A DNA stretch of 64,000 bases from Leisingera sp. S132 (GTDB lineage Bacteria; Pseudomonadota; Alphaproteobacteria; Rhodobacterales; Rhodobacteraceae): contig NZ_CP083553.1 of the NCBI RefSeq assembly GCF_025144465.1, forward strand, positions 2,168,001-2,232,000. Direction: 5' to 3'. The notes below the pieces were generated by a model that was not told the DNA's origin, did no database searches, and saw only the letters and a list, made by a program, of their open reading frames with translations. Positions within the stretch are counted from its first letter, which is position 1. Every line of letters begins with the position of its first letter. Both the position numbers and the translations under genes were made by a program. Shown here piece by piece: positions 1 through 64,000 of the stretch.

Positions 1-357
1 GACGTCGATCTGGCAGGCGGCGTGATCGCGGCTCAGGCCACCACCATCCAGGCGGCCTTCATCGCTGAGCAGGGCTGGACCCTGGTCGAATTCGCCACCC
101 CGGAAGAAACCGTCGCGGCCGTGCGCAACGGCGAAGCTGACGCGGTTCTGGCCGACAAGAGCTTCCTCGACACCGTGGTTGGCGACGATCTGGTGATGCT
201 GGAGAAATCCGAATCCCTGGGCGGCGGCGTTGGCATGGGCTTCCGCGAGTCGGATGCGGAACTGCGCGGCAAGTTCGATGCGGCAATCCAGTCGATGAAA
301 GACGACGGCTCGCTCAATGAACTGATCGCCAAGTGGGAAGTGTCCTCCCAGTGGTAA
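1..357 (+). CDS. ABC transporter substrate-binding protein, C-terminal part (amino-acid/amine type)
   Basis: The reading frame is open from base 1, so the start lies left of the window and about 118 C-terminal residues are visible. The segment reads like lobe 1/lobe 2 of a polar amino-acid binding protein (SBP family 3): a stretch on gene dose (EETVAAVRNGEADAVLADK) is followed by the typical end, with GFRESDAELRGKFDAA and then DGSLNELIAKWEVSSQW. Such proteins are periplasmic and bind the ligand for the membrane permeases. Two HisM/ArtQ-type permease genes follow 111 bases downstream on the same strand, so this is one transport operon. The ligand cannot be read from this fragment; the adjacent gamma-glutamylation genes suggest an amine or amino acid. 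Confidence 0.85.
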   Translation, partial: DVDLAGGVIAAQATTIQAAFIAEQGWTLVEFATPEETVAAVRNGEADAVLADKSFLDTVVGDDLVMLEKSESLGGGVGMGFRESDAELRGKFDAAIQSMKDDGSLNELIAKWEVSSQW

Positions 358-360
358 TCT

Positions 361-409
361 GATCCTGTTCCAGGATCTTGCAGGCCCGCGAGCCGCGGCA
401 CGCGGGCCT
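361..409 (+). promoter_or_regulatory. Two hairpins between binding-protein and permease genes
   Basis: Two perfect stems follow the binding-protein stop codon: GATCCTG/CAGGATC at 361-377 and AGGCCCGCG/CGCGGGCCT at 382-409. Neither has a T-run, so they look like the mRNA-stabilising or partial attenuating hairpins commonly found between binding-protein and permease genes, giving more binding protein than permease. That role is inferred from position. Confidence 0.6.
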
Positions 410-468
410 CATTCATTCGCTTCCGGCGCACACAGCTCCGGGCGTGAGCACAGAAAGACAGGGTACAT

Positions 469-1353
469 ATGTTTTCCTATTGCACGGACCCATCCACGCT
501 TGAGGGGCTGAACTGGCTCAGCTGCTACCTGACCACCGGCAAGCATGTGAACCTTTACATCTCGGTCTTCGTGGTGCTGGCCCTGCTGGCGATCACCGCG
601 CCGGTTGCACTGCTGTTCGGCTTTGGCGCTGCCAGTGCCGCCCGCTCCACATTCCTGCCGCTGCGCTGGTTCGGCAAGGGCTACACCAGCATTGTGCGCG
701 GCGTTCCCGACATCGCCTTCTTCCTGTTCTTCGTCATCGCGCTCGATCAAGCGTTTGAGTGGATGCGCCACAAGGTGAAATGCCCGGACTGGGACCAGCC
801 GATCCGCCAGGGCATCGACTTTGTGGTCTGCGACGCGGCCAAGCTGCCGCTGTCCACCTCGCCGCAATGGGTGCATGAGACCTACGGCTTTTTCCTGGCG
901 GTGCTGACCTTCTCGATCGTTTTTGGCGCCTTTGCTGCCAACGTGCTGTTTGGCGCGATGCGCGCCGTGCCGCGCGCCCAGATCGAAACGGCGGAGGCCT
1001 ACGGCATGACCCACCGCCAGGCGTTCTGGCGCATCCTGGTGCCGCAGATGTGGGTCTATGCGCTGCCGGGCCTGTCGAACCTGTGGATGGTGCTGATCAA
1101 GTCCACGCCGCTCTTGTTCCTGCTGGGGGTAGAAGACATCGTTTACTGGGCACGGGAGCTGGGCGGCACCAAGACCGCGCGCTTCACCGACTACCCGCAC
1201 CCGAACTGGCATGTCTGGTATTTCGCGGCCCTGCTGGTGTTCTACCTCTGCTTTACCAAAGTCTCCGAAGTTGTGCTGGACCGCATCATGGCCCGCCTGA
1301 CCAAGGGCCAGGCCACTGCAGCAGGTGAAGCCCAAAGAAAGGCAGCGGCATGA
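469..1353 (+). CDS. Amino-acid-type ABC transporter permease
   Basis: A 294-residue inner-membrane permease of the HisM/ArtQ family. Hydrophobic segments are visible near residues 25-50, 75-95, 140-165 and 240-265. The cytoplasmic EAA loop that contacts the ATPase reads IETAEAYGMTHRQAFWRILVP (about residues 172-192). The loop between the early helices is longer than usual and contains two cysteines (KCPDWDQ, VVCDAAK). The ATG at 469 follows ACAGGG at a fair distance. It overlaps the next permease gene by four bases (ATGA), which indicates translational coupling. No ATPase gene is seen in the window; it probably lies to the left or elsewhere. Confidence 0.88.
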   Translation: MFSYCTDPSTLEGLNWLSCYLTTGKHVNLYISVFVVLALLAITAPVALLFGFGAASAARSTFLPLRWFGKGYTSIVRGVPDIAFFLFFVIALDQAFEWMRHKVKCPDWDQPIRQGIDFVVCDAAKLPLSTSPQWVHETYGFFLAVLTFSIVFGAFAANVLFGAMRAVPRAQIETAEAYGMTHRQAFWRILVPQMWVYALPGLSNLWMVLIKSTPLLFLLGVEDIVYWARELGGTKTARFTDYPHPNWHVWYFAALLVFYLCFTKVSEVVLDRIMARLTKGQATAAGEAQRKAAA

Positions 1354-2156
1354 GTTGCGTTGAAACGATCCAGGCCTATGCCTTCCGCTCCCTGGGCTTT
1401 GGCGAACGGCTTCTGCCGCGGGGCGAATATACCCTGTGCGAGCATTTCACCCTGATCGGCTCCGGCCTGATCTGGAACGTCTATTTCGGGGCGCTGGCGC
1501 TGATGACCGGCTTCTTCCTGGCCGTCGCCCTGGCGGTTGGCAAGTCCAGCTCCAATGCGCTGTTCCGCAAACCAGCGGAGTGGTTCATCTTCGTGTTCCG
1601 CGGCAGCCCCCTGTTCATACAGTTCTTCTTTGCCTACGCCTGCTTCCTCAGCCTGAAAGGCGTCTCCAGCTTCTTTGACCCGTTCACCTCCGCCTGGCTG
1701 GGGGCGCTGGTCGTTCTGTTCTGCAATACCGCAGCCTACTCGGGCGAGATCTTCTACGGCGCCCTCCTGTCGATCCCCAAGGGCGATATCGAGGCCGCCG
1801 ATGCCTATGGCATGACCGGCTGGAACCGCTTCCGCCGCATCACCTTCCCGACCATGCTGCGGCTGGCCTGGCCTGCTTATACCAACGAGGCGATATTCCT
1901 GTTCCACGCAACTACGCTTGTGTTCTTCTCCGGCTTCCCGGCCTGGCGGCAGCAGGGCGACGCGCTGTATTACGCCAGCTATTTCGCGGACAAGACCTTC
2001 AACCCGTTTGTCCCCTACCCGATCCTGGCCTTCTACTTCATCCTGCTGACGCTGGTGATCATTTCCTTGTTCGGCTTTGTGAACCGGCGGCTGAACCGGC
2101 ACCTGCCGCAGGAACGGCGCGCCAAGCCCAGGCTGAGGATCAGCCTGATCCGCTAA
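1350..2156 (+). CDS. Amino-acid-type ABC transporter permease (second subunit)
   Basis: A 268-residue partner permease of the same family. The EAA loop is read at IEAADAYGMTGWNRFRRITF, and hydrophobic segments flank it (about residues 33-60, 75-105, 120-140, 225-250). FRGSPLFIQFFFAYACF is the conserved region that precedes the EAA loop in HisQM-type permeases. It starts inside the stop region of the previous permease and ends just before a strong terminator at 2163-2190. So the operon binding protein-permease-permease ends here and the following ligase genes have their own promoter. Substrate is inferred only from context. Confidence 0.88.
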   Translation: MSCVETIQAYAFRSLGFGERLLPRGEYTLCEHFTLIGSGLIWNVYFGALALMTGFFLAVALAVGKSSSNALFRKPAEWFIFVFRGSPLFIQFFFAYACFLSLKGVSSFFDPFTSAWLGALVVLFCNTAAYSGEIFYGALLSIPKGDIEAADAYGMTGWNRFRRITFPTMLRLAWPAYTNEAIFLFHATTLVFFSGFPAWRQQGDALYYASYFADKTFNPFVPYPILAFYFILLTLVIISLFGFVNRRLNRHLPQERRAKPRLRISLIR

Positions 2157-2162
2157 ACGCAG

Positions 2163-2190
2163 AATGGCTCCCTCGGGAGCCATTTTCTTT
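2163..2190 (+). terminator. Rho-independent terminator after the permease operon
   Basis: Perfect ten-base stem AATGGCTCCC/GGGAGCCATT with a two-base nominal loop, followed by TTTCTTT. It lies 6 bases after the second permease stop. Confidence 0.85.
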
Positions 2191-2280
2191 GGGCGCACCC
2201 CAAGCACGGACAGACATACGGTCCCCCAAGCGGCCCGGCGCGCGTCCCTGAAACACGCCTTCCCGCCACCGCTTCAAACT

Positions 2281-2290
2281 TTTGATCAAA
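2281..2290. promoter_or_regulatory. Palindrome TTTGATCAAA, candidate operator 1
   Basis: The ten-base palindrome lies 62-71 bases before the ligase start, just upstream of a possible promoter (TTGGCG at 2296-2301, 17-base gap, TAGGGT at 2319-2324). The same ten bases occur at 3736-3745 in front of the amidotransferase gene. Two identical palindromes before two genes of one pathway suggest a shared regulator; the regulator is not known. Confidence 0.45.
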
Positions 2291-2351
2291 TTATCTTGGC
2301 GAATGGATTTCCTTAGGCTAGGGTTGGCGCAACGCACGAATGGAGCCCCAA

Positions 2352-3671
2352 ATGGACCTGCCCGGACTGAAGACAATCCGCATTGCCGCCTGTGACATGA
2401 ATGGCCAGATGCGCGGCAAGCGGCTGCCCGCAAGCCAGGCAGGCAAGCTGGAAAGCGGCGGCGCGCGGATGCCGGTTTCCGCCCTCAACGTCGACCTGTG
2501 GGGCCGCGATGTCGAAGACAGTCCGCTGGTGTTTGAAACCGGCGACGCCGACGGCGTGATGCTGCCCACCGAACGCGGCCCGGTGCCGATGCCCTGGCTT
2601 AAGACCGCGTCGGCGCTGGTGCCGATGGCGATGTACTGGGAGGATGGCTCCCCTTTTCTGGGCGATCCCCGCCATGTGCTGGGCGAAGTGCTGTCGCGCT
2701 ACACCGCCCGCGGCTGGACCGTAGTTGCCGCGACCGAGATGGAGTTCAGCCTGCTGGACGACAGCGGCGCCCGCCCGGCCCCGCCGATCGACCCGCTCAC
2801 GGGGCGCGAACTGGACCAGCAATCGGTGCTGTCGATTGCCGAACTGGACGCTTTTGACGAGTTCTTCTCCGATCTCTACGACGGCGCAGAGGCGATGGGC
2901 ATTCCGGCACAGGACGCCATTTCCGAGGCCGGCCTCGGCCAATTCGAGATCAACCTTCTTCATCAGGAAGCCATGCGCGCCGCCGATGATGCGTGGCTGT
3001 TCAAGGCTTTGGTGAAAGGGCTTGCGCGCAAACACGGTTTTGCCGCGACCTTCATGGCCAAACCCTATGCCGACGAGGCCGGTATCGGTATGCATGTGCA
3101 TTTTTCGGTCGAGGATCAGGACGGCAACAACATCTTTGATGACGGCAGCGACAAAGGGTCTGATCTGCTGATGCACGCAGTGGCCGGTTGTCTGGCGGCG
3201 ATGCCTGCCAGCTCGCTGATCTTTGCCCCGCATGGCAACTCCTATGACCGGCTGGTGCCGGGCGCCCACGCCCCGGTCAGTGCCGCCTGGGCCTATGAAA
3301 ACCGCACCGCTGCCATCCGCATTCCCGGCGGCAGCCCCAAGGCGCGCCGCATCGAGCACCGGGTCGCAGGCGGCGACATCAATCCCTACCTGATGCTCGC
3401 CGCGGTACTGGGCGCGGCCATGGCCGGGATCGAAGACAAGATGCAGCCGCCCGCCCCTTCCGACGGCAACATCTACGAGATCGAGGGCCTGCCGCAGCTG
3501 GCCGCTGATTGGGAGACCGCGATCAACTGGTTCGACACCGACCCGCTGATCGCCCGCATTCTGCCGGACCTCGCCATCCGCAACCTGGTGATGACCAAGC
3601 GGCAGGAGCTCAAGGGCTTTGCGGAACGCCCCGGGGAAAGCCATTGGCTGTCCTGGCTGGAAGCGGTATAA
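2352..3671 (+). CDS. Glutamine synthetase family ligase (PuuA/GlnT-like)
   Basis: A 439-residue member of the glutamine-synthetase superfamily, of the type that ligates glutamate to an amine with ATP (gamma-glutamylputrescine synthetase, GMAS). Metal and substrate motifs are present: ATEMEFSLL (about 131-139), GQFEINLL, MHVHFSVED, the glutamate-binding NSYDRLVPGAHAP, ENRTAAIRIPG, IEHRVAGG and NPYLMLAAVLGA. The ATG at 2352 is preferred over 2340 because GGAG at 2342-2345 then sits six bases upstream. It lacks the adenylylation loop pattern of GlnA. A second paralogue lies at 4437, with an amidotransferase between, which fits a gamma-glutamyl catabolic route in the cytoplasm. The amine substrate is unknown. 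Confidence 0.88.
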   Translation: MDLPGLKTIRIAACDMNGQMRGKRLPASQAGKLESGGARMPVSALNVDLWGRDVEDSPLVFETGDADGVMLPTERGPVPMPWLKTASALVPMAMYWEDGSPFLGDPRHVLGEVLSRYTARGWTVVAATEMEFSLLDDSGARPAPPIDPLTGRELDQQSVLSIAELDAFDEFFSDLYDGAEAMGIPAQDAISEAGLGQFEINLLHQEAMRAADDAWLFKALVKGLARKHGFAATFMAKPYADEAGIGMHVHFSVEDQDGNNIFDDGSDKGSDLLMHAVAGCLAAMPASSLIFAPHGNSYDRLVPGAHAPVSAAWAYENRTAAIRIPGGSPKARRIEHRVAGGDINPYLMLAAVLGAAMAGIEDKMQPPAPSDGNIYEIEGLPQLAADWETAINWFDTDPLIARILPDLAIRNLVMTKRQELKGFAERPGESHWLSWLEAV

Positions 3672-3733
3672 ACCCGCTTTGCCTGCGGCGTCCGGCAAGG
3701 CCCTTGCCCGCTGCGGCTCCCTCGGCTAGGCTC

Positions 3734-3747
3734 AATTTGATCAAATT
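3734..3747. promoter_or_regulatory. Palindrome AATTTGATCAAATT, candidate operator 2
   Basis: Fourteen-base perfect palindrome with the TTTGATCAAA core at 3736-3745, 9 bases before the amidotransferase start and directly downstream of CGGCTAGGCT, a possible -10 region. In this position a bound protein would block transcription or translation start. The core is identical to the site at 2281. Confidence 0.45.
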
Positions 3748-3756
3748 TGGTGACTC

Positions 3757-4437
3757 ATGAAAATCGGCATCCTGCAAACCGGCCACTCCCCCGAAGACCT
3801 GTTCGGAGACTTCGGCGACTACGACGCCATGTTCCGCGACATGCTGGATGGTAACGGGTTTGAGTTTCAGACCTGGGCGGTGGTGGACGGCATTCTGCCT
3901 GACGGGCCTCAGGACGCCGACGCCTGGCTGATCACCGGCTCCAAGCACGGCGCCTATGAGGACCACGCCTGGATTCCGCCGCTGGAGGATCTGATCCGGG
4001 CCATCCATGCGCAGAAGCAGCCGCTGGCCGGCATCTGCTTCGGCCATCAGATCATCGCCCAGGCGCTTGGCGGCAAGGTCGAGAAGTTCGAAGGCGGCTG
4101 GGCCGTCGGCCCGGTCACCTATCAGGCGGATGGCAAGGACCTGACACTGAACGCCTGGCACCAGGACCAGGTGGTGAAGCTGCCCGAAGACGCCCGCGTG
4201 CTTGGCGGCAATGATTTTTGCCGGAACGGCATCCTCGCCTATGGCGACCACATCATCTCCTGGCAGCCCCATCCTGAATTCCCCAATGCCTTCGTTGGCG
4301 GCCTGATCGAAAAACGCGGCCGCGGCGTGGTGCCTGACGACCTGCTGGACCGTGCAGCCGCTGCGCTGGACACCCCCGTGGACAACCAAGATATCGCAAC
4401 CCTCCTCGCAGATTTTTACAGGAAAGAGAGGACCTAA
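3757..4437 (+). CDS. Class I glutamine amidotransferase-type hydrolase
   Basis: A 226-residue cytoplasmic protein with the class I amidotransferase triad. The nucleophile is Cys94 in GICFGHQIIAQALGG, and His172/Glu174 lie in WQPHPEF. The fold resembles GMP-synthase-like GATase1 proteins without a synthetase domain. Between two glutamine-synthetase-like ligases the likely job is hydrolysis of a gamma-glutamyl bond, as PuuD does for gamma-glutamyl-GABA, although the sequence is not the PuuD subfamily (peptidase C26) at a glance. Its stop codon overlaps the next start (TAATG), so the two are translationally coupled. A TTTGATCAAA palindrome lies just upstream. Confidence 0.85.
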   Translation: MKIGILQTGHSPEDLFGDFGDYDAMFRDMLDGNGFEFQTWAVVDGILPDGPQDADAWLITGSKHGAYEDHAWIPPLEDLIRAIHAQKQPLAGICFGHQIIAQALGGKVEKFEGGWAVGPVTYQADGKDLTLNAWHQDQVVKLPEDARVLGGNDFCRNGILAYGDHIISWQPHPEFPNAFVGGLIEKRGRGVVPDDLLDRAAAALDTPVDNQDIATLLADFYRKERT

Positions 4438-5795
4438 TGTCAGCCTGGCTCGACACCCTTCCCGAAGCAGCAAAAGCCTATCTGGAGGGGCGTCGTCTCG
4501 ACGAAGTCGAATGCGTTATCTCGGACCTTCCCGGTATCGCCCGCGGCAAGGCGGTACCGGCATCGAAGTTCGCAAAGACCGACTATTTCCATCTGCCCGA
4601 CAGCATCTTTTACCAGACCATCACCGGGGACTGGGCCGATGCCGCGGATGAGGACGGCTGGATCGAAAAGGACATGACCCTGAGACCGGACATGTCGACG
4701 GCCACGGCTGCGCCCTGGACCGGCGACTGGACCCTGCAGGTGATCCACGACGCCTATGACCGGCATGACCAGCCGATCCCCTACAGCCCGCGCAACGTTC
4801 TGAAGCGCGTGGTGCAGCTGTACCACGACAGGGGCTGGAAACCGGTTGTGGCGCCGGAGATGGAGTTTTTCCTGGTTGCCCGCAATATCGACCCCGCCAA
4901 GGAGATCGAGCCGATGATGGGCCGCTCCGGCCGCCCGGCTGCGGCGCGTCAGGCCTATTCGATGACTGCAGTGGACGAGTTCGGCCCCGTCATCGACGAC
5001 ATCTACGACTTTGCCGAGGCGCAGGGCTTCGAGATCGACGGCATCACCCAGGAAGGCGGCGCCGGCCAGCTGGAGATCAACCTGCGCCACGGCGATCCAG
5101 TCAAGCTGGCGGATGAGGTGTTCTACTTCAAGCGCCTGATCCGCGAGGCGGCGCTGCGCCACGACTGCTTTGCCACTTTCATGGCCAAGCCGATCGAGGA
5201 TGAGCCCGGTTCGGCCATGCACATCCACCATTCGATCCTGGATGTGGAAACCGGCCAGAACATCTTCTCCGGCCCCCAGGGCGGCGAGACGGACGCGTTC
5301 TACAACTTCATCGCAGGTTTGCAGAACCACCTGCCTGCCGGTCTGGCTGTGATGGCACCCTATGTGAATTCCTACCGCCGCTACGTGAAAGACCACGCCG
5401 CGCCGATCAATCTGGAATGGGCGCGCGACAACCGCACCACCGGCATACGCGTGCCGCTGTCTGGCCCTGAGGCGCGGCGGGTGGAAAACCGCATCGCCGG
5501 CATGGACTGCAACCCCTATCTGGGCATCGCTTTGTCGCTGGCCTGCGGCTATCTCGGCCTGATCAACGAGGAGCGCCCGCGCAAGCAGTTCAAGGGCGAC
5601 GCCTATGAAGGCGAAGGCGATATCCCGCAGGTGATGGGCCAGGCGCTGGACCTGTTCGACGAGGCCAAGGAGCTGCACGAGGTGCTGGGGGCGGACTTTG
5701 CCCGCGTCTACTCCATCGTGAAGCGCGCCGAGTATGAGGAGTTCCTGCAGGTGATTTCCCCCTGGGAGCGCGAGCATCTGCTGATGAACGTCTAA
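4437..5795 (+). CDS. Glutamine synthetase family ligase (second PuuA/GlnT-like paralogue)
   Basis: A 452-residue glutamine-synthetase-superfamily ligase. Motifs: APEMEFFLVA (about 139-148), GAGQLEINLRHGD, MHIHHSILD, NSYRRYVKDHAAP (glutamate-binding), DNRTTGIRVP, VENRIAGMDCNPYLG. It is clearly diverged from the upstream ligase (different N-terminus and HIHH versus HVHF), so the two probably act on different amines or different steps rather than being a recent duplication. It starts on the last base of the amidotransferase stop codon. A hairpin follows at 5801-5828 and the FAD oxidase gene starts about 100 bases later. Confidence 0.88.
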   Translation: MSAWLDTLPEAAKAYLEGRRLDEVECVISDLPGIARGKAVPASKFAKTDYFHLPDSIFYQTITGDWADAADEDGWIEKDMTLRPDMSTATAAPWTGDWTLQVIHDAYDRHDQPIPYSPRNVLKRVVQLYHDRGWKPVVAPEMEFFLVARNIDPAKEIEPMMGRSGRPAAARQAYSMTAVDEFGPVIDDIYDFAEAQGFEIDGITQEGGAGQLEINLRHGDPVKLADEVFYFKRLIREAALRHDCFATFMAKPIEDEPGSAMHIHHSILDVETGQNIFSGPQGGETDAFYNFIAGLQNHLPAGLAVMAPYVNSYRRYVKDHAAPINLEWARDNRTTGIRVPLSGPEARRVENRIAGMDCNPYLGIALSLACGYLGLINEERPRKQFKGDAYEGEGDIPQVMGQALDLFDEAKELHEVLGADFARVYSIVKRAEYEEFLQVISPWEREHLLMNV

Positions 5796-5800
5796 AGCCG

Positions 5801-5828
5801 CAGGCGCTGCGCCCAGGTGCAGCGCCTG
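5801..5828. promoter_or_regulatory. Ten-base hairpin after second ligase
   Basis: CAGGCGCTGC/GCAGCGCCTG, perfect, eight-base loop, without a T-run. It may be a weak terminator or a processing or stability hairpin between the ligase and oxidase genes. Confidence 0.4.
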
Positions 5829-5901
5829 TGCACTTGAGTACTTTGGCAAAGAAGAACTGCGGGACGCCTTCCGGGGCCCCCGCCAACAGGTGAGGTGCGG
5901 G

Positions 5902-7212
5902 ATGGCGATGAACCTGCTCTATTCCAATGACCGCAAGGGCGAGTATCCGGACAGCTGGTATGCGGCGACCGCCGCGCCGCTGGAGCGCTTTCCCGCGCTG
6001 GACAGCGACATAAAGGCGGACGTCTGCATCGTCGGCGGCGGCTACACGGGCCTCTCTGCCGCGCTGCATCTGGCAGAAGCCGGCCTGTCCGTTACTCTGC
6101 TGGAAGCGCAGCGGGTGGGCTTTGGCGCTTCGGGCCGCAACGGCGGCCAGCTGGGCAGCGGCCAGCGGATGGAGCAGGACGGGCTGGAAAAGCTGGTCGG
6201 TTTGGATGATGCCCGTAAGCTCTGGGATCTGGCCGAAGGTGCCAAGGATCTGGTGAAGGATCTGGTGGCCCGCCACGGCATCGACTGCCACCTGAAGCCC
6301 GGCGTCGCGCACGCCTGTTTCTCCAAGGGCGAAACGGCGCATGAGCACACCTACGCGGAACATCTGCAAAACCGCTACGGCTATGATCAGATCGAGCTGC
6401 TGGACCGCGACGCGATGCAGGCGCTCTGCCCGTCGCAGGCCTATGTTGGGGGCTCTCTCGATATGGGTGCGGGCCATCTGCATCCGCTTGCCTATGTGCT
6501 GGGGCTGGCCCGCGCAGCCGCCGCTGCCGGGGCCGTGATCCACGAGGGCAGCGAAGTGCTGGACATCCAGGAGGGCCGCCAGCTGCGAATCCGCACCGCG
6601 GGCGGCACCGTAACCGCGGGCCACTTGATCCTGGCCTGCAACGGTTACCTCGGCGGGCTGAACGGCCAGGTGGCAGCACGGGTGATGCCAATCAACAACT
6701 TCGTGGTGGCCACCGAACCGCTGGGCGAGGACGCCGCCCGGGTGCTGACCCGTGACGTCGCCGTCGCGGACACCAAGTTCGTGGTCAACTACTTCCGCCT
6801 CAGCCATGACAAGCGGCTGCTGTTCGGCGGCGGCGAGAGCTATGGCTACCGGTTCCCGTCAGATATTCAGGCCACAGTGCGCAAGCCTATGGCCGAGATC
6901 TTCCCGCATCTGAAGGATGTGAAGATCGACTATGCCTGGGGCGGCACTCTGGGCATCACCATGAAACGGATGCCCTACCTGGCACGTCTGGCACCCAATG
7001 TGCTGACCGCCTCCGGCTACTCCGGCCATGGTGTCGGCACCGCAACCCATGCGGGCCAGCTGATGGCGCAGGCGATCCGGGGCCAAGCCGAGGGGTTCAA
7101 TACCCTGGCACGTGTCCCCGCCCCGCGCTTTCCGGGCGGGCCGCGGATGCGCTCGCCGCTGCTGGTGCTGGCGATGACCTGGTTTGCCATGCGCGACCGG
7201 CTGGGCGTCTAG
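5902..7212 (+). CDS. FAD-dependent amine/amino-acid oxidase (PuuB/DAO family)
   Basis: A 436-residue flavoprotein. The dinucleotide-binding motif VCIVGGGYTGLSAALHLAEAG is followed by GASGRNGGQL, typical for gamma-glutamylputrescine oxidase (PuuB) and related DAO-family enzymes. The C-terminal FAD region reads GYSGHGVGTATHAG. Downstream of two gamma-glutamyl ligases, it probably oxidises the gamma-glutamylated amine to an aldehyde with release of ammonia or amine and hydrogen peroxide. The ATG at 5902 is preferred to GTG 5890 or ATG 5908 because GAGG sits about six bases upstream. No aldehyde dehydrogenase (PuuC) is seen nearby. Confidence 0.85.
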   Translation: MAMNLLYSNDRKGEYPDSWYAATAAPLERFPALDSDIKADVCIVGGGYTGLSAALHLAEAGLSVTLLEAQRVGFGASGRNGGQLGSGQRMEQDGLEKLVGLDDARKLWDLAEGAKDLVKDLVARHGIDCHLKPGVAHACFSKGETAHEHTYAEHLQNRYGYDQIELLDRDAMQALCPSQAYVGGSLDMGAGHLHPLAYVLGLARAAAAAGAVIHEGSEVLDIQEGRQLRIRTAGGTVTAGHLILACNGYLGGLNGQVAARVMPINNFVVATEPLGEDAARVLTRDVAVADTKFVVNYFRLSHDKRLLFGGGESYGYRFPSDIQATVRKPMAEIFPHLKDVKIDYAWGGTLGITMKRMPYLARLAPNVLTASGYSGHGVGTATHAGQLMAQAIRGQAEGFNTLARVPAPRFPGGPRMRSPLLVLAMTWFAMRDRLGV

Positions 7213-7356
7213 GCAGCGGCCCGAGCCGGTTTCCGCGCAACTCCGCAACAATTCTGTGAAATTTTGCCGGGCGCAGCAGATTCCGCCGCGTCCGGTCTTG
7301 GCATCCTGAGCACTTAGTTTTACATTTCTCAAAGCAACTATTCAGGATTTTGAAAT

Positions 7357-8562
7357 ATGGCCCTGCCGCCCAACGTTCATGACGCTGAACCCATTCCCGC
7401 AGCCGCCCGCGACGCCATCGACGCCCTGATGCAATCGGGCGACTTGTTCCGCTACACCGCGCCACAGGATGCGCCGGTCACGCTGCTGGAACAGGAGTAC
7501 GCGGAGCTTCTGGGCAGCAAATACGCGCTGGCGGTCTCCTCCTGCTCGGCGGCGCTGTTCCTGTCGCTGAAGGCGCTTGGCCTGCCCCGCGATGCCCGCG
7601 TTCTGATCCCGGCGTTCACCTTTGCCGCCGTGCCCTCCTCTGTGGTGCATGCCGACTGCGTGCCGGTGCTGTGTGAGGTGGCGGACAACTACCGCATCGA
7701 CATGGCTGATTTCGAAGCCAAGCTGGACAGCGTGCAGGCGGTGATCATCAGCCACATGCGCGGCCATACCTCAGACATGGACGCGATCATGGCTCTTTGT
7801 GAGGCCCGCGGCATTCCGGTGGTCGAGGATGCGGCCCATTCTCTGGGTACCACTTGGAATGGCCGGAACATCGGCACCATCGGCAAGGTGGGCTGCTTCT
7901 CTTTCCAGTCCTACAAGATGGTCAACGCCGGCGAAGGCGGTATCCTGATCACCGACGACGCCGACCTGATCGCCCGCGCCGCAATCATGTCCGGCGCCTA
8001 TGAGCACAACTGGAAAAAGCACAAGGGCCCGCATGGCGAAAACACCCCGGACCTGGAGCAGGCCTTTGCAAAGTGGCAGAACCAGCTGCCACTGTATAAC
8101 CTGCGGATGAGCAACCTCTCCGCCGCGGTGATCCGCCCGCAGCTGCCGGAACTGGCGCGCCGGGTACGCGACGGATTGGCCAACCACAACTATGTAGCGG
8201 AGCGGCTGAACGCCTCGCCTTTCTTCGACGTGCCCGCACCGCTGGGGCCGGAACGCCGCGCACCGGACTCAATCCAATTCAACCTGGTGGATCTGAGCGA
8301 GGCACAGACCCGTGCCTTTGCCGCCGCCGCAGAGGCCAAGGGCGTCAAGGTGCAGGTCTTTGGCCTGTCTACCGACAACGCCCGCGCCTTCTGGAACTGG
8401 CAGTTCCTGGGCGACCAGCCCGAGCTGCCCCAGACCCGCACCATGCTGATGAGGGCCTGCGACGTGCGCCTGCCGGTGCGCCTGACCCGCACGGAGCTGG
8501 ACGTGATTGCAGACATCCTGCTGGCTGCCGCAGAAGAGACAATGGGCAAAGCCGCCGCCTGA
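7357..8562 (+). CDS. DegT/DnrJ/EryC1/StrS family PLP aminotransferase
   Basis: A 401-residue PLP enzyme. The Schiff-base lysine is Lys187 in FSFQSYKMVNAGEGG, and VVEDAAHSLG carries the aspartate that contacts the pyridine nitrogen. Most members act on nucleotide-sugar ketones. Here no sugar genes are nearby, and it follows the gamma-glutamylation cluster at 144 bases, so it may act on a pathway intermediate instead. That is inference. A terminator follows at 8591-8616, which closes the cluster. Confidence 0.85.
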   Translation: MALPPNVHDAEPIPAAARDAIDALMQSGDLFRYTAPQDAPVTLLEQEYAELLGSKYALAVSSCSAALFLSLKALGLPRDARVLIPAFTFAAVPSSVVHADCVPVLCEVADNYRIDMADFEAKLDSVQAVIISHMRGHTSDMDAIMALCEARGIPVVEDAAHSLGTTWNGRNIGTIGKVGCFSFQSYKMVNAGEGGILITDDADLIARAAIMSGAYEHNWKKHKGPHGENTPDLEQAFAKWQNQLPLYNLRMSNLSAAVIRPQLPELARRVRDGLANHNYVAERLNASPFFDVPAPLGPERRAPDSIQFNLVDLSEAQTRAFAAAAEAKGVKVQVFGLSTDNARAFWNWQFLGDQPELPQTRTMLMRACDVRLPVRLTRTELDVIADILLAAAEETMGKAAA

Positions 8563-8590
8563 GATCGACAGTGCTTTAGCGAGTTCCCGC

Positions 8591-8616
8591 CCCGGCCCCT
8601 GCGCCGGGGCCTTTTC
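8591..8616 (+). terminator. Terminator after DegT-type aminotransferase gene
   Basis: Stem GGCCCC (8594-8599)/GGGGCC (8606-8611) with a six-base loop, followed by TTTT. Confidence 0.7.
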
Positions 8617-8656
8617 GCGATTGCAATCCAGTCTTGTGCCGTCCACGGTGCCGCTC

Positions 8657-9178
8657 ATGAAAGGCCCATTGAAATTCAAACGGCGCCCGGCCACCGCGCT
8701 GGTGGCCATGGCAAACTCCCTGAGCATGGGCGATGCCGTCCCCGGTGATGAGCTGCGCCAGATCATCTCCGCGGTTGTGTCCGACCGCGCGGAACGCGCC
8801 GCTCTGCTGGCGGCCATCCGTACAGCCAACGATCCGGACTGCGGTCTGGCTGTTGCTGACTTGCTGACTGCCTATGCCTCTGAGGCCGCGGAGGCTGAGG
8901 CCCAGGCCCGTGACGCCGATCAGGTCATCGGCCAATGGGCCCAGCGTCTGGCCGCTGGCGCGCTGCTGGCAAGCTTTGGCGCGGCAATTGCCGGCACGGT
9001 GACCGGCGGGCTGGCCTTTGGCCTCACCCTGCTGTCATTTTCGGGATTTGTTTTTGCTACCGCCTCCCGCATCGGCGGACGGGGAAAGATGCGCCGCCGC
9101 GCGCAAGACCGGGACAGCGCCGACTCGCTGGCCCGCCATGTGCTGGAAGCAGGCAAACTGAAGAAGGAGGGGAAGTGA
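8657..9178 (+). CDS. Hypothetical protein with two membrane segments
   Basis: A 173-residue protein that I do not recognise. The first half is soluble, alanine/glutamate-rich helix (about residues 25-95). Two adjacent hydrophobic segments follow (GALLASFGAAIAGTVTGGL and FGLTLLSFSGFVFATA, about 97-135), then a strongly basic tail (GGRGKMRRRAQD). The frame is open upstream, but ATG 8657 is the first plausible start after the terminator; its ribosome-binding site is weak. A second small membrane-protein gene follows at 9232. Confidence 0.5.
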   Translation: MKGPLKFKRRPATALVAMANSLSMGDAVPGDELRQIISAVVSDRAERAALLAAIRTANDPDCGLAVADLLTAYASEAAEAEAQARDADQVIGQWAQRLAAGALLASFGAAIAGTVTGGLAFGLTLLSFSGFVFATASRIGGRGKMRRRAQDRDSADSLARHVLEAGKLKKEGK

Positions 9179-9231
9179 TATGGAATTTTCAGCTTTCTTC
9201 CCCTATATTGGCAGTGCAACCGGAGAAACGC

Positions 9232-9426
9232 ATGTTTGAAGCCATGGGACTTGAGACTGTCATCGTCAGCACGATCATCGGCGCCTGCGCCCTGTCTTTT
9301 GGCGCCAGTGCCTATCTTTTCATGCGTGCGCGTCCGCAGCCAGCGGCAAAAGATCTGGACAAGATCGTTAAGAACGCCCCCTATCACCGCCTGCACAACG
9401 TGCTGAAGGTTGAGGTCGGCTCCTGA
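9232..9426 (+). CDS. Small membrane protein (64 aa)
   Basis: A 64-residue protein with one N-terminal membrane segment (TVIVSTIIGACALSFGASAYLFM, about residues 9-31) and a short basic/charged tail (DLDKIVKNAPYHRLHNVLKVE). GGAGA lies about six bases before the ATG, and CCCTATATTGG upstream could supply a -10 box. Function unknown; it is followed at once by a terminator that serves the opposite-strand phaR gene. Confidence 0.55.
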   Translation: MFEAMGLETVIVSTIIGACALSFGASAYLFMRARPQPAAKDLDKIVKNAPYHRLHNVLKVEVGS

Positions 9427-9452
9427 TCCGCACCCGTCAGTAACCGCGCAGC

Positions 9453-9483
9453 AAAAAGCCCCCGCCGAACCGGACAGGGGCTT
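9453..9483 (-). terminator. Terminator of phaR
   Basis: AAGCCCC (9456-9462) pairs with GGGGCTT (9477-9483). Read on the minus strand it ends in TTTTT, so it terminates phaR; it may also act on the small gene ending at 9426. Confidence 0.7.
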
Positions 9484-9519
9484 GTGTGTTAATTTGGATG
9501 TCCGCGCCGGGCTTGGGCG

Positions 9520-10077
9520 TTATTTCATCTTCGACAATTTTTCCTGCAGCGCTGCCAGCTGTTTCTTGATGTCGTCCAGATCCTCGCCGCTGCTTTCGGA
9601 TTTCGCCTCCTCAGCCGCGCCGCCCGTCCAGCCGCCGGCGCCGAAACCGCCGGTCATTGCCTTCAGGAACGCCTCCTGCTGCGCCTTCATTGCCTCGAAC
9701 CCCGGCATCTTGGACATCGGGTTCATTGCGCTCATGTTTTCCATCATCTTCGACTGGCTTTCGCGCAGCATGTCAAAGGACGTCTGCAGGAACTGCGGCA
9801 TGACCCCGCCGCCCGGCACCATGTAGCTGCGCACCAGATCATTGAGCACATTGACCGGCAGAACGTTTTCGCCGCGGCTTTCATGCTCGGCGATGATCTG
9901 AAGCAGGTACTGGCGGGTCAGGTCGTCGCCGGTTTTCAGATCGACGATCTGCACTTCCCGGCCTTCCCGGATGAACCCCGCGATATCTTCCAGCGTGACG
10001 TAATCGCTGGTCTCGGTGTTATAAAGCCGCCGGCTCGCATACCGTTTGATCAGCAAGGGTTTGTCCTGATCTGCCAT
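9520..10077 (-). CDS. phaR: Polyhydroxyalkanoate synthesis repressor PhaR
   Basis: A 185-residue DNA-binding protein. The conserved PHB/PHA accumulation-regulator domain fills the N-terminus (LIKRYASRRLYNTETSDYVT at about 8-27, then IVDLKTGDDLTRQYLLQII), followed by the second domain and a variable Gly/Ala and Lys/Glu tail. PhaR senses PHA granules and represses phasin and synthase genes. In Paracoccus it is known to bind CTGC-N3/4-GCAG, and such sites are found upstream of the phasin and synthase genes in this window. Related half-sites lie in its own upstream region (10100-10128), so autoregulation is possible. Confidence 0.93.
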   Translation of the reverse strand: MADQDKPLLIKRYASRRLYNTETSDYVTLEDIAGFIREGREVQIVDLKTGDDLTRQYLLQIIAEHESRGENVLPVNVLNDLVRSYMVPGGGVMPQFLQTSFDMLRESQSKMMENMSAMNPMSKMPGFEAMKAQQEAFLKAMTGGFGAGGWTGGAAEEAKSESSGEDLDDIKKQLAALQEKLSKMK

Positions 10078-10098
10078 GTGTTCCCTCCCCGGTCATGA

Positions 10099-10128
10099 CG
10101 CATTGCAGCGAAGCCTATGCCAGTGCAG
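10099..10128. promoter_or_regulatory. Imperfect PhaR-type half-sites upstream of phaR
   Basis: CGCATTGCAG (10099-10108) and ATGCCAGTGCAG (10117-10128) each contain one GCAG half-site and an imperfect partner. They lie 22-51 bases before the phaR start. Autoregulation is inferred. Confidence 0.3.
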
Positions 10129-10204
10129 AACAAAAGGGAAGCCTTGGCGTGTTTTCCGCAACAATTGTTCTGTACACCCCTGCGGCGTCTGCAGCAAAAA
10201 CCGC

Positions 10205-10233
10205 TTGACCTGAACCCGGCTTGAGCTTTTATC
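10205..10233 (+). promoter_or_regulatory. Putative promoter of NAD(P)-binding protein gene
   Basis: TTGACC (10205-10210), 17-base spacing, TTTATC (10228-10233), about 40 bases before the start at 10274. Confidence 0.5.
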
Positions 10234-10273
10234 AGTACCCCCGCAGCAGTTTTTTGAGCGGGAGCATACAGCA

Positions 10274-11143
10274 ATGAACATCCTGATCCTGGGCGGCACC
10301 GGCTCAATCGGCACCGCCGTCACCCGGGAATTGGTCCGCCGCGGCCACAATGTCACCGGCCTCAGCCGGTCTGAAACATCGGACCGTAAGCTGGCAGCCC
10401 TGGGCGCCCGCCCCCTGCGGGGCGATCTGCGCGCACCTGGCGTCTGGGTGCGCGAAGCGGCCCGTACGGATGGCCTGATCCAGCTGGCCGCAACCTTCGA
10501 AGATGACATGGGCGAGGCCGATACCACGGCCATCACCGCAATCCTGCAGCAAACCGCCCTCCGCACGCAGCCGCTGCGGATGATCTATACCGGCGGGTGC
10601 TGGCTCTATGGCGCCACCGGCAGCCGCGTTGCCGATGAAACCAGCCCGATGCGGCCGATCAAACCGTTTGCCTGGATGCAACACAACGCCCGCATGGTGC
10701 TGGACGCCCCAGGCGTTTCCGCCGCGGTGATCCACCCTGCGTTGGTCTACCACGAAGACGGCGGCGCGTTTTCCCGCTATCTGGAGGCCGCGAGCCAGGC
10801 CAAACCGTTCGAGATCTGGGGCAGCATCTCCACCCGCTGGCCGCTGGTCCAGCGCGAGGATCTGGCCCGCGCTTACCGCCTGCTCCTCGAGGATCCGGAC
10901 CTAGAGGGTCATTTCAACGCCAGCGCTCAGGATGGCGTGCCGGTGGCCGAAATCACCCGCGAGATCGCCCGCCGGCGGAGCCATGACGGCGGCTATGTGG
11001 TGCGCAGCCTGAAACATGTGCTGATCAAATACGGAGACTGGGCCGAAGGCCCCACGCTGGACCAGAAGATGGGCTCCGGCAAGCTGCGCGATCTGACCGG
11101 CTGGCAACCGCAATTCGCCAGCTTCCGCGATGCGCAGTTTTAA
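10274..11143 (+). CDS. NAD(P)-binding epimerase/dehydratase-like protein
   Basis: A 289-residue extended short-chain dehydrogenase-type protein. The N-terminal Rossmann motif is LILGGTGSIGTAVTRELVRRG; an acidic dinucleotide-discriminating residue is replaced by RSETSDRK, which favours NADP. A YxxxK motif is not evident at the usual place (WMQHNARMV lies there), so catalysis may be altered or absent. It sits between phaR and a cyclase gene without an obvious link to either; GGGAG provides the ribosome-binding site. Confidence 0.7.
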   Translation: MNILILGGTGSIGTAVTRELVRRGHNVTGLSRSETSDRKLAALGARPLRGDLRAPGVWVREAARTDGLIQLAATFEDDMGEADTTAITAILQQTALRTQPLRMIYTGGCWLYGATGSRVADETSPMRPIKPFAWMQHNARMVLDAPGVSAAVIHPALVYHEDGGAFSRYLEAASQAKPFEIWGSISTRWPLVQREDLARAYRLLLEDPDLEGHFNASAQDGVPVAEITREIARRRSHDGGYVVRSLKHVLIKYGDWAEGPTLDQKMGSGKLRDLTGWQPQFASFRDAQF

Positions 11144-11170
11144 AGCCCGGACAGAAACCATTGAATAATG

Positions 11171-11222
11171 TATCATATTATTTGCATCTAAATTTTCGAA
11201 AAGACTCTCAATATGATATAAT
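11171..11222 (+). promoter_or_regulatory. AT-rich promoter with inverted repeat upstream of cyclase gene
   Basis: A consensus -10 box TATAAT lies at 11217-11222 in an unusually AT-rich stretch. The octamers TATCATAT (11171-11178) and ATATGATA (11211-11218) are exact inverted repeats 40 bases apart, the second covering the -10 box. This arrangement could be an operator pair; no convincing -35 box is seen. Confidence 0.5.
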
Positions 11223-11243
11223 GGGCATCAGGTCTTTGAGTCT

Positions 11244-13007
11244 GTGGTGGCAGGGAATATGGCTGACCAAGGGGACAGACAGAGACAAGCTGCCATTCTG
11301 ATCGCTGACGTGGCCGGGTTCTCCGCGATGGTGGAAACCGGAGAAACCGAGGCTGTTGCGGCCGTGCGCAAACTGGCGGACGAGATCATCGTGCCCGCAG
11401 CGCGTCAGTATTCAGGCCAGCTTGTCAAAACACTGGGGGACGGGTTCCTGCTGGAATTCCCCTCCTCCCTGCAGGCTGTTAAGGCAGCCCTGCTGATATC
11501 CAGGAAATCAACGGGCCGGGCAGCCAGCCAGGGCACCAGGCGTCTTGTGTTGCGAATGGGGATCCACAGCGGGAATGTGATCTCGTCCGGAGACGACCTG
11601 TTCGGCAACTGCGTCAACATTGCCGCCCGGCTCGAAAGCCTGGCCGGGCCGGGCGAAATCTGTGTCTCCGGCACCGTGCAGGAACAGGTTCGCGGACGGA
11701 TCAATGCTGCCTTCGATGACCTGGGCCTGCAGGTCATCCGCAATATATCCGATCCGGTGCGGATATTCCGCATTGCCGAAAACACCATGCCGCAGCTGGA
11801 TCCCGAAGGCCCCTCCTATGAAATCTCTGTTGCGATTCTGCCGTTTACCGGAAAACCTGCCGCTTCGGACAGTGCAAACGGCCTGGCGGAAACCCTGACC
11901 GAAGACATCACAATCGGTCTCTCCCGCTTTCGCGAACTGCGGGTGATATCCCGGACGACAGCGCTGCGCTACGCCCGCCGCGCGTCTGAAACTTCCGTGG
12001 CCGCGGTTGAGCTGGGGGTGCGGTACCTGGCCGAAGGCACAGTGCGGCAGTTGCCGGACAAACTGCGGGTTGCCGTCTCTCTGGCAGATGGGATCAGCGG
12101 CACTACGCTGCTCAGCGAGCAATACCATTTGGAGGACGGAGCCAGCATTGGCCAGCAGGACGCCCTGACCCGGCAGATCACGCAAACGCTGGCAGGACAG
12201 CTGCAGGCCACCGCAAAACGGAAATCGGCTGCGCTCCCTGCAGCCGGCAGCCCTATGACTGCGAAAGACCTTGTGCTGAAAGCAAAGGCGCTGATCCTGG
12301 ACACCCGCGAGGCGCTGCTGCAATGCCGCAGCCTGTACCAGCAGGCCAGCGATGCCGACCCCGGCAATGCCACGGCCTGTTCAGGCCTCGCGCTGACCTA
12401 CCTGGTGGAATGGATGAGCGGCTGGGGCAAGTCGCCTGCGGAAACCCTGGACCGGGCCTTCCCGCTACTGCGTCGTGCCGCCCGTATCGACCCGCTGGAC
12501 AGCGTCGCGCAGCGCCGTCTGGCCGTCATGCACCTGTTCAAGGGCGAGTTCCCCCTGGCCGAGGATCATTTCCAGCGCGCCCTGGCGCTCAACCCGAATG
12601 ACACCGACACCATGGCTTTCCGCGGCCTTGCAATGGTCTATCAGGGCCAGCCGGAACAAGCGCTTGCCGAGCTGGAAGAGGCCACCGCACGCAACCCGTT
12701 CCATCCGACCTATTTTCATTGGTTCAAGGGACTGGCGCTGTACATGTGCCGGGAGTACCGGCCAGGCATCTCTGAAGTGAACAAGGCGGTAGGGCTGTTT
12801 CCCGGCTTCCCTGCCCCGCGCCGCCATCTGGCGGCCTGCTACGGCCAGCTGGGCGACCGGGCTGCCGCGGCCCAGGAATGCGGGCGCATCCTACAGCTGG
12901 AACCCGGGTTCTCCGTCACCCGCATCCAGGGCACGTTGCCCTTTGCCAAAACAGAAGACCTGGAACACTACTGCGATGGGCTGCGCCGCGCCGGGCTGCC
13001 GGAGTAA
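11244..13007 (+). CDS. Class III adenylate/guanylate cyclase with TolB/FlgO-like and TPR regions
   Basis: A 587-residue protein (582 if ATG 11259 is used; GTG 11244 is also weakly supported). The cyclase domain covers about residues 15-185. Metal aspartates are Asp22 (LIADVAGFS) and Asp66 (VKTLGDGFLLEF), with Lys62 at the purine-binding position and Asn125/Arg129 in VNIAARLE. The second purine-specificity position, usually Asp, is Asn122 (FGNCVN), so nucleotide preference is uncertain. Residues about 195-330 resemble the TolB/FlgO-like domain common in such proteins (AILPFTGKP, LAEGTVRQ), and residues 345-580 contain TPR repeats. No membrane helix is evident, so it is probably cytoplasmic. 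Confidence 0.82.
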   Translation: MVAGNMADQGDRQRQAAILIADVAGFSAMVETGETEAVAAVRKLADEIIVPAARQYSGQLVKTLGDGFLLEFPSSLQAVKAALLISRKSTGRAASQGTRRLVLRMGIHSGNVISSGDDLFGNCVNIAARLESLAGPGEICVSGTVQEQVRGRINAAFDDLGLQVIRNISDPVRIFRIAENTMPQLDPEGPSYEISVAILPFTGKPAASDSANGLAETLTEDITIGLSRFRELRVISRTTALRYARRASETSVAAVELGVRYLAEGTVRQLPDKLRVAVSLADGISGTTLLSEQYHLEDGASIGQQDALTRQITQTLAGQLQATAKRKSAALPAAGSPMTAKDLVLKAKALILDTREALLQCRSLYQQASDADPGNATACSGLALTYLVEWMSGWGKSPAETLDRAFPLLRRAARIDPLDSVAQRRLAVMHLFKGEFPLAEDHFQRALALNPNDTDTMAFRGLAMVYQGQPEQALAELEEATARNPFHPTYFHWFKGLALYMCREYRPGISEVNKAVGLFPGFPAPRRHLAACYGQLGDRAAAAQECGRILQLEPGFSVTRIQGTLPFAKTEDLEHYCDGLRRAGLPE

Positions 13008-13037
13008 GGTGTGAAATCCGGGTGATCCCTGAAATGC

Positions 13038-13070
13038 AAAAGGACAGGCCTTGCGGCCTGCCCTTCTTCA
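13038..13070. terminator. Bidirectional terminator between cyclase and phasin genes
   Basis: CAGGCC/GGCCTG stem with a TTGC loop, extended by GG/CC across a mismatch. It has CCTTCTT on the plus side and TCCTTTT on the minus side. Confidence 0.6.
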
Positions 13071-13119
13071 CGTTCCGGCGCCATCAGGGAGGAGAGCGAG
13101 GGCCGGATCGTGGTCGTTC

Positions 13120-13569
13120 TTACTTGGCAGCTGCCGAAGCTTTTTTCGCAGCCGAGGTCACTTCTTCGGTGGCCTTTTTCACGGCTGCGGTTGCTTCTTC
13201 GGTTGCGTCCTTGCCAGCAGCCATCAGCAGCTCAACGGTGTCCATCTGGACTTTTTTGGCGACCTCAGCAAAGGCAGCCATGTTCTCGGCAGCCACTTCA
13301 GCGGAAGCGGATGCGAAGTCGGTTGCGGCTTTTGCGTAGTCGGCCGGCTCTGCTTTGACTTTGGAAACGTCGCTCAGCTTGGCGATGGTTTCTTTGGTCC
13401 ACTTGCTGGAGATCTCGGCGGATTTGCCGGCTGCGTCCAGTGCAACAGCGGACAGCTTCTCGTTCAGAGCTGCGGTGTTCTTGAATGCGTCTTCCATCGC
13501 TTTGGTGTCGACCGGGAAGGCGCCCATGAAGTCTTTCATCATCGCGGTGAAGTCTTGGGTCTTTGCCAT
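13120..13569 (-). CDS. phaP: Phasin family protein
   Basis: A 149-residue, alanine- and lysine-rich, fully helical protein. The phasin pattern is visible: an N-terminal MAKTQDFTAMMKDFMGAFPVD, then amphipathic helices (AAGKSAEISSKWTKETIAKL) and an Ala/Lys/Glu tail of AAKKASAAAK type. Phasins coat PHA granules and control their number and size. The gene lies 132 bases downstream of phaC on the same strand, with its own upstream PhaR-type sites (13637-13676). GAGGAA precedes the ATG. Confidence 0.88.
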   Translation of the reverse strand: MAKTQDFTAMMKDFMGAFPVDTKAMEDAFKNTAALNEKLSAVALDAAGKSAEISSKWTKETIAKLSDVSKVKAEPADYAKAATDFASASAEVAAENMAAFAEVAKKVQMDTVELLMAAGKDATEEATAAVKKATEEVTSAAKKASAAAK

Positions 13570-13636
13570 AGTTCTAATTCCTCAGAAAGCTGCAGCAGGA
13601 CCATCCTGCGCTCTTAGCATGAGAGGAATATGCGTG

Positions 13637-13676
13637 CTGCACTGCGGCATTTCAAGAGATTTTTGCTGCAGTGCAG
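13637..13676. promoter_or_regulatory. PhaR-type operator pair upstream of phasin gene
   Basis: CTGCAGTGCAG at 13666-13676 is an exact CTGC-N3-GCAG site; CTGCACTGCGG at 13637-13647 is a near match 29 bases away. A further CTGC/GCAG cluster lies at 13590-13598. The CTGC-N3/4-GCAG pattern is the motif described for Paracoccus PhaR. Confidence 0.6.
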
Positions 13677-13701
13677 AAAAAATTCTTCCGCACCTGCAAA
13701 T

Positions 13702-15504
13702 TCAACGGTTTGCCTTCACCTTCACATAGGAGCCCGGGGCCGGCATCAAAGAGGCGAAGCTCGAATCCCCCACCTCGCGGGCAGGAACCTGCTTGCCGGA
13801 GCGTTTCTTCAGCCAGTCGTTCCAGCGCGGCCACCAGGAGCCTTCATGGTACTCCGCGCCTTCCATCCAGGCCTCGCTGCCGCCCTTCAAATCATCGTTG
13901 GTGTAATGGCCGTATTTCTTCTTGCTGGGCGGATTGACGATGCCCGCGATATGACCGGACTCGGATACGATGAAGCTCTTGCTGCGCGACCCCATTTGCT
14001 GCACACCAGCATAGCAGTCCTTCCAGCGGGCGATATGGTCGGTCTCGCAGGTGATCGCCATCAGCGGCACATCCACGTCCTTGATATGCAGCTTGTGGCC
14101 CATCAGCTCGAACCCTTCGCCGACAAACTCGTTGTTCTGGCACAGGCCCCGCAGATACTGCACCGCCATCCGGCCCGGCAGGTTGGCGCCGTCGCCGTTC
14201 CAGTAAAGCAGGTCAAACGCAGGCGGCGTCTCACCCATCATGTAGCTTTTGACCGCCGGGCCGTAGATCAGGTCCTTGGAACGCAGGAACGACATGGTGC
14301 GCGCAATCACCCACGACCGCAGCAACCCTTCTTCCTCCACCTGCGCCTCGATCCCGTCGACGAAATCATTCTGCAGGAATGGGGTGAACTCACCCTGATC
14401 ACCGAAATCGGTAAGGGTGGTAAAGAAGGTCGCCGATTTCACCGACTTGTCGCCGCGCTGTTTCAGCAATGACAGCGTCAGGCTCAGCGTGGTTCCCGCG
14501 ATGCAATAGCCCACCGCGTTCACCTGCTTCACCTTGCAGATCTCCTTGGCGGTCTCGATCGCGGCAAGGAAGCCCTCCTGGATGTAATCCTCCATCCCCA
14601 CATCAGCATGGCTGGCGTCCGCATTCACCCAGGAGACCACAAACAGCGTATATCCCTGCTCGGTCACCCATTTGATCAGGCTGTTCTGCGCCTTGAGGTC
14701 GAGGATGTAGAACTTGTTGATCCACGGCGGGAACAGCACAATCGGTGTTTCATGCACGGACTCCGTCGCAGGCTTGTACTGTATCAGCTCCATCATCCGG
14801 TTGCGGTAGACCACATCACCCGGCGTGGTGGCGATATTGCCGCCCAGCTCAAAAGCGCTCTCATCCGCCAGCCGCACCACCAGTTCGCCGTTGTTGGCCT
14901 CCAGATCGGTAACCAGGTTCTCCAGACCGTCAATCAGCGACTGGCCCTCTGTTTCCACAGCCTTCTCCAGCGCGTCCGGGTTGGTCGGCAGGAAATTGGT
15001 CGGCGCCATCATCTCGATGATCTGATCGGCGAAATATGAAAGCCGCTGCTTGTCCTTGCGGTCCAGGTCCACAGCTTCCTGCACCGCCTTGCGGATCGCA
15101 TCCGCGTTGGTCGTGTACTGCTGCTTCACGAAATTGAAGTACGGGCTGGTCTCCCACAGCGGATTCGAAAAACGGCGGTCCTTCGGGCCGCCGTCATCCG
15201 TGTTCTCAAATTTTCCAGCCAGGGCTTTCTGCGCTTCGGCAAAATTCAGCACAGACTTGCTCCAGTACTCGACCTGCTGCTCCAGGATCTTGGCCGGGTT
15301 CTGCATCGCTTCGGCCCAATAGGCAGTTGCTGCACGCGCATAAAGCTCTTGATTCGGGCCGTCCAACGCCGGGTTATGCGGCACCTTCCGGGACATGACA
15401 TCCGCCAGACGTTTGCTCAGCTCCTCCACACGGGTCATGTTTTCCTTAAGCTTTTCAATGCTCTCAGAATTCGGGGCTGCGGATAATTCGTCACTAGTTG
15501 TCAT
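13702..15504 (-). CDS. phaC: Class I polyhydroxyalkanoate synthase
   Basis: A 600-residue polymerase that adds 3-hydroxyacyl-CoA units to the growing PHA chain at the granule. The lipase-like box carries the catalytic Cys334 (VGYCIAGT). Asp489 (ITCETDH) and His518 (SESGHIAG) complete the triad. Length and the WINKFYILDL segment match class I enzymes. It is divergent from phaZ across about 130 bases that contain a PhaR-type site (15529-15539). The phasin gene follows downstream on the same strand. Confidence 0.96.
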   Translation of the reverse strand: MTTSDELSAAPNSESIEKLKENMTRVEELSKRLADVMSRKVPHNPALDGPNQELYARAATAYWAEAMQNPAKILEQQVEYWSKSVLNFAEAQKALAGKFENTDDGGPKDRRFSNPLWETSPYFNFVKQQYTTNADAIRKAVQEAVDLDRKDKQRLSYFADQIIEMMAPTNFLPTNPDALEKAVETEGQSLIDGLENLVTDLEANNGELVVRLADESAFELGGNIATTPGDVVYRNRMMELIQYKPATESVHETPIVLFPPWINKFYILDLKAQNSLIKWVTEQGYTLFVVSWVNADASHADVGMEDYIQEGFLAAIETAKEICKVKQVNAVGYCIAGTTLSLTLSLLKQRGDKSVKSATFFTTLTDFGDQGEFTPFLQNDFVDGIEAQVEEEGLLRSWVIARTMSFLRSKDLIYGPAVKSYMMGETPPAFDLLYWNGDGANLPGRMAVQYLRGLCQNNEFVGEGFELMGHKLHIKDVDVPLMAITCETDHIARWKDCYAGVQQMGSRSKSFIVSESGHIAGIVNPPSKKKYGHYTNDDLKGGSEAWMEGAEYHEGSWWPRWNDWLKKRSGKQVPAREVGDSSFASLMPAPGSYVKVKANR

Positions 15505-15528
15505 ATAAAAGAATCCCTCATAGGCTTT

Positions 15529-15539
15529 CTGCTATGCAG
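15529..15539. promoter_or_regulatory. PhaR-type operator between phaC and phaZ
   Basis: CTGCTATGCAG is an exact CTGC-N3-GCAG site, 25 bases upstream of the phaC start; another CTGC lies at 15549-15552. It could affect both divergent genes. Confidence 0.55.
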
Positions 15540-15574
15540 AATACTCTTCTGCATTTTTCAGGGCAAAGCGGCGA

Positions 15575-15606
15575 TTGGTCCGATAGTCCGGATTTGTTGG
15601 TCCGAT
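15575..15606. repeat. Direct repeat TTGGTCCGAT upstream of phaZ
   Basis: The ten-base sequence TTGGTCCGAT occurs at 15575-15584 and again at 15597-15606, a 22-base period (two helical turns), 32 bases before the phaZ start. The spacing on one helix face suggests an activator or repressor site distinct from PhaR. Confidence 0.5.
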
Positions 15607-15637
15607 GACGCTGGGGCAAAGCCCGAAGGAGACGCGC

Positions 15638-16912
15638 ATGCGATACATGATGACCTACGACCTGATGGAGACCGTCCGGAACACCAACCAATGGCTGGGA
15701 GCCACCGCCCTCTCCATGGCATCTTACCCGGTCTTTTCCGCCTTGCCAAACCCTGCCCTCAGCTGGATGGCCGCCTGGGGTGAAGTGACGGAACGTACTT
15801 ATCAGCGCATGGTGGTGAAACCCGACTGGGGCATCCCATCCTTCACTTGCGAAGACGGCAAGGACCACGTTGTTGAAATCTCCAATGTGCTGGAGCGCCC
15901 CTTTGGCGACCTCATCCATTTCAAGGTCAGCGGACGTGAGGAACAGCCGCGCAAGGTGCTGCTGGTTGCCCCGATGTCCGGCCATTACGCCACCCTCCTC
16001 CGCTCTACCGTGCAAAGTCTGATCAGGAACTGTGAAGTCTATGTGACGGACTGGCACAACGCCCGCGACATCCCTGTTTCTGCAGGGAAATTCGACGTCG
16101 AGGATTACACGCTTTACCTCGTCGACTTCATGCGCGAGCTGGGCCCCGACATCCATGTGGTCGCGGTCTGCCAGCCGGTGCCGCTGACGCTTGCCGCCAC
16201 CGCCTATCTGGCGGAGCAGGATCCCAAGGCGCAGCCGTCCTCGCTGACGCTGATCGGCGGCCCGGTGGACCCGGACGCCACCCCCACCGAAGTCACCGAT
16301 TTTGGCCGCCGCGTCACCATGGGCCAGCTCGAGGAAACCATGATCCAGCGCGTCGGCTACAAGTACAAGGGCGTCGGCCGCAAGGTCTACCCGGGCCTTT
16401 TGCAGCTCGCGTCTTTCATGTCGATGAACGGCGAACGGCATTCCAAGGCCTTCATGGACCAGATCCAGCGCGTGTCCCGCGGCGAAGCTTCCGACCACGA
16501 TGCCCACAACCGCTTCTACGACGAATACCTCGCCGTGATGGACATGACGGCGGAGTTCTACCTGTCCACGGTCGAGCGCATCTTCAAGAAGCGCGAGATC
16601 GCCCGCAACGAATTCGTGGTGAACGGCCACAAGATCGACTTCTCCAAGATTACCGATGTGGCGGTCAAAACCGTTGAAGGCGCCAAGGACGACATCTCCG
16701 CTCCCGGCCAGTGCATCGCCGCGCTGGATCTCTGCACCGGCCTGCCGGAGGAGAAGAAGGCCAGCCATGTGGAACCGGGCGCCGGCCATTACGGCATCTT
16801 TGCAGGCCGCAGCTGGCGCAACAATATCCGTCCGCTGGTGATCGACTTCATGAACGCCAACAGCCGCAAGAAGCCGGTACGCAACCCTGCCAACAAAAAC
16901 ACGGCTGCCTGA
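15638..16912 (+). CDS. phaZ: Intracellular polyhydroxyalkanoate depolymerase
   Basis: A 424-residue intracellular depolymerase that mobilises stored PHA. The nucleophile region reads VVAVCQPVP with Cys178, the cysteine used in place of serine by PhaZ enzymes of this type (Cupriavidus PhaZ reads CQPSVP; here one residue is absent). GAGHYGIF near the C-terminus supplies the catalytic histidine. ATG 15638 is chosen because AAGGAGA (15626-15632) precedes it, rather than the in-frame ATG at 15605. It is divergent from phaC. Confidence 0.93.
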   Translation: MRYMMTYDLMETVRNTNQWLGATALSMASYPVFSALPNPALSWMAAWGEVTERTYQRMVVKPDWGIPSFTCEDGKDHVVEISNVLERPFGDLIHFKVSGREEQPRKVLLVAPMSGHYATLLRSTVQSLIRNCEVYVTDWHNARDIPVSAGKFDVEDYTLYLVDFMRELGPDIHVVAVCQPVPLTLAATAYLAEQDPKAQPSSLTLIGGPVDPDATPTEVTDFGRRVTMGQLEETMIQRVGYKYKGVGRKVYPGLLQLASFMSMNGERHSKAFMDQIQRVSRGEASDHDAHNRFYDEYLAVMDMTAEFYLSTVERIFKKREIARNEFVVNGHKIDFSKITDVAVKTVEGAKDDISAPGQCIAALDLCTGLPEEKKASHVEPGAGHYGIFAGRSWRNNIRPLVIDFMNANSRKKPVRNPANKNTAA

Positions 16913-16916
16913 CCGT

Positions 16917-17489
16917 ATGGCGGACGGGCTGGCGTTCTCCTGCAATTGCGGGGCCTTGCGCGGCGTAGTTTCTGCGCAAGGCATCAAGACCGGCACCCGC
17001 GTTGTCTGCTATTGCGCCGACTGCCGCGCCAATGAGCTGTACCACGGCCAGCCCGATCCGGCGCCCGATCCAGTCGATCTTTTTCAGCTTGCCCCCGATG
17101 CCATCACCATCACCCAGGGCGCAGAGCATCTGAAGGCGCTTCGCCTCGGCCCCCGCGGGCCTTTGCGCTGGTATGCGTCCTGCTGCGGCACCCCCTTTGC
17201 CAATACCCTGGCCAAGCCCGGCCTGCCCTTTGCCGGCATGCGTTCAGACCTGTTTCAGGACAAATCCGCCTTGGGCAAGATCCGCGCCAAGGCCTTCATC
17301 CCCACTGCCGGCAAGCAAGCCCGCACCAAGGGCGGCGGCGCCATGGCCTGGGGCATTCTCAGCCGGATGATCACCGCGCGGCTGTCAGGCCGGTGGAAGG
17401 ACACGCCGTTCTTTGATGCGGAGACCGGCAAGCCGGCGGCGGAGCCGCAGCTTATCAGCAAGACAGAGCGCGCGAAACTTTATCCCTGA
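16917..17489 (+). CDS. DUF6151/GFA-like zinc-binding protein
   Basis: A 190-residue protein that begins four bases after phaZ and is probably cotranscribed. Cysteine pairs typical of GFA-like zinc proteins are seen (FSCNCGAL at 8-15, CYCADCRA at about 39-46, ASCCGTPFANT at about 90). Its function is unknown; the family resembles glutathione-dependent formaldehyde-activating proteins but the specific activity should not be assumed. The 3' end overlaps the 3' end of the opposite-strand hydrolase gene by ten bases. Confidence 0.65.
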   Translation: MADGLAFSCNCGALRGVVSAQGIKTGTRVVCYCADCRANELYHGQPDPAPDPVDLFQLAPDAITITQGAEHLKALRLGPRGPLRWYASCCGTPFANTLAKPGLPFAGMRSDLFQDKSALGKIRAKAFIPTAGKQARTKGGGAMAWGILSRMITARLSGRWKDTPFFDAETGKPAAEPQLISKTERAKLYP

Positions 17490-18241
17490 GCGGAAAGGGC
17501 GGGCTCAGCAGCACGGTCGGCTACTGGCTCCGCCAGCCAATGCAGCAGCGCCCGGTTCACGGCATCCGGCTGCTCCAGAACCGGAAAATGCCCGGCATCC
17601 GGCAGGATTTCCAGCCGCGCCTCCGGGATAAGCTGTGCCAGCAGATCGAGCTTAGCCGGCGGAACGATCGTGTCATGCTCACCGCCCAGAACCAGCGTGG
17701 GCACATGCACCCGCCGCATCGCGGCCTGCTGATCGGGCCGCCGCTGCAGGGCGCGCGCCTGCGCCACATACATTTCCGGCCCCAGCTCCATGCCCATCCG
17801 GCAAAACAGCTTGTGTACCTCCAGCCGCAAGGGCCCCGGGGCAAGCGCTTCTGTCGGCATCGTCTCCCGCAGCACATCCTCCAGCCGTCCGGCGCGCGCA
17901 GCGACAATCTGCGGCTCCCGGCTGGCGGCCTGATCCGGCGTCTCGGCCAGCGGGCTGGCCCCGATGATACATAGGCGGCTGATCCGTTCCGGTGCCCGGC
18001 GCACCAGTTCCATTGCCAGAATACCGCCCATCGAAAACCCCGCCAGAGCAAAGCGCGGCGGCAGATGGCTCAGCATCCGGGCTGCGATCTTCTCCACCGT
18101 GTCGCCGCCGGCCAGCGGCAGCACCATCACCGGCATGCTGCCGGAAAACGTCCTGACCTGAGCGTAGAAAATCCTGCCGTCGCACATCATGCCCGGCAGC
18201 AGAACCAGGGGTTCGCGGCACGGTTGCTGATCATAAGGCAT
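17480..18241 (-). CDS. Alpha/beta hydrolase
   Basis: A 253-residue alpha/beta hydrolase. The oxyanion region LVLLPGMMCDGR is at the N-terminus. The nucleophile serine lies in LAGFSMGGILAME, an aspartate in LGGEHDTIVPP and the histidine in PDAGHFPVLEQPD. The start at 18241 (MPYDQQPC) has GAGGGCAGG upstream and fits homologue length better than 18268. The substrate cannot be read. It is convergent with the DUF6151 gene with a ten-base overlap. Confidence 0.8.
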   Translation of the reverse strand: MPYDQQPCREPLVLLPGMMCDGRIFYAQVRTFSGSMPVMVLPLAGGDTVEKIAARMLSHLPPRFALAGFSMGGILAMELVRRAPERISRLCIIGASPLAETPDQAASREPQIVAARAGRLEDVLRETMPTEALAPGPLRLEVHKLFCRMGMELGPEMYVAQARALQRRPDQQAAMRRVHVPTLVLGGEHDTIVPPAKLDLLAQLIPEARLEILPDAGHFPVLEQPDAVNRALLHWLAEPVADRAAEPALSAQG

Positions 18242-18362
18242 GTCCTGCCCTCGCGGTTTGCCTCCCACCCGTCAGGGAAGTCTGCGCACAGCACACCTGC
18301 GGATCAAGGAAAACCGCGGAATGGCGGCAATTTACAAAAGAACTGCCGCCAACGCGCCACGC

Positions 18363-18791
18363 TCAGTAACCGTTCCAGCAGAACGCGCCGTTCTCAGCCA
18401 GCGGCGAGAACGGATTAAAGGCGACCTCCCAGACATGCCCGTCCGGGCTGCGGAAATAGCCATGATGGCCGCCCCAGAACACATCCTGAGCCGGCTTCAG
18501 CACGTCAGCTCCAGCCCCCGCTGCTGCTGCCAGCAACTGCGCCACTTCTTCCTTGCTGCGGGTGTTATGGCTCAACGTCATGGCGCCGGTACCCAGAGCT
18601 TCAGGCGGCAAGCCGATGTCCTCCGCCAGCGCCGCCAGCGGATAAAGGCCCAGCGTCTGCGAAATCAGGTCAAATGCAATCACCCCATCCGGGCTTTCAG
18701 CCCTTTTCCAGCCCAGGGCCTCGTAGAAGGCGGCCGCCTTTTCCATGTCCGGCACACCCAGTGTAATCAGGCTAACCCTCTGCTCCATCAT
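18363..18791 (-). CDS. VOC family (glyoxalase-like) protein
   Basis: A 142-residue vicinal-oxygen-chelate protein with the usual opening (SLITLGVPDMEKAAAFYEAL) and closing (YFRSPDGHVWEVAFNP) of the fold. The metal set is not complete in the glyoxalase I form, so lyase activity is doubtful. Its start overlaps the stop of the upstream hydrolase gene (ATGA), making a three-gene unit with the two hydrolases at 18788-20526. Confidence 0.8.
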   Translation of the reverse strand: MMEQRVSLITLGVPDMEKAAAFYEALGWKRAESPDGVIAFDLISQTLGLYPLAALAEDIGLPPEALGTGAMTLSHNTRSKEEVAQLLAAAAGAGADVLKPAQDVFWGGHHGYFRSPDGHVWEVAFNPFSPLAENGAFCWNGY

Positions 18792-19777
18792 TCAAATCCT
18801 TGTGTTTTCAACCAAATTAAAATGCCATCCACCGCCGCCTGCGTCTGGCTGGGCGACACGATGTCTCCAGCCAGAATGTGGCCATGCACATCGTCCGCAG
18901 CGCCTGGCGGCACCAGGTTCACAGCAACCGGGCCGCCCCAGGCTGCGGCGACCTCAGCTGTGATGTCCGGCCGCACCACCTTATCGCCATCCGAATACCA
19001 GAACAATGCAGGAACATTTGCGATGGCAAAATCCATCCCCCGCACTGTTTTCAGCATGGCCGCCATCGGCAGTACGGCCTGTGACGGATACCGCGTGGTC
19101 CAGAAACGCCCATAGGCTTCACTGCGCACCGGCAGCTCTATCTCCCGCCCAGCCAGCAGCGGCAGCCAGTGGCGCGCGGCCGGCCAGGTCAAGAGCGGCG
19201 CAAAAACCGTGTTCAGCCCGTAATTCGGCGACATCAGCACCAGCGCATCAATATTCTGCGCCAGGCCCGCATCCAGCGCCGCCACCGTGGCGAGGGTCGC
19301 GCCGGTAGAATTGGCGATCACAACGACGCGCTCACCCACCTGCGCCGCTGCCGCCAGCGCCTCTGCCGTGTCCTGCATCCACGCCTTGGGTGTGGCCTCC
19401 AGCATCGCCTCCCCGGATCGCCCGTGGCCGGTCAGCCGGGTAAAGACCAGATTGGCGCCCAAGGCTTCAGCCACCCGGTCCGGCACCGGACGGATTTCTT
19501 CGGAAGTGGCGGAGAACCCATGGATGTACAGGACCGACACGGGCGTCCGCGTCTCTGCCTGCCCAGCCCAAACCACGCGCTTTTCCGTGCCGGGGGTAAT
19601 ATCGCCGTAGCGGCTCTCGACGCGTTCAAAGTAAACCTGAACGCCTTCACCGAACTTACGCGCATCGAAACCGGCGGTGAGGTCCACATTCTCATAAGGG
19701 CCAAAGACCGTCAGCGCCGCAACGGGCACCGCCAGGGCCAGCAGTCCCCGCCCAAAGGCACGCCGGAACCGGCGCAT
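18788..19777 (-). CDS. Membrane-anchored alpha/beta hydrolase (lysophospholipase-like)
   Basis: A 329-residue alpha/beta hydrolase with an N-terminal basic/hydrophobic anchor or signal (RRFRRAFGRG then LLALAVPVAALTVFG, residues 2-25). The fold motifs are VLYIHGFSATSEE, LTGHGRSGEAM and the nucleophile VIANSTGATLAT. ATG 19777 overlaps the preceding stop codon (TGATG), so a longer upstream frame is not used. It probably acts at the periplasmic face of the inner membrane. The substrate is unknown. Confidence 0.75.
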   Translation of the reverse strand: MRRFRRAFGRGLLALAVPVAALTVFGPYENVDLTAGFDARKFGEGVQVYFERVESRYGDITPGTEKRVVWAGQAETRTPVSVLYIHGFSATSEEIRPVPDRVAEALGANLVFTRLTGHGRSGEAMLEATPKAWMQDTAEALAAAAQVGERVVVIANSTGATLATVAALDAGLAQNIDALVLMSPNYGLNTVFAPLLTWPAARHWLPLLAGREIELPVRSEAYGRFWTTRYPSQAVLPMAAMLKTVRGMDFAIANVPALFWYSDGDKVVRPDITAEVAAAWGGPVAVNLVPPGAADDVHGHILAGDIVSPSQTQAAVDGILIWLKTQGFE

Positions 19778-20526
19778 CAGGCGCCGCCCAGGACGTCCAG
19801 TACCGCATCCTCGATCATCTTCAGGCAGGCCTCGTCCGAGAACCGGTGATCTGCGTCCTTCACCAGGTTCAGCCGCATGTCGGGACAGGTCGCATGCTCC
19901 ATCAGCCGCAGCGCGGTCTCTGTCGACACCGCGGTATCCGCCGTTCCCTGCAGGCAACGCACCTTGAAGGGCAGGAACAGCGGTGTGCGCAGCACCAGCC
20001 GCTTGCGCCCGTCCTCAATCATCCGCTTAGAGATATGGTAAGGCTCCATGTAATCGCTCGGCAGCTCCACGTAACCGCGGCTCTCCAGCTCAGCCTTCTG
20101 CGCATCCGAGAAGTTGGCCCAATAGCCGTCCTCGGTAAAATCCGGCGCTGCGGCGATGGTCACCAGACCCTTGATCCGTTCCGGCAGTTCCCGCGCCAGC
20201 AGCAGCGCCTGCCAGCCCCCCATCGACGACCCCACCGGCACAATCTCCCCTTCGGTCAGCTGCGCCACCGCCTCCAGCGTGTCTTCGTGCCAGTCGCCGA
20301 TGCAGCCCTCCTCAAAGGTGCCGGAACTTTCGCCATGGCCGGAATAGTCAAACCGCAGAAACGCCTGCCCGCGCGCCTTGGCCCAGGCCTCCAGATGCAC
20401 CGCCTTGGTACCTTCCATGTCCGACTTCAGCCCGCCCAGGAACACCACGCACGGCCCCTGCCCCTCGCTCTTGTGATAGGCAATCCGGCGGCCCTGGGCG
20501 GTCTCGAGGTAAGATGCGGCTGGCAT
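19777..20526 (-). CDS. Alpha/beta hydrolase
   Basis: A 249-residue cytoplasmic alpha/beta hydrolase resembling acylpeptide-hydrolase/ABHD10-like proteins: VVFLGGLKSDMEG (oxyanion), RFDYSGHGESSG, nucleophile PVGSSMGGWQALL, and VKDADHRFSDE with the histidine. GGAG precedes ATG 20526. It is the first gene of a three-gene overlapping unit (hydrolase, anchored hydrolase, VOC protein). Human ABHD10 cleaves acyl-thioesters and glucuronides; the bacterial substrate is unknown. Confidence 0.8.
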   Translation of the reverse strand: MPAASYLETAQGRRIAYHKSEGQGPCVVFLGGLKSDMEGTKAVHLEAWAKARGQAFLRFDYSGHGESSGTFEEGCIGDWHEDTLEAVAQLTEGEIVPVGSSMGGWQALLLARELPERIKGLVTIAAAPDFTEDGYWANFSDAQKAELESRGYVELPSDYMEPYHISKRMIEDGRKRLVLRTPLFLPFKVRCLQGTADTAVSTETALRLMEHATCPDMRLNLVKDADHRFSDEACLKMIEDAVLDVLGGA

Positions 20527-20599
20527 GTCTTTGCTCTCCTGTGCTTTTCCCAAGATGTGGCATGGCTCCGCCCGCCCCGCAAGCGGGTGCACTGCCTGC

Positions 20600-20628
20600 T
20601 TGCAACTCCCCCTTCGCCTTCCTTATGG
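20600..20628 (+). promoter_or_regulatory. Putative promoter of Lnb-domain gene
   Basis: TTGCAA (20600-20605), 17-base spacing, TTATGG (20623-20628), 31 bases before the start codon. Confidence 0.5.
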
Positions 20629-20659
20629 TCCGCCAGAATTTTTCAGGGACCGAGCAGGC

Positions 20660-21664
20660 ATGTTCAGACTTTTCAAGGGCATTTTCACTAGCGCTGTCAT
20701 TCTAGCTGTTGTGCTTGCAACAGCCTGGGCCGCACTTGCCTTGTGGTACAGGCTGCCGTTCGAGGCGCTGGGCCGCGGCGTGCTGGCAGGCGGCTTCGCC
20801 CTTTTCGGTCTTGCCGTCATCGCCGGGCTGTTCCGCCGCGGCGCCCTGCGCGCGCTCACCACTTTTACGCTGGCGCTGGCTGCCGTGCTCCTGTGGTGGT
20901 CCACCCTCACCCCGCCCGCAGACCGCAACTGGTCGCCCGATGTAGCCCAACAAGTGACCGGCACGGTCGAGGGCGACATCCTCACCCTCGAAAACGTGCG
21001 CAACTTCGCTTGGGAAACGCCTGAAGACTTCACCGAGGCCTGGGAGACCCGCAGTTATGATCTGACCAAGCTGCAATCCACCGACCTCTTCATGTCCTAT
21101 TGGGCCGGCCCGCAGATGGCACATATGATCGTCAGCTTCGGCTTTGAGGGCGGCGACCACATCGCCTGGTCCGTCGAGGTGCGGCGCCAGCTGGGCGGCG
21201 GCTTCTCCCCCGTCGCCGATCTGTTCAAGTCCAACACGCTGGTTCTGGTCGCCGCGGATGAACGCGATCTGGTCGGCACCCGCACCAATGCCCGCGGCGA
21301 AGATGTGCAGCTTTTCCGCATCGGTGTCAGCCCCGACACCGGCCGGGACCTGCTGCTGAAGTATGTCGAGACCGCCAACAGCCTGGCGGCACAGCCCCAG
21401 TGGTATAATTCGCTGACCACCAACTGCACCACAGTCGTGATGACTCTGATCCGCAGCTTCGCGGGTGACGTGCCGCTGGACTGGCGGGTGCTGGCAAACG
21501 GTTACTTGCCGGAATTCGCCTGGGAACAGGGCGTGCTGGATCAAAGCCGAAGTGTCGAAGACCTGCGCGCGCTTGGCAGCATCACATCGATCGCACAGGC
21601 GCACGGGGTCGGTCCTGACTATTCCGCCATGATCCGCGAAGGCGTGCCGTCGCCAGCCGAATAA
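20660..21664 (+). CDS. DUF4105 (Lnb N-terminal periplasmic domain) membrane protein
   Basis: A 334-residue inner-membrane protein. It has three hydrophobic segments in the first 85 residues (about 9-30, 40-58, 66-82), then a periplasmic domain of DUF4105 type. Candidate catalytic residues are His155 (PQMAHMIVSFGF) and Cys256 (LTTNCTTVVM), the His and Cys expected for this papain-like fold. In Lnb proteins the domain takes part in lipoprotein N-acyl transfer; many proteobacterial homologues have no assigned role. A strong GC hairpin follows. Confidence 0.75.
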   Translation: MFRLFKGIFTSAVILAVVLATAWAALALWYRLPFEALGRGVLAGGFALFGLAVIAGLFRRGALRALTTFTLALAAVLLWWSTLTPPADRNWSPDVAQQVTGTVEGDILTLENVRNFAWETPEDFTEAWETRSYDLTKLQSTDLFMSYWAGPQMAHMIVSFGFEGGDHIAWSVEVRRQLGGGFSPVADLFKSNTLVLVAADERDLVGTRTNARGEDVQLFRIGVSPDTGRDLLLKYVETANSLAAQPQWYNSLTTNCTTVVMTLIRSFAGDVPLDWRVLANGYLPEFAWEQGVLDQSRSVEDLRALGSITSIAQAHGVGPDYSAMIREGVPSPAE

Positions 21665-21672
21665 CCCGGCGA

Positions 21673-21696
21673 GCGCGAGGGGCTGGCCCCTCGCTT
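21673..21696. terminator. GC-rich hairpin between convergent genes
   Basis: GCGAGGGG/CCCCTCGC perfect eight-base stem, loop CTGG, without a T-run. It may act as a weak bidirectional terminator. Confidence 0.45.
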
Positions 21697-21709
21697 GGCT
21701 GAGGGCCGG

Positions 21710-21958
21710 TCAGGACAATCCGGCAGCCGGTGTCCCGCTCACTTTTTGCATCTGCAAACGGCCCAGCAGGTTCTGGATCCGGCTCAGCGTCTCCCCGGTC
21801 TGCACCGCCTTCTCCATGTTTGCCCCGCCTTCGATCTGCGCGCCATGCTCATAAGACAGATGGCGGTGCGACAGGATTTTCTGCGACTGGCTCAGCGCGG
21901 TTTCAATCAGATCCACATCTTCAACCGTCAGGTCAAAGTTCGGGTTCGGGCGGGTCAT
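21710..21958 (-). CDS. Hypothetical small protein (82 aa)
   Basis: An 82-residue mostly helical soluble protein that I do not recognise ([19 protein letters not shown] near the N-terminus). ATG 21958 follows CCAGGAG at seven bases, a good ribosome-binding site, so the gene looks real. The frame extends upstream but that part has poor composition. It is divergent from thrS. Confidence 0.6.
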
Positions 21959-22238
21959 CAGAACACTCCTGGTATGTCCATTGGGCCAAATATTCAGGCC
22001 ACCCTGCCCCGGATCGCCGAACATCGCAAGATTTTTTTCGTTATTTTTCAACCGCTTACCAGTATACATATATGTGCAATCGCATGCACAGGCACACAAA
22101 CGAAAATTCCGGTGCAATTACAATCACATGCAATGCCGCCTTGACTTGCCTCTGTATTGGCAGCAAAACGCGCAGACCAAACACATACCCGCAACCGGGC
22201 GTTCTGTGGGCGCCAAACCGACGAGGAGCAGCCAGACA
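21959..22238. promoter_or_regulatory. AT-rich intergenic region and thrS leader
   Basis: About 280 bases that contain a run of T (22031-22060), the near palindrome GTGCAATCGCATGCAC (22073-22088), and TGCAAT repeated three times. TTGACT at 22141-22146 could be a -35 box, but no clear -10 box follows. GAGGAG (22223-22228) is the thrS ribosome-binding site. No conserved riboswitch or T-box pattern was found. Confidence 0.35.
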
Positions 22239-24185
22239 ATGGCCCAAATCTCTCTCACTTTCCCCGATGGCAATGCACGCTCCTACGACGCAGGTATAAC
22301 CCCTGCGCAGGTGGCAGCCGGCATCTCGACCTCGCTGGCCAAGAAGGCCATCTCTGCCACCGTCAACGATCAGCACTGGGACCTGCAGTGGCCGATCGAA
22401 GGCGACGCCACCATCGCCATCCACACCATGAAGGATGAGGTCCAGGCCAATGAGCTGATCCGCCACGATCTGGCGCACGTCATGGCGCGTGCGGTGCAGG
22501 AAATCTGGCCCGACACCAAGGTCACCATCGGCCCGGTCATTGAAAACGGCTGGTACTACGACTTCGACCGGTCCGAGCCCTTCACCCCCGAGGACCTCGG
22601 CGCCATCGAGAAAAAGATGAAGGAAATCATCAACAAGCGTGATGAGGTCCGGACCGAGGTGTGGGAGCGCGACCGCGCGATCCGGCATTACACCGACAAC
22701 AACGAACCCTATAAGGTCGAGCTGATCGAGAGCATCCCGGGCGATGAGCCGCTGCGGATGTACTGGCACGGCGACTGGCAGGACCTCTGCCGCGGCCCGC
22801 ACCTGCAGCACACCGGCCAGCTGCCGGGCGACGCGTTCAAGCTGATGAGCATCGCAGGCGCCTACTGGCGCGGCGACAGCTCCCGCGCGATGCTGCAGCG
22901 GATCTACGGCGTTGCCTTCACCGGCAAGGAGAAGCTGAAGGCGCATCTCCACATGCTGGAAGAGGCCGCCAAGCGCGATCACCGCAAGCTGGGCCGCGAG
23001 ATGGACCTGTTCCACATGCAGGAAGAGGCGCCGGGCCAGATCTTCTGGCACCCGAACGGCTGGACCGTCTACACCCAGCTGCAAGACTACATGCGCCGCC
23101 AGCAGCGCAAGGGCGGCTATGTCGAGGTGAACACCCCGCAGGTCGTCGACCGCAAGCTGTGGGAGGCCTCGGGCCACTGGGACAAATACCAGGAGAACAT
23201 GTTTATCGTCGAAGTCGACGAGGAGCACGCCCGCGAGAAGGCGGTGAACGCGCTGAAGCCGATGAACTGCCCCTGCCACGTGCAGATCTTCAACCAGGGC
23301 CTCAAGTCCTACCGCGACCTGCCGCTGCGCATGGCCGAATTCGGCTCTTGCAACCGGTATGAGCCCTCGGGCGCGCTGCACGGCATCATGCGGGTGCGCG
23401 GCTTTACTCAGGACGACGGCCACATCTTCTGTTCTGAGGATCAGATTGAATCTGAGACCGCGGAATTCATCAACTTCCTGTCCAAGATCTACAAGGATCT
23501 GGGCTTTGAGAAGTTCTCGGTCAAATTCTCTGACCGCCCGGACACCCGTGCCGGGTCCGATGAGGTCTGGGACAAGGCCGAGGCCGCGCTTTTGTCCGCC
23601 ACCCGGGCCGCCGGAATCGAGCCGGAACTGAACCCGGGCGAAGGTGCCTTTTACGGCCCCAAGCTGGAGTTCGTGCTGACCGACGCCATCGGCCGCGACT
23701 GGCAGTGCGGCACCCACCAGGTGGACTTCGTGCTGCCGGAACGCCTGGACGCGACCTATATCGGCGCCGACGGTGCCAAGCACCGCCCGGTCATGCTGCA
23801 CCGCGCGACCCTTGGAAGCTTCGAGCGTTTCATCGGAATCCTGATCGAGGAACACGCCGGCAAGCTGCCGTTCTGGCTGGCACCGCGTCAGGTTGTGGTC
23901 GCCTCGATCACCTCCGACGCGGATGACTACGTGCAGGAGGTCGTGGCCGAGCTGAAGAAGGCAGGCGTGCGCGCCGAGGCCGATATCCGCAACGAGAAGA
24001 TCAACTACAAAGTCCGCGAGCATTCGGTGGGCAAGGTTCCGGTCATTCTCGCCGTCGGCCACCGCGAGGTGGAGGAACGCACAGTGTCTGTCCGCCGTCT
24101 TGGCGAAAAACAGACCAACGTGGAAAGCCTCGAAAATGTTACAAAGGCGCTGGCGGTCGAGGCCACCCCGCCGGACCTGCTGTAA
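22239..24185 (+). CDS. thrS: Threonyl-tRNA synthetase
   Basis: A 648-residue class II synthetase that charges tRNA-Thr. Domains are in order: TGS domain (about 1-62, [13 protein letters not shown]), editing domain with HxxxH ([12 protein letters not shown]), catalytic core with motif 1 region, the zinc cysteine in [10 protein letters not shown], motif 2 ([16 protein letters not shown]), motif 3 ([19 protein letters not shown]), and the anticodon domain (about 545-648). Length fits the family (E. coli 642). The start at 22239 is chosen by the TGS alignment and the GAGGAG site. A strong terminator follows. Confidence 0.97.
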
Positions 24186-24210
24186 CATTCCACCCCGAAA
24201 ACAGCATCAG

Positions 24211-24239
24211 CGGCCCCCATCCGGGGGCCGTTTTGTTTC
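24211..24239 (+). terminator. Terminator of thrS
   Basis: Perfect stem CGGCCCCC/GGGGGCCG, loop ATCC, followed by TTTTGTTT. Confidence 0.9.
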
Positions 24240-24243
24240 AAAA

Positions 24244-24317
24244 CCGGGTAAAACCCGGCGATTTCAGCCCTTTGCGCTGCAATCCTGTCTCACATGCGCT
24301 GACGCAGACGTGAGACA
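24244..24317. promoter_or_regulatory. Nested inverted repeats upstream of bufferin operon
   Basis: CCGGGT/ACCCGG with a three-base loop lies at 24244-24258. TGTCTCAC (24286-24293) pairs exactly with GTGAGACA (24310-24317), enclosing a second stem TGCG/CGCA. A third palindrome, AACC-ATG-GGTT, lies further down near 24340-24350. The elements lie between the thrS terminator and the precursor gene and may be operators or leader hairpins; no ECF-type promoter could be assigned. Confidence 0.45.
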
Positions 24318-24406
24318 CGGCCTCGTGACTTAAATTCCTGAAAACCATGGGTTAGTGTTTTCCTGTCAACACGACACCGCACGTTAAACCGAAAGGAATT
24401 CACGAG

Positions 24407-24712
24407 ATGTCGACCACCGCAAAATCCCTGGCCGTTGCCAGCGCCGTTGCCGCCGCTCTGACCGCAGCTTCGACCATCCCCGCTGCTGCTGCCACCAAGG
24501 AAAAATGCTACGGCGTTTCGCTGGCAGGCCAGAACGACTGCGCCGCCGGCCCCGGCACCACCTGCGCAGGCACCTCGACCACCGACTACCAGGGCAACGC
24601 CTGGACCTTGGTGGATGCCGGCACCTGCGAGGGCATGGAACTGCCCGCAATGGCAGACGGCACTGAGCGCAAAGGCTCGCTCGAGCCGCTGGAGCGCGAC
24701 TTGCCGGCATAA
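24407..24712 (+). CDS. bufA1: BufA1-like bufferin precursor peptide (DUF2282)
   Basis: A 101-residue DUF2282 protein with a Sec-type signal peptide (about 1-29, ending PAAAA). Four cysteines match the BufA1 pattern: Cys34 (KEKCYG), Cys45 (GQNDCAAG), Cys53 (TTCAG) and Cys74 (AGTCEGM). In bufferins, DUF692/MNIO enzymes convert core cysteines to thiooxazole heterocycles, and the secreted product sequesters copper. The next three genes are the known partners, in the known order. AAAGGAA precedes the ATG. The modification is inferred from homology of the whole operon. Confidence 0.85.
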
Positions 24713-24781
24713 GTTCGGCCTGATTTCCGGGGCGGGAGTGTAAGTTCCCGCCCCTTTTGCACCCGGACCACAGGACACGCC

Positions 24782-25636
24782 ATGCTCGACTCTGCTGCAC
24801 ATGACAGGCTGCCCGCCGCCCCCGGCGTCGGATATAAGCCGCAGCATTTCGCACAGATCACCGCCGATCCGGGCAGCGTCAAATGGCTGGAAATCCACGC
24901 CGAAAACTACATGGGCGACGGCGGGCGTCCAATTGCGCAGCTGCGCCACCTGTCTGAAAACTTCGCCATGTCGGTGCATGGCGTCGGCCTGTCGATCGGC
25001 GGCGAAGGCCCCCTGGACGCAGACCATCTTGCCCGGCTCAAGCATCTGGTTGGCTGGCTGACCCCTGCCAGCTTCTCCGAACATCTGGCCTGGTCCACCC
25101 ACGACAGTCATTTCTACAACGACTTGCTGCCGCTGCCCTACACGGATGCGAGCCTGCAGCGGATCTGCGATCACATCAACGAATTGCAGGACACCATCGG
25201 CCGCCGGATGCTGCTGGAAAACCCCTCCAGCTACCTCGCCTTTGCCGAGAGCACCTGGTCCGAGCCGGAGTTCCTGGCGGAAATCTCCCGCCGCACCGGC
25301 TGCGGGCTGCTTCTGGACGTCAACAACGTCTTTGTCTCCGCCACCAACCTCGACTTCTCGCCCCAGGGCTATATCGACGCCTTTCCTCTGGACAAGGTCG
25401 GTGAGATCCACCTCGGCGGCCACGACGAGGATGTGGACGACCATGGCCGCCCTCTGCTGATCGACAGCCACGGGCGTGAGGTGGTGGACCCGGTCTGGGC
25501 GCTCTTGGATTACACGCTGGCAAAATCCGGCCCCAAGCCGGTGCTGATCGAATGGGACAATGACGTGCCGGACTGGCCGGTGCTGGAGGCTGAAGCTGCC
25601 CGCGCCGCAACCGCGCTGGAGCGCGTCCCGGCATGA
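24782..25636 (+). CDS. bufB: MNIO-family (DUF692) peptide-modifying oxidase BufB
   Basis: A 284-residue multinuclear non-heme iron-dependent oxidative enzyme of the DUF692 TIM-barrel family. Characteristic segments with metal-binding His/Glu/Asp are seen: WLEIHAENYMG, MSVHGVGLSIGG, SEHLAWSTHD, LLENPSSYL, GLLLDVNNVFVS, EIHLGGHDED and LIDSHGREV. It installs oxazolone/thiooxazole-type groups on the cysteines of the precursor. It lies 69 bases downstream of the precursor gene and overlaps the partner gene by four bases (ATGA). Confidence 0.92.
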   Translation: MLDSAAHDRLPAAPGVGYKPQHFAQITADPGSVKWLEIHAENYMGDGGRPIAQLRHLSENFAMSVHGVGLSIGGEGPLDADHLARLKHLVGWLTPASFSEHLAWSTHDSHFYNDLLPLPYTDASLQRICDHINELQDTIGRRMLLENPSSYLAFAESTWSEPEFLAEISRRTGCGLLLDVNNVFVSATNLDFSPQGYIDAFPLDKVGEIHLGGHDEDVDDHGRPLLIDSHGREVVDPVWALLDYTLAKSGPKPVLIEWDNDVPDWPVLEAEAARAATALERVPA

Positions 25637-26388
25637 GCGTCAGCCAGACAGAGTTCACCCGCGCCATGATGGATGCGGGCCAGCCTGTGCCGGACGGTCT
25701 GATTGACCATCAGGACCAGCCCGCCGGGCGCCGTTTCAGTGTCTACCGCAACAACGTGGCGGTCTCCCTGACAGAGGCCATGCACAGCGCCTTTCCGGTG
25801 ATTGCCAAGCTTCTGGGCAAGCAGAACATGGATGGTCTGGCAGGCATCTTTCTGCGCCAGCATCCGCCGTCCTCGCCGCTGATGATGTTCTACGGCGAAC
25901 ACTTCCCCGCCTTCCTCGAAGGCATGGAGCAGCTCCGGCATCTGGGCTACCTTGGCGATGTCGCCCGGCTGGAGCTGGCCCTGCGCCGCGCCTACCACTC
26001 CGCCGATGCCGCGCCCGTTGCACCTGAGGCGCTTGGCGGGCTGACGCCGGATCAGCTGATGGGCACCCGCCTGTCTCTGGCTCCCGCAGTGCAGGTTATC
26101 TGTTCGCCTTGGCCCATTCACGCCATCTGGCGCTACAACACCGAAGACGGCGCGCCCAAGCCTGAGCCGCAGGCCCAGGACGTGCTGATCACTCGCCCTG
26201 AATTCGACTCCATTCCCCAGGTCCTGCCCTCCGCGGGCGCACTCTGGATCCGCGCCCTGATGCAGGGTGCCACCATCGGCGAAGCGCTGGAACAGGCCGC
26301 CGCCGCAGACGAAACCTTCGACCTGGGTGCCACGCTGGCCCTGCTGTTGCAGGGCGGCGCGATCACCGGATTGGACAGCAAAGGGTAA
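25633..26388 (+). CDS. bufC: BufC/HvfC partner protein (DUF2063)
   Basis: A 251-residue protein whose N-terminal DUF2063 domain (RRFSVYRNNVAVSLTEAM, then AFPVIAKLLG, about residues 30-60) is the DNA-binding-like fold used as recognition partner of MNIO enzymes. The C-terminal half (about 110-250) is the less conserved part. In bufferin and related MNIO systems this protein binds the precursor and presents it to the DUF692 enzyme. Four-base overlap with bufB and a four-base gap to the DoxX gene indicate one operon. Confidence 0.88.
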   Translation: MSVSQTEFTRAMMDAGQPVPDGLIDHQDQPAGRRFSVYRNNVAVSLTEAMHSAFPVIAKLLGKQNMDGLAGIFLRQHPPSSPLMMFYGEHFPAFLEGMEQLRHLGYLGDVARLELALRRAYHSADAAPVAPEALGGLTPDQLMGTRLSLAPAVQVICSPWPIHAIWRYNTEDGAPKPEPQAQDVLITRPEFDSIPQVLPSAGALWIRALMQGATIGEALEQAAAADETFDLGATLALLLQGGAITGLDSKG

Positions 26389-26392
26389 ATCC

Positions 26393-26956
26393 ATGCACGC
26401 ACTTGTCTCCATTCACGACGCCGTCTTCCGCCAGGTGGAAAGGGGCGGCAACTGGCTGCTGCCGCTGGCGGCACGCTTTGTCTTTGCCTCCACCCTGCTG
26501 CTCTATTTCTGGAACTCAGGCCTGACCAAGCTGGGCGACGGCATCCTCGGCCTGTTCAGCCCCTCGATCGGCGCCTACAGCCAGATCTTCCCGAAACAGC
26601 TTGAGGCGGTGGGCTATGACGTTTCCCAGTTCGGATTGTTTCAGAAGCTGGTAGTGCTGGCCGGCACCTACGCCGAGTTCATCCTGCCGCTGCTGATCGT
26701 GATTGGCCTGCTGACCCGTCTCGCCTCGCTGGGCATGATCGGCTTCGTCATCGTGCAGTCGCTGACCGACATCTACGGGCACGGCGCAACCGACGATAAA
26801 ACCCTTGGCGCGCTGTTCGACCGCTTCCCCGACGCGGTGATCCTGGACCAGCGGCTGTTCTGGGTCTTCCTGCTGGCGGTTCTGGTGGTCAAGGGCGCAG
26901 GCGCCCTGTCTGTGGACGCCCTGCTGCGCAGCCGGATGGAACCGGCCATCGCCTGA
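26393..26956 (+). CDS. DoxX family membrane protein of the bufferin operon
   Basis: A 187-residue inner-membrane DoxX protein with four hydrophobic segments (about 22-42, 80-105, 108-125, 150-172). It starts four bases after bufC and is followed by a terminator at 26981, so it is the last gene of the operon. DoxX proteins regularly accompany DUF692/DUF2063 operons (HvfX in Haemophilus); their part in peptide maturation, electron transfer or export is not established. Confidence 0.88.
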   Translation: MHALVSIHDAVFRQVERGGNWLLPLAARFVFASTLLLYFWNSGLTKLGDGILGLFSPSIGAYSQIFPKQLEAVGYDVSQFGLFQKLVVLAGTYAEFILPLLIVIGLLTRLASLGMIGFVIVQSLTDIYGHGATDDKTLGALFDRFPDAVILDQRLFWVFLLAVLVVKGAGALSVDALLRSRMEPAIA

Positions 26957-26980
26957 CGCCACCAAGGCTAGAAAACAAGA

Positions 26981-27012
26981 AAAGGCGCCCTGCCCCCGGC
27001 AGCGGCGCCTTT
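26981..27012. terminator. Bidirectional terminator after bufferin operon
   Basis: AAAGGCGCC (26981-26989) pairs exactly with GGCGCCTTT (27004-27012). It stands between two convergent genes. Confidence 0.8.
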
Positions 27013-27033
27013 GTCATGTGGATTTATGATGGG

Positions 27034-27402
27034 TCAGAAATGCGCCTTGGGCTCATCCGGCTTACCCGCTGCCAGCGCCATCAGACCGCCCACCGCGGCA
27101 AAGCTGAGCGGGAAGATGGTAAAGACGTTGAGGCCAAAGCCCGCATACATCCCCGCCGCCGACCCCAGCAGCAGTATGCCGCCCCACAGGGCCCGCGCCC
27201 GTGCCATCGCACCGCCGGCAATCGCCAGCAGCGGCGACAGCACCGCCAGCAGCCGCAGCTTCTCCACGTTCTCAACCTGTTCGGCCAGCCCCTCAACCTC
27301 GCCGAAATGCTCCACCGCAGCGGTGTAGCCGTAGCCGAAGAACCCCACCACCATGCCGAAAATCCCGGCGATGATCCCCAGAACAAGGGCTGCATTACGC
27401 AT
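27034..27402 (-). CDS. Hypothetical four-helix membrane protein
   Basis: A 122-residue membrane protein with hydrophobic segments near 4-24, 50-66, 69-84 and 90-108, and an acidic loop in between (EHFGEVEGLAEQVENVEKL). I do not recognise the family. The start at 27402 is preferred, with GGGAGA upstream. It is convergent with the DoxX gene. Confidence 0.6.
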   Translation of the reverse strand: MRNAALVLGIIAGIFGMVVGFFGYGYTAAVEHFGEVEGLAEQVENVEKLRLLAVLSPLLAIAGGAMARARALWGGILLLGSAAGMYAGFGLNVFTIFPLSFAAVGGLMALAAGKPDEPKAHF

Positions 27403-27444
27403 CAATTCTCTCCCAGAAACTGCGGTAACGACATATGCGCCGCC

Positions 27445-27762
27445 TCAAGCCGCGCCAAGGGCCGCCTTGGTGTTCTGATCCCAACCCAGGAATAATTCCC
27501 CGTCACGCTCGATCAGCGGCCGCTTCATCAAGGCCGGGTGCGCCCGCAGAAGATCCAGCGGTGCCCCGGCGCGCTCTTCCTCGCTCAGCCCCCTCCAGGT
27601 GGTCGACCGCGTGTTGACCAGCTTGTCGCCGAATTGCGCGTGGGCGGTCTCCAGCAATGCCCCCGGCATGCCATCCGCGCGGATATCGACCAGAACCGAA
27701 TCCGGAAGCGCTTTCAACGCCTTGCGGCAGGTATCGCAGTTCTTGAGCCCGTAGATTTTCAT
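27445..27762 (-). CDS. ArsC/Spx-family protein (YffB-like)
   Basis: A 105-residue thioredoxin-fold protein of the ArsC family. The N-terminus IYGLKNCDTCRKALKAL holds Cys8 and Cys11, and PALMKRPLIERDGELFLG is the typical second half. The CDTC motif is that of YffB/Spx-like members, not the single-Cys arsenate reductase form, so arsenate reduction is not implied. ATG 27762 is chosen from family length; GAAGG lies upstream. Confidence 0.8.
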   Translation of the reverse strand: MKIYGLKNCDTCRKALKALPDSVLVDIRADGMPGALLETAHAQFGDKLVNTRSTTWRGLSEEERAGAPLDLLRAHPALMKRPLIERDGELFLGWDQNTKAALGAA

Positions 27763-27873
27763 GATGCCTTCATGCTCCCCACCCGGCATTCACACAATTT
27801 ATGGTAGAATTCACCGGTTTCTCTTGATTTTCGTTCAGCCCGTGCAAAACTCTAGGTTGTTCGGCTTAACCAT

Positions 27874-27921
27874 GTTCCCCGCAATCAGGGAACGGGCCGG
27901 ATACCCCGGGGCATCCCGGGG
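27874..27921 (+). promoter_or_regulatory. Structured 5' leader of cold-shock gene
   Basis: Two hairpins lie in the leader: GTTCCC/GGGAAC (27874-27893) and the strong CCCCGGG/CCCGGGG (27904-27921, loop GCAT), followed by AAGGAGA (27937-27943). Long structured leaders are typical of cspA-like genes and may respond to temperature. Confidence 0.5.
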
Positions 27922-27951
27922 CGACGTGCAAAGTAGAAGGAGACACGGGAA

Positions 27952-28158
27952 ATGCCAAGCGGCACCGTGAAGTGGTTCAACACCACCAAAGGGTACGGGT
28001 TTATTGAACCCGATGAAGGCGGCAAGGATGTGTTCGTGCACATTTCAGCGGTGGAGCGGTCGGGCATGACCGGTCTCGCCGACAATATGAAAGTCGGCTA
28101 TCAGCTGACCGAGGGCCGGGACGGCCGGCAAATGGCAGCCGAGATCAAGGCGATGTAA
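27952..28158 (+). CDS. Cold-shock protein (CspA family)
   Basis: A 68-residue single cold-shock domain that binds single-stranded RNA/DNA. RNP1 (KGYGFIEP) and RNP2 (VFVHISAV) are intact. The start follows AAGGAGA at eight bases. The gene stands alone, with a long hairpin-rich leader before and a GC-rich hairpin after it. Confidence 0.95.
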   Translation: MPSGTVKWFNTTKGYGFIEPDEGGKDVFVHISAVERSGMTGLADNMKVGYQLTEGRDGRQMAAEIKAM

Positions 28159-28167
28159 GGCTTCATG

Positions 28168-28203
28168 CCTGCGCTGCGCCCGGACTTTGACCGGGCGCAG
28201 GCA
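28168..28203. terminator. GC-rich hairpin between csp and folA
   Basis: GCGCCCGG/CCGGGCGC (or alternatively GCCTGCGC/GCGCAGGC) around ACTTTGA, between convergent genes and without a clear T-run. Confidence 0.5.
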
Positions 28204-28215
28204 CTGAGGGCGGCC

Positions 28216-28695
28216 TCAGCCCCGCCGCAGATACTCCACCATCACACAGGCCGGATCGCTGCCCCGCAGCACCGTTTCCCCGGCCTTGGCCCAGCCGTCT
28301 TCCTGAAACTCCGGAAAGAATGCGTCGGCATCCTCGATGGTCAGATCGACCTCGGTGACCAGCAGCCTGTCTGCCATCCCCAGCATCCCGCGATAGATCC
28401 CCTCGCCGCCGATGCCATAGACGCGCCGGTAGCCTTGGGCATAGGCTTCCTGCACCGCGGCTTCGATCGAGGGCAGCACGGTCTCTGCCGCCTGCGGGTT
28501 GGAGGACACCACCAGATTGAGCCGGTTCTTCAACGGCTTCACCGGCAGACTGTCCCAAGTGTTGCGGCCCATGATGATGGCACCGCCCAGGGTCTCGCGC
28601 TGAAACGCCTTCAAATCCTCGGGCGCAAACCAGGGGATATCATTGTCCTTGCCGATGGCGCCGTTGCGCGCCCGCGCAGCGATCAGGGTAATCAT
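28216..28695 (-). CDS. folA: Dihydrofolate reductase
   Basis: A 159-residue enzyme that reduces dihydrofolate to tetrahydrofolate with NADPH. Motifs: LIAARARNGAIGKDNDIPW at the N-terminus, MGRNTWDSLPVKPL, and GIGGEGIYRGML near the cofactor site. It lies 18 bases downstream of thyA on the same strand, and the two form the usual thymidylate cycle pair (ThyA makes dihydrofolate, FolA recycles it). Confidence 0.95.
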   Translation of the reverse strand: MITLIAARARNGAIGKDNDIPWFAPEDLKAFQRETLGGAIIMGRNTWDSLPVKPLKNRLNLVVSSNPQAAETVLPSIEAAVQEAYAQGYRRVYGIGGEGIYRGMLGMADRLLVTEVDLTIEDADAFFPEFQEDGWAKAGETVLRGSDPACVMVEYLRRG

Positions 28696-28713
28696 GCCTG
28701 TTGTCCTTGTTCC

Positions 28714-29547
28714 TTAGACCGCCACCGGCGCCTTGATCACCGGATCGGGGTCATAATTCAGGATCTCGAAATCCTCGAAGGTGAAGTCGAAAATCGAGTT
28801 CACCTGACGCTTGATCCGCAACTGCGGCAGCGGCTTGGGGCTGCGCGACAGCTGCAGCTGCACCTGCTCCACATGGTTCGAATAGATATGCGCATCGCCC
28901 ATGGTGTGCACGAAATCCCCGGCCTCATAGCCGGTCACATGCGCCAGCATGGCCAGCAGCAGAGAATAAGACGCGATGTTGAACGGCACCCCCAGGAACA
29001 TGTCGGCAGAGCGCTGATAGAGCTGCATGTGCATCTTGCCGCCCGCAACCCGCACCTGCCACAGCGTATGGCAGGGCGGCAGCGCCATCTCCGGCACATC
29101 CGCCGGGTTCCAGGCCGACACGATCAGGCGGCGGCTGTCCGGGCTTTTGCGGATCATCTCCACCAGATCCGCGATCTGATCGACACTGCCCGCACGGTAA
29201 AGCGGCTCATCCCCGATGGTGCCCTCTGCCAGCTCCAGCTTGGGAAAGCGGCGCCATTGGTGGCCGTAGACGGGGCCCAGGTCGCCGTTCTCATCGGCCC
29301 ATTCGTCCCAGATCGACACGCCGTTTTCCTTCAGGTAGCGGATGTTGGTGTCGCCGGACAGGAACCACAGCAGCTCGTGAATGATGGAGCGCAGATGCAG
29401 TTTCTTGGTGGTTACCAGCGGGAACCCCTCCGCCAGGGAATAGCGCGCCTGCATCCCGAAACAGGACAGCGTGCCGGTGCCGGTGCGGTCGTCCGACGTC
29501 ACCCCGTGATCCAGTATGAACTGCAGCTGATCGTGATACTGTTGCAT
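28714..29547 (-). CDS. thyA: Thymidylate synthase
   Basis: A 277-residue enzyme that methylates dUMP to dTMP with methylene-tetrahydrofolate. The catalytic Cys159 lies in [52 protein letters not shown] and the dUMP-binding HIYSNH are also present. MQQYHDQ at 29547 is chosen as start by family length; the frame runs further upstream. Confidence 0.96.
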
Positions 29548-29774
29548 GGCCTGCTCCCTGCCCTCTGGCGCTGGCCCGGTCTTACCGTCCGGGCCCGGCG
29601 GGGCCAAGCGGGAATCCCTTGAGCCCTGCCCCTTGGGTCATACTACATCTGGCCCGGCCGGAATCAAAAGCCGCAAAATGAGCACAGGATCGTGACGGCA
29701 GCCCCCACTTTGCCGCTTTTCCTTCCATTCAGCGCGGGCAATACTGCGGGCAAAACCAATCAGGGGAAACCATC

Positions 29775-30203
29775 ATGCCGCTCACCTATTTGCACACCAT
29801 GGTCCGGGTAAAGGATCTGGAAAAATCCATGGCCTTCTTTGAACTCCTCGGCCTCAAGGAAACCCGCCGCTGGGACAATGAACAGGGCCGCTTTACCCTG
29901 GTCTTCATGGCGCCTCCCGGCCAGGAGGATGCCCCGGTCGAGCTGACATACAACTGGGACGGCGACGACGGGCTGCCCAGCGACAGCCGCCATTTCGGCC
30001 ATCTCGCCTATGGGGTGGATGACATCTATGCCACCTGCCAGCATCTGATGGACAACGGCGTCACCATCAACCGCCCGCCGCGCGACGGGCATATGGCCTT
30101 TGTGCGATCGCCCGACAATATTTCCATTGAACTGCTGCAGAACGGCACCTCCCTGCCCCCGGCTGAGCCCTGGGCCAGCATGGAGAACACCGGCCACTGG
30201 TAA
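29775..30203 (+). CDS. gloA: Lactoylglutathione lyase (glyoxalase I)
   Basis: A 142-residue metalloenzyme that converts the methylglyoxal-glutathione adduct to lactoylglutathione. All four metal ligands are seen: His7 (YLHTMVRV), Glu56 (VELTYNW), His76 (HFGHLAYGV) and Glu119 (ISIELLQ). AGGGGAAA precedes the ATG. It is a single gene. Confidence 0.92.
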   Translation: MPLTYLHTMVRVKDLEKSMAFFELLGLKETRRWDNEQGRFTLVFMAPPGQEDAPVELTYNWDGDDGLPSDSRHFGHLAYGVDDIYATCQHLMDNGVTINRPPRDGHMAFVRSPDNISIELLQNGTSLPPAEPWASMENTGHW

Positions 30204-30656
30204 GGCTGATCACCGGCCCGGTCCAGCCCCTGGCAGGTCTGTTCTTGGGCGGTCTGCTCGCGGGCATGTCTGTTCGCGGGCAGGACCGGCCGCTGTCCGG
30301 CTGCCCCCGTATCTCTCGCGGGTTGCGGGGCAAACGCCAAGGCAGGCTTAGCAGCATGGCCGGAAACGGCTGCAGCCGCCGCGAACAATCAGCCGGAACC
30401 CGTCAGCACCACCACGCCAAAAACCGGCGCAGCCCTGCCGGGGCTGTCCGTGCAAAGAACGCCTGTACTGCGGCCCGGAATAGCCGGGCGGAAAGGGCGG
30501 CCGCTTCTGCAGCCTCTGCCGTGGCCTACGCGAGACCCGGCGCCTTACCCTTCAATCCAATCAGAGCACGGTTTCCCCTCATGCCCTGTCAGCGGCCTGC
30601 CGGTGTTCCCCGGCTGCGCGGCCAATTGCCTGCTGGTGTGTTTTGCCGGCAGGCCC
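30204..30656. other. 453-base gap without a supported gene
   Basis: Frames open on the plus strand here have no ribosome-binding site and poor composition (Arg/Gly/Ala-rich). No RNA gene, strong repeat or terminator with a T-run was found. It may hold the promoter-less 3' flanks of gloA and the MarR-type gene, or be degenerate sequence. Confidence 0.4.
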
Positions 30657-31154
30657 TTAATAGATGTAACGGATCTGGTCCGACCAGTAGCGCTCCATGC
30701 GTTTCAGAGAGGCGGTAATATCCTCGATCCCTTCGGAGGAGATCACGTTCTTGCCTTCCAGCCCTTCGGCATGGCGGGAAAACAGCGCCGAAACGATATC
30801 GCGGATCTCGCGGCCGCGCTGGGTCAGGCGCACCCGCACGGACCGGCGGTCAATCTCGCAGCGCTGATGATGCATATAGCCCATCTCGACCAGTTTCTTG
30901 AGGTTGTAGCTGACATTGCTGCCCTGATAGTAGCCGCGGGTTTTCAATTCCCCTGCGGTCACCTCGTTGTCGCCGATATTGAACAGCAGCAGCGCTTGAA
31001 CCGCATTGATTTCCAATACACCAACGCGTTCGAACTCGTCCTTGATGACGTCCAGCAGCAGACGGTGAAGGCGCTCAAGCAGACCCAGCGCCTCCAGGTA
31101 GCCAGTCATGAAACCCTTGCGGTCCACCTGGCCAATTGGCAATTCCATACTCAT
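30657..31154 (-). CDS. petP: MarR-family regulator, PetP-like
   Basis: A 165-residue winged-helix regulator. The MarR domain lies at about residues 25-130: EINAVQALLLFNIG, then GSNVSYNLKKLVEMGYMHHQ as recognition helix and DRRSVRVRLTQRG as wing. Sequence character matches PetP of Rhodobacter capsulatus, there adjacent to petR; no petR is seen here. ATG 31154 is chosen from GGAG six bases upstream among several close ATGs. It is the last gene of a minus-strand run with sdhE and an XRE regulator, but 76 bases away. Confidence 0.75.
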   Translation of the reverse strand: MSMELPIGQVDRKGFMTGYLEALGLLERLHRLLLDVIKDEFERVGVLEINAVQALLLFNIGDNEVTAGELKTRGYYQGSNVSYNLKKLVEMGYMHHQRCEIDRRSVRVRLTQRGREIRDIVSALFSRHAEGLEGKNVISSEGIEDITASLKRMERYWSDQIRYIY

Positions 31155-31218
31155 TCGCATCTCCGACTCGAATTTGCTTCTGAGACAAGATGCCAACAAT
31201 TCCCGAAAAATCGGTTAA

Positions 31219-33213
<1,995 letters not shown>

Positions 33214-33227
33214 CAGGAGGCATGAGC

Positions 33228-33641
33228 ATGAGCGCCGATCTGCCGGAGTATTATTTCCGCGTCCGTGAGAACGGCGCTTTTGTCTTCCGGGTCGATACCG
33301 AGAACCGCAACCGGCGGATCGAGATGGACCAGATCGCCGTTGTGAACATCCGCAACGGCGAGATCAAGCCGCACGGTCAGCGCCAGCTGAGCGAACACGA
33401 CCTGGCAGAGATCAAATCCTGGATGGAAGCCCGCGCCGACGTCCTGGCGGCCCGCGATGTTGACGACATCCACCGCGCCATCGACCATCTGAACCTGACC
33501 GCCCATTGGGTCAACAGCCGCGCAACCGATGCGCAGCTGGAGGAGGTCACCGATGCGCTGCTGCTGGCCATGCACGACCTGCGCAACGTGCTGGTGCGCA
33601 AGAAGGCCGACCGGCTGATGAAGGAGCGCGGCGGGGAATAG
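33228..33641 (+). CDS. Conserved hypothetical protein (137 aa)
   Basis: A soluble 137-residue protein, predicted mixed fold with a beta-rich start (EYYFRVRENGAFVFRVD) and a helical second half. I do not recognise the domain. AGGAGG lies seven bases before ATG 33228 and only one base before ATG 33222, hence the choice. It lies 14 bases after the aspartate aminotransferase gene and is probably cotranscribed. Confidence 0.65.
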   Translation: MSADLPEYYFRVRENGAFVFRVDTENRNRRIEMDQIAVVNIRNGEIKPHGQRQLSEHDLAEIKSWMEARADVLAARDVDDIHRAIDHLNLTAHWVNSRATDAQLEEVTDALLLAMHDLRNVLVRKKADRLMKERGGE

Positions 33642-33656
33642 GACCGCACCGCCGGC

Positions 33657-34439
33657 TCAGCCGCAATACAGCGACCTGACAGAATAAGACCGGAACCCGG
33701 TTGGCACCTGCGGCAGGCCCGGCCATGCCCTATGCGGCAGGTGCCTCGGCAGGTTCGGGTTTCCCAGCACAAACAGGCTGCGCTGCCACCGCGCGTCTGG
33801 CGTGCCCGGCTCCACCCCTGTCAGCCGCAGCCGCCATCTCAGATGCAACCCAGCCCTTGCCTGCGCATCACCGCCCAGGCCGAAACCGCGGCGGCCCTCC
33901 TGCGCAGCCCGCCGCGGCATTGCCCCCTCCAGGCTCGCAACCTGACAGACAAACTGGCCGGTAACTTCTGCCCGCAGACCGCCGCGCGGCAGCGCCCGCG
34001 CCAGCGTCACCCGGTGGCCGGCTTTGATCCCTGTGCCGCGGACTTCAAACGTCAGCGGCTCAGACAATTCAAAAATCTCGGTGGCCGGCCCGAACAAACG
34101 CGCCTCCCCCTGCCAGCCGGCACCGCCGGCGAAACGCAGCGCATAGCGCCCGGGCGGCACCAGAACCTTGAAGAATTCCCCGCCGCGGATATAGGCCGCC
34201 AGCGCATCACCCTTGCTGCCGGACAGCACCAGGTAATAGTCGCCTCCATCGGGTGTCCTGACCTGCAGGGGAAAGACCGCAGGCAGCCCGCTGCGGTTCC
34301 ACATCAGCCCCGCCGGCGGGCGTTCAGGCGTGTCCCCCGCCGCCCCGGCCGCACTGGCACAGGGCAGCAGGCACAGCATCAGCGCCAGCACGGCGGTCAG
34401 CCGCCCGCCGGACCGTGGACCTGCACCTCTGTGTGGCAT
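33657..34439 (-). CDS. Secreted hypothetical protein (260 aa)
   Basis: A 260-residue protein with a clear signal peptide (basic start, LTAVLALMLCLLPCASAAGA, about 14-33). The mature part is beta-rich (PLQVRTPDGGDYYLVLSG, FKVLVPPGRYALRFAGG, FELSEPLTFEVRGTG), with two cysteines (FVCQVAS and the C-terminal LYCG). Its family is unknown to me; the periplasm is the likely location. GAGGAGAC precedes the ATG. It converges with the 33228 gene. Confidence 0.65.
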   Translation of the reverse strand: MPHRGAGPRSGGRLTAVLALMLCLLPCASAAGAAGDTPERPPAGLMWNRSGLPAVFPLQVRTPDGGDYYLVLSGSKGDALAAYIRGGEFFKVLVPPGRYALRFAGGAGWQGEARLFGPATEIFELSEPLTFEVRGTGIKAGHRVTLARALPRGGLRAEVTGQFVCQVASLEGAMPRRAAQEGRRGFGLGGDAQARAGLHLRWRLRLTGVEPGTPDARWQRSLFVLGNPNLPRHLPHRAWPGLPQVPTGFRSYSVRSLYCG

Positions 34440-34527
34440 GCCAAGTCTCCTCTCCGACGCTTTGCCGGAATGAAGGCAAACCTAGCATAAATGCGGCAGG
34501 GCCGCAGATACCGCCCCTCCCGGAACC

Positions 34528-35511
34528 TCAGGACGCCTTGGCGCCTGCCGCCTCCTTCATCGCGTCCACGCCCTTTTTCCACAGGTTGCCCTGCCACAGT
34601 TCCTCCAGCCCGGTTTCGCCGCTGGCGCCCTTGGTGGTCAGGTAGTCATAATAGGACGTCGGCTTGTGCCCGGTGATGTTATAGAAATCCGGGCTGCAGC
34701 GGGTGTAGAAACCGTTGGTCAGATACTCGAAGAACTCCGCCCGGGTGGCGCCGAAGTCGGCCTCGAACTGTTCCATGGACTGCGGGCGGTATTCGATCTC
34801 CCGGCCCATCGCACGGCCCAGGTCGGCGGCAATTTCCGCCATCGACTGCGGTGCCGGGCCGGTGATGTCATAGAACTTGTTGCCATGGCGCTCAGGTCCC
34901 TCGGCCAGAACCACTGCCGCCGCCTCGGCAATATCGCGGGTGGCAACAAAGGAGTTGCGCATGCCCCCCAGCGGGTTGGAAAACCAGCCCTCGCTCTCAA
35001 TTGTTTCGCAGTCGGTCTTCAGCAGGTGGTTCATGAAGAAGTTGTTGCGCAGCGCGGTCACGGTCAGCCCGGCGTCAATCAGCGCCTTCTCCCCCCACCA
35101 GTAGTGCTGAAGCATCAAGGGGATGCCCGCACCGGCGCGCGACGCATGGGTGTCCGCATCATAATCGGCGGTATTGGTGTCAGCCCCCATGCAGCTCACG
35201 CGCACCACATGCCTGATCTGTCCCTTGCGCGCCCCCAGCGCCTTGCAGAAGTCCAGATGCCCCTCCAGCATCGGGTCCAGCGAGGCGGAGTAGACCGCCG
35301 AAACGCCCTCCAACGCAGCCTCCCAGGTGGCCGGGTCCGACAGGTCGAATTTCACGGCTTCATCAGCTCCCAGCGCCTTCAGCTGTTCCGCCTTGGCCTC
35401 GCTGAAGTAGCAGGCTCGCACGGTGAACTGTTGCCCTTGCGCCAGACGCGCCACCAGCTCGCGGCCGATGCGGCCGGTGGCCGAGGTGATAAGAATGATC
35501 GGTTTGGACAT
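34528..35511 (-). CDS. NmrA-like NAD(P)-binding protein
   Basis: A 327-residue atypical short-chain dehydrogenase-type protein. The Rossmann motif reads ILITSATGRIGRELVARL. VSCMGADTN, LRNNFFMNHLL and NSFVATRDIAEAAAVVL are typical for NmrA/QOR2-like proteins, which sense or reduce quinones or simply bind NADP. Good ribosome-binding site (CAGGAGG). The length is somewhat above the usual 280-300 residues due to a C-terminal extension (YYDYLTTKGASGETG). Role unknown. Confidence 0.78.
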   Translation of the reverse strand: MSKPIILITSATGRIGRELVARLAQGQQFTVRACYFSEAKAEQLKALGADEAVKFDLSDPATWEAALEGVSAVYSASLDPMLEGHLDFCKALGARKGQIRHVVRVSCMGADTNTADYDADTHASRAGAGIPLMLQHYWWGEKALIDAGLTVTALRNNFFMNHLLKTDCETIESEGWFSNPLGGMRNSFVATRDIAEAAAVVLAEGPERHGNKFYDITGPAPQSMAEIAADLGRAMGREIEYRPQSMEQFEADFGATRAEFFEYLTNGFYTRCSPDFYNITGHKPTSYYDYLTTKGASGETGLEELWQGNLWKKGVDAMKEAAGAKAS

Positions 35512-35650
35512 GGCTGAGCCTCCTGACGGCGCAGGCCGCTGCCCGGCGCACGCGGTTTCAAATCTGCGCAGACCCTACAGGCAAGCCGCCATCTGCAGCC
35601 CCCGAAACCCGACGGGAAATGCACGGCTTCCGCCACCCTGCCAGACATGC

Positions 35651-35680
35651 AAAAAGGCCCCGCAATCCGCGGGGCCTTTC
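35651..35680 (-). terminator. Terminator of the EF-hand gene
   Basis: Eleven-base perfect stem AAAGGCCCCGC (35653-35663)/GCGGGGCCTTT (35669-35679), loop AATCC; on the minus strand it ends with TTTTT. Confidence 0.85.
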
Positions 35681-35782
35681 CTGCGCTGTGCCGTCACCTG
35701 CGCGGCTGGAAGGGACTATGCGCCTCCCCCCGAAAGGCAAGAGGGGTGCAGCAAGACGGCGCACCAGCGGCTTTGGCCGCAA

Positions 35783-36031
35783 TCAGCCTGCCTGGGTCAG
35801 AACACCCGCCTCGATTGCCGCGCTCACCTCTGCCGCATCGGCCTCGCCATCCTCATTGGCATCAATGGTGGCAAAGGTTTCCGCGGTCAGCTCCGGGAAC
35901 GCCAGCTGAAGCTCTTCCAGCGAGAAAGTACCGTTGCCATCAGCGTCCAGCTCTGCAGCCAGGTCCTTTGCAGCCAGCGGCGACGCGGTCAGAGCAGCAA
36001 CAGCGGCAGCGGTCAGGGCAAACTTTTTCAT
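35783..36031 (-). CDS. Periplasmic EF-hand calcium-binding protein
   Basis: An 82-residue protein with a signal peptide (MKKFALTAAAVAALTASPLAA) and two EF-hand loops: DADGNGTFSLEE (about 32-43) and DANEDGEADAAE (about 58-69). Both keep Asp at 1, Asp/Asn at 3 and 5, Gly at 6 and Glu at 12. It probably binds calcium in the periplasm; partner unknown. GGAG lies eight bases before ATG 36031; the more distal ATGs are less likely. Confidence 0.82.
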   Translation of the reverse strand: MKKFALTAAAVAALTASPLAAKDLAAELDADGNGTFSLEELQLAFPELTAETFATIDANEDGEADAAEVSAAIEAGVLTQAG

Positions 36032-36339
36032 GTGAGACACTCCAGTCATCATTTGGTTTGTTGCAGCCCGCGGTGTGTCCCGCGAGCCGTGGCAAACAGC
36101 TATGACGCGCCCTGATGCGGTACCATCCCCCAACCGCAGCCGACTGGAAACCCGGCGCAACGGCGCCGCTTTTCCCGTTTCAAATAAGCAGGTTACCGCC
36201 CTGCCGGACGGACCGGCCTTTGTCCGCGCACGTCCGGCAGGCGTTCCTGCGGCTTTCCGCCCGCCCCGCGGAAAATGCACCGGTGCCGGGAACCAATCCG
36301 AAATTCCGTTTCCGTCAACCAGCCCCGGAAGCCCGAATC

Positions 36340-36786
36340 CTATTCCGCGATATCCTCGGCCCACAGCTCCGGCTTTTCGCGAATAAACCGCTCCATCAGC
36401 GCAATGCAGTCCGGATCATCGGCGATCACCACCTCGACACCCCTGGCGCGCAGGAAGTCCTCGTTGCCGCCAAAATTCTGCGTATCTCCGATCACCACCC
36501 GCGGGATGCCGAATTGCACGATGGTGCCGCTGCACATCATGCAAGGCGACAGCGAAGTATAAAGCACCGTGTCCCGGTAGCTCTTCTGCCGCCCCGCCTT
36601 GCGCAGCGCGTCCATTTCGCCGTGGGCAATCGGGTCGCCCCTCTGCACCCGCTGATTGCGCCCCTGCGCCACCACCTGGCCGCTGCGCGCCAGCACCGAA
36701 CCAATCGGGCAGCCGCCCTCATCAAACCCCGCCTTGGCTTCCTCATAGGCGATGCGCAGCAGGCGCTTGTCGTCATCTGTCATCAT
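36340..36786 (-). CDS. Nucleoside/cytosine deaminase (zinc CDA fold)
   Basis: A 148-residue zinc-dependent deaminase. The zinc/proton-transfer motifs are HGEMDAL (His55, Glu57) and SPCMMCSG (Cys82, Cys85). The C-terminal region (FLRARGVEVVIADDPDCIAL) resembles the yeast cytosine deaminase/guanine deaminase group more than TadA. The exact base or nucleoside substrate is not fixed by sequence alone. It ends 308 bases upstream of the EF-hand gene start region and is a separate unit. Confidence 0.85.
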   Translation of the reverse strand: MMTDDDKRLLRIAYEEAKAGFDEGGCPIGSVLARSGQVVAQGRNQRVQRGDPIAHGEMDALRKAGRQKSYRDTVLYTSLSPCMMCSGTIVQFGIPRVVIGDTQNFGGNEDFLRARGVEVVIADDPDCIALMERFIREKPELWAEDIAE

Positions 36787-36852
36787 CGTGAAACTGCCCT
36801 TTCCGGTTGTTGTTCGTGGTTCCGCCCAGCCTTCCAGCCCGCTTCCGGGCGG

Positions 36853-37710
36853 TCAAGACGCTACCGATGCGCCTTCGATCAGCGGCCGCAGCGGCTTCAG
36901 GCGCTCGGCAATGAAATCCGCCACTGCCCGCACCCGCGCCATCTGCCGCAGATCCTTGTGCACCAAGAGCCACAGATCCAGGTCCGGCTTGATCACCGCC
37001 CCCGGCAGCCGCTGCAGCCCGGTGTGGCTGTCGCCCAGGAAACACGGCAGCACTCCGACCCCCAGCCCCGCTTTCAGCAATTCTGCCATAGCCAGAATGC
37101 CGTTGGCCTGAATATGCGTGTCCGCGGTGCCCTCCAGCGCCCGGGCAGGCCCATAGTCCAATCCGATCCAATGATCCGGATCCGGCCTGGACTGCAGATA
37201 GGCAGGCGCCGCGTAGACGCACAGCGGGCTATGGGCAATGCGGCGGCCAAAGGCGGTTTCCGGCGGACTTGCGGTCAACCGCAGCGCCAGGTCGCTCTCC
37301 CGCCCGGCCAGGTTCACCAGCCGGTCAGACAGCAGCAGCCGCAGTACAATCTGCGGATAGAGCATCCGCAACTCCGGCAGCAGCGGCGCAATCAGCACCG
37401 TGGCCACCGCCTCCGGCAGCGCCAGGCTCACCGTTCCGCTGAGCTTGGCATCAATCGACAGCACCTGCCGCTCCAGAGCCCGGATGCTGCCCCGCGCCTC
37501 CAGCGCCTTGGGCAGAACCGTCCGCCCCGCCGGCGTCAGCTGGTGGCCCGCCGGGCTGCGTTCAAACAGCGTGGCCCCGATCCGCGCCTCCAGAGCCCGG
37601 ATGCGCCGGGTGACCGTCACATGGGTCACGCCCAGCTGCTCCGCCGCGCTGCGGATGGTACCGCCTTCGGCCAGCGCCAGGAAAATGCGGAAATCGTCCC
37701 AATTTTCCAT
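36853..37710 (-). CDS. LysR-family transcriptional regulator
   Basis: A 285-residue LysR regulator. The HTH lies in the first 65 residues (FLALAEGGTIRSAAEQLGVT, then HVTVTRRIRALEARIGATLF), and a type 2 periplasmic-binding-like effector domain follows. It is divergent from the small genes at 37808/38106 with the inverted repeat AGAA-TGG-TTCT (37728-37738) between, which may be its site. The inducer is unknown. Confidence 0.88.
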   Translation of the reverse strand: MENWDDFRIFLALAEGGTIRSAAEQLGVTHVTVTRRIRALEARIGATLFERSPAGHQLTPAGRTVLPKALEARGSIRALERQVLSIDAKLSGTVSLALPEAVATVLIAPLLPELRMLYPQIVLRLLLSDRLVNLAGRESDLALRLTASPPETAFGRRIAHSPLCVYAAPAYLQSRPDPDHWIGLDYGPARALEGTADTHIQANGILAMAELLKAGLGVGVLPCFLGDSHTGLQRLPGAVIKPDLDLWLLVHKDLRQMARVRAVADFIAERLKPLRPLIEGASVAS

Positions 37711-37727
37711 TGGTACTAATTTGTTCC

Positions 37728-37738
37728 AGAATGGTTCT
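37728..37738. promoter_or_regulatory. Candidate LysR-type operator
   Basis: AGAATGGTTCT, an inverted repeat with a three-base spacer, 18 bases upstream of the LysR gene start and 70 bases upstream of the divergent gene. Confidence 0.35.
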
Positions 37739-37807
37739 TAATCGGTAGATATTCTAACGACTCCGTCCGCGATAGCAATTGGCCATCACAGCAACGGAGA
37801 CACAGAA

Positions 37808-38095
37808 ATGACCTACCAGCTCACCCTCAAATCCGCCGATGTTCCCGAAGTGATGACCGGCCGCCTCAGCCTTGGCATCCAGTATCAGGGCACGGAGGCC
37901 GCCAGCATCGACGTCACCTGGACCAGGGAACATTTCACCGCCCGCTTCAACGGCTTTGCGCCCCAGATGCCGGTCCCGGCGCATCCGCTGGCCTTTGCCA
38001 AAGGCGCAATGGAGGCGCTCAACGCTGCCAAGGCCGCCCCGGACGAGCCCGTCGCAAGCGTCTTTGGCCGCGGCCCGGTCAGTTTTGATGTGTGA
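37808..38095 (+). CDS. Hypothetical protein (95 aa)
   Basis: A 95-residue soluble protein without a recognised domain, predicted beta strands first (YQLTLKSADVPEVMTGRLSL), one helix later (GAMEALNAAKAAP). GGAGAC lies about nine bases before the ATG. It is divergent from the LysR gene and ten bases upstream of the next secreted protein gene, so the pair is probably one operon under LysR control. Confidence 0.55.
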   Translation: MTYQLTLKSADVPEVMTGRLSLGIQYQGTEAASIDVTWTREHFTARFNGFAPQMPVPAHPLAFAKGAMEALNAAKAAPDEPVASVFGRGPVSFDV

Positions 38096-38105
38096 GGAGA
38101 TACGC

Positions 38106-38783
38106 ATGAAATCCCTCGCTCTCGCAGCTACCCTCACCGCTGCAACGCCCGCACTGGCGGAGACCGGTCTGTTCCTCGCCTGGCCCGCGCAGCCCGCCTC
38201 ACCGGTTCACCAATGGGAGGAGACCGCCGCCGCCGCCCTGCAGGACGCAGCTTGCAGGCTGCACCGCTCAGGCACCCTCTCCGCCAGCCTCGGGCCGCTG
38301 GACTGGCCGCAGATGGAGGGGTTCCGCCTCTACCGCTGCGCCCGCCCGGTACTGGCGTCACTTGCTGCCTCTGGCGCAACCGCAGCTTTGGCACATCACG
38401 GCCGGCTGCCGGTGATGGTTGAGGGCAGCCTCACCCTGCTTCCGGCAGACGCACCGGAGGCGGAGGCCGAATACATCGTGAAGCTCTCACACTACAATAA
38501 CCTGGACGTCCCCCGGCGGACAGATGACCTCACCGCTCTCGGCAGCGCCATAGCAGAGCTGGAAAACGTCTGGCAGACAGAGGCTGTCCTGACCCCGGAA
38601 AAGGCCGTGGGCACCCTGCGCCCGGATGACATCACTTTTCTCTACTACGGGACTGACGCAGAGGCCGAGGCCTTCCGCACCGGCAATCCCGGCGTGTTGG
38701 AACAGGTGGGGCGCTTCAACAAGGCGCATCTCACGGCCTTCACTTATCTGGGGGCAACGGTCCTGTCCCAGCCGGTGAATTGA
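38106..38783 (+). CDS. Secreted CsiV-like hypothetical protein
   Basis: A 225-residue protein with a short signal peptide (MKSLALAATLTAATPALAE). The mature part has a beta/alpha pattern with VEGSLTLLPADAPEAEAEY and ends in LTAFTYLGATVLSQP. The family is uncertain; a CsiV-like arrangement is only a guess. GAGGAG precedes the ATG. It is transcribed with the 37808 gene and ended by a hairpin at 38792. Confidence 0.5.
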   Translation: MKSLALAATLTAATPALAETGLFLAWPAQPASPVHQWEETAAAALQDAACRLHRSGTLSASLGPLDWPQMEGFRLYRCARPVLASLAASGATAALAHHGRLPVMVEGSLTLLPADAPEAEAEYIVKLSHYNNLDVPRRTDDLTALGSAIAELENVWQTEAVLTPEKAVGTLRPDDITFLYYGTDAEAEAFRTGNPGVLEQVGRFNKAHLTAFTYLGATVLSQPVN

Positions 38784-38791
38784 GCCAATCG

Positions 38792-38825
38792 GCGCCTGCC
38801 TCTCCATGGGGCAGGCGCATCTCTT
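38792..38825. terminator. Hairpin between convergent genes
   Basis: GCGCCTGCC (38792-38800)/GGCAGGCGC (38810-38818), perfect nine-base stem, followed by ATCTCTT. Confidence 0.6.
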
Positions 38826-40218
38826 AAGCGGCGGCGCCCACGGCCTTGATGGAACGGCGCCAGAACCGCAGCATCAGGAACAGCCCGGCGCAGGTCAGAC
38901 CGGCAACCAGCCCCATCCAGACCCCCAGGCCTTCCCAGCCCAGCAGGAAGCCAAAGACATAAGAGGCCGGAATGCCCACCGCCCAATAGCTGAGCGCGGC
39001 AATCACCATCGGCACGCCGGTGTCCTGCACACCGCGCAGCAATCCCAGCGCCACGGCCTGCATGCCATCCATCAGCTGAAACAGCGCCGCCGCTGCCAGA
39101 AGACCGCCGCCGATCAGCAGAATCGCGTCCTTCTGCGGGTCTTCCGCATCCAGAAACAGCGACATCAGCGGGTCCGGGATGGTCAGGAACAAGGCAATTG
39201 CCACCGCCGACACCGCCAGCGACATCACCGTCACCGCCTTGCCGCCACGCGCCAGATGCTCGCGGTCGCCGCGGCCAAAGGCATTGCCAGCCCGGATGGT
39301 GGCGGCATTCGACAGCCCCAGGTGCACCATGAACGTCAGCCCGCCCAGCGAGATCGCGATCCCATGGGCCGCCAGCGGCACCGTGCCCAGCCAGCCCATC
39401 ATCATGGCCGAGGCCGCAAACAGGCTGGCCTCCGCCAGCGTCGTCAGCCCGATGGGCGTGCCCATGCGGAGCACCTTGCCCAGCATCTCCCAGTCCGGCC
39501 GGTGGAAATTCTTAAGCAGCTCATGCTGCGGCAGCACCTTCAGCGCATAGGCCAGCACCAGCACAAAGGACACCCCATTGGTCACCAGTGAGGCGATCGC
39601 CGCCCCGGTGATCCCAAGCTCCGGCGCGCCCCAGTTGCCAAAGATCAGCGCATAGTTCACCAGCGCGTTGATCACTGCGGCAAAGACCGACAGCCACAGC
39701 ACGATCTGGGTGCGCTCCAGCGCTGCCAGATAGGACTTTGCCACCATGTACAACAGCGCCGGAAACAGCGACCAGCCGGCAATCCGCAGGTACTCCGCCG
39801 CGTCATGCGCCACCTTTGCCTCCTGCCCCAGCGCCAGCAGGATCGCCTCCGACCACCACAACAGCGGCATCGCCGCCACGCCATAGGCCAGCGACAGCCA
39901 CAGCCCCATGCGGGTCGAGCGGCGGATCTGCCGCTCCTCTCCCGCGCCGGCCGCTGCCGCCACCATCGGCATCACCGCAAAGGCAAATCCGGAGCCCAAC
40001 AGGAAAATTGAGAAGAAATAGGACGAGCCCAGCGTCACCGCCGCCAGTTCATCAACCCCGTACCAGCCCAGCATGACCGTATCGGTCAGGCCGATGGCAA
40101 ACTGCGCCACATGGCCGCCGATCAGCGGCAGCCCCAAAACGGCAATCGCCCGGACATGCCCGCGCAGGGGCATTGCGCTGTGTTTGGTCTCAGGGTGTTT
40201 GGTCGCTAACGTGCTCAT
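38824..40218 (-). CDS. MATE family multidrug efflux transporter
   Basis: A 464-residue inner-membrane transporter with about twelve hydrophobic segments in two six-helix halves, starting with GLPLIGGHVAQFAIGLTDTV (typical MATE opening) and NorM-like in character. It exports cationic drugs or metabolites with Na+ or H+. ATG 40218 (MSTLATKH) is used; the frame extends upstream by 116 codons but this part has no homologue character. Confidence 0.9.
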   Translation of the reverse strand: MSTLATKHPETKHSAMPLRGHVRAIAVLGLPLIGGHVAQFAIGLTDTVMLGWYGVDELAAVTLGSSYFFSIFLLGSGFAFAVMPMVAAAAGAGEERQIRRSTRMGLWLSLAYGVAAMPLLWWSEAILLALGQEAKVAHDAAEYLRIAGWSLFPALLYMVAKSYLAALERTQIVLWLSVFAAVINALVNYALIFGNWGAPELGITGAAIASLVTNGVSFVLVLAYALKVLPQHELLKNFHRPDWEMLGKVLRMGTPIGLTTLAEASLFAASAMMMGWLGTVPLAAHGIAISLGGLTFMVHLGLSNAATIRAGNAFGRGDREHLARGGKAVTVMSLAVSAVAIALFLTIPDPLMSLFLDAEDPQKDAILLIGGGLLAAAALFQLMDGMQAVALGLLRGVQDTGVPMVIAALSYWAVGIPASYVFGFLLGWEGLGVWMGLVAGLTCAGLFLMLRFWRRSIKAVGAAA

Positions 40219-40330
40219 CCTGCCAGCCTTAGGCCCCGCCGCACGCTCCGGCAAGGGAAGAGTTTCCTTGCCTGCGCACAGGCCCATGGTGGTATCCTGC
40301 ACAAGCAACCCTTTGCAGGAGCCCCTTTGA

Positions 40331-40981
40331 ATGACCGACGCCTTTACCCAGCTGATCCCCGGCGCCCGCGCCTTTCTGGCGGAGCTTGCGCAGAACAACA
40401 GCCGGGACTGGTTCACCGCGCATAAGGACCGGTACGAGGCGCAGCTGAAGTCCCCCGCGCTCCTCATGATGGATGAGGTGGCGCAGGCGATCTCCGCCCG
40501 AAGCGGCGCGCAAGTCACCGCCAAGCTGTTCCGGCCCCAGCGCGACGTGCGGTTTTCCAAGGACAAGACGCCCTACAATACCCATCTGCACATGATGTGG
40601 ACCCTGAACGGCGCAGGCTGCGCGCTGTTCTTCGGCATCGCCCCGGATTACTGCACCGCAGGCGGCGGCATCATGGGCTTCAGCAAGCCGCAGCTGCCGC
40701 GCTGGCGGCAGGCCATCGACGGCGCTTTCGGCGATGAGACCGCGGCGTTGGTCGACATCCTCGCGCTCAAGGGGTTTGCCGCCAGAGACCCTGAACTGAA
40801 ACGTGTTCCCGCCCCCTATGGCAAGGCCCATCCCCACGGCGCGCTGCTGCAGCGCAAGTCACTGACGCTCTGGCATGAAATGAGCGCGCGCGAGCAAGCC
40901 GCCCCGATGGCCGCGCTGATGTCGGCCTATCTGACTCTGGAGCCGATGTTTGCCCTGCTGGACAGTGCTTTGGCGGAATGA
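40331..40981 (+). CDS. DUF2461 protein
   Basis: A 216-residue member of the DUF2461/TIGR02453 family. The typical segments are FLAELAQNNSRDWFTAHKDR, KLFRPQRDVRFSKDKTPYNT and GGGIMGF. The family has no known biochemical role. It is divergent from the MATE gene; AGGAG precedes the ATG at 40331. Confidence 0.88.
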   Translation: MTDAFTQLIPGARAFLAELAQNNSRDWFTAHKDRYEAQLKSPALLMMDEVAQAISARSGAQVTAKLFRPQRDVRFSKDKTPYNTHLHMMWTLNGAGCALFFGIAPDYCTAGGGIMGFSKPQLPRWRQAIDGAFGDETAALVDILALKGFAARDPELKRVPAPYGKAHPHGALLQRKSLTLWHEMSAREQAAPMAALMSAYLTLEPMFALLDSALAE

Positions 40982-40984
40982 GGC

Positions 40985-41947
40985 CTACAGCGCCCGCAGC
41001 ATGATCTGGCTGGCCAGCACCGCCACCACGGCGCCGGCAAGGATCTCCAGCAGCGCCGCAGCGCGCAAGGCACCAGTGCCTTCCATCTGCGCCAGCGCCC
41101 CCTTGCGCATCGTGACCGCCGCGATGGCCACAGCCACTGTCACCGTGGCGGTGCCGGCCCCCATGGCAAAGGCGCCGGCAATCCCGGCCCACAGCACCCC
41201 CATCCGCCAGGTCAGGAGCAGCAGGAATACCGCCCCGGTGCAGGGCCTGAGCGCCACCGCACCGATGATCGCCAGCGCATCGCGCAGCGAATGCACATTG
41301 GCCGCTTCTTCCACCGTCGGCCCGTGCCGGTGCCCGCAGGAGGCGCAAACGCCGTCATCGTGATCATGCGCATGATCGTGATGATGATCATGGTGATGGT
41401 GATGGTGATGGTGCCCGGCAGGACCAGTGGCCGGAACGGTGCGGCTGCCCATCAGCCGCCGCAGCCCCCGCACCAGCAGCCACAGCCCGACCAGCGCAAT
41501 CAGCCCGTAGGACAGCGGCGCCAGAACATCCTCCGCCGCGCGGGTCAGCTGCTCGCGCCCCCAGTCCAGCAGCAGCAGCCCGCCGGCTACCAGCACCACC
41601 GCCGTCGCCGCCTGCGCCAGCGAGGACGCCAGCGCCAGACCCGCCAGCCGAACCAGCGGCACCGGTTTGCCCATGCCATAGCCGCCAATGACCAGCTTGC
41701 CATGGCCCGGTCCGGCGGCATGAAAGAACCCGTAGGCAAAGCACAAGCTGAGCAGCGCCATCAGCGCCCCCGGTTCCCCGGCACGCAAGGCCCTGAGCCC
41801 CCGCGCCATCGCGTTCTGCGCCTCTCGCTGGCCCTCGGCAGCCCAAAGGGACACCATCCCGGATCCGCCAAATCCCCAGAGCCAGACGGCCAATGATGCC
41901 ACGCCCAGCGCCGCAATTGTTAAGAAAATCTTCACCTTACGCGCCAC
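40985..41947 (-). CDS. NicO/RcnA-type nickel/cobalt transporter with His-rich loop
   Basis: A 320-residue inner-membrane protein with six to seven hydrophobic segments. A cytoplasmic loop (about residues 175-200) holds eight consecutive histidines followed by alternating Asp/His, and ends CASCGHRHG. The helix motif [15 protein letters not shown] (about 75-90) and the later [15 protein letters not shown] match the NicO/RcnA family, which exports or imports Ni/Co. The DUF1007 gene overlaps it by 11 bases upstream, a frequent pair. Metal and direction cannot be decided here. Confidence 0.88.
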
Positions 41948-42572
41948 AGCTCACGCGCACAGTATCGGCAAAGGCCTCTCCCACTTCCGGGTAGGTCTCC
42001 TCTGCCTGCTCCGCGGGCATTGCATATAGCAGCTCCTCCACCAGGGTATAGGCCTGATCCAGGTTTGGCGGGGTGATGCTGCCCTGACAGCCGCCGCTGA
42101 CCTCCAGCCCCTGGTTTACCGTGTAGGCAGTGTAATAGGTCGGATCATAGGCCTTGATCACCACGCCGTCCGCGGCCTGCGGCTGTGTCAGAACCCGCCG
42201 GTGCCGGGTGGTGATCCGCCCGTCCTTCACCTCGGTCGACAGATGCTCCGGCGCGCCCAGGCCCAGCGCCTCGCCGTCTAGTGTCAGATAGGTATCGCCC
42301 TGAAATCCCTCGCTCCAGGCCAGATCAAACCCTTGCAGCTGCGCCAGTTCCCCGGCCGTCAGACTGCCGTCAAAATCACTGTCCAGCCCCCGGTCCTCAA
42401 AGATCAGCAGCGAATAAAACTCATCATAGGCCCAGGTGATCTCCACCGCCTGCAGCTGCCCGCCGTCCGTGACCACCAGCTTCATTCCGGTGTCGACAAA
42501 GATATGCGGATGCGCCGCGGCACCCGCAGGGGCCAGCAGCGCAAGTGCCAGAAGCGGAGCAAGATGTTTCAT
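41937..42572 (-). CDS. DUF1007 periplasmic protein
   Basis: A 211-residue protein with a signal peptide ([18 protein letters not shown]) and the defining N-terminus of the mature form, [10 protein letters not shown]. The family occurs with NicO-type transporters and is thought to assist metal delivery or binding in the periplasm. It is translated just upstream of the NicO gene, 11-base overlap. Cysteines are few (GGCQGS, VSCGA at the end). Confidence 0.88.
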
Positions 42573-42634
42573 GGCCAAAGACTTAAGCCCAGTTCGGCGG
42601 CCCCGCAAGCGCCGGTCCGCCCGGCCGGCAAGGA

Positions 42635-43564
42635 TCAGCGCGCCCTGTTATCCGGATGCAGCGCCTTGCCCAGGATGTGACCGGACTGATGGATCACATG
42701 ATGCGCCTGCCCGACAATCAGCGGATCCGGCGCCAGGGCGATGCCGGGGTCCTTGCCCGGATAGTCCAGCGAGGCCAGGAAATGCCGCATGCAGTTCAGC
42801 CGCGCCCGCTTCTTGCAGTTCGACTTGATCACGGTCCAGGGCGCATCGGCGGTGTCGGTGTAAAAGAACATTGCCTCCTTGGCCTCGGTGTAATCGTCCC
42901 ATTTCCCCAGGCTGGCCTTGTCGATCGGCGACAGCTTCCACTGCTTCAGCGGATCGGTCTCGCGCGAGACGAACCGCCGCTTCTGCTCCGCCTTCGTGAC
43001 CGAAAACCAGTACTTGTAAAGCCGGATGCCAGACCGCACCAGCATCCGCTCGAACTCCGGCGCCTGCCGCATGAATTCCAGGTATTCATTCGGCTCACAG
43101 AAGCTCATCACCCGCTCCACGCCTGCACGGTTGTACCAGGACCGGTCATAGAAGACGATCTCGCCGCCGGTCGGCAGATGCTGCACGTAGCGCTGGAAAT
43201 ACCACTGCCCGCGCTCCTCGTCCGAGGGCTTGTTCAGCGCCACCACCCGGGCTGAGCGCGGATTCAGGTGCTCAGTGAACCGTTTGATGGTGCCGCCCTT
43301 GCCGGCCGCATCGCGCCCTTCGAACAGCATCACGAACTTCCCGCCGGTCTTCTGCGCCCACAGCTGCACCTTCAGCAGCTCTGCCTGCAGCCGCGCCTTC
43401 TCCGCCTCATAGGCCTTGCGCGGCATCTTCTTGGCGTAGGGGTATCTGCCGCTCTCAAACGCCCGGCGGATATCCTCGGCACTGGGCCCGCAGGCCTGCC
43501 CGGCTGCCTTTACCGGCCTGTCTCCCGGGGTGTTGTTCACAATCTTTTTTGCTGCGGCGCCCAT
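42635..43564 (-). CDS. ppk2: Polyphosphate kinase 2
   Basis: A 309-residue PPK2 family kinase that transfers phosphate between polyphosphate and nucleotides. Walker A reads GRDAAGKGG (83-91), the Walker B/lid region FYDRSWYNRAGVERVMSF, and KFVSRETDP-like segment RRFVSRETDPLKQWKLSP follows. It has a single domain, class I-like length. GAGGGAG precedes the ATG. It lies alone upstream of the metal-transport genes. Confidence 0.93.
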   Translation of the reverse strand: MGAAAKKIVNNTPGDRPVKAAGQACGPSAEDIRRAFESGRYPYAKKMPRKAYEAEKARLQAELLKVQLWAQKTGGKFVMLFEGRDAAGKGGTIKRFTEHLNPRSARVVALNKPSDEERGQWYFQRYVQHLPTGGEIVFYDRSWYNRAGVERVMSFCEPNEYLEFMRQAPEFERMLVRSGIRLYKYWFSVTKAEQKRRFVSRETDPLKQWKLSPIDKASLGKWDDYTEAKEAMFFYTDTADAPWTVIKSNCKKRARLNCMRHFLASLDYPGKDPGIALAPDPLIVGQAHHVIHQSGHILGKALHPDNRAR

Positions 43565-43656
43565 CAGATACTCCCTCTGTCAATCTGCGCCGCAACCTTA
43601 CATTCCCCGCCGCCGCCCCGCGCTGACCTGCATCAAAAGATACGCCATCCGCGCAA

Positions 43657-43682
43657 CAAAAAGCGGCCCCGGCAGGCCGCTT
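43657..43682 (-). terminator. Terminator of the AhpD-like gene
   Basis: AAGCGGCC (43661-43668)/GGCCGCTT (43675-43682), with TTTTTGTTG following on the minus strand. Confidence 0.8.
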
Positions 43683-43746
43683 GATCCCTTTCATCCGGCT
43701 GAAAATGTCCTGGGGTGAGGCCCGCCAGGGCCGAGGGGCAAAGCCC

Positions 43747-44355
43747 CTACGTGTGCCCCCAATCATCCGGGTTCTCCGAATTGTTCGGGCTCAGCCCCAG
43801 CACATCCCCCTTGGTCGAGCACCCCAGCCCCAGCACCGTCCGGTTGGCATAGGCGAAATAGGCCGTCACCTGATTGATCTCCAGGATTTCTCCGTCGTCA
43901 AATCCGGCCTCCCGCAGCGCCGCTATATCCGCCTCGTTCACACTGGCGGGTTCCTCTGTCAGCATCCGCGCGTAGCCCATCGCCAGCACCTGCGCAGGCT
44001 CCAGCGCGGCAGCCCCCGGATCGCGCGCCTCGATCGCTGCCCGGATCGCCAGCCCGCGCTGTTCATCCCCCAGCAGCCGCTGCAGGCCCGCGAAGTGGTG
44101 CTCGACGCAATAGGCGCAGTCATTAAGGCTGGAGACCCAGACCCCCAGCACCTCCAGGAACCATTTCGGAATCTTGTTGCCGGTGTGGTGCAGCACGTTC
44201 TTGTAGAGCGCCATATGGCCTTCCATCGAATGCGGCCGCAACGAATGCACCATCATGATGTTGTCGACATTGCCGCCCGGCCCGGTCACCCGCTCATAGA
44301 GCTTTTTCAGCTTGCCGGTTGCCTCTTCAAACGGAACGGTCCTGATCCAGGCCAT
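43747..44355 (-). CDS. AhpD-like/carboxymuconolactone decarboxylase family protein
   Basis: A 202-residue peroxidase-related protein. The redox motif C-x2-C-x3-H reads DCAYCVEHH (Cys80, Cys83, His87). The rest fits the helical AhpD-like fold (KIPKWFLEVLGVWVSSLN). Such proteins reduce peroxides with a thiol relay, or have related roles. The gene starts near a copy of the palindromic repeat at 44440 and is followed by a good terminator. Confidence 0.85.
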   Translation of the reverse strand: MAWIRTVPFEEATGKLKKLYERVTGPGGNVDNIMMVHSLRPHSMEGHMALYKNVLHHTGNKIPKWFLEVLGVWVSSLNDCAYCVEHHFAGLQRLLGDEQRGLAIRAAIEARDPGAAALEPAQVLAMGYARMLTEEPASVNEADIAALREAGFDDGEILEINQVTAYFAYANRTVLGLGCSTKGDVLGLSPNNSENPDDWGHT

Positions 44356-44439
44356 GTCTCTCTCCCTGACTGTCTGGTCCGGAGAGTAACGGCAGCCGAC
44401 GGCAATGGAAGGCAGAACGGAGCGTCAAACCCCGCCCGG

Positions 44440-44535
44440 CCTTGGGGCGTGAGGCGCCAGCCGCACGGCCCGCGCCTGACCTTCCCCCCGGGAAGGCGCA
44501 TACGCACCTTCCCAAGGTCAGGCCCGGACCTTGTG
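44440..44535. repeat. Dispersed palindromic repeat, copy A (short form)
   Basis: Starts CCTTGGGGCGTGAGGCGCC and contains the inverted pair GCCTGACCTT (44474-44483)/AAGGTCAGGC (44514-44523) around CCCCCCGGGAAGGCGCA. Nearly the same bases recur at 49180 (reverse), 60883 and 61050. It lies between the AhpD-like gene and the decarboxylase gene. Confidence 0.8.
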
Positions 44536-44558
44536 TCACGGCACGCCGGCAGCAGCCC

Positions 44559-45974
44559 CTACTTCGCCGCTTCCCGCGCCACCGCGGCAATCGCTGCCCG
44601 CACATCCGTCTCGCGGCTGCGGTGGTTGGTGATCGCGGCGCGCAGCATCACGCGGCCGTCTGCTCGGGTGGTTGAAAACACCGCCTCGCCGCTTTCCTGC
44701 AGGGTTTGTGCGATATGCGCGTTGATCACAGACTGCGCCTCCGGCGGCAGATCGCTGCGCGCAGTGAACACACAGACGTTTGACACCACCGGCGCCCCCA
44801 ACGCCATGCAGGGCTGCGCCTCCACCTCCGCCGCCATGAACTCCGCCAGCTCGCAATTGCCGGTGATCGCCTCGGAGAACGCCGCCTCGCCATAGGTCTC
44901 CAGCGCCGTCCACACCTTCAGCGCCCGGTTGCCGCGGCTGAGGTCAATACCATAGTCACAGAACCACGGCTCGCCGCCCGCCAGTCCGCGCTCGGCCCCT
45001 TCCAGATACGCGGGCCGCGCCGCAAAGGCCGCCCTGTGCTCTTCCTCATTGCGCAGCAGCGCCATGCCGCAGTCATACCCCACATACATCCACTTGTGGA
45101 AATCCAGCGCAATGCTGTCGGCCCGCCCGATCCCGTCACTCAGCGACCTGTAGGGCTCCGCCGCAATCCGCGTCCAGGCGCCAAAGGCCCCGTCCACATG
45201 CAGCCACAGCCCCAGGTCCGCCGCCGCATCCGCCAGGGCATTCAGATCGTCAAACAGCCCCAGGTCCACGGTGCCCGCATTGCCGACCACCAGAAAGGGC
45301 AGCGCGCCTGCGGCCTTGTCCTCTGCCACCATCCGGGCCAGTGCCGCGCAGTCCAGCTTGCCCTCCGCCAACGGCACCTGGCGCAGGTTGTCCGAGCCGA
45401 TGCCCAGAAGCTCCATCGCCTTCAGCGTCGCATTGTGCACGCCCTCGCCCGCATAGGCGGTCAGCCGCACCGTGCCCTGCCCGGTCTTGCGCAGGTCCTT
45501 CAGCACCCGCAGCCGCGCCGCCTGAAAGGCAATCACCGTCGCCTGCGAGGTGCCGGTGACCAGCAGCCCGCTGGCCCCCTCCGGCATGCCCATCTTGCGG
45601 CGGGTCCAATCCACCACCGCGCGCTCCATGTAGTTCGCGCCGTGATCGCGCCCGCCCATATTGGCGTTCACTGCAGCCGCCGCCAAAGAGCTGATCAGAT
45701 CCGAGGCCAGCCCCGACCCCTGCACCCAGCCCCAGAACCGCGGATGAATATTACCGCCGTGGTAGGGCAGCACGTCGCGGATGATCCGGTCCACCGTCTC
45801 CCGCGGCCCGCGCGCCTCCGCCGTCACCGCATAGCGCGCATCGATGTCCTCCGGCACCGGCTGCCAGGGGCGCTCCGCCGCCTGCTGCATCTGATCCAGC
45901 GCGGCGTCCAGCATCCTCTGCGCCTCCGCCCGGAAGGCCGCCCAATCCTGCGTCCTGATCCCCTTCTCAGCCAC
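44559..45974 (-). CDS. PLP-dependent decarboxylase (aromatic amino-acid decarboxylase family)
   Basis: A 471-residue group II decarboxylase. The PLP lysine lies in SIALDFHKWMYVGYDCG, with VVGNAGTVDLGLFDDLNAL and WLHVDGAFGAW as conserved neighbours. Homologues act on L-DOPA, tryptophan, tyrosine or glutamate; the substrate here is open. Start is a GTG at 45974 with GGAGGAG nine bases upstream. The longer frame upstream is not protein-like (Gly/Pro/Ser-rich). Confidence 0.87.
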   Translation of the reverse strand: MAEKGIRTQDWAAFRAEAQRMLDAALDQMQQAAERPWQPVPEDIDARYAVTAEARGPRETVDRIIRDVLPYHGGNIHPRFWGWVQGSGLASDLISSLAAAAVNANMGGRDHGANYMERAVVDWTRRKMGMPEGASGLLVTGTSQATVIAFQAARLRVLKDLRKTGQGTVRLTAYAGEGVHNATLKAMELLGIGSDNLRQVPLAEGKLDCAALARMVAEDKAAGALPFLVVGNAGTVDLGLFDDLNALADAAADLGLWLHVDGAFGAWTRIAAEPYRSLSDGIGRADSIALDFHKWMYVGYDCGMALLRNEEEHRAAFAARPAYLEGAERGLAGGEPWFCDYGIDLSRGNRALKVWTALETYGEAAFSEAITGNCELAEFMAAEVEAQPCMALGAPVVSNVCVFTARSDLPPEAQSVINAHIAQTLQESGEAVFSTTRADGRVMLRAAITNHRSRETDVRAAIAAVAREAAK

Positions 45975-46357
45975 CTGCGCGCCCTCCTCCTGCCTGCCGC
46001 TGGCGGCAGGTTTAACGCGCAAATGCTGCAGTTGCACGGAGAAGATCGCCGCACCCGGATTGCCGGAACTAACCTTCGATGGATTGCAAACCAGCCAGGC
46101 AGCAGATGCCATCAGTTCAGCGGAACCGCACCGCATCACACTTTGCCCGGCAGCAAGGCCGGGCTGCGCCGCTCCGCCCCCTCGGGGCGGCGCATTCGCA
46201 CCACCCTGCGGAGCAGCGCAGCTCTCTCCGCTCAATTCCCTAAGCATTGCAAAGCCCTGCCCGCCTTATCCACAGCCCCTTGCGTCCCTCTTCCACCCGG
46301 CCCCAACACCTGCCATAATGGCCGCCAATCAACACCAAGGAAGAGCAGCTCCCGCAC
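45975..46357. other. 383-base intergenic region between decarboxylase and parE
   Basis: It holds a GC hairpin (CCGCCCC/GGGGCGG, 46174-46190), a possible parE promoter (46291-46319), and nothing that codes. Confidence 0.5.
46291..46319 (+). promoter_or_regulatory. Putative parE promoter
   Basis: TTCCAC (46291-46296), 17-base spacing, CATAAT (46314-46319), 39 bases before the start of parE. Confidence 0.4.
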
Positions 46358-48316
46358 ATGGCCGACGATCTCCTCAGCACGCCTGCATCCGATACCTATG
46401 ACGCCTCCTCGATCGAGGTTCTGGAAGGCCTCGAACCGGTCCGCCAGCGCCCCGGCATGTATATCGGCGGCACCGATGAGCGCGCGCTGCACCACATGGT
46501 GGCGGAAATCCTCGACAACTCCATGGACGAGGCCGTCGCCGGCCACGCCAACCGCATCGAGGTGACCCTGCACTCCGACTATGCCGTCACCATCTCGGAT
46601 AACGGCCGCGGCATTCCGATCGACCCGCACCCCAAGTTCCCGGATAAATCCGCGCTGGAGGTGATCCTCTGCACCCTGCACGCGGGCGGCAAGTTCTCCG
46701 GCAAGGCCTACCAGACCTCCGGCGGGTTGCACGGCGTCGGCTCCTCTGTGGTGAACGCGCTGTCGGATTCCATGGTCGTGCAAGTTGCCAAGAACAAGGA
46801 ACTGTTCGAGCAGCGCTTCTCCCGCGGCCTGCCCCTCGGCCCGGTTGAGAAAATCGGCGCCGCCCCCAACAAGCGCGGCACCTTTGTGACCTTCCACGCC
46901 GACGAGCAGATCTTCGGCCACCACCGCTTCAAGCCCAAGCGCCTCTTCACCCTGGTGCGCTCCAAGGCCTATCTGTTCTCCGGCGTCGAAATCCGCTGGA
47001 AATCCGAGATTGACGACGGCGAAACCCCGACTGAGGCCACCTTCCACTTCCCCGGCGGCCTCAAGGACTACCTCACCGAAGTCCTTGGAAAATCCTCCGT
47101 CTACGCAGACGTGCCGTTTGCGGGCAAGGTCGAGTTCCGCGAGAAATTCAACGCGCCGGGCTACGTGGAATGGGCGATCAACTGGACGCCCTCGCGCGAC
47201 GGCTTCACCCAGTCCTACTGTAACACCGTCCCGACACCCGAGGGCGGCACCCATGTCGCCGGCTTCTGGGCCGCGATCCTCAAGGGCATCAAGGCCTACG
47301 GCGAACTGGTCAGCAACAAAAAGGCCGGCAACATCACCCGCGACGACCTGATGGCAGGCGGCTGTGCGCTGGTCTCCTGCTTCATCGCCGACCCGGCCTT
47401 TGTCGGCCAGACCAAGGACCGCCTGTCGACTGAGGCTGCCGCCAAGATGGTGGAAAACTCGGTCCGCGACCATTTCGACAACTGGCTCGCCGCTGACACC
47501 AAATCCGCCGGCGCCATCCTCGACTTTCTTGTGCTGCGCGCCGAGGAGCGCCTGCGCCGCAAGCAGGAGAAGGAGACCCAGCGCAAATCCGCCACCAAGA
47601 AGCTGCGCCTGCCCGGCAAGCTGACCGACTGCACCTCCAAGGATCGCGCCGGCACCGAGCTGTTCATCGTCGAGGGCGACTCCGCGGGCGGCTCCGGCAA
47701 GGGCGCGCGCAACCGCGTGAACCAGGCGCTGCTGCCCCTCAAGGGCAAGATCCTCAACGTCCTGGGCGCCGCCTCCAACAAGCTGGGTTCAAACGCCGAA
47801 ATCAACGACCTCTGCGAGGCGCTGGGTGTCGGCCTTGGCACCAAGTTCAACCTTGATGACCTGCGCTATGACAAGATCATCATCATGACCGACGCGGACG
47901 TCGACGGCGCCCATATCGCCTCGCTGCTGATGACCTTCTTCTTCACCCAGATGCGCCCGCTCATTGACGGCGGCCACCTCTACCTCGCCTGCCCGCCGCT
48001 GTTCCGCCTGACCCAAGGGGCGAAACGCGTCTACTGCCTGGACGAGGCCGAGCGCGACAAATGGCTGGAAAAGGGCCTGGGCGGCAAGGGCAAGATCGAT
48101 GTGAGCCGCTTCAAGGGTCTTGGCGAAATGGACGCCAAAGATCTGAAAGAAACCACCATGGACCCCACGACCCGCAAGCTGATCCGCGTCACCATCGACG
48201 AGGACGAGCCCGGCGAGACCGGCGACCTGGTCGAGCGCCTGATGGGCAAGAAACCCGAGCTCCGCTTCCAGTATATCCAGGAGAACGCGAAGTTCGTGGA
48301 GGAGCTGGATGTTTGA
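46358..48316 (+). CDS. parE: DNA topoisomerase IV subunit B
   Basis: A 652-residue ATPase subunit that works with ParC to decatenate replicated chromosomes. The GHKL ATP site is present (VRQRPGMYIGGTDERALHH, EILDNSMDEAVAG, SDNGRGIPID, GGLHGVGSSVVNAL). The TOPRIM region reads LFIVEGDSAGGSGKGARNR with ADVDGAHIASLL. The ending FQYIQENAKFVEELDV is normal, so the gene is complete. Its stop overlaps the start of an AT-rich gene (TGATG), which is unusual. Confidence 0.95.
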   Translation: MADDLLSTPASDTYDASSIEVLEGLEPVRQRPGMYIGGTDERALHHMVAEILDNSMDEAVAGHANRIEVTLHSDYAVTISDNGRGIPIDPHPKFPDKSALEVILCTLHAGGKFSGKAYQTSGGLHGVGSSVVNALSDSMVVQVAKNKELFEQRFSRGLPLGPVEKIGAAPNKRGTFVTFHADEQIFGHHRFKPKRLFTLVRSKAYLFSGVEIRWKSEIDDGETPTEATFHFPGGLKDYLTEVLGKSSVYADVPFAGKVEFREKFNAPGYVEWAINWTPSRDGFTQSYCNTVPTPEGGTHVAGFWAAILKGIKAYGELVSNKKAGNITRDDLMAGGCALVSCFIADPAFVGQTKDRLSTEAAAKMVENSVRDHFDNWLAADTKSAGAILDFLVLRAEERLRRKQEKETQRKSATKKLRLPGKLTDCTSKDRAGTELFIVEGDSAGGSGKGARNRVNQALLPLKGKILNVLGAASNKLGSNAEINDLCEALGVGLGTKFNLDDLRYDKIIIMTDADVDGAHIASLLMTFFFTQMRPLIDGGHLYLACPPLFRLTQGAKRVYCLDEAERDKWLEKGLGGKGKIDVSRFKGLGEMDAKDLKETTMDPTTRKLIRVTIDEDEPGETGDLVERLMGKKPELRFQYIQENAKFVEELDV

Positions 48317-49134
48317 TGGCCAAAAAGAAATTCGGAGTTTGCCGGTTAACAGGAAATGAGGGCAAACTTGTAAAGTCACATATTATTCCCCAAGCTTTCA
48401 CACGGCCAACGGTGGCAGGGTCACCGCTTTTACAATCGACAAAGGGGCGGGGACACTTAAAACGTTGGACGAGCTGGTATGATGCTTCTCTAGTGACACG
48501 TACTGGAGAAGACTTGCTGAGCGAAATTGACGACCTTGCGATCAAGGAGCTACGTCGCGCAAAATTGGTTTGGTCTGGCTGGAACTTTCACTTACCGAAA
48601 GATATAACCCTCGGGCCAATGTCTGAAGACTATGGAATCAGAACGGTAGACAACTTCAATCAAGAAGCTGTTTGTCTGTTCTTCTGGAGTATCGCTTGGC
48701 GTGCAAGTGTTTCCCAAATATCAGACATGCAAAATTTTTCACTCCCGAAGGAAATTGAGGAAAAAGCTAAACTCGCCATATTAGAAGGGCGTATTGACTG
48801 CTCTAAAATGCCGATCTCACTTATCCAGCTTTCGACTAAAGGTGAGCCTCATAACCACAGCCCCATTTTAGACGAAAAGGTGATCCCAGCACTTGGTGAC
48901 GCACCTGAAAGAACGATACCAATCGCAAGAATTTACATGGACGGCCTAATTGCACACCTTCACCTAGAGCCGGAAAGCTTCGATTACAAGAATGAGCACA
49001 GCCTATTTCTCGGAGAAGGCAAAAATATTACCGTAACCACAATTAGTTACGAAAAATCATTTCAGTACAATAATCTGCTTAATATTGCTTTTGAAAGTTA
49101 CTTTGGGCCTTTGTCGTCGCCGAACTTCAACTAA
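48316..49134 (+). CDS. AT-rich hypothetical protein with degenerate SHIIP/HNH-like zinc motif
   Basis: A 272-residue soluble protein, AT-rich in all codon positions compared with its neighbours, which points to recent transfer. The N-terminus VCRLTGNEGKLVKSHIIP resembles the CxLCG...L.KSHIIP opening of small HNH-like nuclease proteins. But the second cysteine is Thr, and the later LLCxxC knuckle appears as DLLSEIDD, so zinc ligands are mostly lost. The rest is unknown. ATG 48316 overlaps the parE stop; GGAGGAG lies twelve bases upstream within parE. A nuclease or defence role is a hypothesis. Confidence 0.5.
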   Translation: MAKKKFGVCRLTGNEGKLVKSHIIPQAFTRPTVAGSPLLQSTKGRGHLKRWTSWYDASLVTRTGEDLLSEIDDLAIKELRRAKLVWSGWNFHLPKDITLGPMSEDYGIRTVDNFNQEAVCLFFWSIAWRASVSQISDMQNFSLPKEIEEKAKLAILEGRIDCSKMPISLIQLSTKGEPHNHSPILDEKVIPALGDAPERTIPIARIYMDGLIAHLHLEPESFDYKNEHSLFLGEGKNITVTTISYEKSFQYNNLLNIAFESYFGPLSSPNFN

Positions 49135-49179
49135 TTTCTCTACGAAATCGACATAAGAAAATAGCATGCTTGCCCTCCC

Positions 49180-49332
49180 GCACCACAAGGCCCGCACCTG
49201 ACCTTGGGGAGGCGTGAGGCGCCTTCCCGGGGGGAGTGAAGGCCGTCTCGGAAATGCTCCGGCGGAGCGTTTCAGGCCTGAACGGGCGGAGCCCAAGGCG
49301 CGGGCCGTGCCGCTGCGTGCCACGTCCCAAGG
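49180..49332. repeat. Dispersed palindromic repeat, copy B (long form, reverse orientation)
   Basis: Reverse relative to copies A, C and D. It contains CCTGACCTT (49197-49205), GGGGAGGCGTGAGGCGCCTTCC, a hairpin AAATGCTCCGG/CGGAGCGTTT (49252-49272), and ends CACGTCCCAAGG, the mirror of the CCTTGGGACGTG start of copy C. Confidence 0.75.
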
Positions 49333-49342
49333 CAGAGTGAAC

Positions 49343-49963
49343 TCAGGCCGCATCGGTACCGTTTTTGCCGAGTGATGTAAGAACCGACTGCTTCAGCTCC
49401 TTTGGCGTTGTTCCCTTCTCCACCTCGAGAAGCCGGATGCCAGCGCGGCGCAACGCTTCCTTTTTCACCGCATCCCGAATAAACGCTGTCTCCTGATGGT
49501 GTCCGCTGCCTTGATATTCGACAGCCAGTGCCACAAAACCGAATTTATCAATCACCGCGAAATCCAATCTCTTGGAGTTGATTGAGGCAAAGGCATTCTT
49601 ACGCTCTTTCCAATCCCCGGAACTGGGCTTCGGTTTTATCACCTCACCCAAGCTGGTTTGCGCCATGACGCGATAACCCTCGTCCAGATCATCGATTATT
49701 TTTTCCAAAGCCGCAAACACGCGAAACTCAGACGCATTCATAAGCTTGGTCTTCTCAAAGTTGACTTTCGCCACAGCCGCCGCTTGGTTCTTGGGATCCG
49801 TCAATCCCCAGTTATTTTTGCGGCTTGGCCTCTCCGCCTGCCTTTCAACGGGTTCCGGTCCCTCCGGTGGCCTCGGATGTTTTCTGTAGGAGTAGCTTTT
49901 TCTGTTCGACCTTATCACAAACCAAACCGCCACCCCGACCGCGGCTAATAGTATAAATTCCAT
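49343..49963 (-). CDS. DUF2726 domain protein with membrane anchor
   Basis: A 206-residue protein. A single N-terminal membrane segment (EFILLAAVGVAVWFVI) is followed by a basic stretch and then a DUF2726 domain (about 75-200). Its core reads RLDFAVIDKFGFVALAVEYQ and GIRLLEVEKG, the Asp and Glu-x-Gln of a restriction-endonuclease-like (PD-(D/E)XK) fold. DUF2726 occurs with topoisomerase-like or helicase domains and in mobile/defence genes. ATG 49963 is chosen over GTG 49972. The AT-rich composition resembles the convergent gene. Confidence 0.65.
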   Translation of the reverse strand: MEFILLAAVGVAVWFVIRSNRKSYSYRKHPRPPEGPEPVERQAERPSRKNNWGLTDPKNQAAAVAKVNFEKTKLMNASEFRVFAALEKIIDDLDEGYRVMAQTSLGEVIKPKPSSGDWKERKNAFASINSKRLDFAVIDKFGFVALAVEYQGSGHHQETAFIRDAVKKEALRRAGIRLLEVEKGTTPKELKQSVLTSLGKNGTDAA

Positions 49964-49972
49964 ATTGCACAC

Positions 49973-50549
49973 GCTTCATGTTGCCTATGGGCTCCGCACT
50001 ACCATAAGCTGATTTGCCCTGCCAGACCCTCGCGCCGCCCTAAGTTTGAGCTTTGAATACGCCCTCTGCCCCTCCGTTGCGCCAAACCCCAATCCACCGC
50101 ACGCCCCGGTTGCCCGCCTTTAACCCCGCTCTGCCATACTCCAATCCGTCGCGACACCGGTGCGGACTGACACCCCGTACCACCAGGAGATACGGGAACC
50201 CCCAGGACCACCTTTTCATCGGGTGCAGGGGTTCTCCGCAGAACGGAAGCTTTCGAGCGGACATGGGGGCGTAGCACACCCCTGCCCGGCCCTCCGCCTC
50301 CGGCCCCTCCGGGCCTCTTGGCGGCGCCGCCACCTCTTCACCGGCCACCACGAAACGGCCACGCAAGCAAAACGGCCCAACGGCCCCAGACAAGCAGACG
50401 GCCAGACAGACCGACAGACAGCCACCGGACAGGGACACACCCCCGCCCGGCCAAACCCGTGCATCCGGTGACAGCTTCGTGAGGGCTGTTGCCTGAAACC
50501 GCTTTCCCTTCCTATGGTTAGGCCAGCCAATCACAGAACGGGGACAGCC
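49973..50549. other. 577-base gap with a strong hairpin and CAGAC repeats
   Basis: No supported gene. A nine-pair stem GGGAACCCC (50194-50202)/GGGGTTCTC (50228-50236) encloses CACC/GGTG, and CAGAC recurs at 50387, 50395, 50403 and 50414. A promoter for the next gene lies at 50489-50518. The pattern is not SRP RNA, tmRNA or 6S RNA as far as I can judge. It may hold an unknown RNA. Confidence 0.4.
50489..50518 (+). promoter_or_regulatory. Putative promoter of the 50550 gene group
   Basis: TTGCCT (50489-50494), 18-base spacing, TATGGT (50513-50518), 31 bases before the start codon. Confidence 0.5.
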
Positions 50550-51314
50550 ATGACCTTCATCGCGGACAACCAGCTGCCCCTCCTGATCCTGTTCTTCGTC
50601 ACCGGGCTGATCGCCACCGCCTTCCTGTTCCGCAAACCGGCAGGCCACCGGGCCTGGAAACTGGCCGATCTGGTCTGGGTGCTGCTGGGCGGCTTCGGCG
50701 CGCTGGTGGCGGTGATCTCCGGCATCTACGCCGCTGATTCCTCAAAGCTCGAACGCCAGATCGACATCGCCTATGCCGCAACGGCCGCCTTTGACCGCGA
50801 CGCCGCCCGCTTCCGCCTGCGCTTCTGCGATCCCGCCTATGACGCCGACATCGCGGTCCTGTGCGAAAAGGTCGAATTCCTCTCCGCCTCCACCGCTGGC
50901 AACGCCGAACTGCCGCTGTTCATCGCGGTGACGGATGAGGTCGCGCCGCTGCAGGGCCTCAGCTTCCTGTTCGGCGGCACCCGCGCCGGGATGGACGAGA
51001 TGAAGGATATGGAGGCCCAGGCCAGCGCCTTCGACCCGGAAGCGTTTCTTGTGTTCACCGCCCTCGACGCCCCGACCCAGGCCGCCGTCGACACCATGCG
51101 CCGCAAGGTGCCCGCAATTGCAGGCGACTTCCTGATCATCGCGCGGGCCTATGACGATCTCATCGACCATGTCTCCAAACTGAAAGAGGAATGGGAATAC
51201 CTGCAGGACAACGCCCATATTCTGGTCTTGCAGATCATCGCGCTGTGCCTCGTCAGCTTCGCCGCCCCCTTCCGCCTCGGCAAATCCATTGTCGAGCTGC
51301 GCGCGCGCCGCTAA
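50550..51314 (+). CDS. Hypothetical membrane protein (254 aa)
   Basis: A 254-residue protein with hydrophobic segments near 10-28, 40-60 and 220-240. A periplasmic or cytoplasmic helical domain lies between, with the cysteines RFCDPAYD and VLCEKVEF. I do not recognise the family. ATG 50550 follows GGGGACAG. It is followed within 28 bases by tag-like and lipoprotein genes, so it may be the first gene of an operon. Confidence 0.6.
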   Translation: MTFIADNQLPLLILFFVTGLIATAFLFRKPAGHRAWKLADLVWVLLGGFGALVAVISGIYAADSSKLERQIDIAYAATAAFDRDAARFRLRFCDPAYDADIAVLCEKVEFLSASTAGNAELPLFIAVTDEVAPLQGLSFLFGGTRAGMDEMKDMEAQASAFDPEAFLVFTALDAPTQAAVDTMRRKVPAIAGDFLIIARAYDDLIDHVSKLKEEWEYLQDNAHILVLQIIALCLVSFAAPFRLGKSIVELRARR

Positions 51315-51342
51315 CCTGAGGAGACCCAGCAGGACCCCGCCC

Positions 51343-51999
51343 ATGCGCAGCTTTGACGAGATCTACGCCCTTTCCGCAGACCGCCACGGCGGGGTGCAGG
51401 CGCTGGAGGAAAAACTCTCAAGACCCGACCCCAAGGTGACCGGGCTGCCGGAGGACCGCTGGCTGTCCGTGATGACCAAATGCATCTTTCAGGCGGGCTT
51501 CAACTGGAAAGTCATCGAGGCCAAATGGGACGGGTTCGAGGAGGTCTTCCACGGCTTCGACCCCGGCCCTTGCGCTTTCATGCCGGAGGACGAGTTTGAC
51601 CGGATCCTCAGCGACACCCGCGTGGTCAGGAACGGCGCCAAACTGGCCACCGTGCGCGCCAATGCCGCGTTCCTGATGGAGCTGCGGGATGAGGGCGGCG
51701 CAGGCGAAGTGCTGGGCGGCTGGCCGTCATCCGACTACATCGGGCTTCTGGACATGCTCAAGAAACGCGGCGCACGCCTCGGCGGCATGACCGGCCAATA
51801 TGCCATGCGCTTTGCCGGCCGCGACAGTTTCATCCTGTCACAGGACGTCACCGCCCGCCTTATCGCCGAGGGCGTCATCGACAAACCGGCAACCTCCAAG
51901 ACCGCCCTCAAGTCCGTTCAGTCCGCGTTCAACAAATGGATGCAGCAATCAGGCCGCTCGCTCACCGAAATCAGCCGCGTGCTGGCGATGAGCTGCTGA
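51343..51999 (+). CDS. DNA-3-methyladenine glycosylase I family protein
   Basis: A 218-residue base-excision enzyme of the Tag family. The signature includes LPEDRWLSVMTKCIFQAGFNWKVIE (split here as RWLSVMTKCIFQAGF and NWKVIEAKW), NGAKLATVRANAAFL and the C-terminal SVQSAFNKWMQQSG. The E. coli zinc ligands are not evident, as in many alphaproteobacterial relatives. ATG 51343 is chosen from the FDEIYALSADRHGG start. Substrate: alkylated adenine in DNA. Confidence 0.8.
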   Translation: MRSFDEIYALSADRHGGVQALEEKLSRPDPKVTGLPEDRWLSVMTKCIFQAGFNWKVIEAKWDGFEEVFHGFDPGPCAFMPEDEFDRILSDTRVVRNGAKLATVRANAAFLMELRDEGGAGEVLGGWPSSDYIGLLDMLKKRGARLGGMTGQYAMRFAGRDSFILSQDVTARLIAEGVIDKPATSKTALKSVQSAFNKWMQQSGRSLTEISRVLAMSC

Positions 52000-52012
52000 G
52001 GCTGATCCGCAC

Positions 52013-52693
52013 ATGATCCGCTGCCTGCTTCTCGCCCTGCTGTTTCTCGCCGCCTGCGGCCGCCCGCTGACAGAGACCGAACGCGCCTATCTGGCCACCC
52101 TGCACGGCACCAGCCTCAACGCAGACAAGGTCCGCATCGTCGAGGGCGCGCCCTTGGGGCCGGTCACCTTCCGCCGCATGCCGCGCCCGCGCGTCACCTG
52201 CCGCGAGCGCATCCTGCCGCCCGTGAAGGAAGAGATCGTCACCGCCAAACCCGCCGCCGTCGCGCTGTTCAACCGTATCTTCTTTACCCGCGACTGGTAT
52301 CTGGAGAATTACCTGCCGGAACACCCGGACCGGCTGCACCTGGTCGAGGCGATGCTGCTTGCGCATGAGGCCACCCACGTCTGGCAATGGCAGAACCGCC
52401 GCCAGACCGGCTATTCGCCTTTGCGCGCCGCGGCAGAGCACGGCCAGGACCGCGATCCCTATCTGTTTGATCTGGAGGGCGACCCCAGCTTCCTCTCCTA
52501 CGGGTTCGAACAGCAGGGCGCTATTGTCGAGGAATACGTCTGCTGCCGCGCCCTCGCCCCGCAGGCCGCCCGCACCAGGCGGCTGCACCGGATGCTGTCC
52601 GCTGCCATGCCCGTCAGCCCGCTGCCGCAAAGCCGCGAGAGCGCGGTCTACATGCCCTGGAAGGACGCGGAACTGAACGGCATCTGCGATTGA
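52013..52693 (+). CDS. Lipoprotein with HEATH (HExxH-type) metalloprotease-like motif
   Basis: A 226-residue protein with a lipoprotein signal (LLLALLFLAAC, lipobox Cys15). HEATH at residues 118-122 is an HExxH zinc motif, with LLAHEATHVWQWQ around it. GAIVEEYVCC further on could supply the third, glutamate ligand. It is probably a membrane-anchored periplasmic peptidase or a non-catalytic relative. It starts 13 bases after the Tag gene, which suggests cotranscription. Confidence 0.65.
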   Translation: MIRCLLLALLFLAACGRPLTETERAYLATLHGTSLNADKVRIVEGAPLGPVTFRRMPRPRVTCRERILPPVKEEIVTAKPAAVALFNRIFFTRDWYLENYLPEHPDRLHLVEAMLLAHEATHVWQWQNRRQTGYSPLRAAAEHGQDRDPYLFDLEGDPSFLSYGFEQQGAIVEEYVCCRALAPQAARTRRLHRMLSAAMPVSPLPQSRESAVYMPWKDAELNGICD

Positions 52694-52846
52694 TCCGCCA
52701 TTTACCACCGCGGAAAACGGCCCTGAAATATCGGTTCTTCATGGCCGGAAATCGCGCCGGATTCCAGCGCTGCGCCGCAACGTACCCCTTGCCTTGGCGA
52801 AGAATTTCCGGCCACAAATCCGCAAGCAACCTGCAGGAATCGCGCC

Positions 52847-53281
52847 ATGACCCAATACGCCCTCATCATGCTGGCCGCAGGCCTCGGCATTCCGGTTCTG
52901 GCGGCGCTGAACGCGGCGCTCGGCAAGCTGATCGGCTCCCCCGCCTCCGCCGCCGTGGTGCTGTTCCTGATCGCGCTGATTGCCACGTCCGTTTACGCGC
53001 TGATCGCAGGGCCGCAGGCGCTGGCAAAAATTCCCGCCGCGCCCAAGCACCTGCTGCTGGCGGGCGTTCTGGTGGCCTTCTACGTGCTGTCAATCACCTA
53101 TGTGGCGCCGCATTTCGGCGTCGGCAACGCGGTGTTCTTCGTGCTGATCGGCCAGCTGATCTCTGCCGCCGCCATCGACCACTTCGGACTGTTCGGCGCC
53201 CAGGTCAGCCCGCTGACCCTGACCCGCGCCGCCGGCATTTCGGTGATGGCGCTGGGGGTCTGGATCACCCAGATGGCCTGA
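52847..53281 (+). CDS. DMT-type transporter, DUF606/YdcZ family
   Basis: A 144-residue inner-membrane protein with about five hydrophobic segments (4-24, 34-54, 68-88, 95-115, 125-142). It belongs to the small DUF606/YdcZ members of the drug/metabolite transporter superfamily, which usually work as pairs or dimers. AALNAALGKLIGSPASAA is a typical loop. The transported molecule is unknown. Confidence 0.8.
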   Translation: MTQYALIMLAAGLGIPVLAALNAALGKLIGSPASAAVVLFLIALIATSVYALIAGPQALAKIPAAPKHLLLAGVLVAFYVLSITYVAPHFGVGNAVFFVLIGQLISAAAIDHFGLFGAQVSPLTLTRAAGISVMALGVWITQMA

Positions 53282-53297
53282 GGCGCAAGGCCGTGGC

Positions 53298-53639
53298 CTA
53301 GCCCGCCACCTTCTTTACGAACTGCGACTTCAGCCCGATCGGCCCGACGCCAGGCACCTTGCAGTCGATGTCATGATCGCCGTCGACCAGCCGGATGCCG
53401 CGCACCTTGGTGCCGACCTTGATCACCGAGGAGGTGCCTTTCAGTTTCAGGTCCTTGATCACCGTTACCGTGTCACCGTCCTGCAATACATTGCCGACGC
53501 TGTCGAGCACTTCCTTGGCCTCCGCTGCGGTATCCCCCGCCGCCCATTCATGAGCGCATTCGGGGCAGATCAGCAAGGCATCCACCTGATAGGTATAGGC
53601 AGAGGAACAGTCGGGGCACGGCGGCAAAGTGTCAGTCAT
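53298..53639 (-). CDS. yjdM: PhnA/YjdM zinc-ribbon protein
   Basis: A 113-residue protein with an N-terminal zinc ribbon ([21 protein letters not shown] split as [11 protein letters not shown] and [11 protein letters not shown]) and the PhnA domain ([38 protein letters not shown]). The family was named for phosphonate genes, but its role is unclear and PhnA activity has been withdrawn for the general family. ATG 53639 is chosen from family length. Confidence 0.88.
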
Positions 53640-53712
53640 GCGCAAACTGTTAGCCTGACAGACAGGCCGAGGCCAGACGCAAACCGCCTGACGCCTGCCT
53701 GAACATCTGCGC

Positions 53713-54039
53713 TTAGGCCCCGTTGCTCTTGCCGCTGACCTTGATATTGCCCTGCAGCTGGGCGCCGTTCTCGGTCGACATGGTCTGCGCCGAGACATCC
53801 GCCTGCACCTGCGAGCTGGCCGCCAGACGCAGGTCCTCGCACTGGATCTTGCCGCTGTAGGCGCCTTCCACGGTCACCGATTTCGCGCTCAGCGCGCCGT
53901 CCACGGTACCGCCTTCCAGCACCGTCACCGCCAGCGCCGACACATCGCCGACAACCCGGCCCCTGACTTCGACGCTGCCCTTGCTGGAGGTGATATTGCC
54001 TTCAACCGTCACATCTTTCTCGATTACCGAATTCACCAC
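53713..54039 (-). CDS. Bactofilin (polymer-forming cytoskeletal protein)
   Basis: A 108-residue bactofilin. The beta-helix repeat pattern is visible throughout ([22 protein letters not shown], shown as VEGNITSS and [11 protein letters not shown]; then [20 protein letters not shown] and [11 protein letters not shown]). Bactofilins polymerise without nucleotide on the inner membrane and take part in cell shape or polarity. The start codon appears to be GTG at 54039 (or the second GTG at 54036). Confidence 0.88.
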
Positions 54040-54180
54040 GTCTCAGCCCTTTCTGCGCAACCCCGGACAGCCTAGCCCGCCCGGGGTATTTTGAACAGTT
54101 GTTAGCAAACAGCCGCCCCGGGGCCAAAGCCGCAGCTGTCCGGGTGGCAAGGTTCCGCCGCCTTGCTCGCTGCCGGCCGC

Positions 54181-54285
54181 CTATTCCACCTGCAGGAACA
54201 GCAGAAAGACCACGAACAGCGCAATCACCGAAGCATCGCGCAACAGCACCACCAGACTCTTCAGGACCGCAGCCGTCTTCTGCAT
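54181..54285 (-). CDS. Small membrane protein (34 aa), too short for usual gene calling
   Basis: The frame begins ATG at 54285, five codons after an in-frame TGA, and ends TAG at 54181. It encodes 34 residues: a short basic start (QKTAAVLKSL), then a membrane segment of about 18 residues (ASVIALFVVFLLFLQ), a compact single-pass protein. The ribosome-binding site is weak (GGCGGG). It lies in a gap between the bactofilin and a hypothetical gene that otherwise has no coding. Conservation would decide whether it is real. Confidence 0.4.
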   Translation of the reverse strand: MQKTAAVLKSLVVLLRDASVIALFVVFLLFLQVE

Positions 54286-54367
54286 CTGAGCCCGCCGTCA
54301 CTGGAACCGTACCAGGGATAGAGTGGGCTAGCGCGGGGGACCGGGTCAAATGTGCAATATCGGCCAG

Positions 54368-54886
54368 TCAGGCCGCGGAAAACTCAACCGGTTCATAGCA
54401 AACAACATCAACCGTGTGGTCCAGCGTGTTGATCTGATAGTGCGTCAACTCACCCGGGTAATCAGTAGACGCCCAAGTGGACTTCCTGACAAAATCCAAG
54501 AAATGCGAACGGGTGTAGATGCTAATCCAGTTCCCCTGCCCGATCTCTTCCTTACTGTTTTGCGCGTACATTTCGTCAGTAACGGCATATGAAACAAAAT
54601 TTTCAAATTCAAACACATAGGCCGGACTATCGGCCTGCGCCTCAATGCTGCTCAGACCTGTTATCCCGGCGACGTCTGCTGCCTCGCCGCCGATCGCACC
54701 GGCACCAATTGCCACCCGCAAGAGGGTTCCGGATGTCTGCTCAATCGTTACGGTAAGTGGAAACTGCCAACTGTTAATTTCCTCGATCTCTGTCTGAGAC
54801 ACATCTTTTAGCACCGGCAATCGCCTGCCTCCTTCTGGCTGATAATCCAATCCCGGTTCACCAGTCCTTGCCTTGCGGCTTCGCAT
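54368..54886 (-). CDS. Hypothetical protein, relatively AT-rich (172 aa)
   Basis: A 172-residue protein without a recognised domain and without signal or membrane segments. It is rich in acidic and polar residues (SQTEIEEINSWQFPLTVTIEQ; VKDVSQ; SKEEIGQGNWISIYTRSHF), predicted alpha/beta. Composition is more AT-rich than that of the Lol genes next to it. It starts 23 bases before the lolD stop in the opposite sense of position and could be an acquired orphan gene. Confidence 0.5.
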   Translation of the reverse strand: MRSRKARTGEPGLDYQPEGGRRLPVLKDVSQTEIEEINSWQFPLTVTIEQTSGTLLRVAIGAGAIGGEAADVAGITGLSSIEAQADSPAYVFEFENFVSYAVTDEMYAQNSKEEIGQGNWISIYTRSHFLDFVRKSTWASTDYPGELTHYQINTLDHTVDVVCYEPVEFSAA

Positions 54887-54909
54887 GCCAACTCTATTTG
54901 CTGTCCCGC

Positions 54910-55593
54910 CTAAACCGGCACCAGCAGCCCGTTCTCTAGCTTCACCTGCCGGTCCATCCGCGCTGCCAGATCCAGGTTGTGGGTGGCGATCAGCGCCGAC
55001 AAGCCGGTGCCGCGCACCAGCTCCATCAGCGCCGCGAACACCTGGTCGGAGGTTGCGGGGTCCAGGTTCCCGGTCGGCTCATCCGCCAGCAGCACCCGCG
55101 GCGCGTTGGCCAGCGCCCGGCAGAAGGCGACCCGCTGCTGCTCGCCGCCCGACAGCGCCGCCGGGCGGTGATCGGCGCGGCCTGCCAACCCCACGGTGCC
55201 CAGCAGCTCCGCCGCCCGCGCCACCGCAGATTTCTGCGAGGCGCCATTGGCCAGTTGCGGCAGCACGATGTTTTCCAGCGCCGAAAACTCCGGCAGCAGG
55301 TGGTGGAACTGGTAGACAAAGCCAACCTCCTGACGGCGCACACGGGTGCGGCGGCGGTCGCCCTTGCGGGTCACGTCTTCGCCCGCCACCCGCACTTCGC
55401 CCGCATCCGGCGTATCGAGCAGCCCCGCGATGTGCAGCAGCGTCGACTTGCCCGCACCCGACGGCGCCACCAGCGCCACCACTTCGCCCGCCTGCAGGCT
55501 CAGATCGGCGCCGCGCAGCACATCGACCTGCCCCGGCGTGCCGGTCAGGTAGGATTTGGTGATCCCCTTCAGCTCCAGCGTGATCTCACTCAT
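54910..55593 (-). CDS. lolD: Lipoprotein-releasing ABC transporter ATPase LolD
   Basis: A 227-residue ATPase of the Lol lipoprotein-sorting system. Walker [10 protein letters not shown], signature [11 protein letters not shown], Walker [13 protein letters not shown] and switch ATHNLDLA are all present. It powers release of outer-membrane lipoproteins from the inner membrane to LolA. It overlaps the permease gene by eight bases. Confidence 0.93.
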
Positions 55594-56872
55594 AGCGCAG
55601 CGCCTCCACCGGGTTGAGGCGCGCCGCGCGGCGGGCCGGGAAAATGGTCACAAAGAACGACAGCCCCAAGGACAGCGCGGTGGCCGAGACCACATCCGCC
55701 AGCCGCAGCTCGGCAGGCAGCGCATAGATGCCGCGGATCGACGGGTCCCAGACGCCGCCGCCCATCACGTAGTTCACGAAGGAAAAGATCGGATCGATAT
55801 AAAGCGCAAACAGGCAGCCCAGCACCACGCCGCAGAGGGTGCCGATCACCCCGGTGAAGGCGCCGCAAATGAAGAACACCCGCATCACCGAGCCTTCGCT
55901 CAGGCCGATGGTGCGCAGGATGCCGATGTCGCGGCCCTTGTTCTTGACCAGCATGATCAGCCCCGAAACGATATTCATCGCCGCGATCAGCACCAGGATC
56001 GACAGGATGATGAACATCACATTGTCCTCGACCTCCAGCGCGCGCAGGAAGCCGCCGGAGGCATCGCGCCAGGTCCAGACACCCGCAACGCCGCCCGCCG
56101 CCGCCAGGATCGGCAGGGCGATTTCCTCCACGTTTTCAGGATCTTCGACCATAACCTCGATCTCATCCGCGACGCCCTCGCGGTTGAAGAAGCTCTGCGC
56201 CTCACCAAAGGGCAGATAGACCCGGGTGCGGTCGATGTCCCAGCGGCCTGCAGTGAAGACATAGACCACCTCATAGGCATTGACCCGCGGGCTGGTGCCA
56301 AAGGCGGTCTTGACGCCGTTGGGGGAGATCAGCTTGATCTTGTCCCCGACGCTCACCCCCAGTTCCCGCGCCACGCCGGAGCCGATGGAAATCCCCTCCT
56401 CAAACCGCGCGAGGTCGCCGATGGCTTCCTCGCTTTGCGCGACGCCGGGGATGCCCTGGATGTCCTTGGCGGAGATCCCGAACACCTCGACGCCTGCGTT
56501 GCGCTGGCGCAGGCTCGCCATCACCTGCCCTTTGATCAGCGGCGCGGCGCGGGTGACGCCCGGCACCGCGGCAACCGTCTGAGCCAGCGCCTCGTAGTCC
56601 TTCAGCGCGCGGTCCAGCACACCCGCCTCGTTGACCTCGCCATAGGAATAGACGGTGACATGGGCATTGGCGCCGAGGATGGTGCCGACAAATTCGGAGC
56701 GGAAGCCGGAGCGCACCGCCAGCGTGGCAATCAGCGCAAACACCGCCAGGGTGATGCCAATGAGGCTGATCCAGGTCATCACGCTGACCCCGCCTTCGGC
56801 CTTGCGGGCGCGCAGGTAGCGCCAGGCGATGATCCATTCGAAACGTGAAAACGGCGGTGGTGTGGTGGCCAT
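55586..56872 (-). CDS. lolC: Lipoprotein-releasing ABC transporter permease LolC/LolE
   Basis: A 428-residue inner-membrane permease. It has one N-terminal membrane segment ([18 protein letters not shown]), a large periplasmic MacB-like domain (about 55-270), and three C-terminal segments ([57 protein letters not shown]). [25 protein letters not shown] is the family opening, cut here. The start at 56872 is chosen by this opening. In many Rhodobacteraceae proS lies next to it; here 2.5 kb lie between. Confidence 0.9.
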
Positions 56873-57147
56873 GTAAGGGGTCCTGCCCGGAAATTTTGCC
56901 TGCAAACTGTGCTGCCTAACGCCTGGGGTCAAGGTGCGGTTGCATATCTGCCCGATAATCCGCCTGCCGGGGCCGGGACAGATCCGCTGCGCGCGCAAAT
57001 CTTTTGAGGAAAAGATTTGCCAAGAGTTTTTCTCAAAACTCTTGAGCGCCCGTTCCGCCCGGCGTCACCGCATCGTGACCTGCCGCATATGCCCATTGCC
57101 TTGCATCTGCCCGCCGGCGAGGCTTTATCAGGCCGGTTCCGGATTCA

Positions 57148-57648
57148 ATGGGTAAAACGATGGACAGATACTTCAAACGCGCGCTGCCGCATTCGTCTCT
57201 GCGCATGGTGATCATGGCCGGGCTTGGCGCCTTTCTGGCCATTGCAGCCTTGTCGCTGCTCACCACCCACGCCAACCTCCTGTTGCTGATCGCGCCCTTT
57301 GGCGCCAGCTGCGTGCTGCTGTTCGCGGTGCCCGCCAGCCCGCTGTCGCAGCCCGCGCATGTGGTGGGCGGCCATGTGCTGGCCACTGCCATCGCGCTGG
57401 CACTGAACGCGCTGCTGCCGGACACCTGGTGGGCGCTGGCGCTGGCGGTGGGGCTGTCGATTGCCCTGATGGCGGCGCTGCGGCTGACCCACCCGCCCGC
57501 GGGCGCCGACCCGCTGGTGGTCTTTGCCACCGATCCCGGCATCAGCTTCCTGCTGTTCCCGGTGCTGACCGGCGCCGTCGCGCTGGTGGCCATCGCTGCC
57601 GTGTTCCACCGTTTCTCGGGCCATGACTACCCGCTGAAACAGAGCTGA
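57148..57648 (+). CDS. HPP family membrane protein
   Basis: A 166-residue inner-membrane protein with about four to five hydrophobic segments (20-40, 44-60, 72-90, 93-110, 130-155). The family motif reads LTHPPAGADPL (HPP), preceded by IAPFGASCVLLFAV. HPP proteins may transport nitrite or related anions; this is not established for this gene. The start is uncertain (57148 or 57160). Confidence 0.82.
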   Translation: MGKTMDRYFKRALPHSSLRMVIMAGLGAFLAIAALSLLTTHANLLLLIAPFGASCVLLFAVPASPLSQPAHVVGGHVLATAIALALNALLPDTWWALALAVGLSIALMAALRLTHPPAGADPLVVFATDPGISFLLFPVLTGAVALVAIAAVFHRFSGHDYPLKQS

Positions 57649-57662
57649 GCGGACCCGCGCTG

Positions 57663-58286
57663 TCAGAGCGCCAGCATTGCCGCCACCGGCACCCGCAGCG
57701 CCACGCCCAGAGCGCGCGAATCCGCCGCCTCCAGGTGATAGCCATCGGCGGCAGAGGCCCGCGCCACCTGGCCTGCATTAAAAAAGCCGCAGCCAAGCCG
57801 GTCCGCCAGTGCCTCGATCACGTCTGCCAGTGCCTCTGACTGTTCGACCATCGCCGGGGTCACATCCGAGGTTTCGCACAGCGTCACCGGCGGCGGCGCG
57901 ACCAGCAGCACCTGCGGCTCCGCCGCCTCCGGCAGCCGCCAGGGGTGATGGCGGATGATCTCCACCAGCCTCTCCAGCCCGTCGCGGATCAGATAGCTGG
58001 GGTGGCCTTCGTAAATGTCATTGGTGCCCAGCATGATGATCACCAGATCCAGCGGCGCATGGCTGTGCAGCAGCATGGGCAGCACTGCATCGCCGCGCAT
58101 CTCCGCACAGGCGGAAGGGCGGGCATGAACCGTGGTGCGGCCGCGCAGCCCTTCCGCAACCACAACCGCCTCCGCCTGGCCTTCGCCCAGCGCCACCGGC
58201 CACCGGTCCGCTGCGGCGTGCCGCCCGCCAGTATGCGGGTGGCTGCCCCAGGTCAGGCTGTCGCCAAAAGCCAGAATCTGTTTCAT
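57663..58286 (-). CDS. SGNH/GDSL-family hydrolase
   Basis: A 207-residue hydrolase with the SGNH blocks: GDSLTWG (catalytic Ser near residue 9), GTND in block III (IIMLGTNDIYEG), and DGYHLEA with the Asp/His pair. Homologues include arylesterases and thioesterase/lysophospholipase I. No signal peptide is present with start 58286, so it is cytoplasmic. It is convergent with the HPP gene. Confidence 0.85.
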   Translation of the reverse strand: MKQILAFGDSLTWGSHPHTGGRHAAADRWPVALGEGQAEAVVVAEGLRGRTTVHARPSACAEMRGDAVLPMLLHSHAPLDLVIIMLGTNDIYEGHPSYLIRDGLERLVEIIRHHPWRLPEAAEPQVLLVAPPPVTLCETSDVTPAMVEQSEALADVIEALADRLGCGFFNAGQVARASAADGYHLEAADSRALGVALRVPVAAMLAL

Positions 58287-58550
58287 GCCGTCTCCTCCCG
58301 TTTCCGGCACCCTGCGCGGCGCGGCTGATCCCGGCAAGGGAAAATCCCGCCGTCCGCCGTGATCTTAAGCCGGTCTGCAGGCCCGGGCGGGCGCTGACCC
58401 TCCGCGCGGCCTGCCGGTCCAGTGGCAGGCCGACGCAAACATTCCGTCAAAAACAGGCGCATCCGGTCCCGGCAACACGCGAGGTAATACCTTTTTAACC
58501 ACGCGCAATTTCAGGTTGAACCCCATCGTTTCTGACATTGAGGATTACCA

Positions 58551-59321
58551 ATGAACAGTATCCGTTCTGCTGTGTCCGGCCCCGGTGCCGGGTTCAGCCC
58601 CCTGGCCGCGCGCGGCGGCACCAGCGGCACCGGCGGCAATGACACAATCACCGGAACACCGGGCAATGACCGGATCAGCGCGGGCGGCGGCGACGATTTC
58701 GTGTCCGGCGGCGGCGGTCATGACGTGATCAGCGGCGGCGGTGGCAATGACATCCTGCTGGGCGGCAACGGCAATGACCGGCTGTCTGCCGGGGACGGCT
58801 TCGACTTTCTGGACGGAGGCAATGGCAATGACGTTCTGACCGGCGGCGGCGGCGTCAACATGATGGCAGGCGGCAACGGCAACGACCTTCTGATCGGCGG
58901 CAGCGGCCTGAACGGCATGGATGGCGGCAGCGGCGATGATGTGCTGATCGGCGGACGCGGCAGCGACCGGATGGAGGGCGGGTACGGCAACGACCGGCTG
59001 ATCGGCGGGCCGGGCGATGACGAGCTGAGCGGCGGCGCCGGGCGCGACACCCTGATCGGCGGCGCGGGCAGCGATACCTTCATTTTTGCCGAAGGCGACG
59101 GGCGGGACTGGGTCATGCAGTTTGATGCCAGCCAGGATGTGATTGCGCTGCAAATCAGCGGCGTTGACAGCTACGAGGACCTGATGGGCTTCGTCGCCCG
59201 GGACGGCCCGAACATGATCTTCAGCTTTGGCGGCGGCGATGTGATTGTTCTGCTGGGCAAGGATCTCGATGATCTTAGCGCGGACAATTTTCTGTTCCTT
59301 CCCGGTCAGGACCTCTTCTGA
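58551..59321 (+). CDS. RTX-type calcium-binding repeat protein
   Basis: A 256-residue protein made largely of tandem GGxGxD nonapeptides (about residues 22-180; for example GGNGNDRLSAGDGFD and GGAGRDTLIGGAGSDTF). A C-terminal region without repeats (FDASQDVIALQISGVDS, FSFGGGDVIVLLGKD) resembles the type I secretion signal region of RTX proteins. No catalytic domain is visible and no type I exporter gene lies in the window. It is probably secreted and calcium-binding. A perfect terminator follows. Confidence 0.85.
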   Translation: MNSIRSAVSGPGAGFSPLAARGGTSGTGGNDTITGTPGNDRISAGGGDDFVSGGGGHDVISGGGGNDILLGGNGNDRLSAGDGFDFLDGGNGNDVLTGGGGVNMMAGGNGNDLLIGGSGLNGMDGGSGDDVLIGGRGSDRMEGGYGNDRLIGGPGDDELSGGAGRDTLIGGAGSDTFIFAEGDGRDWVMQFDASQDVIALQISGVDSYEDLMGFVARDGPNMIFSFGGGDVIVLLGKDLDDLSADNFLFLPGQDLF

Positions 59322-59350
59322 GCCGGGGGTGCAGGTCTGCGCATGCAAAC

Positions 59351-59378
59351 AAAAAGGGAGCCGTGAGGCTCCCTTTTT
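59351..59378. terminator. Bidirectional terminator between RTX gene and proS
   Basis: Twelve-base perfect stem AAAAAGGGAGCC/GGCTCCCTTTTT with loop GTGA, active on both strands between convergent genes. Confidence 0.92.
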
Positions 59379-59408
59379 AATTGTTAACAGTCTCTTATTC
59401 GCCGAAGC

Positions 59409-60764
59409 TCAGAAGCCGCGGCCGGTGGGGTGGGCCTTGTAGACCTCAACCACCTTCTTCACCGCCTCTTCCGGGGACAGCTCTTCGCTCTCGCCGGTGC
59501 GGCGGGAGGTCAGCTCAACCACGCCGTTCTTGAGGCCGCGCGGGCCGACGGTGATGCGCCAGGGCAGACCGATCAGATCCATGGTGGCGAATTTGCCGCC
59601 CGCACGCTCGTTGCGGTCGTCATAGAGCGGGTCCAGACCGGCAGCGGTCAGCGCTGCGTAGAGCTGGTTGCAGGCGGCATCGGCTTCGTCGTCGCCCTGC
59701 TTGAGATTGACGATGCCGCAGTGGAACGGGGTCACGCCTTCGGGCCAGATGATGCCCTTGTCGTCGTGGCTGGCCTCGATGATCGCACCCAGGAGGCGGG
59801 AAACGCCGATGCCGTGGGAGCCCATGTGGACCGGTACGTTCTTACCATCGGGCCCCTGCACGGTGGCGCCCATGGCGTCGGAGTATTTGGTGCCGAAATA
59901 GAAGATCTGGCCGACCTCGATACCGCGCGCCACCCGGCGGCGCTCCTCGGGGATCTGGTTGAACAGGGCCTCGTCGTGGGTCTCGTCGGTGCGGGCGTAT
60001 TTGGAGGTGAACTCCTCCAGCACGCTCTGGCACTGCTCGACGCTGTCATAGTCGATCTCGCGGTCGCCGAAGGTCAGATCGGTGACGGCGCTGTCATAGA
60101 ATACCTCGGACTCGCCGGTCTCGGCCAGCACCAGGAATTCATGGGTGTCGTCGCCGCCGATCGGGCCGGAGTCGGCACGCATCGGGATCGCCTGCAGGCC
60201 CATCCGCTCATAGGTGCGCAGGTAGCTGACCAGGTGGCGGTTGTAGGCGTGCAGCGCATCTTCCTTGGTCAGGTCGAAGTTGTAGCCGTCCTTCATGTAG
60301 AATTCGCGGCCGCGCATCACGCCGAAACGCGGGCGGATCTCGTCGCGGAACTTCCACTGGATCTGGTACATGGTCAGCGGCAGGTCCTTGTAGCTGCTGA
60401 CATGGGCGCGGAAGATGTCGGTGATCAGCTCTTCGGCGGTGGGGGTGAACAGCATGTCGCGGTCATGCCGGTCCTTCACCCGCAGCATCTCCTGGCCGTA
60501 AGCCTCATAGCGGCCCGACTCGCGCCACAGGTCGGCGGACTGCATGGTCGGCATCTGCATCGGGATATGGCCCGCGCGGATCTGCTCGTCATGCACGATG
60601 CTTTCGATCTTCTTCAGCACCTTGAAGCCCAAGGGCAGCCAGGAATAGATCCCGGCGGCGGATTGCTTGATCATCCCGGCGCGCAGCATCAGCCGGTGGC
60701 TGACGATCTGGGCTTCCGAGGGGTTCTCTTTCAGAACCGGCAGAAAATAGCGGGACAGGCGCAT
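59409..60764 (-). CDS. proS: Prolyl-tRNA synthetase (short alphaproteobacterial form)
   Basis: A 451-residue class II synthetase that charges tRNA-Pro. Class II motifs are seen: motif 1 region [20 protein letters not shown], motif 2 [19 protein letters not shown] and motif 3 [16 protein letters not shown]. The length of about 450 and the absence of the long editing insertion match the short form usual in alphaproteobacteria. Divergent repeats lie upstream, and a bidirectional terminator follows. Confidence 0.95.
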
Positions 60765-60882
60765 CTTGGCTCCATCGGTGATGTGGGTTCGAGTTCCCGC
60801 CCGGTTTAGTGGGTGATGGGGGTGCGGGCAAGAGGAGGATCCAATCGCGGTGTTCTGGATAGCAACTGTGCCAGGCTGTGCA

Positions 60883-61020
60883 CCTTGGGACGTGTGGCGC
60901 CAGCCGCACGGCCCGCGCCTGACCTTCCCCCCGGGAGTTCACGCCGGTTCCCGAAGGGGCAAACAGTCCGGCGGACTGTTTGAGGCGTGGACGGGCGGAG
61001 CCCTTCGCACCCAACCGTGC
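60883..61020. repeat. Dispersed palindromic repeat, copy C (long form)
   Basis: Starts CCTTGGGACGTG. It contains GCCTGACCTTCCCCCCGGGA, the perfect palindrome AAACAGTCCGG/CGGACTGTTT (60961-60981), and ACGGGCGGAGCCC also found in copy B. Copy D follows directly, in the same orientation. Confidence 0.75.
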
Positions 61021-61049
61021 AATTCAAAGAGGGGCGTTGGCAGGATATT

Positions 61050-61150
61050 CCCTGGGACGTGAGGCGCCAGCCGCACGGCCCGCGCCTGACCTTCCCCCCG
61101 GGAAGGCGCATTTGCGCCTCCCCAAGGTCAGGCCCGGGCCTCGTGGTGCA
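61050..61150. repeat. Dispersed palindromic repeat, copy D (short form)
   Basis: Starts CCTGGGACGTGAGGCGCC. GCCTGACCTT (61084-61093) and AAGGTCAGGC (61124-61133) form an exact ten-base inverted repeat. It is nearly identical to copy A and ends CGTGGTGC, whose mirror is seen at the left end of copy B. Confidence 0.8.
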
Positions 61151-61162
61151 GAAGGTGCGCCC

Positions 61163-62206
61163 CTAAGTCTCCACCCCCAGCCCTTCTGCCAGCATCCGGA
61201 TCTCCGCCCAGGTCGCTTCCGGCAGCAGGATCGGCTTCTGCGCATTCTCCATCCGCGCGTCCGCCTCGCGCTCGCCAGGGATCTCGACCCGGTCGAAGCC
61301 GGGCGCGGGCGGGCAGTTGCGGAATTCGTCCAGGATACCCTCGGCGATCTCCTGCAGGCGGCTGGGCTCCTGGTACAGGCTGCAGTCCAGCGCCAGCATC
61401 AGCCAGTTGCATTCGGTGGTGACCGGGCCCAGCATCGCCTCGGCGATCATCTCGGCCGCCACCGACAGCGCATAGCCCTTGGCGCCGCCTGCGGTCAGGA
61501 TGGCGCCGCCCCCGAAATAGGCCTCCGGGTCGGTACTGGGGTTGCCGTCGCGGTCGATCAGCACGCCCTCAGGCAATTGCGCCCCGGCTATCCGAGCGCC
61601 ATAGACCCAGCCCGCAGCCGCCGCTGAGGTGGCGAAGTCGACGATCACCGGCCCGCGCCGCCCGCCGGGAATGCCGATTGCATAAGGGTTGGTGGACATC
61701 AGCGCCTTGCGCCCGCCGTAAGGTGCCACCAGCCGCCAGGCCTCGCGCCCGCCGCCGCCGATGATGATCGCCAGGCAGCCCTGTTCGGCGGCATATTCGG
61801 CAAAGGCCCCCAGCCTCCCGGTGTGGCCTGCCTCAGTGACAGCGATGGCCGCAATGCCGCTGTCCTGCGCCCGCGCCACCACATCGCGGATGGCAATCGA
61901 CATCGCCGGGATGCCGATGCCGCCGTTGCCGGTGACGCTCCAGGCGCCGCGGGCATTCTGCTGCAGCTGCGGGCGCACCCCGGCGGCCAGGTAGCCGCTG
62001 TCGTAGTATCCCGCATAGGGCAGGATCCGCCACACGCCGTGGGATTCCACCCCCGACAAGTCCGAGTCCACCAGATGCGCCGCCACCTCTGCCGCGATAT
62101 CCGCCGGGCAGCCCTTGGCCGTCAGGATGGCCTCTGAGATCCGCCGCGCCTCCGCCTGCGGCAGTGCCACCCGCGGCGTGTCCTTGCTGTATTTGCTGCG
62201 CGTCAT
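61163..62206 (-). CDS. Ldh-family NAD(P) oxidoreductase (malate/ureidoglycolate/2-hydroxyacid type)
   Basis: A 347-residue member of the Ldh_2 family (malate/L-lactate/sulfolactate dehydrogenase type), which oxidises 2-hydroxy acids with NAD(P). Characteristic segments are SDLSGVESHGVWRIL, VVARAQDSGIAAIAVTEAGH, MSTNPYAIGIPG and VIVDFATSAAAAGWV. It is divergent from the FAD oxidoreductase/dioxygenase pair, possibly part of the same pathway. The substrate is not fixed by sequence. Confidence 0.85.
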   Translation of the reverse strand: MTRSKYSKDTPRVALPQAEARRISEAILTAKGCPADIAAEVAAHLVDSDLSGVESHGVWRILPYAGYYDSGYLAAGVRPQLQQNARGAWSVTGNGGIGIPAMSIAIRDVVARAQDSGIAAIAVTEAGHTGRLGAFAEYAAEQGCLAIIIGGGGREAWRLVAPYGGRKALMSTNPYAIGIPGGRRGPVIVDFATSAAAAGWVYGARIAGAQLPEGVLIDRDGNPSTDPEAYFGGGAILTAGGAKGYALSVAAEMIAEAMLGPVTTECNWLMLALDCSLYQEPSRLQEIAEGILDEFRNCPPAPGFDRVEIPGEREADARMENAQKPILLPEATWAEIRMLAEGLGVET

Positions 62207-62426
62207 GGCGAATCATCCTCCCTGCCCTGCCCCTTGGCATCAGGCTACGGCTCCGGCAGGGCCCGCCGCGCCTGTTTGCGGCATTGCTTCCGCTTTCCTG
62301 CATTCAGACCGCAGCGCCATGCCGCTTTCCTGCCATCGTGGCGCAAAAGAACTTGAACCGCTGTTCAAGATTCGAAACTGTTACCGGAAACACCGCTCTC
62401 AGACAGGGACAAGGGAGACGAGAGAC

Positions 62427-63791
62427 GTGGCCAAGACCATACGCGAGCCGGCACGGGAGATCCCGGTCATTCATGAAACCGAGGTGCTGGTCGTGGGCTC
62501 CGGCCCCGGCGGGCTGGCGGCGGCGCTGGCGGCAGCACGGGCGGGCGTGGAGGTCACGCTCATGGACCGCTTCGGCTGCTTTGGCGGCAACATCACCACC
62601 GTGGGGGTCGAGGGCTTTGCCTGGTACCGTCACGAGGAAACGGTAGAGGCCGGCGGCATCGGCTGGGAGTTCGAGGAACGCGCCAAGGCCATGGGCGCCG
62701 CGGTGCCTGAAAGCCAGTCTCTGTCTTATGAGCTGGACAGCGAGGGCTTCAAGCTGGTCGCGGACAAGCTGGTCGAGGAAGCCGGCATCCACCCGATGCT
62801 GCACCGGGTCTTCGTGGCACCGATCCGCGAGGGCAACCGGATCACCGGCGTCATCGTCGAGAGCAAGGCGGGCCGCGAGGCCATTCTTGCGAAGCGTGTG
62901 ATCGACGCCACGGGTGATGCCGACATTGCCCATATGATGGGCGCGCCTTGCGTGAAAACCCCGGTGGAGCAGATGCAGGCAGCCAGCGTGATGTTCCACA
63001 TCGCGGGCGTCGACAAGCAGAAGTTCATGGAGGGCGTCAAGGCCGATCCGCAGACCTATGCCAACTGGTCGACCGGCGAGTGGCAGGTGGAGACCTCAGG
63101 GAAAGAGGACGACATGTTCTCCCCCTTCCTGGCCAAGCCGTTTTCGCAGGCGATCCGCGACGGGATCATTCCGGCGCATCTCAATACCATCGGCGGCACC
63201 TGGGGCGCGGTGCATGACAGCGGCGAGATGACCTATATGAACCTGGTGCATCTGGCCGGCATCGACGGCACCGACCCTGACAGCATGACCAAGGGTGAGA
63301 TCGAGGGGCGCAAACAGGCGATGCATGCAATTGACGCGCTGCGGGCCTATACCCCGGGCTGCGAGGGCGCGCGTTTGCGGAACTTCGGCATGACCATCGG
63401 CATCCGCGACACCCGCAAGATCGACGCGCATCACAACATTACCGAGGACGAGACCCGCAATCAGGGCCGGTTCGAGGACACCATCGGCATCTATCCTGAG
63501 TTCATCGACGGCTACGGGGTGCTGATCCTGCCCACCACCGGGCGCTACATGCAGATCCCCTACCGCGCGATGCTGCCCAAGGGGGTGGAAGGCCTCTTGG
63601 TCACTGGCCGGGCCATCGGCGGCGACAAGATCGCCCATGCCGCCACCCGCAACATGGCGGCTTGCGCCGTCGCGGGCCAGGGCGCGGGCATCGCCGCGGC
63701 GCTGTCGGTGAAGGCAGACTGCGAATTGGACGCGGTGAACATCGGTGAGGTCCAAGGAGAGCTGATACGCCAGGGCGTGAGGATTCACTGA
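62427..63791 (+). CDS. FAD-dependent oxidoreductase (FAD_oxidored family)
   Basis: A 454-residue flavoprotein. The FAD motif reads VLVVGSGPGGLAAALAAARAG; DRFGCFGGNITTVGVEGFAW and a C-terminal GRAIGGDKIAHAATRNMAAC are typical of FAD-dependent oxidoreductases of catabolic clusters. The start is a GTG at 62427, with GGGAG nine bases upstream; the longer frame to 62115 is not protein-like. Its stop overlaps the next start (TGATG), so it is coupled to the dioxygenase-like gene. Confidence 0.85.
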   Translation: MAKTIREPAREIPVIHETEVLVVGSGPGGLAAALAAARAGVEVTLMDRFGCFGGNITTVGVEGFAWYRHEETVEAGGIGWEFEERAKAMGAAVPESQSLSYELDSEGFKLVADKLVEEAGIHPMLHRVFVAPIREGNRITGVIVESKAGREAILAKRVIDATGDADIAHMMGAPCVKTPVEQMQAASVMFHIAGVDKQKFMEGVKADPQTYANWSTGEWQVETSGKEDDMFSPFLAKPFSQAIRDGIIPAHLNTIGGTWGAVHDSGEMTYMNLVHLAGIDGTDPDSMTKGEIEGRKQAMHAIDALRAYTPGCEGARLRNFGMTIGIRDTRKIDAHHNITEDETRNQGRFEDTIGIYPEFIDGYGVLILPTTGRYMQIPYRAMLPKGVEGLLVTGRAIGGDKIAHAATRNMAACAVAGQGAGIAAALSVKADCELDAVNIGEVQGELIRQGVRIH

Positions 63792-64000
63792 TGCAGGAGA
63801 TCCCCACAATCGACATCACCCCGCTTCGGGAGGATGGCCATCCCGGGCGGCAGGACACCGTCGCCGCCATTCTGGCGGCAGCGGAGGATATCGGGTTTCT
63901 TTCGATCACCGGAACAGGCATCGTACAGGAAACGGTCGGGAATGTGCGCCGCGCCGTTCAGTCTATCTTTGCCGTGCCCGGGAAATCCAAGTGGGAACAG
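63791..64000 (+). CDS. Isopenicillin-N-synthase-like 2-oxoglutarate/Fe(II) dioxygenase, N-terminal part
   Basis: The first 70 residues are visible; the gene runs out of the window. The N-terminus (QEIPTIDITPLREDG, then AAAEDIGFLSITGTGI) is the non-heme dioxygenase N-terminal domain of the isopenicillin N synthase-like superfamily. The metal-binding part is not included, so function is open. It is coupled by TGATG to the FAD oxidoreductase gene. Confidence 0.75.
   Translation, partial: MQEIPTIDITPLREDGHPGRQDTVAAILAAAEDIGFLSITGTGIVQETVGNVRRAVQSIFAVPGKSKWEQ

Follow-up and report, generated by a model that had tools for sequence, protein, structure and literature searches.

The window analyzed here, a stretch of 64,000 nucleotides of the Leisingera sp. 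S132 genome, carries on its forward strand at 24407-26956 what is very probably a complete four-gene operon of the bufferin-1 (Buf1) type, in the order bufA-bufB-bufC-doxX, as determined by profile searches and gene coordinates (Table 1). Bufferins are small exported peptides thought to take up excess copper. A sequence-only reading of the locus had proposed a DUF2282-DUF692-DUF2063-DoxX operon of bufferin type at this place in a roseobacter genome, and the gene content was borne out: the DUF2282, DUF692 and DUF2063 models, with which it had suggested profile searches, and the DoxX model all gave matches above the Pfam cut-offs, the first gene, on whose identity that reading had staked its proposal, is a DUF2282 gene, and each feature that can be tested by sequence agrees with assignment to the Buf1 family. 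The overlaps or short gaps it had described between the genes are a gap of 69 nt between bufA and bufB, an overlap of 4 nt between bufB and bufC and a gap of 4 nt between bufC and doxX. The host genome (4.69 Mb, 7 contigs) contains one match each for PF10048, PF05114 and PF09836, and a search for additional bufferin genes with these three models found none beyond the operon.

Table 1. Positions of the genes and signals of the bufferin locus in the window
Feature	Position	Strand	Description
Terminator-like hairpin after thrS	24209..24232	+	separates thrS from bufA
Conserved dyad/tandem box TGACGCAGACGTGAGACACGGCCTCGTGA	24300..24328	+	proposed operator; 29 bp, kept in relatives
-35-like element TTAAAT	24330..24335	+	1 nt past the dyad; column counts T77, T62, N, A61, A45, C46 of 80
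-10-like element TAGTGT	24353..24358	+	17-nt spacer from the -35-like element
Likely ribosome-binding site AAAGGA	24392..24397	+	read from sequence
bufA	24407..24712	+	DUF2282 bufferin-1 precursor, 101 aa; PF10048 85.5 bits (cut-off 22.4)
bufB	24782..25636	+	MNIO maturase (DUF692), 284 aa; PF05114 336.8 bits (cut-off 25)
bufC	25633..26388	+	DUF2063-RRE partner (PME type 1, predicted), 251 aa; PF09836 82.2 bits (cut-off 27.2)
doxX	26393..26956	+	DoxX-family membrane protein, 187 aa; PF07681 31.1 bits (cut-off 23.6)
Terminator-like hairpin after doxX	26979..27015		between convergent genes; -25.7 kcal/mol, z -5.3

The bufferin-1 operon of Caulobacter vibrioides (CC3254-CC3257), likened here by gene content, has the same four genes in the same order, DUF2282-DUF692-DUF2063-DoxX (PMC3511200; this and the other papers cited here were available in part). 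The gig (gold-induced) operon of Cupriavidus metallidurans, a different host, is likewise described as a bufferin cluster, and we liken it by that description (PMC12452194). The Leisingera operon is ordinary in kind, a known bufferin type found in a further host.

A scan with BufB gave at least 586 confirmed relatives, the best 80 of which were analyzed. The genes bufA, bufB and bufC occur together in all 80, and doxX in 79. The contig of one locus (L055) stops short of doxX, and in another (L063) bufC is split in two pieces. The best relatives are from Leisingera, with BufB identities of up to 98%, in agreement with the roseobacter setting proposed at the outset; the rest belong mostly to other Rhodobacteraceae or roseobacter genera, some of them labelled only Alphaproteobacteria. 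One relative labelled Nocardioides marinus looks mislabelled, since its identity is 85%. Upstream of bufA lies thrS in 79 of 81 loci, the window included; the other two are L058, which has no upstream sequence, and L067, which has no thrS there. DUF2282 was found in 110 of 150 genomes of the family, sampled at one per genus (112 places).

The cysteines of BufA lie at residues 34, 45, 53 and 74, as first proposed. The window and 79/79 relatives with a complete N-terminus have all four (L058, which begins at a contig end within bufA, was omitted, leaving 79 of the 80 relatives in the count), and they are also invariant in a wider set of 42 sequences that includes 17 more divergent loci. The N-terminus is hydrophobic, with a putative Sec-type signal region at approximately residues 1-30, and the window and the 79 complete relatives alike show a small-x-Ala pattern ahead of the presumed mature start. 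Against NCBIfam, the sole match of BufA was to BufA2 and lay below the cut-off (19.5 vs 60). In published Buf1 precursors, which have four cysteines, modification to thiooxazoles is confined to the central pair, and a disulfide joins the outer pair (PMC12452194, Fig. 3 legend); thiooxazole formation is a loss of 4 Da in the case of fontiphorin (PMC12668002), and both Cu(I) and Cu(II) are chelated by Buf1 of Caulobacter (PMC12452194). Since the Leisingera precursor has the same cysteine plan, two modified cysteines, 45 and 53, are expected rather than four. The original suggestion that the whole cysteine set is the modification target stands for this central pair but not for residues 34 and 74, whose counterparts in published Buf1 form the disulfide (PMC12452194). 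The structure model of BufA (pLDDT 57) is too poor to judge a disulfide between the outer cysteines.

BufB scored 368.7 bits with NCBIfam NF050167 (MNIO_BufB), above the curated cut-off of 310, and aligns with 3bww, with the DUF692 chain of 8hci (chain D) and with MbnB; in an alignment of 81 sequences, conservation is 97% or higher at 35 positions occupied by His, Asp, Glu, Asn or Cys. A comparison of BufC with solved structures by sequence gave no match, and fold comparison was used instead. The BufC model is confident (pLDDT 94.8), and its Foldseek matches with E < 0.001 were 8hci_A, 8hi7_A (TglHI complex, chain A, E about 5e-6) and NGO1945 (3dee, E 5.4e-4); MbnC and the RRE protein TbiB1 matched the model only at E 0.6-2.2. 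By its predicted structure, BufC is a PME type 1 partner in which a DUF2063 domain is fused to an RRE fold. It did not reach the NCBIfam HvfC equivalog (50.7 vs 142), nor was the HvfX model reached (27.6 vs 80); both models carry the name of the related Hvf (oxazolin) system. An MNIO enzyme with a DUF2063 partner is likewise found with oxazolin, fontiphorin and gonophorin (MNIO-PME type 1, proposed name captophorins), where 5-thiooxazole chemistry is reported (PMC12668002). The captophorin precursors carry EGKCG motifs, whereas that of Leisingera is a DUF2282 protein with four single cysteines.

The terminator that had been placed at 26981 was confirmed in part. The hairpin following doxX is strong, but its T tail on the plus strand is short, the pattern scan reports it on the minus strand only, and the three terminator-like sites of the region are not above the number found in shuffled sequences (mean 2.0). 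A search of Rfam for an RNA element 5' of bufA gave no match near the gathering score.

The region upstream of bufA contains a conserved double box with the dyad consensus TNAC-N6-GTGNNNCAC-N6-GTNA among the relatives. Counts were made over 80 sequences, the window plus 79 relatives, L058 being left out for want of upstream sequence. The core GTGANNCAC-N5-YGTGA was found without mismatch in 64 of the 80, with one mismatch in 13, with two in 2 and with four in 1; 77/80 have one mismatch at most, and none of 1,600 mononucleotide shuffles fell below two. The fixed positions of the dyad hold approximately 1.1-2 bits, compared to 0.01-0.49 bits in the columns of the -35/-10 spacer. A TAnnnT motif stands 24 nt past the dyad in 55 of the 80 sequences and 25 nt past it in 15, giving a spacer of 17-18 nt to TTNAAN. 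A promoter scan detected no sigma-70 consensus promoter in the region, so the -35 element is weak. No description of the box upstream of bufA was found in the available portions of the bufferin and SigF literature (PMC12452194, PMC12668002, PMC3511200, PMC8224329), and the double box may come as a surprise to specialists in bufferin operons. The box-binding protein might have been the product of a MarR-type regulator gene (30657-31199), but this candidate was rejected, since nothing links the gene to the box.

The distribution of the box was determined with R1, a site model built from the sequence of 46 bufA sites, with the window, and perhaps some further test genomes, in its training set. 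In the host genome, where 150 of 1,527 first-look candidates were scored, the bufA site reached 38.2 bits and the next match 17 bits; the latter sits inside a 453-aa ORF that we take to resemble a dGTPase. In an exhaustive pattern search of the same genome, every other place had at least two mismatches, and neither R1 nor this search revealed a second strong operator site. At two to three mismatches there were 24 matches, two of which are the bufA site itself, vs 6 for the reversed control. In the 150 family genomes, with stricter filters and 45 candidates scored per genome, R1 gave 66 matches at E ≤0.05 in 59 genomes. Matches within 600 bp 5' of DUF2282 numbered 54 of the 66 and came from 52 genomes, two of these matches being opposite-strand readings of sites already counted; among the matches of at least 25 bits the figure was 33/33, at 20 bits or more 41/42 and at 18 bits or more 45/50. 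Because the training sites of R1, that of the window among them, were bufA sites, its sensitivity is not independent, and the informative part of the scan is the absence of other strong sites among the candidates scored. Of the bufA loci without an R1 match, 20 were retrieved, some with an uncertain start site, and in four of these 20 the box core was present with one mismatch or none. The full-strength box appears to be present as a single site per genome among the candidates scored.

The published regulation of a bufferin operon was worked out in Caulobacter (PMC3511200, PMC8224329). There the operon belongs to the SigF regulon, with NrsF as negative regulator and GTAACC-N16-CGAA as the SigF-binding sequence (PMC3511200), and a sigF mutant is copper-sensitive (PMC8224329). 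Leisingera differs from this arrangement in having the double box and a sigma-70-like promoter: no match to PF06532 (NrsF) was found in the host genome at E up to 0.1, and by eye GTAAC is absent from the 130 nt before bufA in the window. As NrsF, a component of the pair through which the Caulobacter operon responds to metals, was not found, copper as inducer is not transferable from Caulobacter to this operon.

The two types of control are also separated within the family. NrsF was above cut-off in 22 of the 150 genomes, 18 of which have bufA; the two genes lie within 3 kb on the same contig in 14 of the 18, and are divergent in 12 of these 14. NrsF was above cut-off in 0 of the 52 genomes that carry the box at bufA, vs 18 of the 58 other bufA genomes (Fisher p 2.5e-6, uncorrected for relatedness), and 40 bufA genomes have neither box nor NrsF by the thresholds used. 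One of the 52 box genomes (G116) shows a weak NrsF-like match below cut-off, with two stops. The sequence GTAAC-N16-CGAA, which differs by one position from the published version with GTAACC, precedes bufA in seven distinct, divergent genomes, each with NrsF near bufA; in two more NrsF loci inspected by eye, G029 and G068, GTAAC is present but CGAA is missing at this distance. A version with a spacer of 15-18 also matches in 5/80 relatives and in 0.3% of shuffles. Those five matches appear to be the thrS stop region (compare GTAAC at 24182 in the window).

We put the probability that in the roseobacter lineage the operon is driven by a new promoter and a doubled box, in replacement of SigF/NrsF, at about 0.55. 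With similarly modest confidence, control of the operon would have passed, inside a single family, from an ECF sigma factor and its membrane anti-sigma factor to a sigma-70-like promoter and a dedicated double operator with an undescribed protein, the operator at full strength apparently occurring once per genome. A proposal compatible with this explanation, to which we give slightly less than even odds, is that the box is an ancestral activator site beside a sigma-F-type promoter, and that the roseobacters dropped SigF/NrsF and doubled the box. The half-box CAC-N6-GTGA was found upstream of bufA in 23/29 family loci and 9/29 class-wide loci (30 loci were fetched for each set and 29 anchored), compared to means of 0.8 and 0.6 in mononucleotide shuffles, with a maximum of 4 each, and its reversed form was found in none. 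By eye, 6 of the 8 family loci with GTAAC have the half-box 4-6 nt ahead of that sequence. On the other hand, only 2 of the 8 class-wide loci with GTAAC-N15-17-CGAA have the half-box, which makes a single shared ancestral layout doubtful; moreover, the shuffles were of mononucleotides only and some of the class-wide loci are same-genus pairs. A search for a half-box regulon in the host genome gave six WCACG-N4-CGTGA places, no more than the reversed control, and we therefore propose no such regulon. One of the six lies approximately 100 bp before an ORF that resembles cysteine synthase, and we take it to be a chance occurrence.

The box could be a repressor site, for example for a metal-released repressor, rather than an activator site. 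Its dyad symmetry and its nearly touching the -35 element would agree with repression, although position alone fits both; the -35 is far from consensus, a better fit to activator dependence, and the dyad stops upstream of the -35 and leaves the promoter uncovered, so that we consider a repressor site rather unlikely.

In the explanation that we prefer, BufA would be made with a Sec signal, and, while still in the cytoplasm, would be presented by BufC (DUF2063 plus RRE domain) to BufB, a predicted multi-iron oxidase, for conversion of cysteines 45 and 53 to 5-thiooxazoles. The modified peptide would then be exported, cysteines 34 and 74 would form a disulfide, and the product would chelate copper or another soft metal in the periplasm, with DoxX as a putative membrane accessory. 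The sigma-70-like promoter would be under the control of a candidate DNA-binding protein that occupies the double box (24300-24328), immediately 5' of the -35 element. We infer the chemistry, the export, the metal and activation by a regulator, the chemistry by homology with known Buf1 systems, and the periplasmic copper role would be one inherited from Caulobacter.

That the cluster, although of bufferin type, serves mainly against another stress (cadmium, chromate, gold, silver or oxidative) and only secondarily against copper seems improbable. The Caulobacter SigF regulon that includes these genes responds to chromium and cadmium, the homologous Cupriavidus cluster responds to Au, Ag and Cu (PMC3511200, PMC8224329), and the lack of an NrsF match in the host genome also leaves room for another stress; but the Caulobacter sigF mutant is copper-sensitive and not more sensitive to chromium or cadmium (PMC3511200, PMC8224329), and Caulobacter Buf1 chelates copper (PMC12452194). 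It is very improbable that the box is a terminator or attenuator of thrS and not a signal of bufA, as the frequency of thrS upstream might suggest (79/81 loci, L058 being one of the other two), since thrS has its own terminator-like hairpin (24209-24232), the box is present at L067, where bufA is not preceded by thrS, the half-box is also found at loci with a divergent NrsF gene beside bufA, and no T run follows the box.

Leisingera has a complete bufferin system in single copy, and one deletion would remove the whole pathway. The results indicate that the published Caulobacter sensor is not the switch of the Leisingera operon. The box offers a direct handle for finding a new regulator, and the copper-buffering peptide concerned is widespread, DUF2282 being present in 110 of the 150 genera sampled.

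The dyad upstream of bufA, the gene for the DUF2282 precursor, is conserved. When 45 candidates per genome were scored in 150 genomes (one per genus of the family) with the model R1, itself trained on bufA sites, all 33 matches of at least 25 bits lay at bufA. Among these 150 genomes, NrsF over its cut-off was not found in those with the dyad at bufA. In two loci, L129 and L180, bufA is in tandem, with two consecutive DUF2282 genes 5' of bufB.

Downstream of the operon, the ORF convergent with doxX was kept in 64 of the 81 loci (the window and 80 relatives) and matched DUF4064 only below threshold. The ArsC-family gene was kept in 76 of 81 loci, and the MarR-type gene was present in 27 of 81 within the fetched flanks.

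Features in and around the operon (window positions)
Feature	Position	Strand	Remark
Dyad	24300-24328		upstream of bufA
doxX slot	26393-26956	plus	
Small membrane-protein-like ORF	27034-27405	minus	convergent with doxX
ArsC-family protein	27445-27789	minus	PF03960
MarR-type winged-helix regulator	30657-31199	minus	

At each locus the doxX position is occupied by either of two DoxX types, which share about 50% identity. Among the best 80 of at least 586 relatives, doxX was at least 60% identical to that of the window in 40 of 79 and less than 60% identical in 39. Since the Leisingera locus L006 has a bufB 95% identical to that of the window, whereas its doxX (L006:7612-8148) is just 52% identical, doxX appears to have been replaced in situ.
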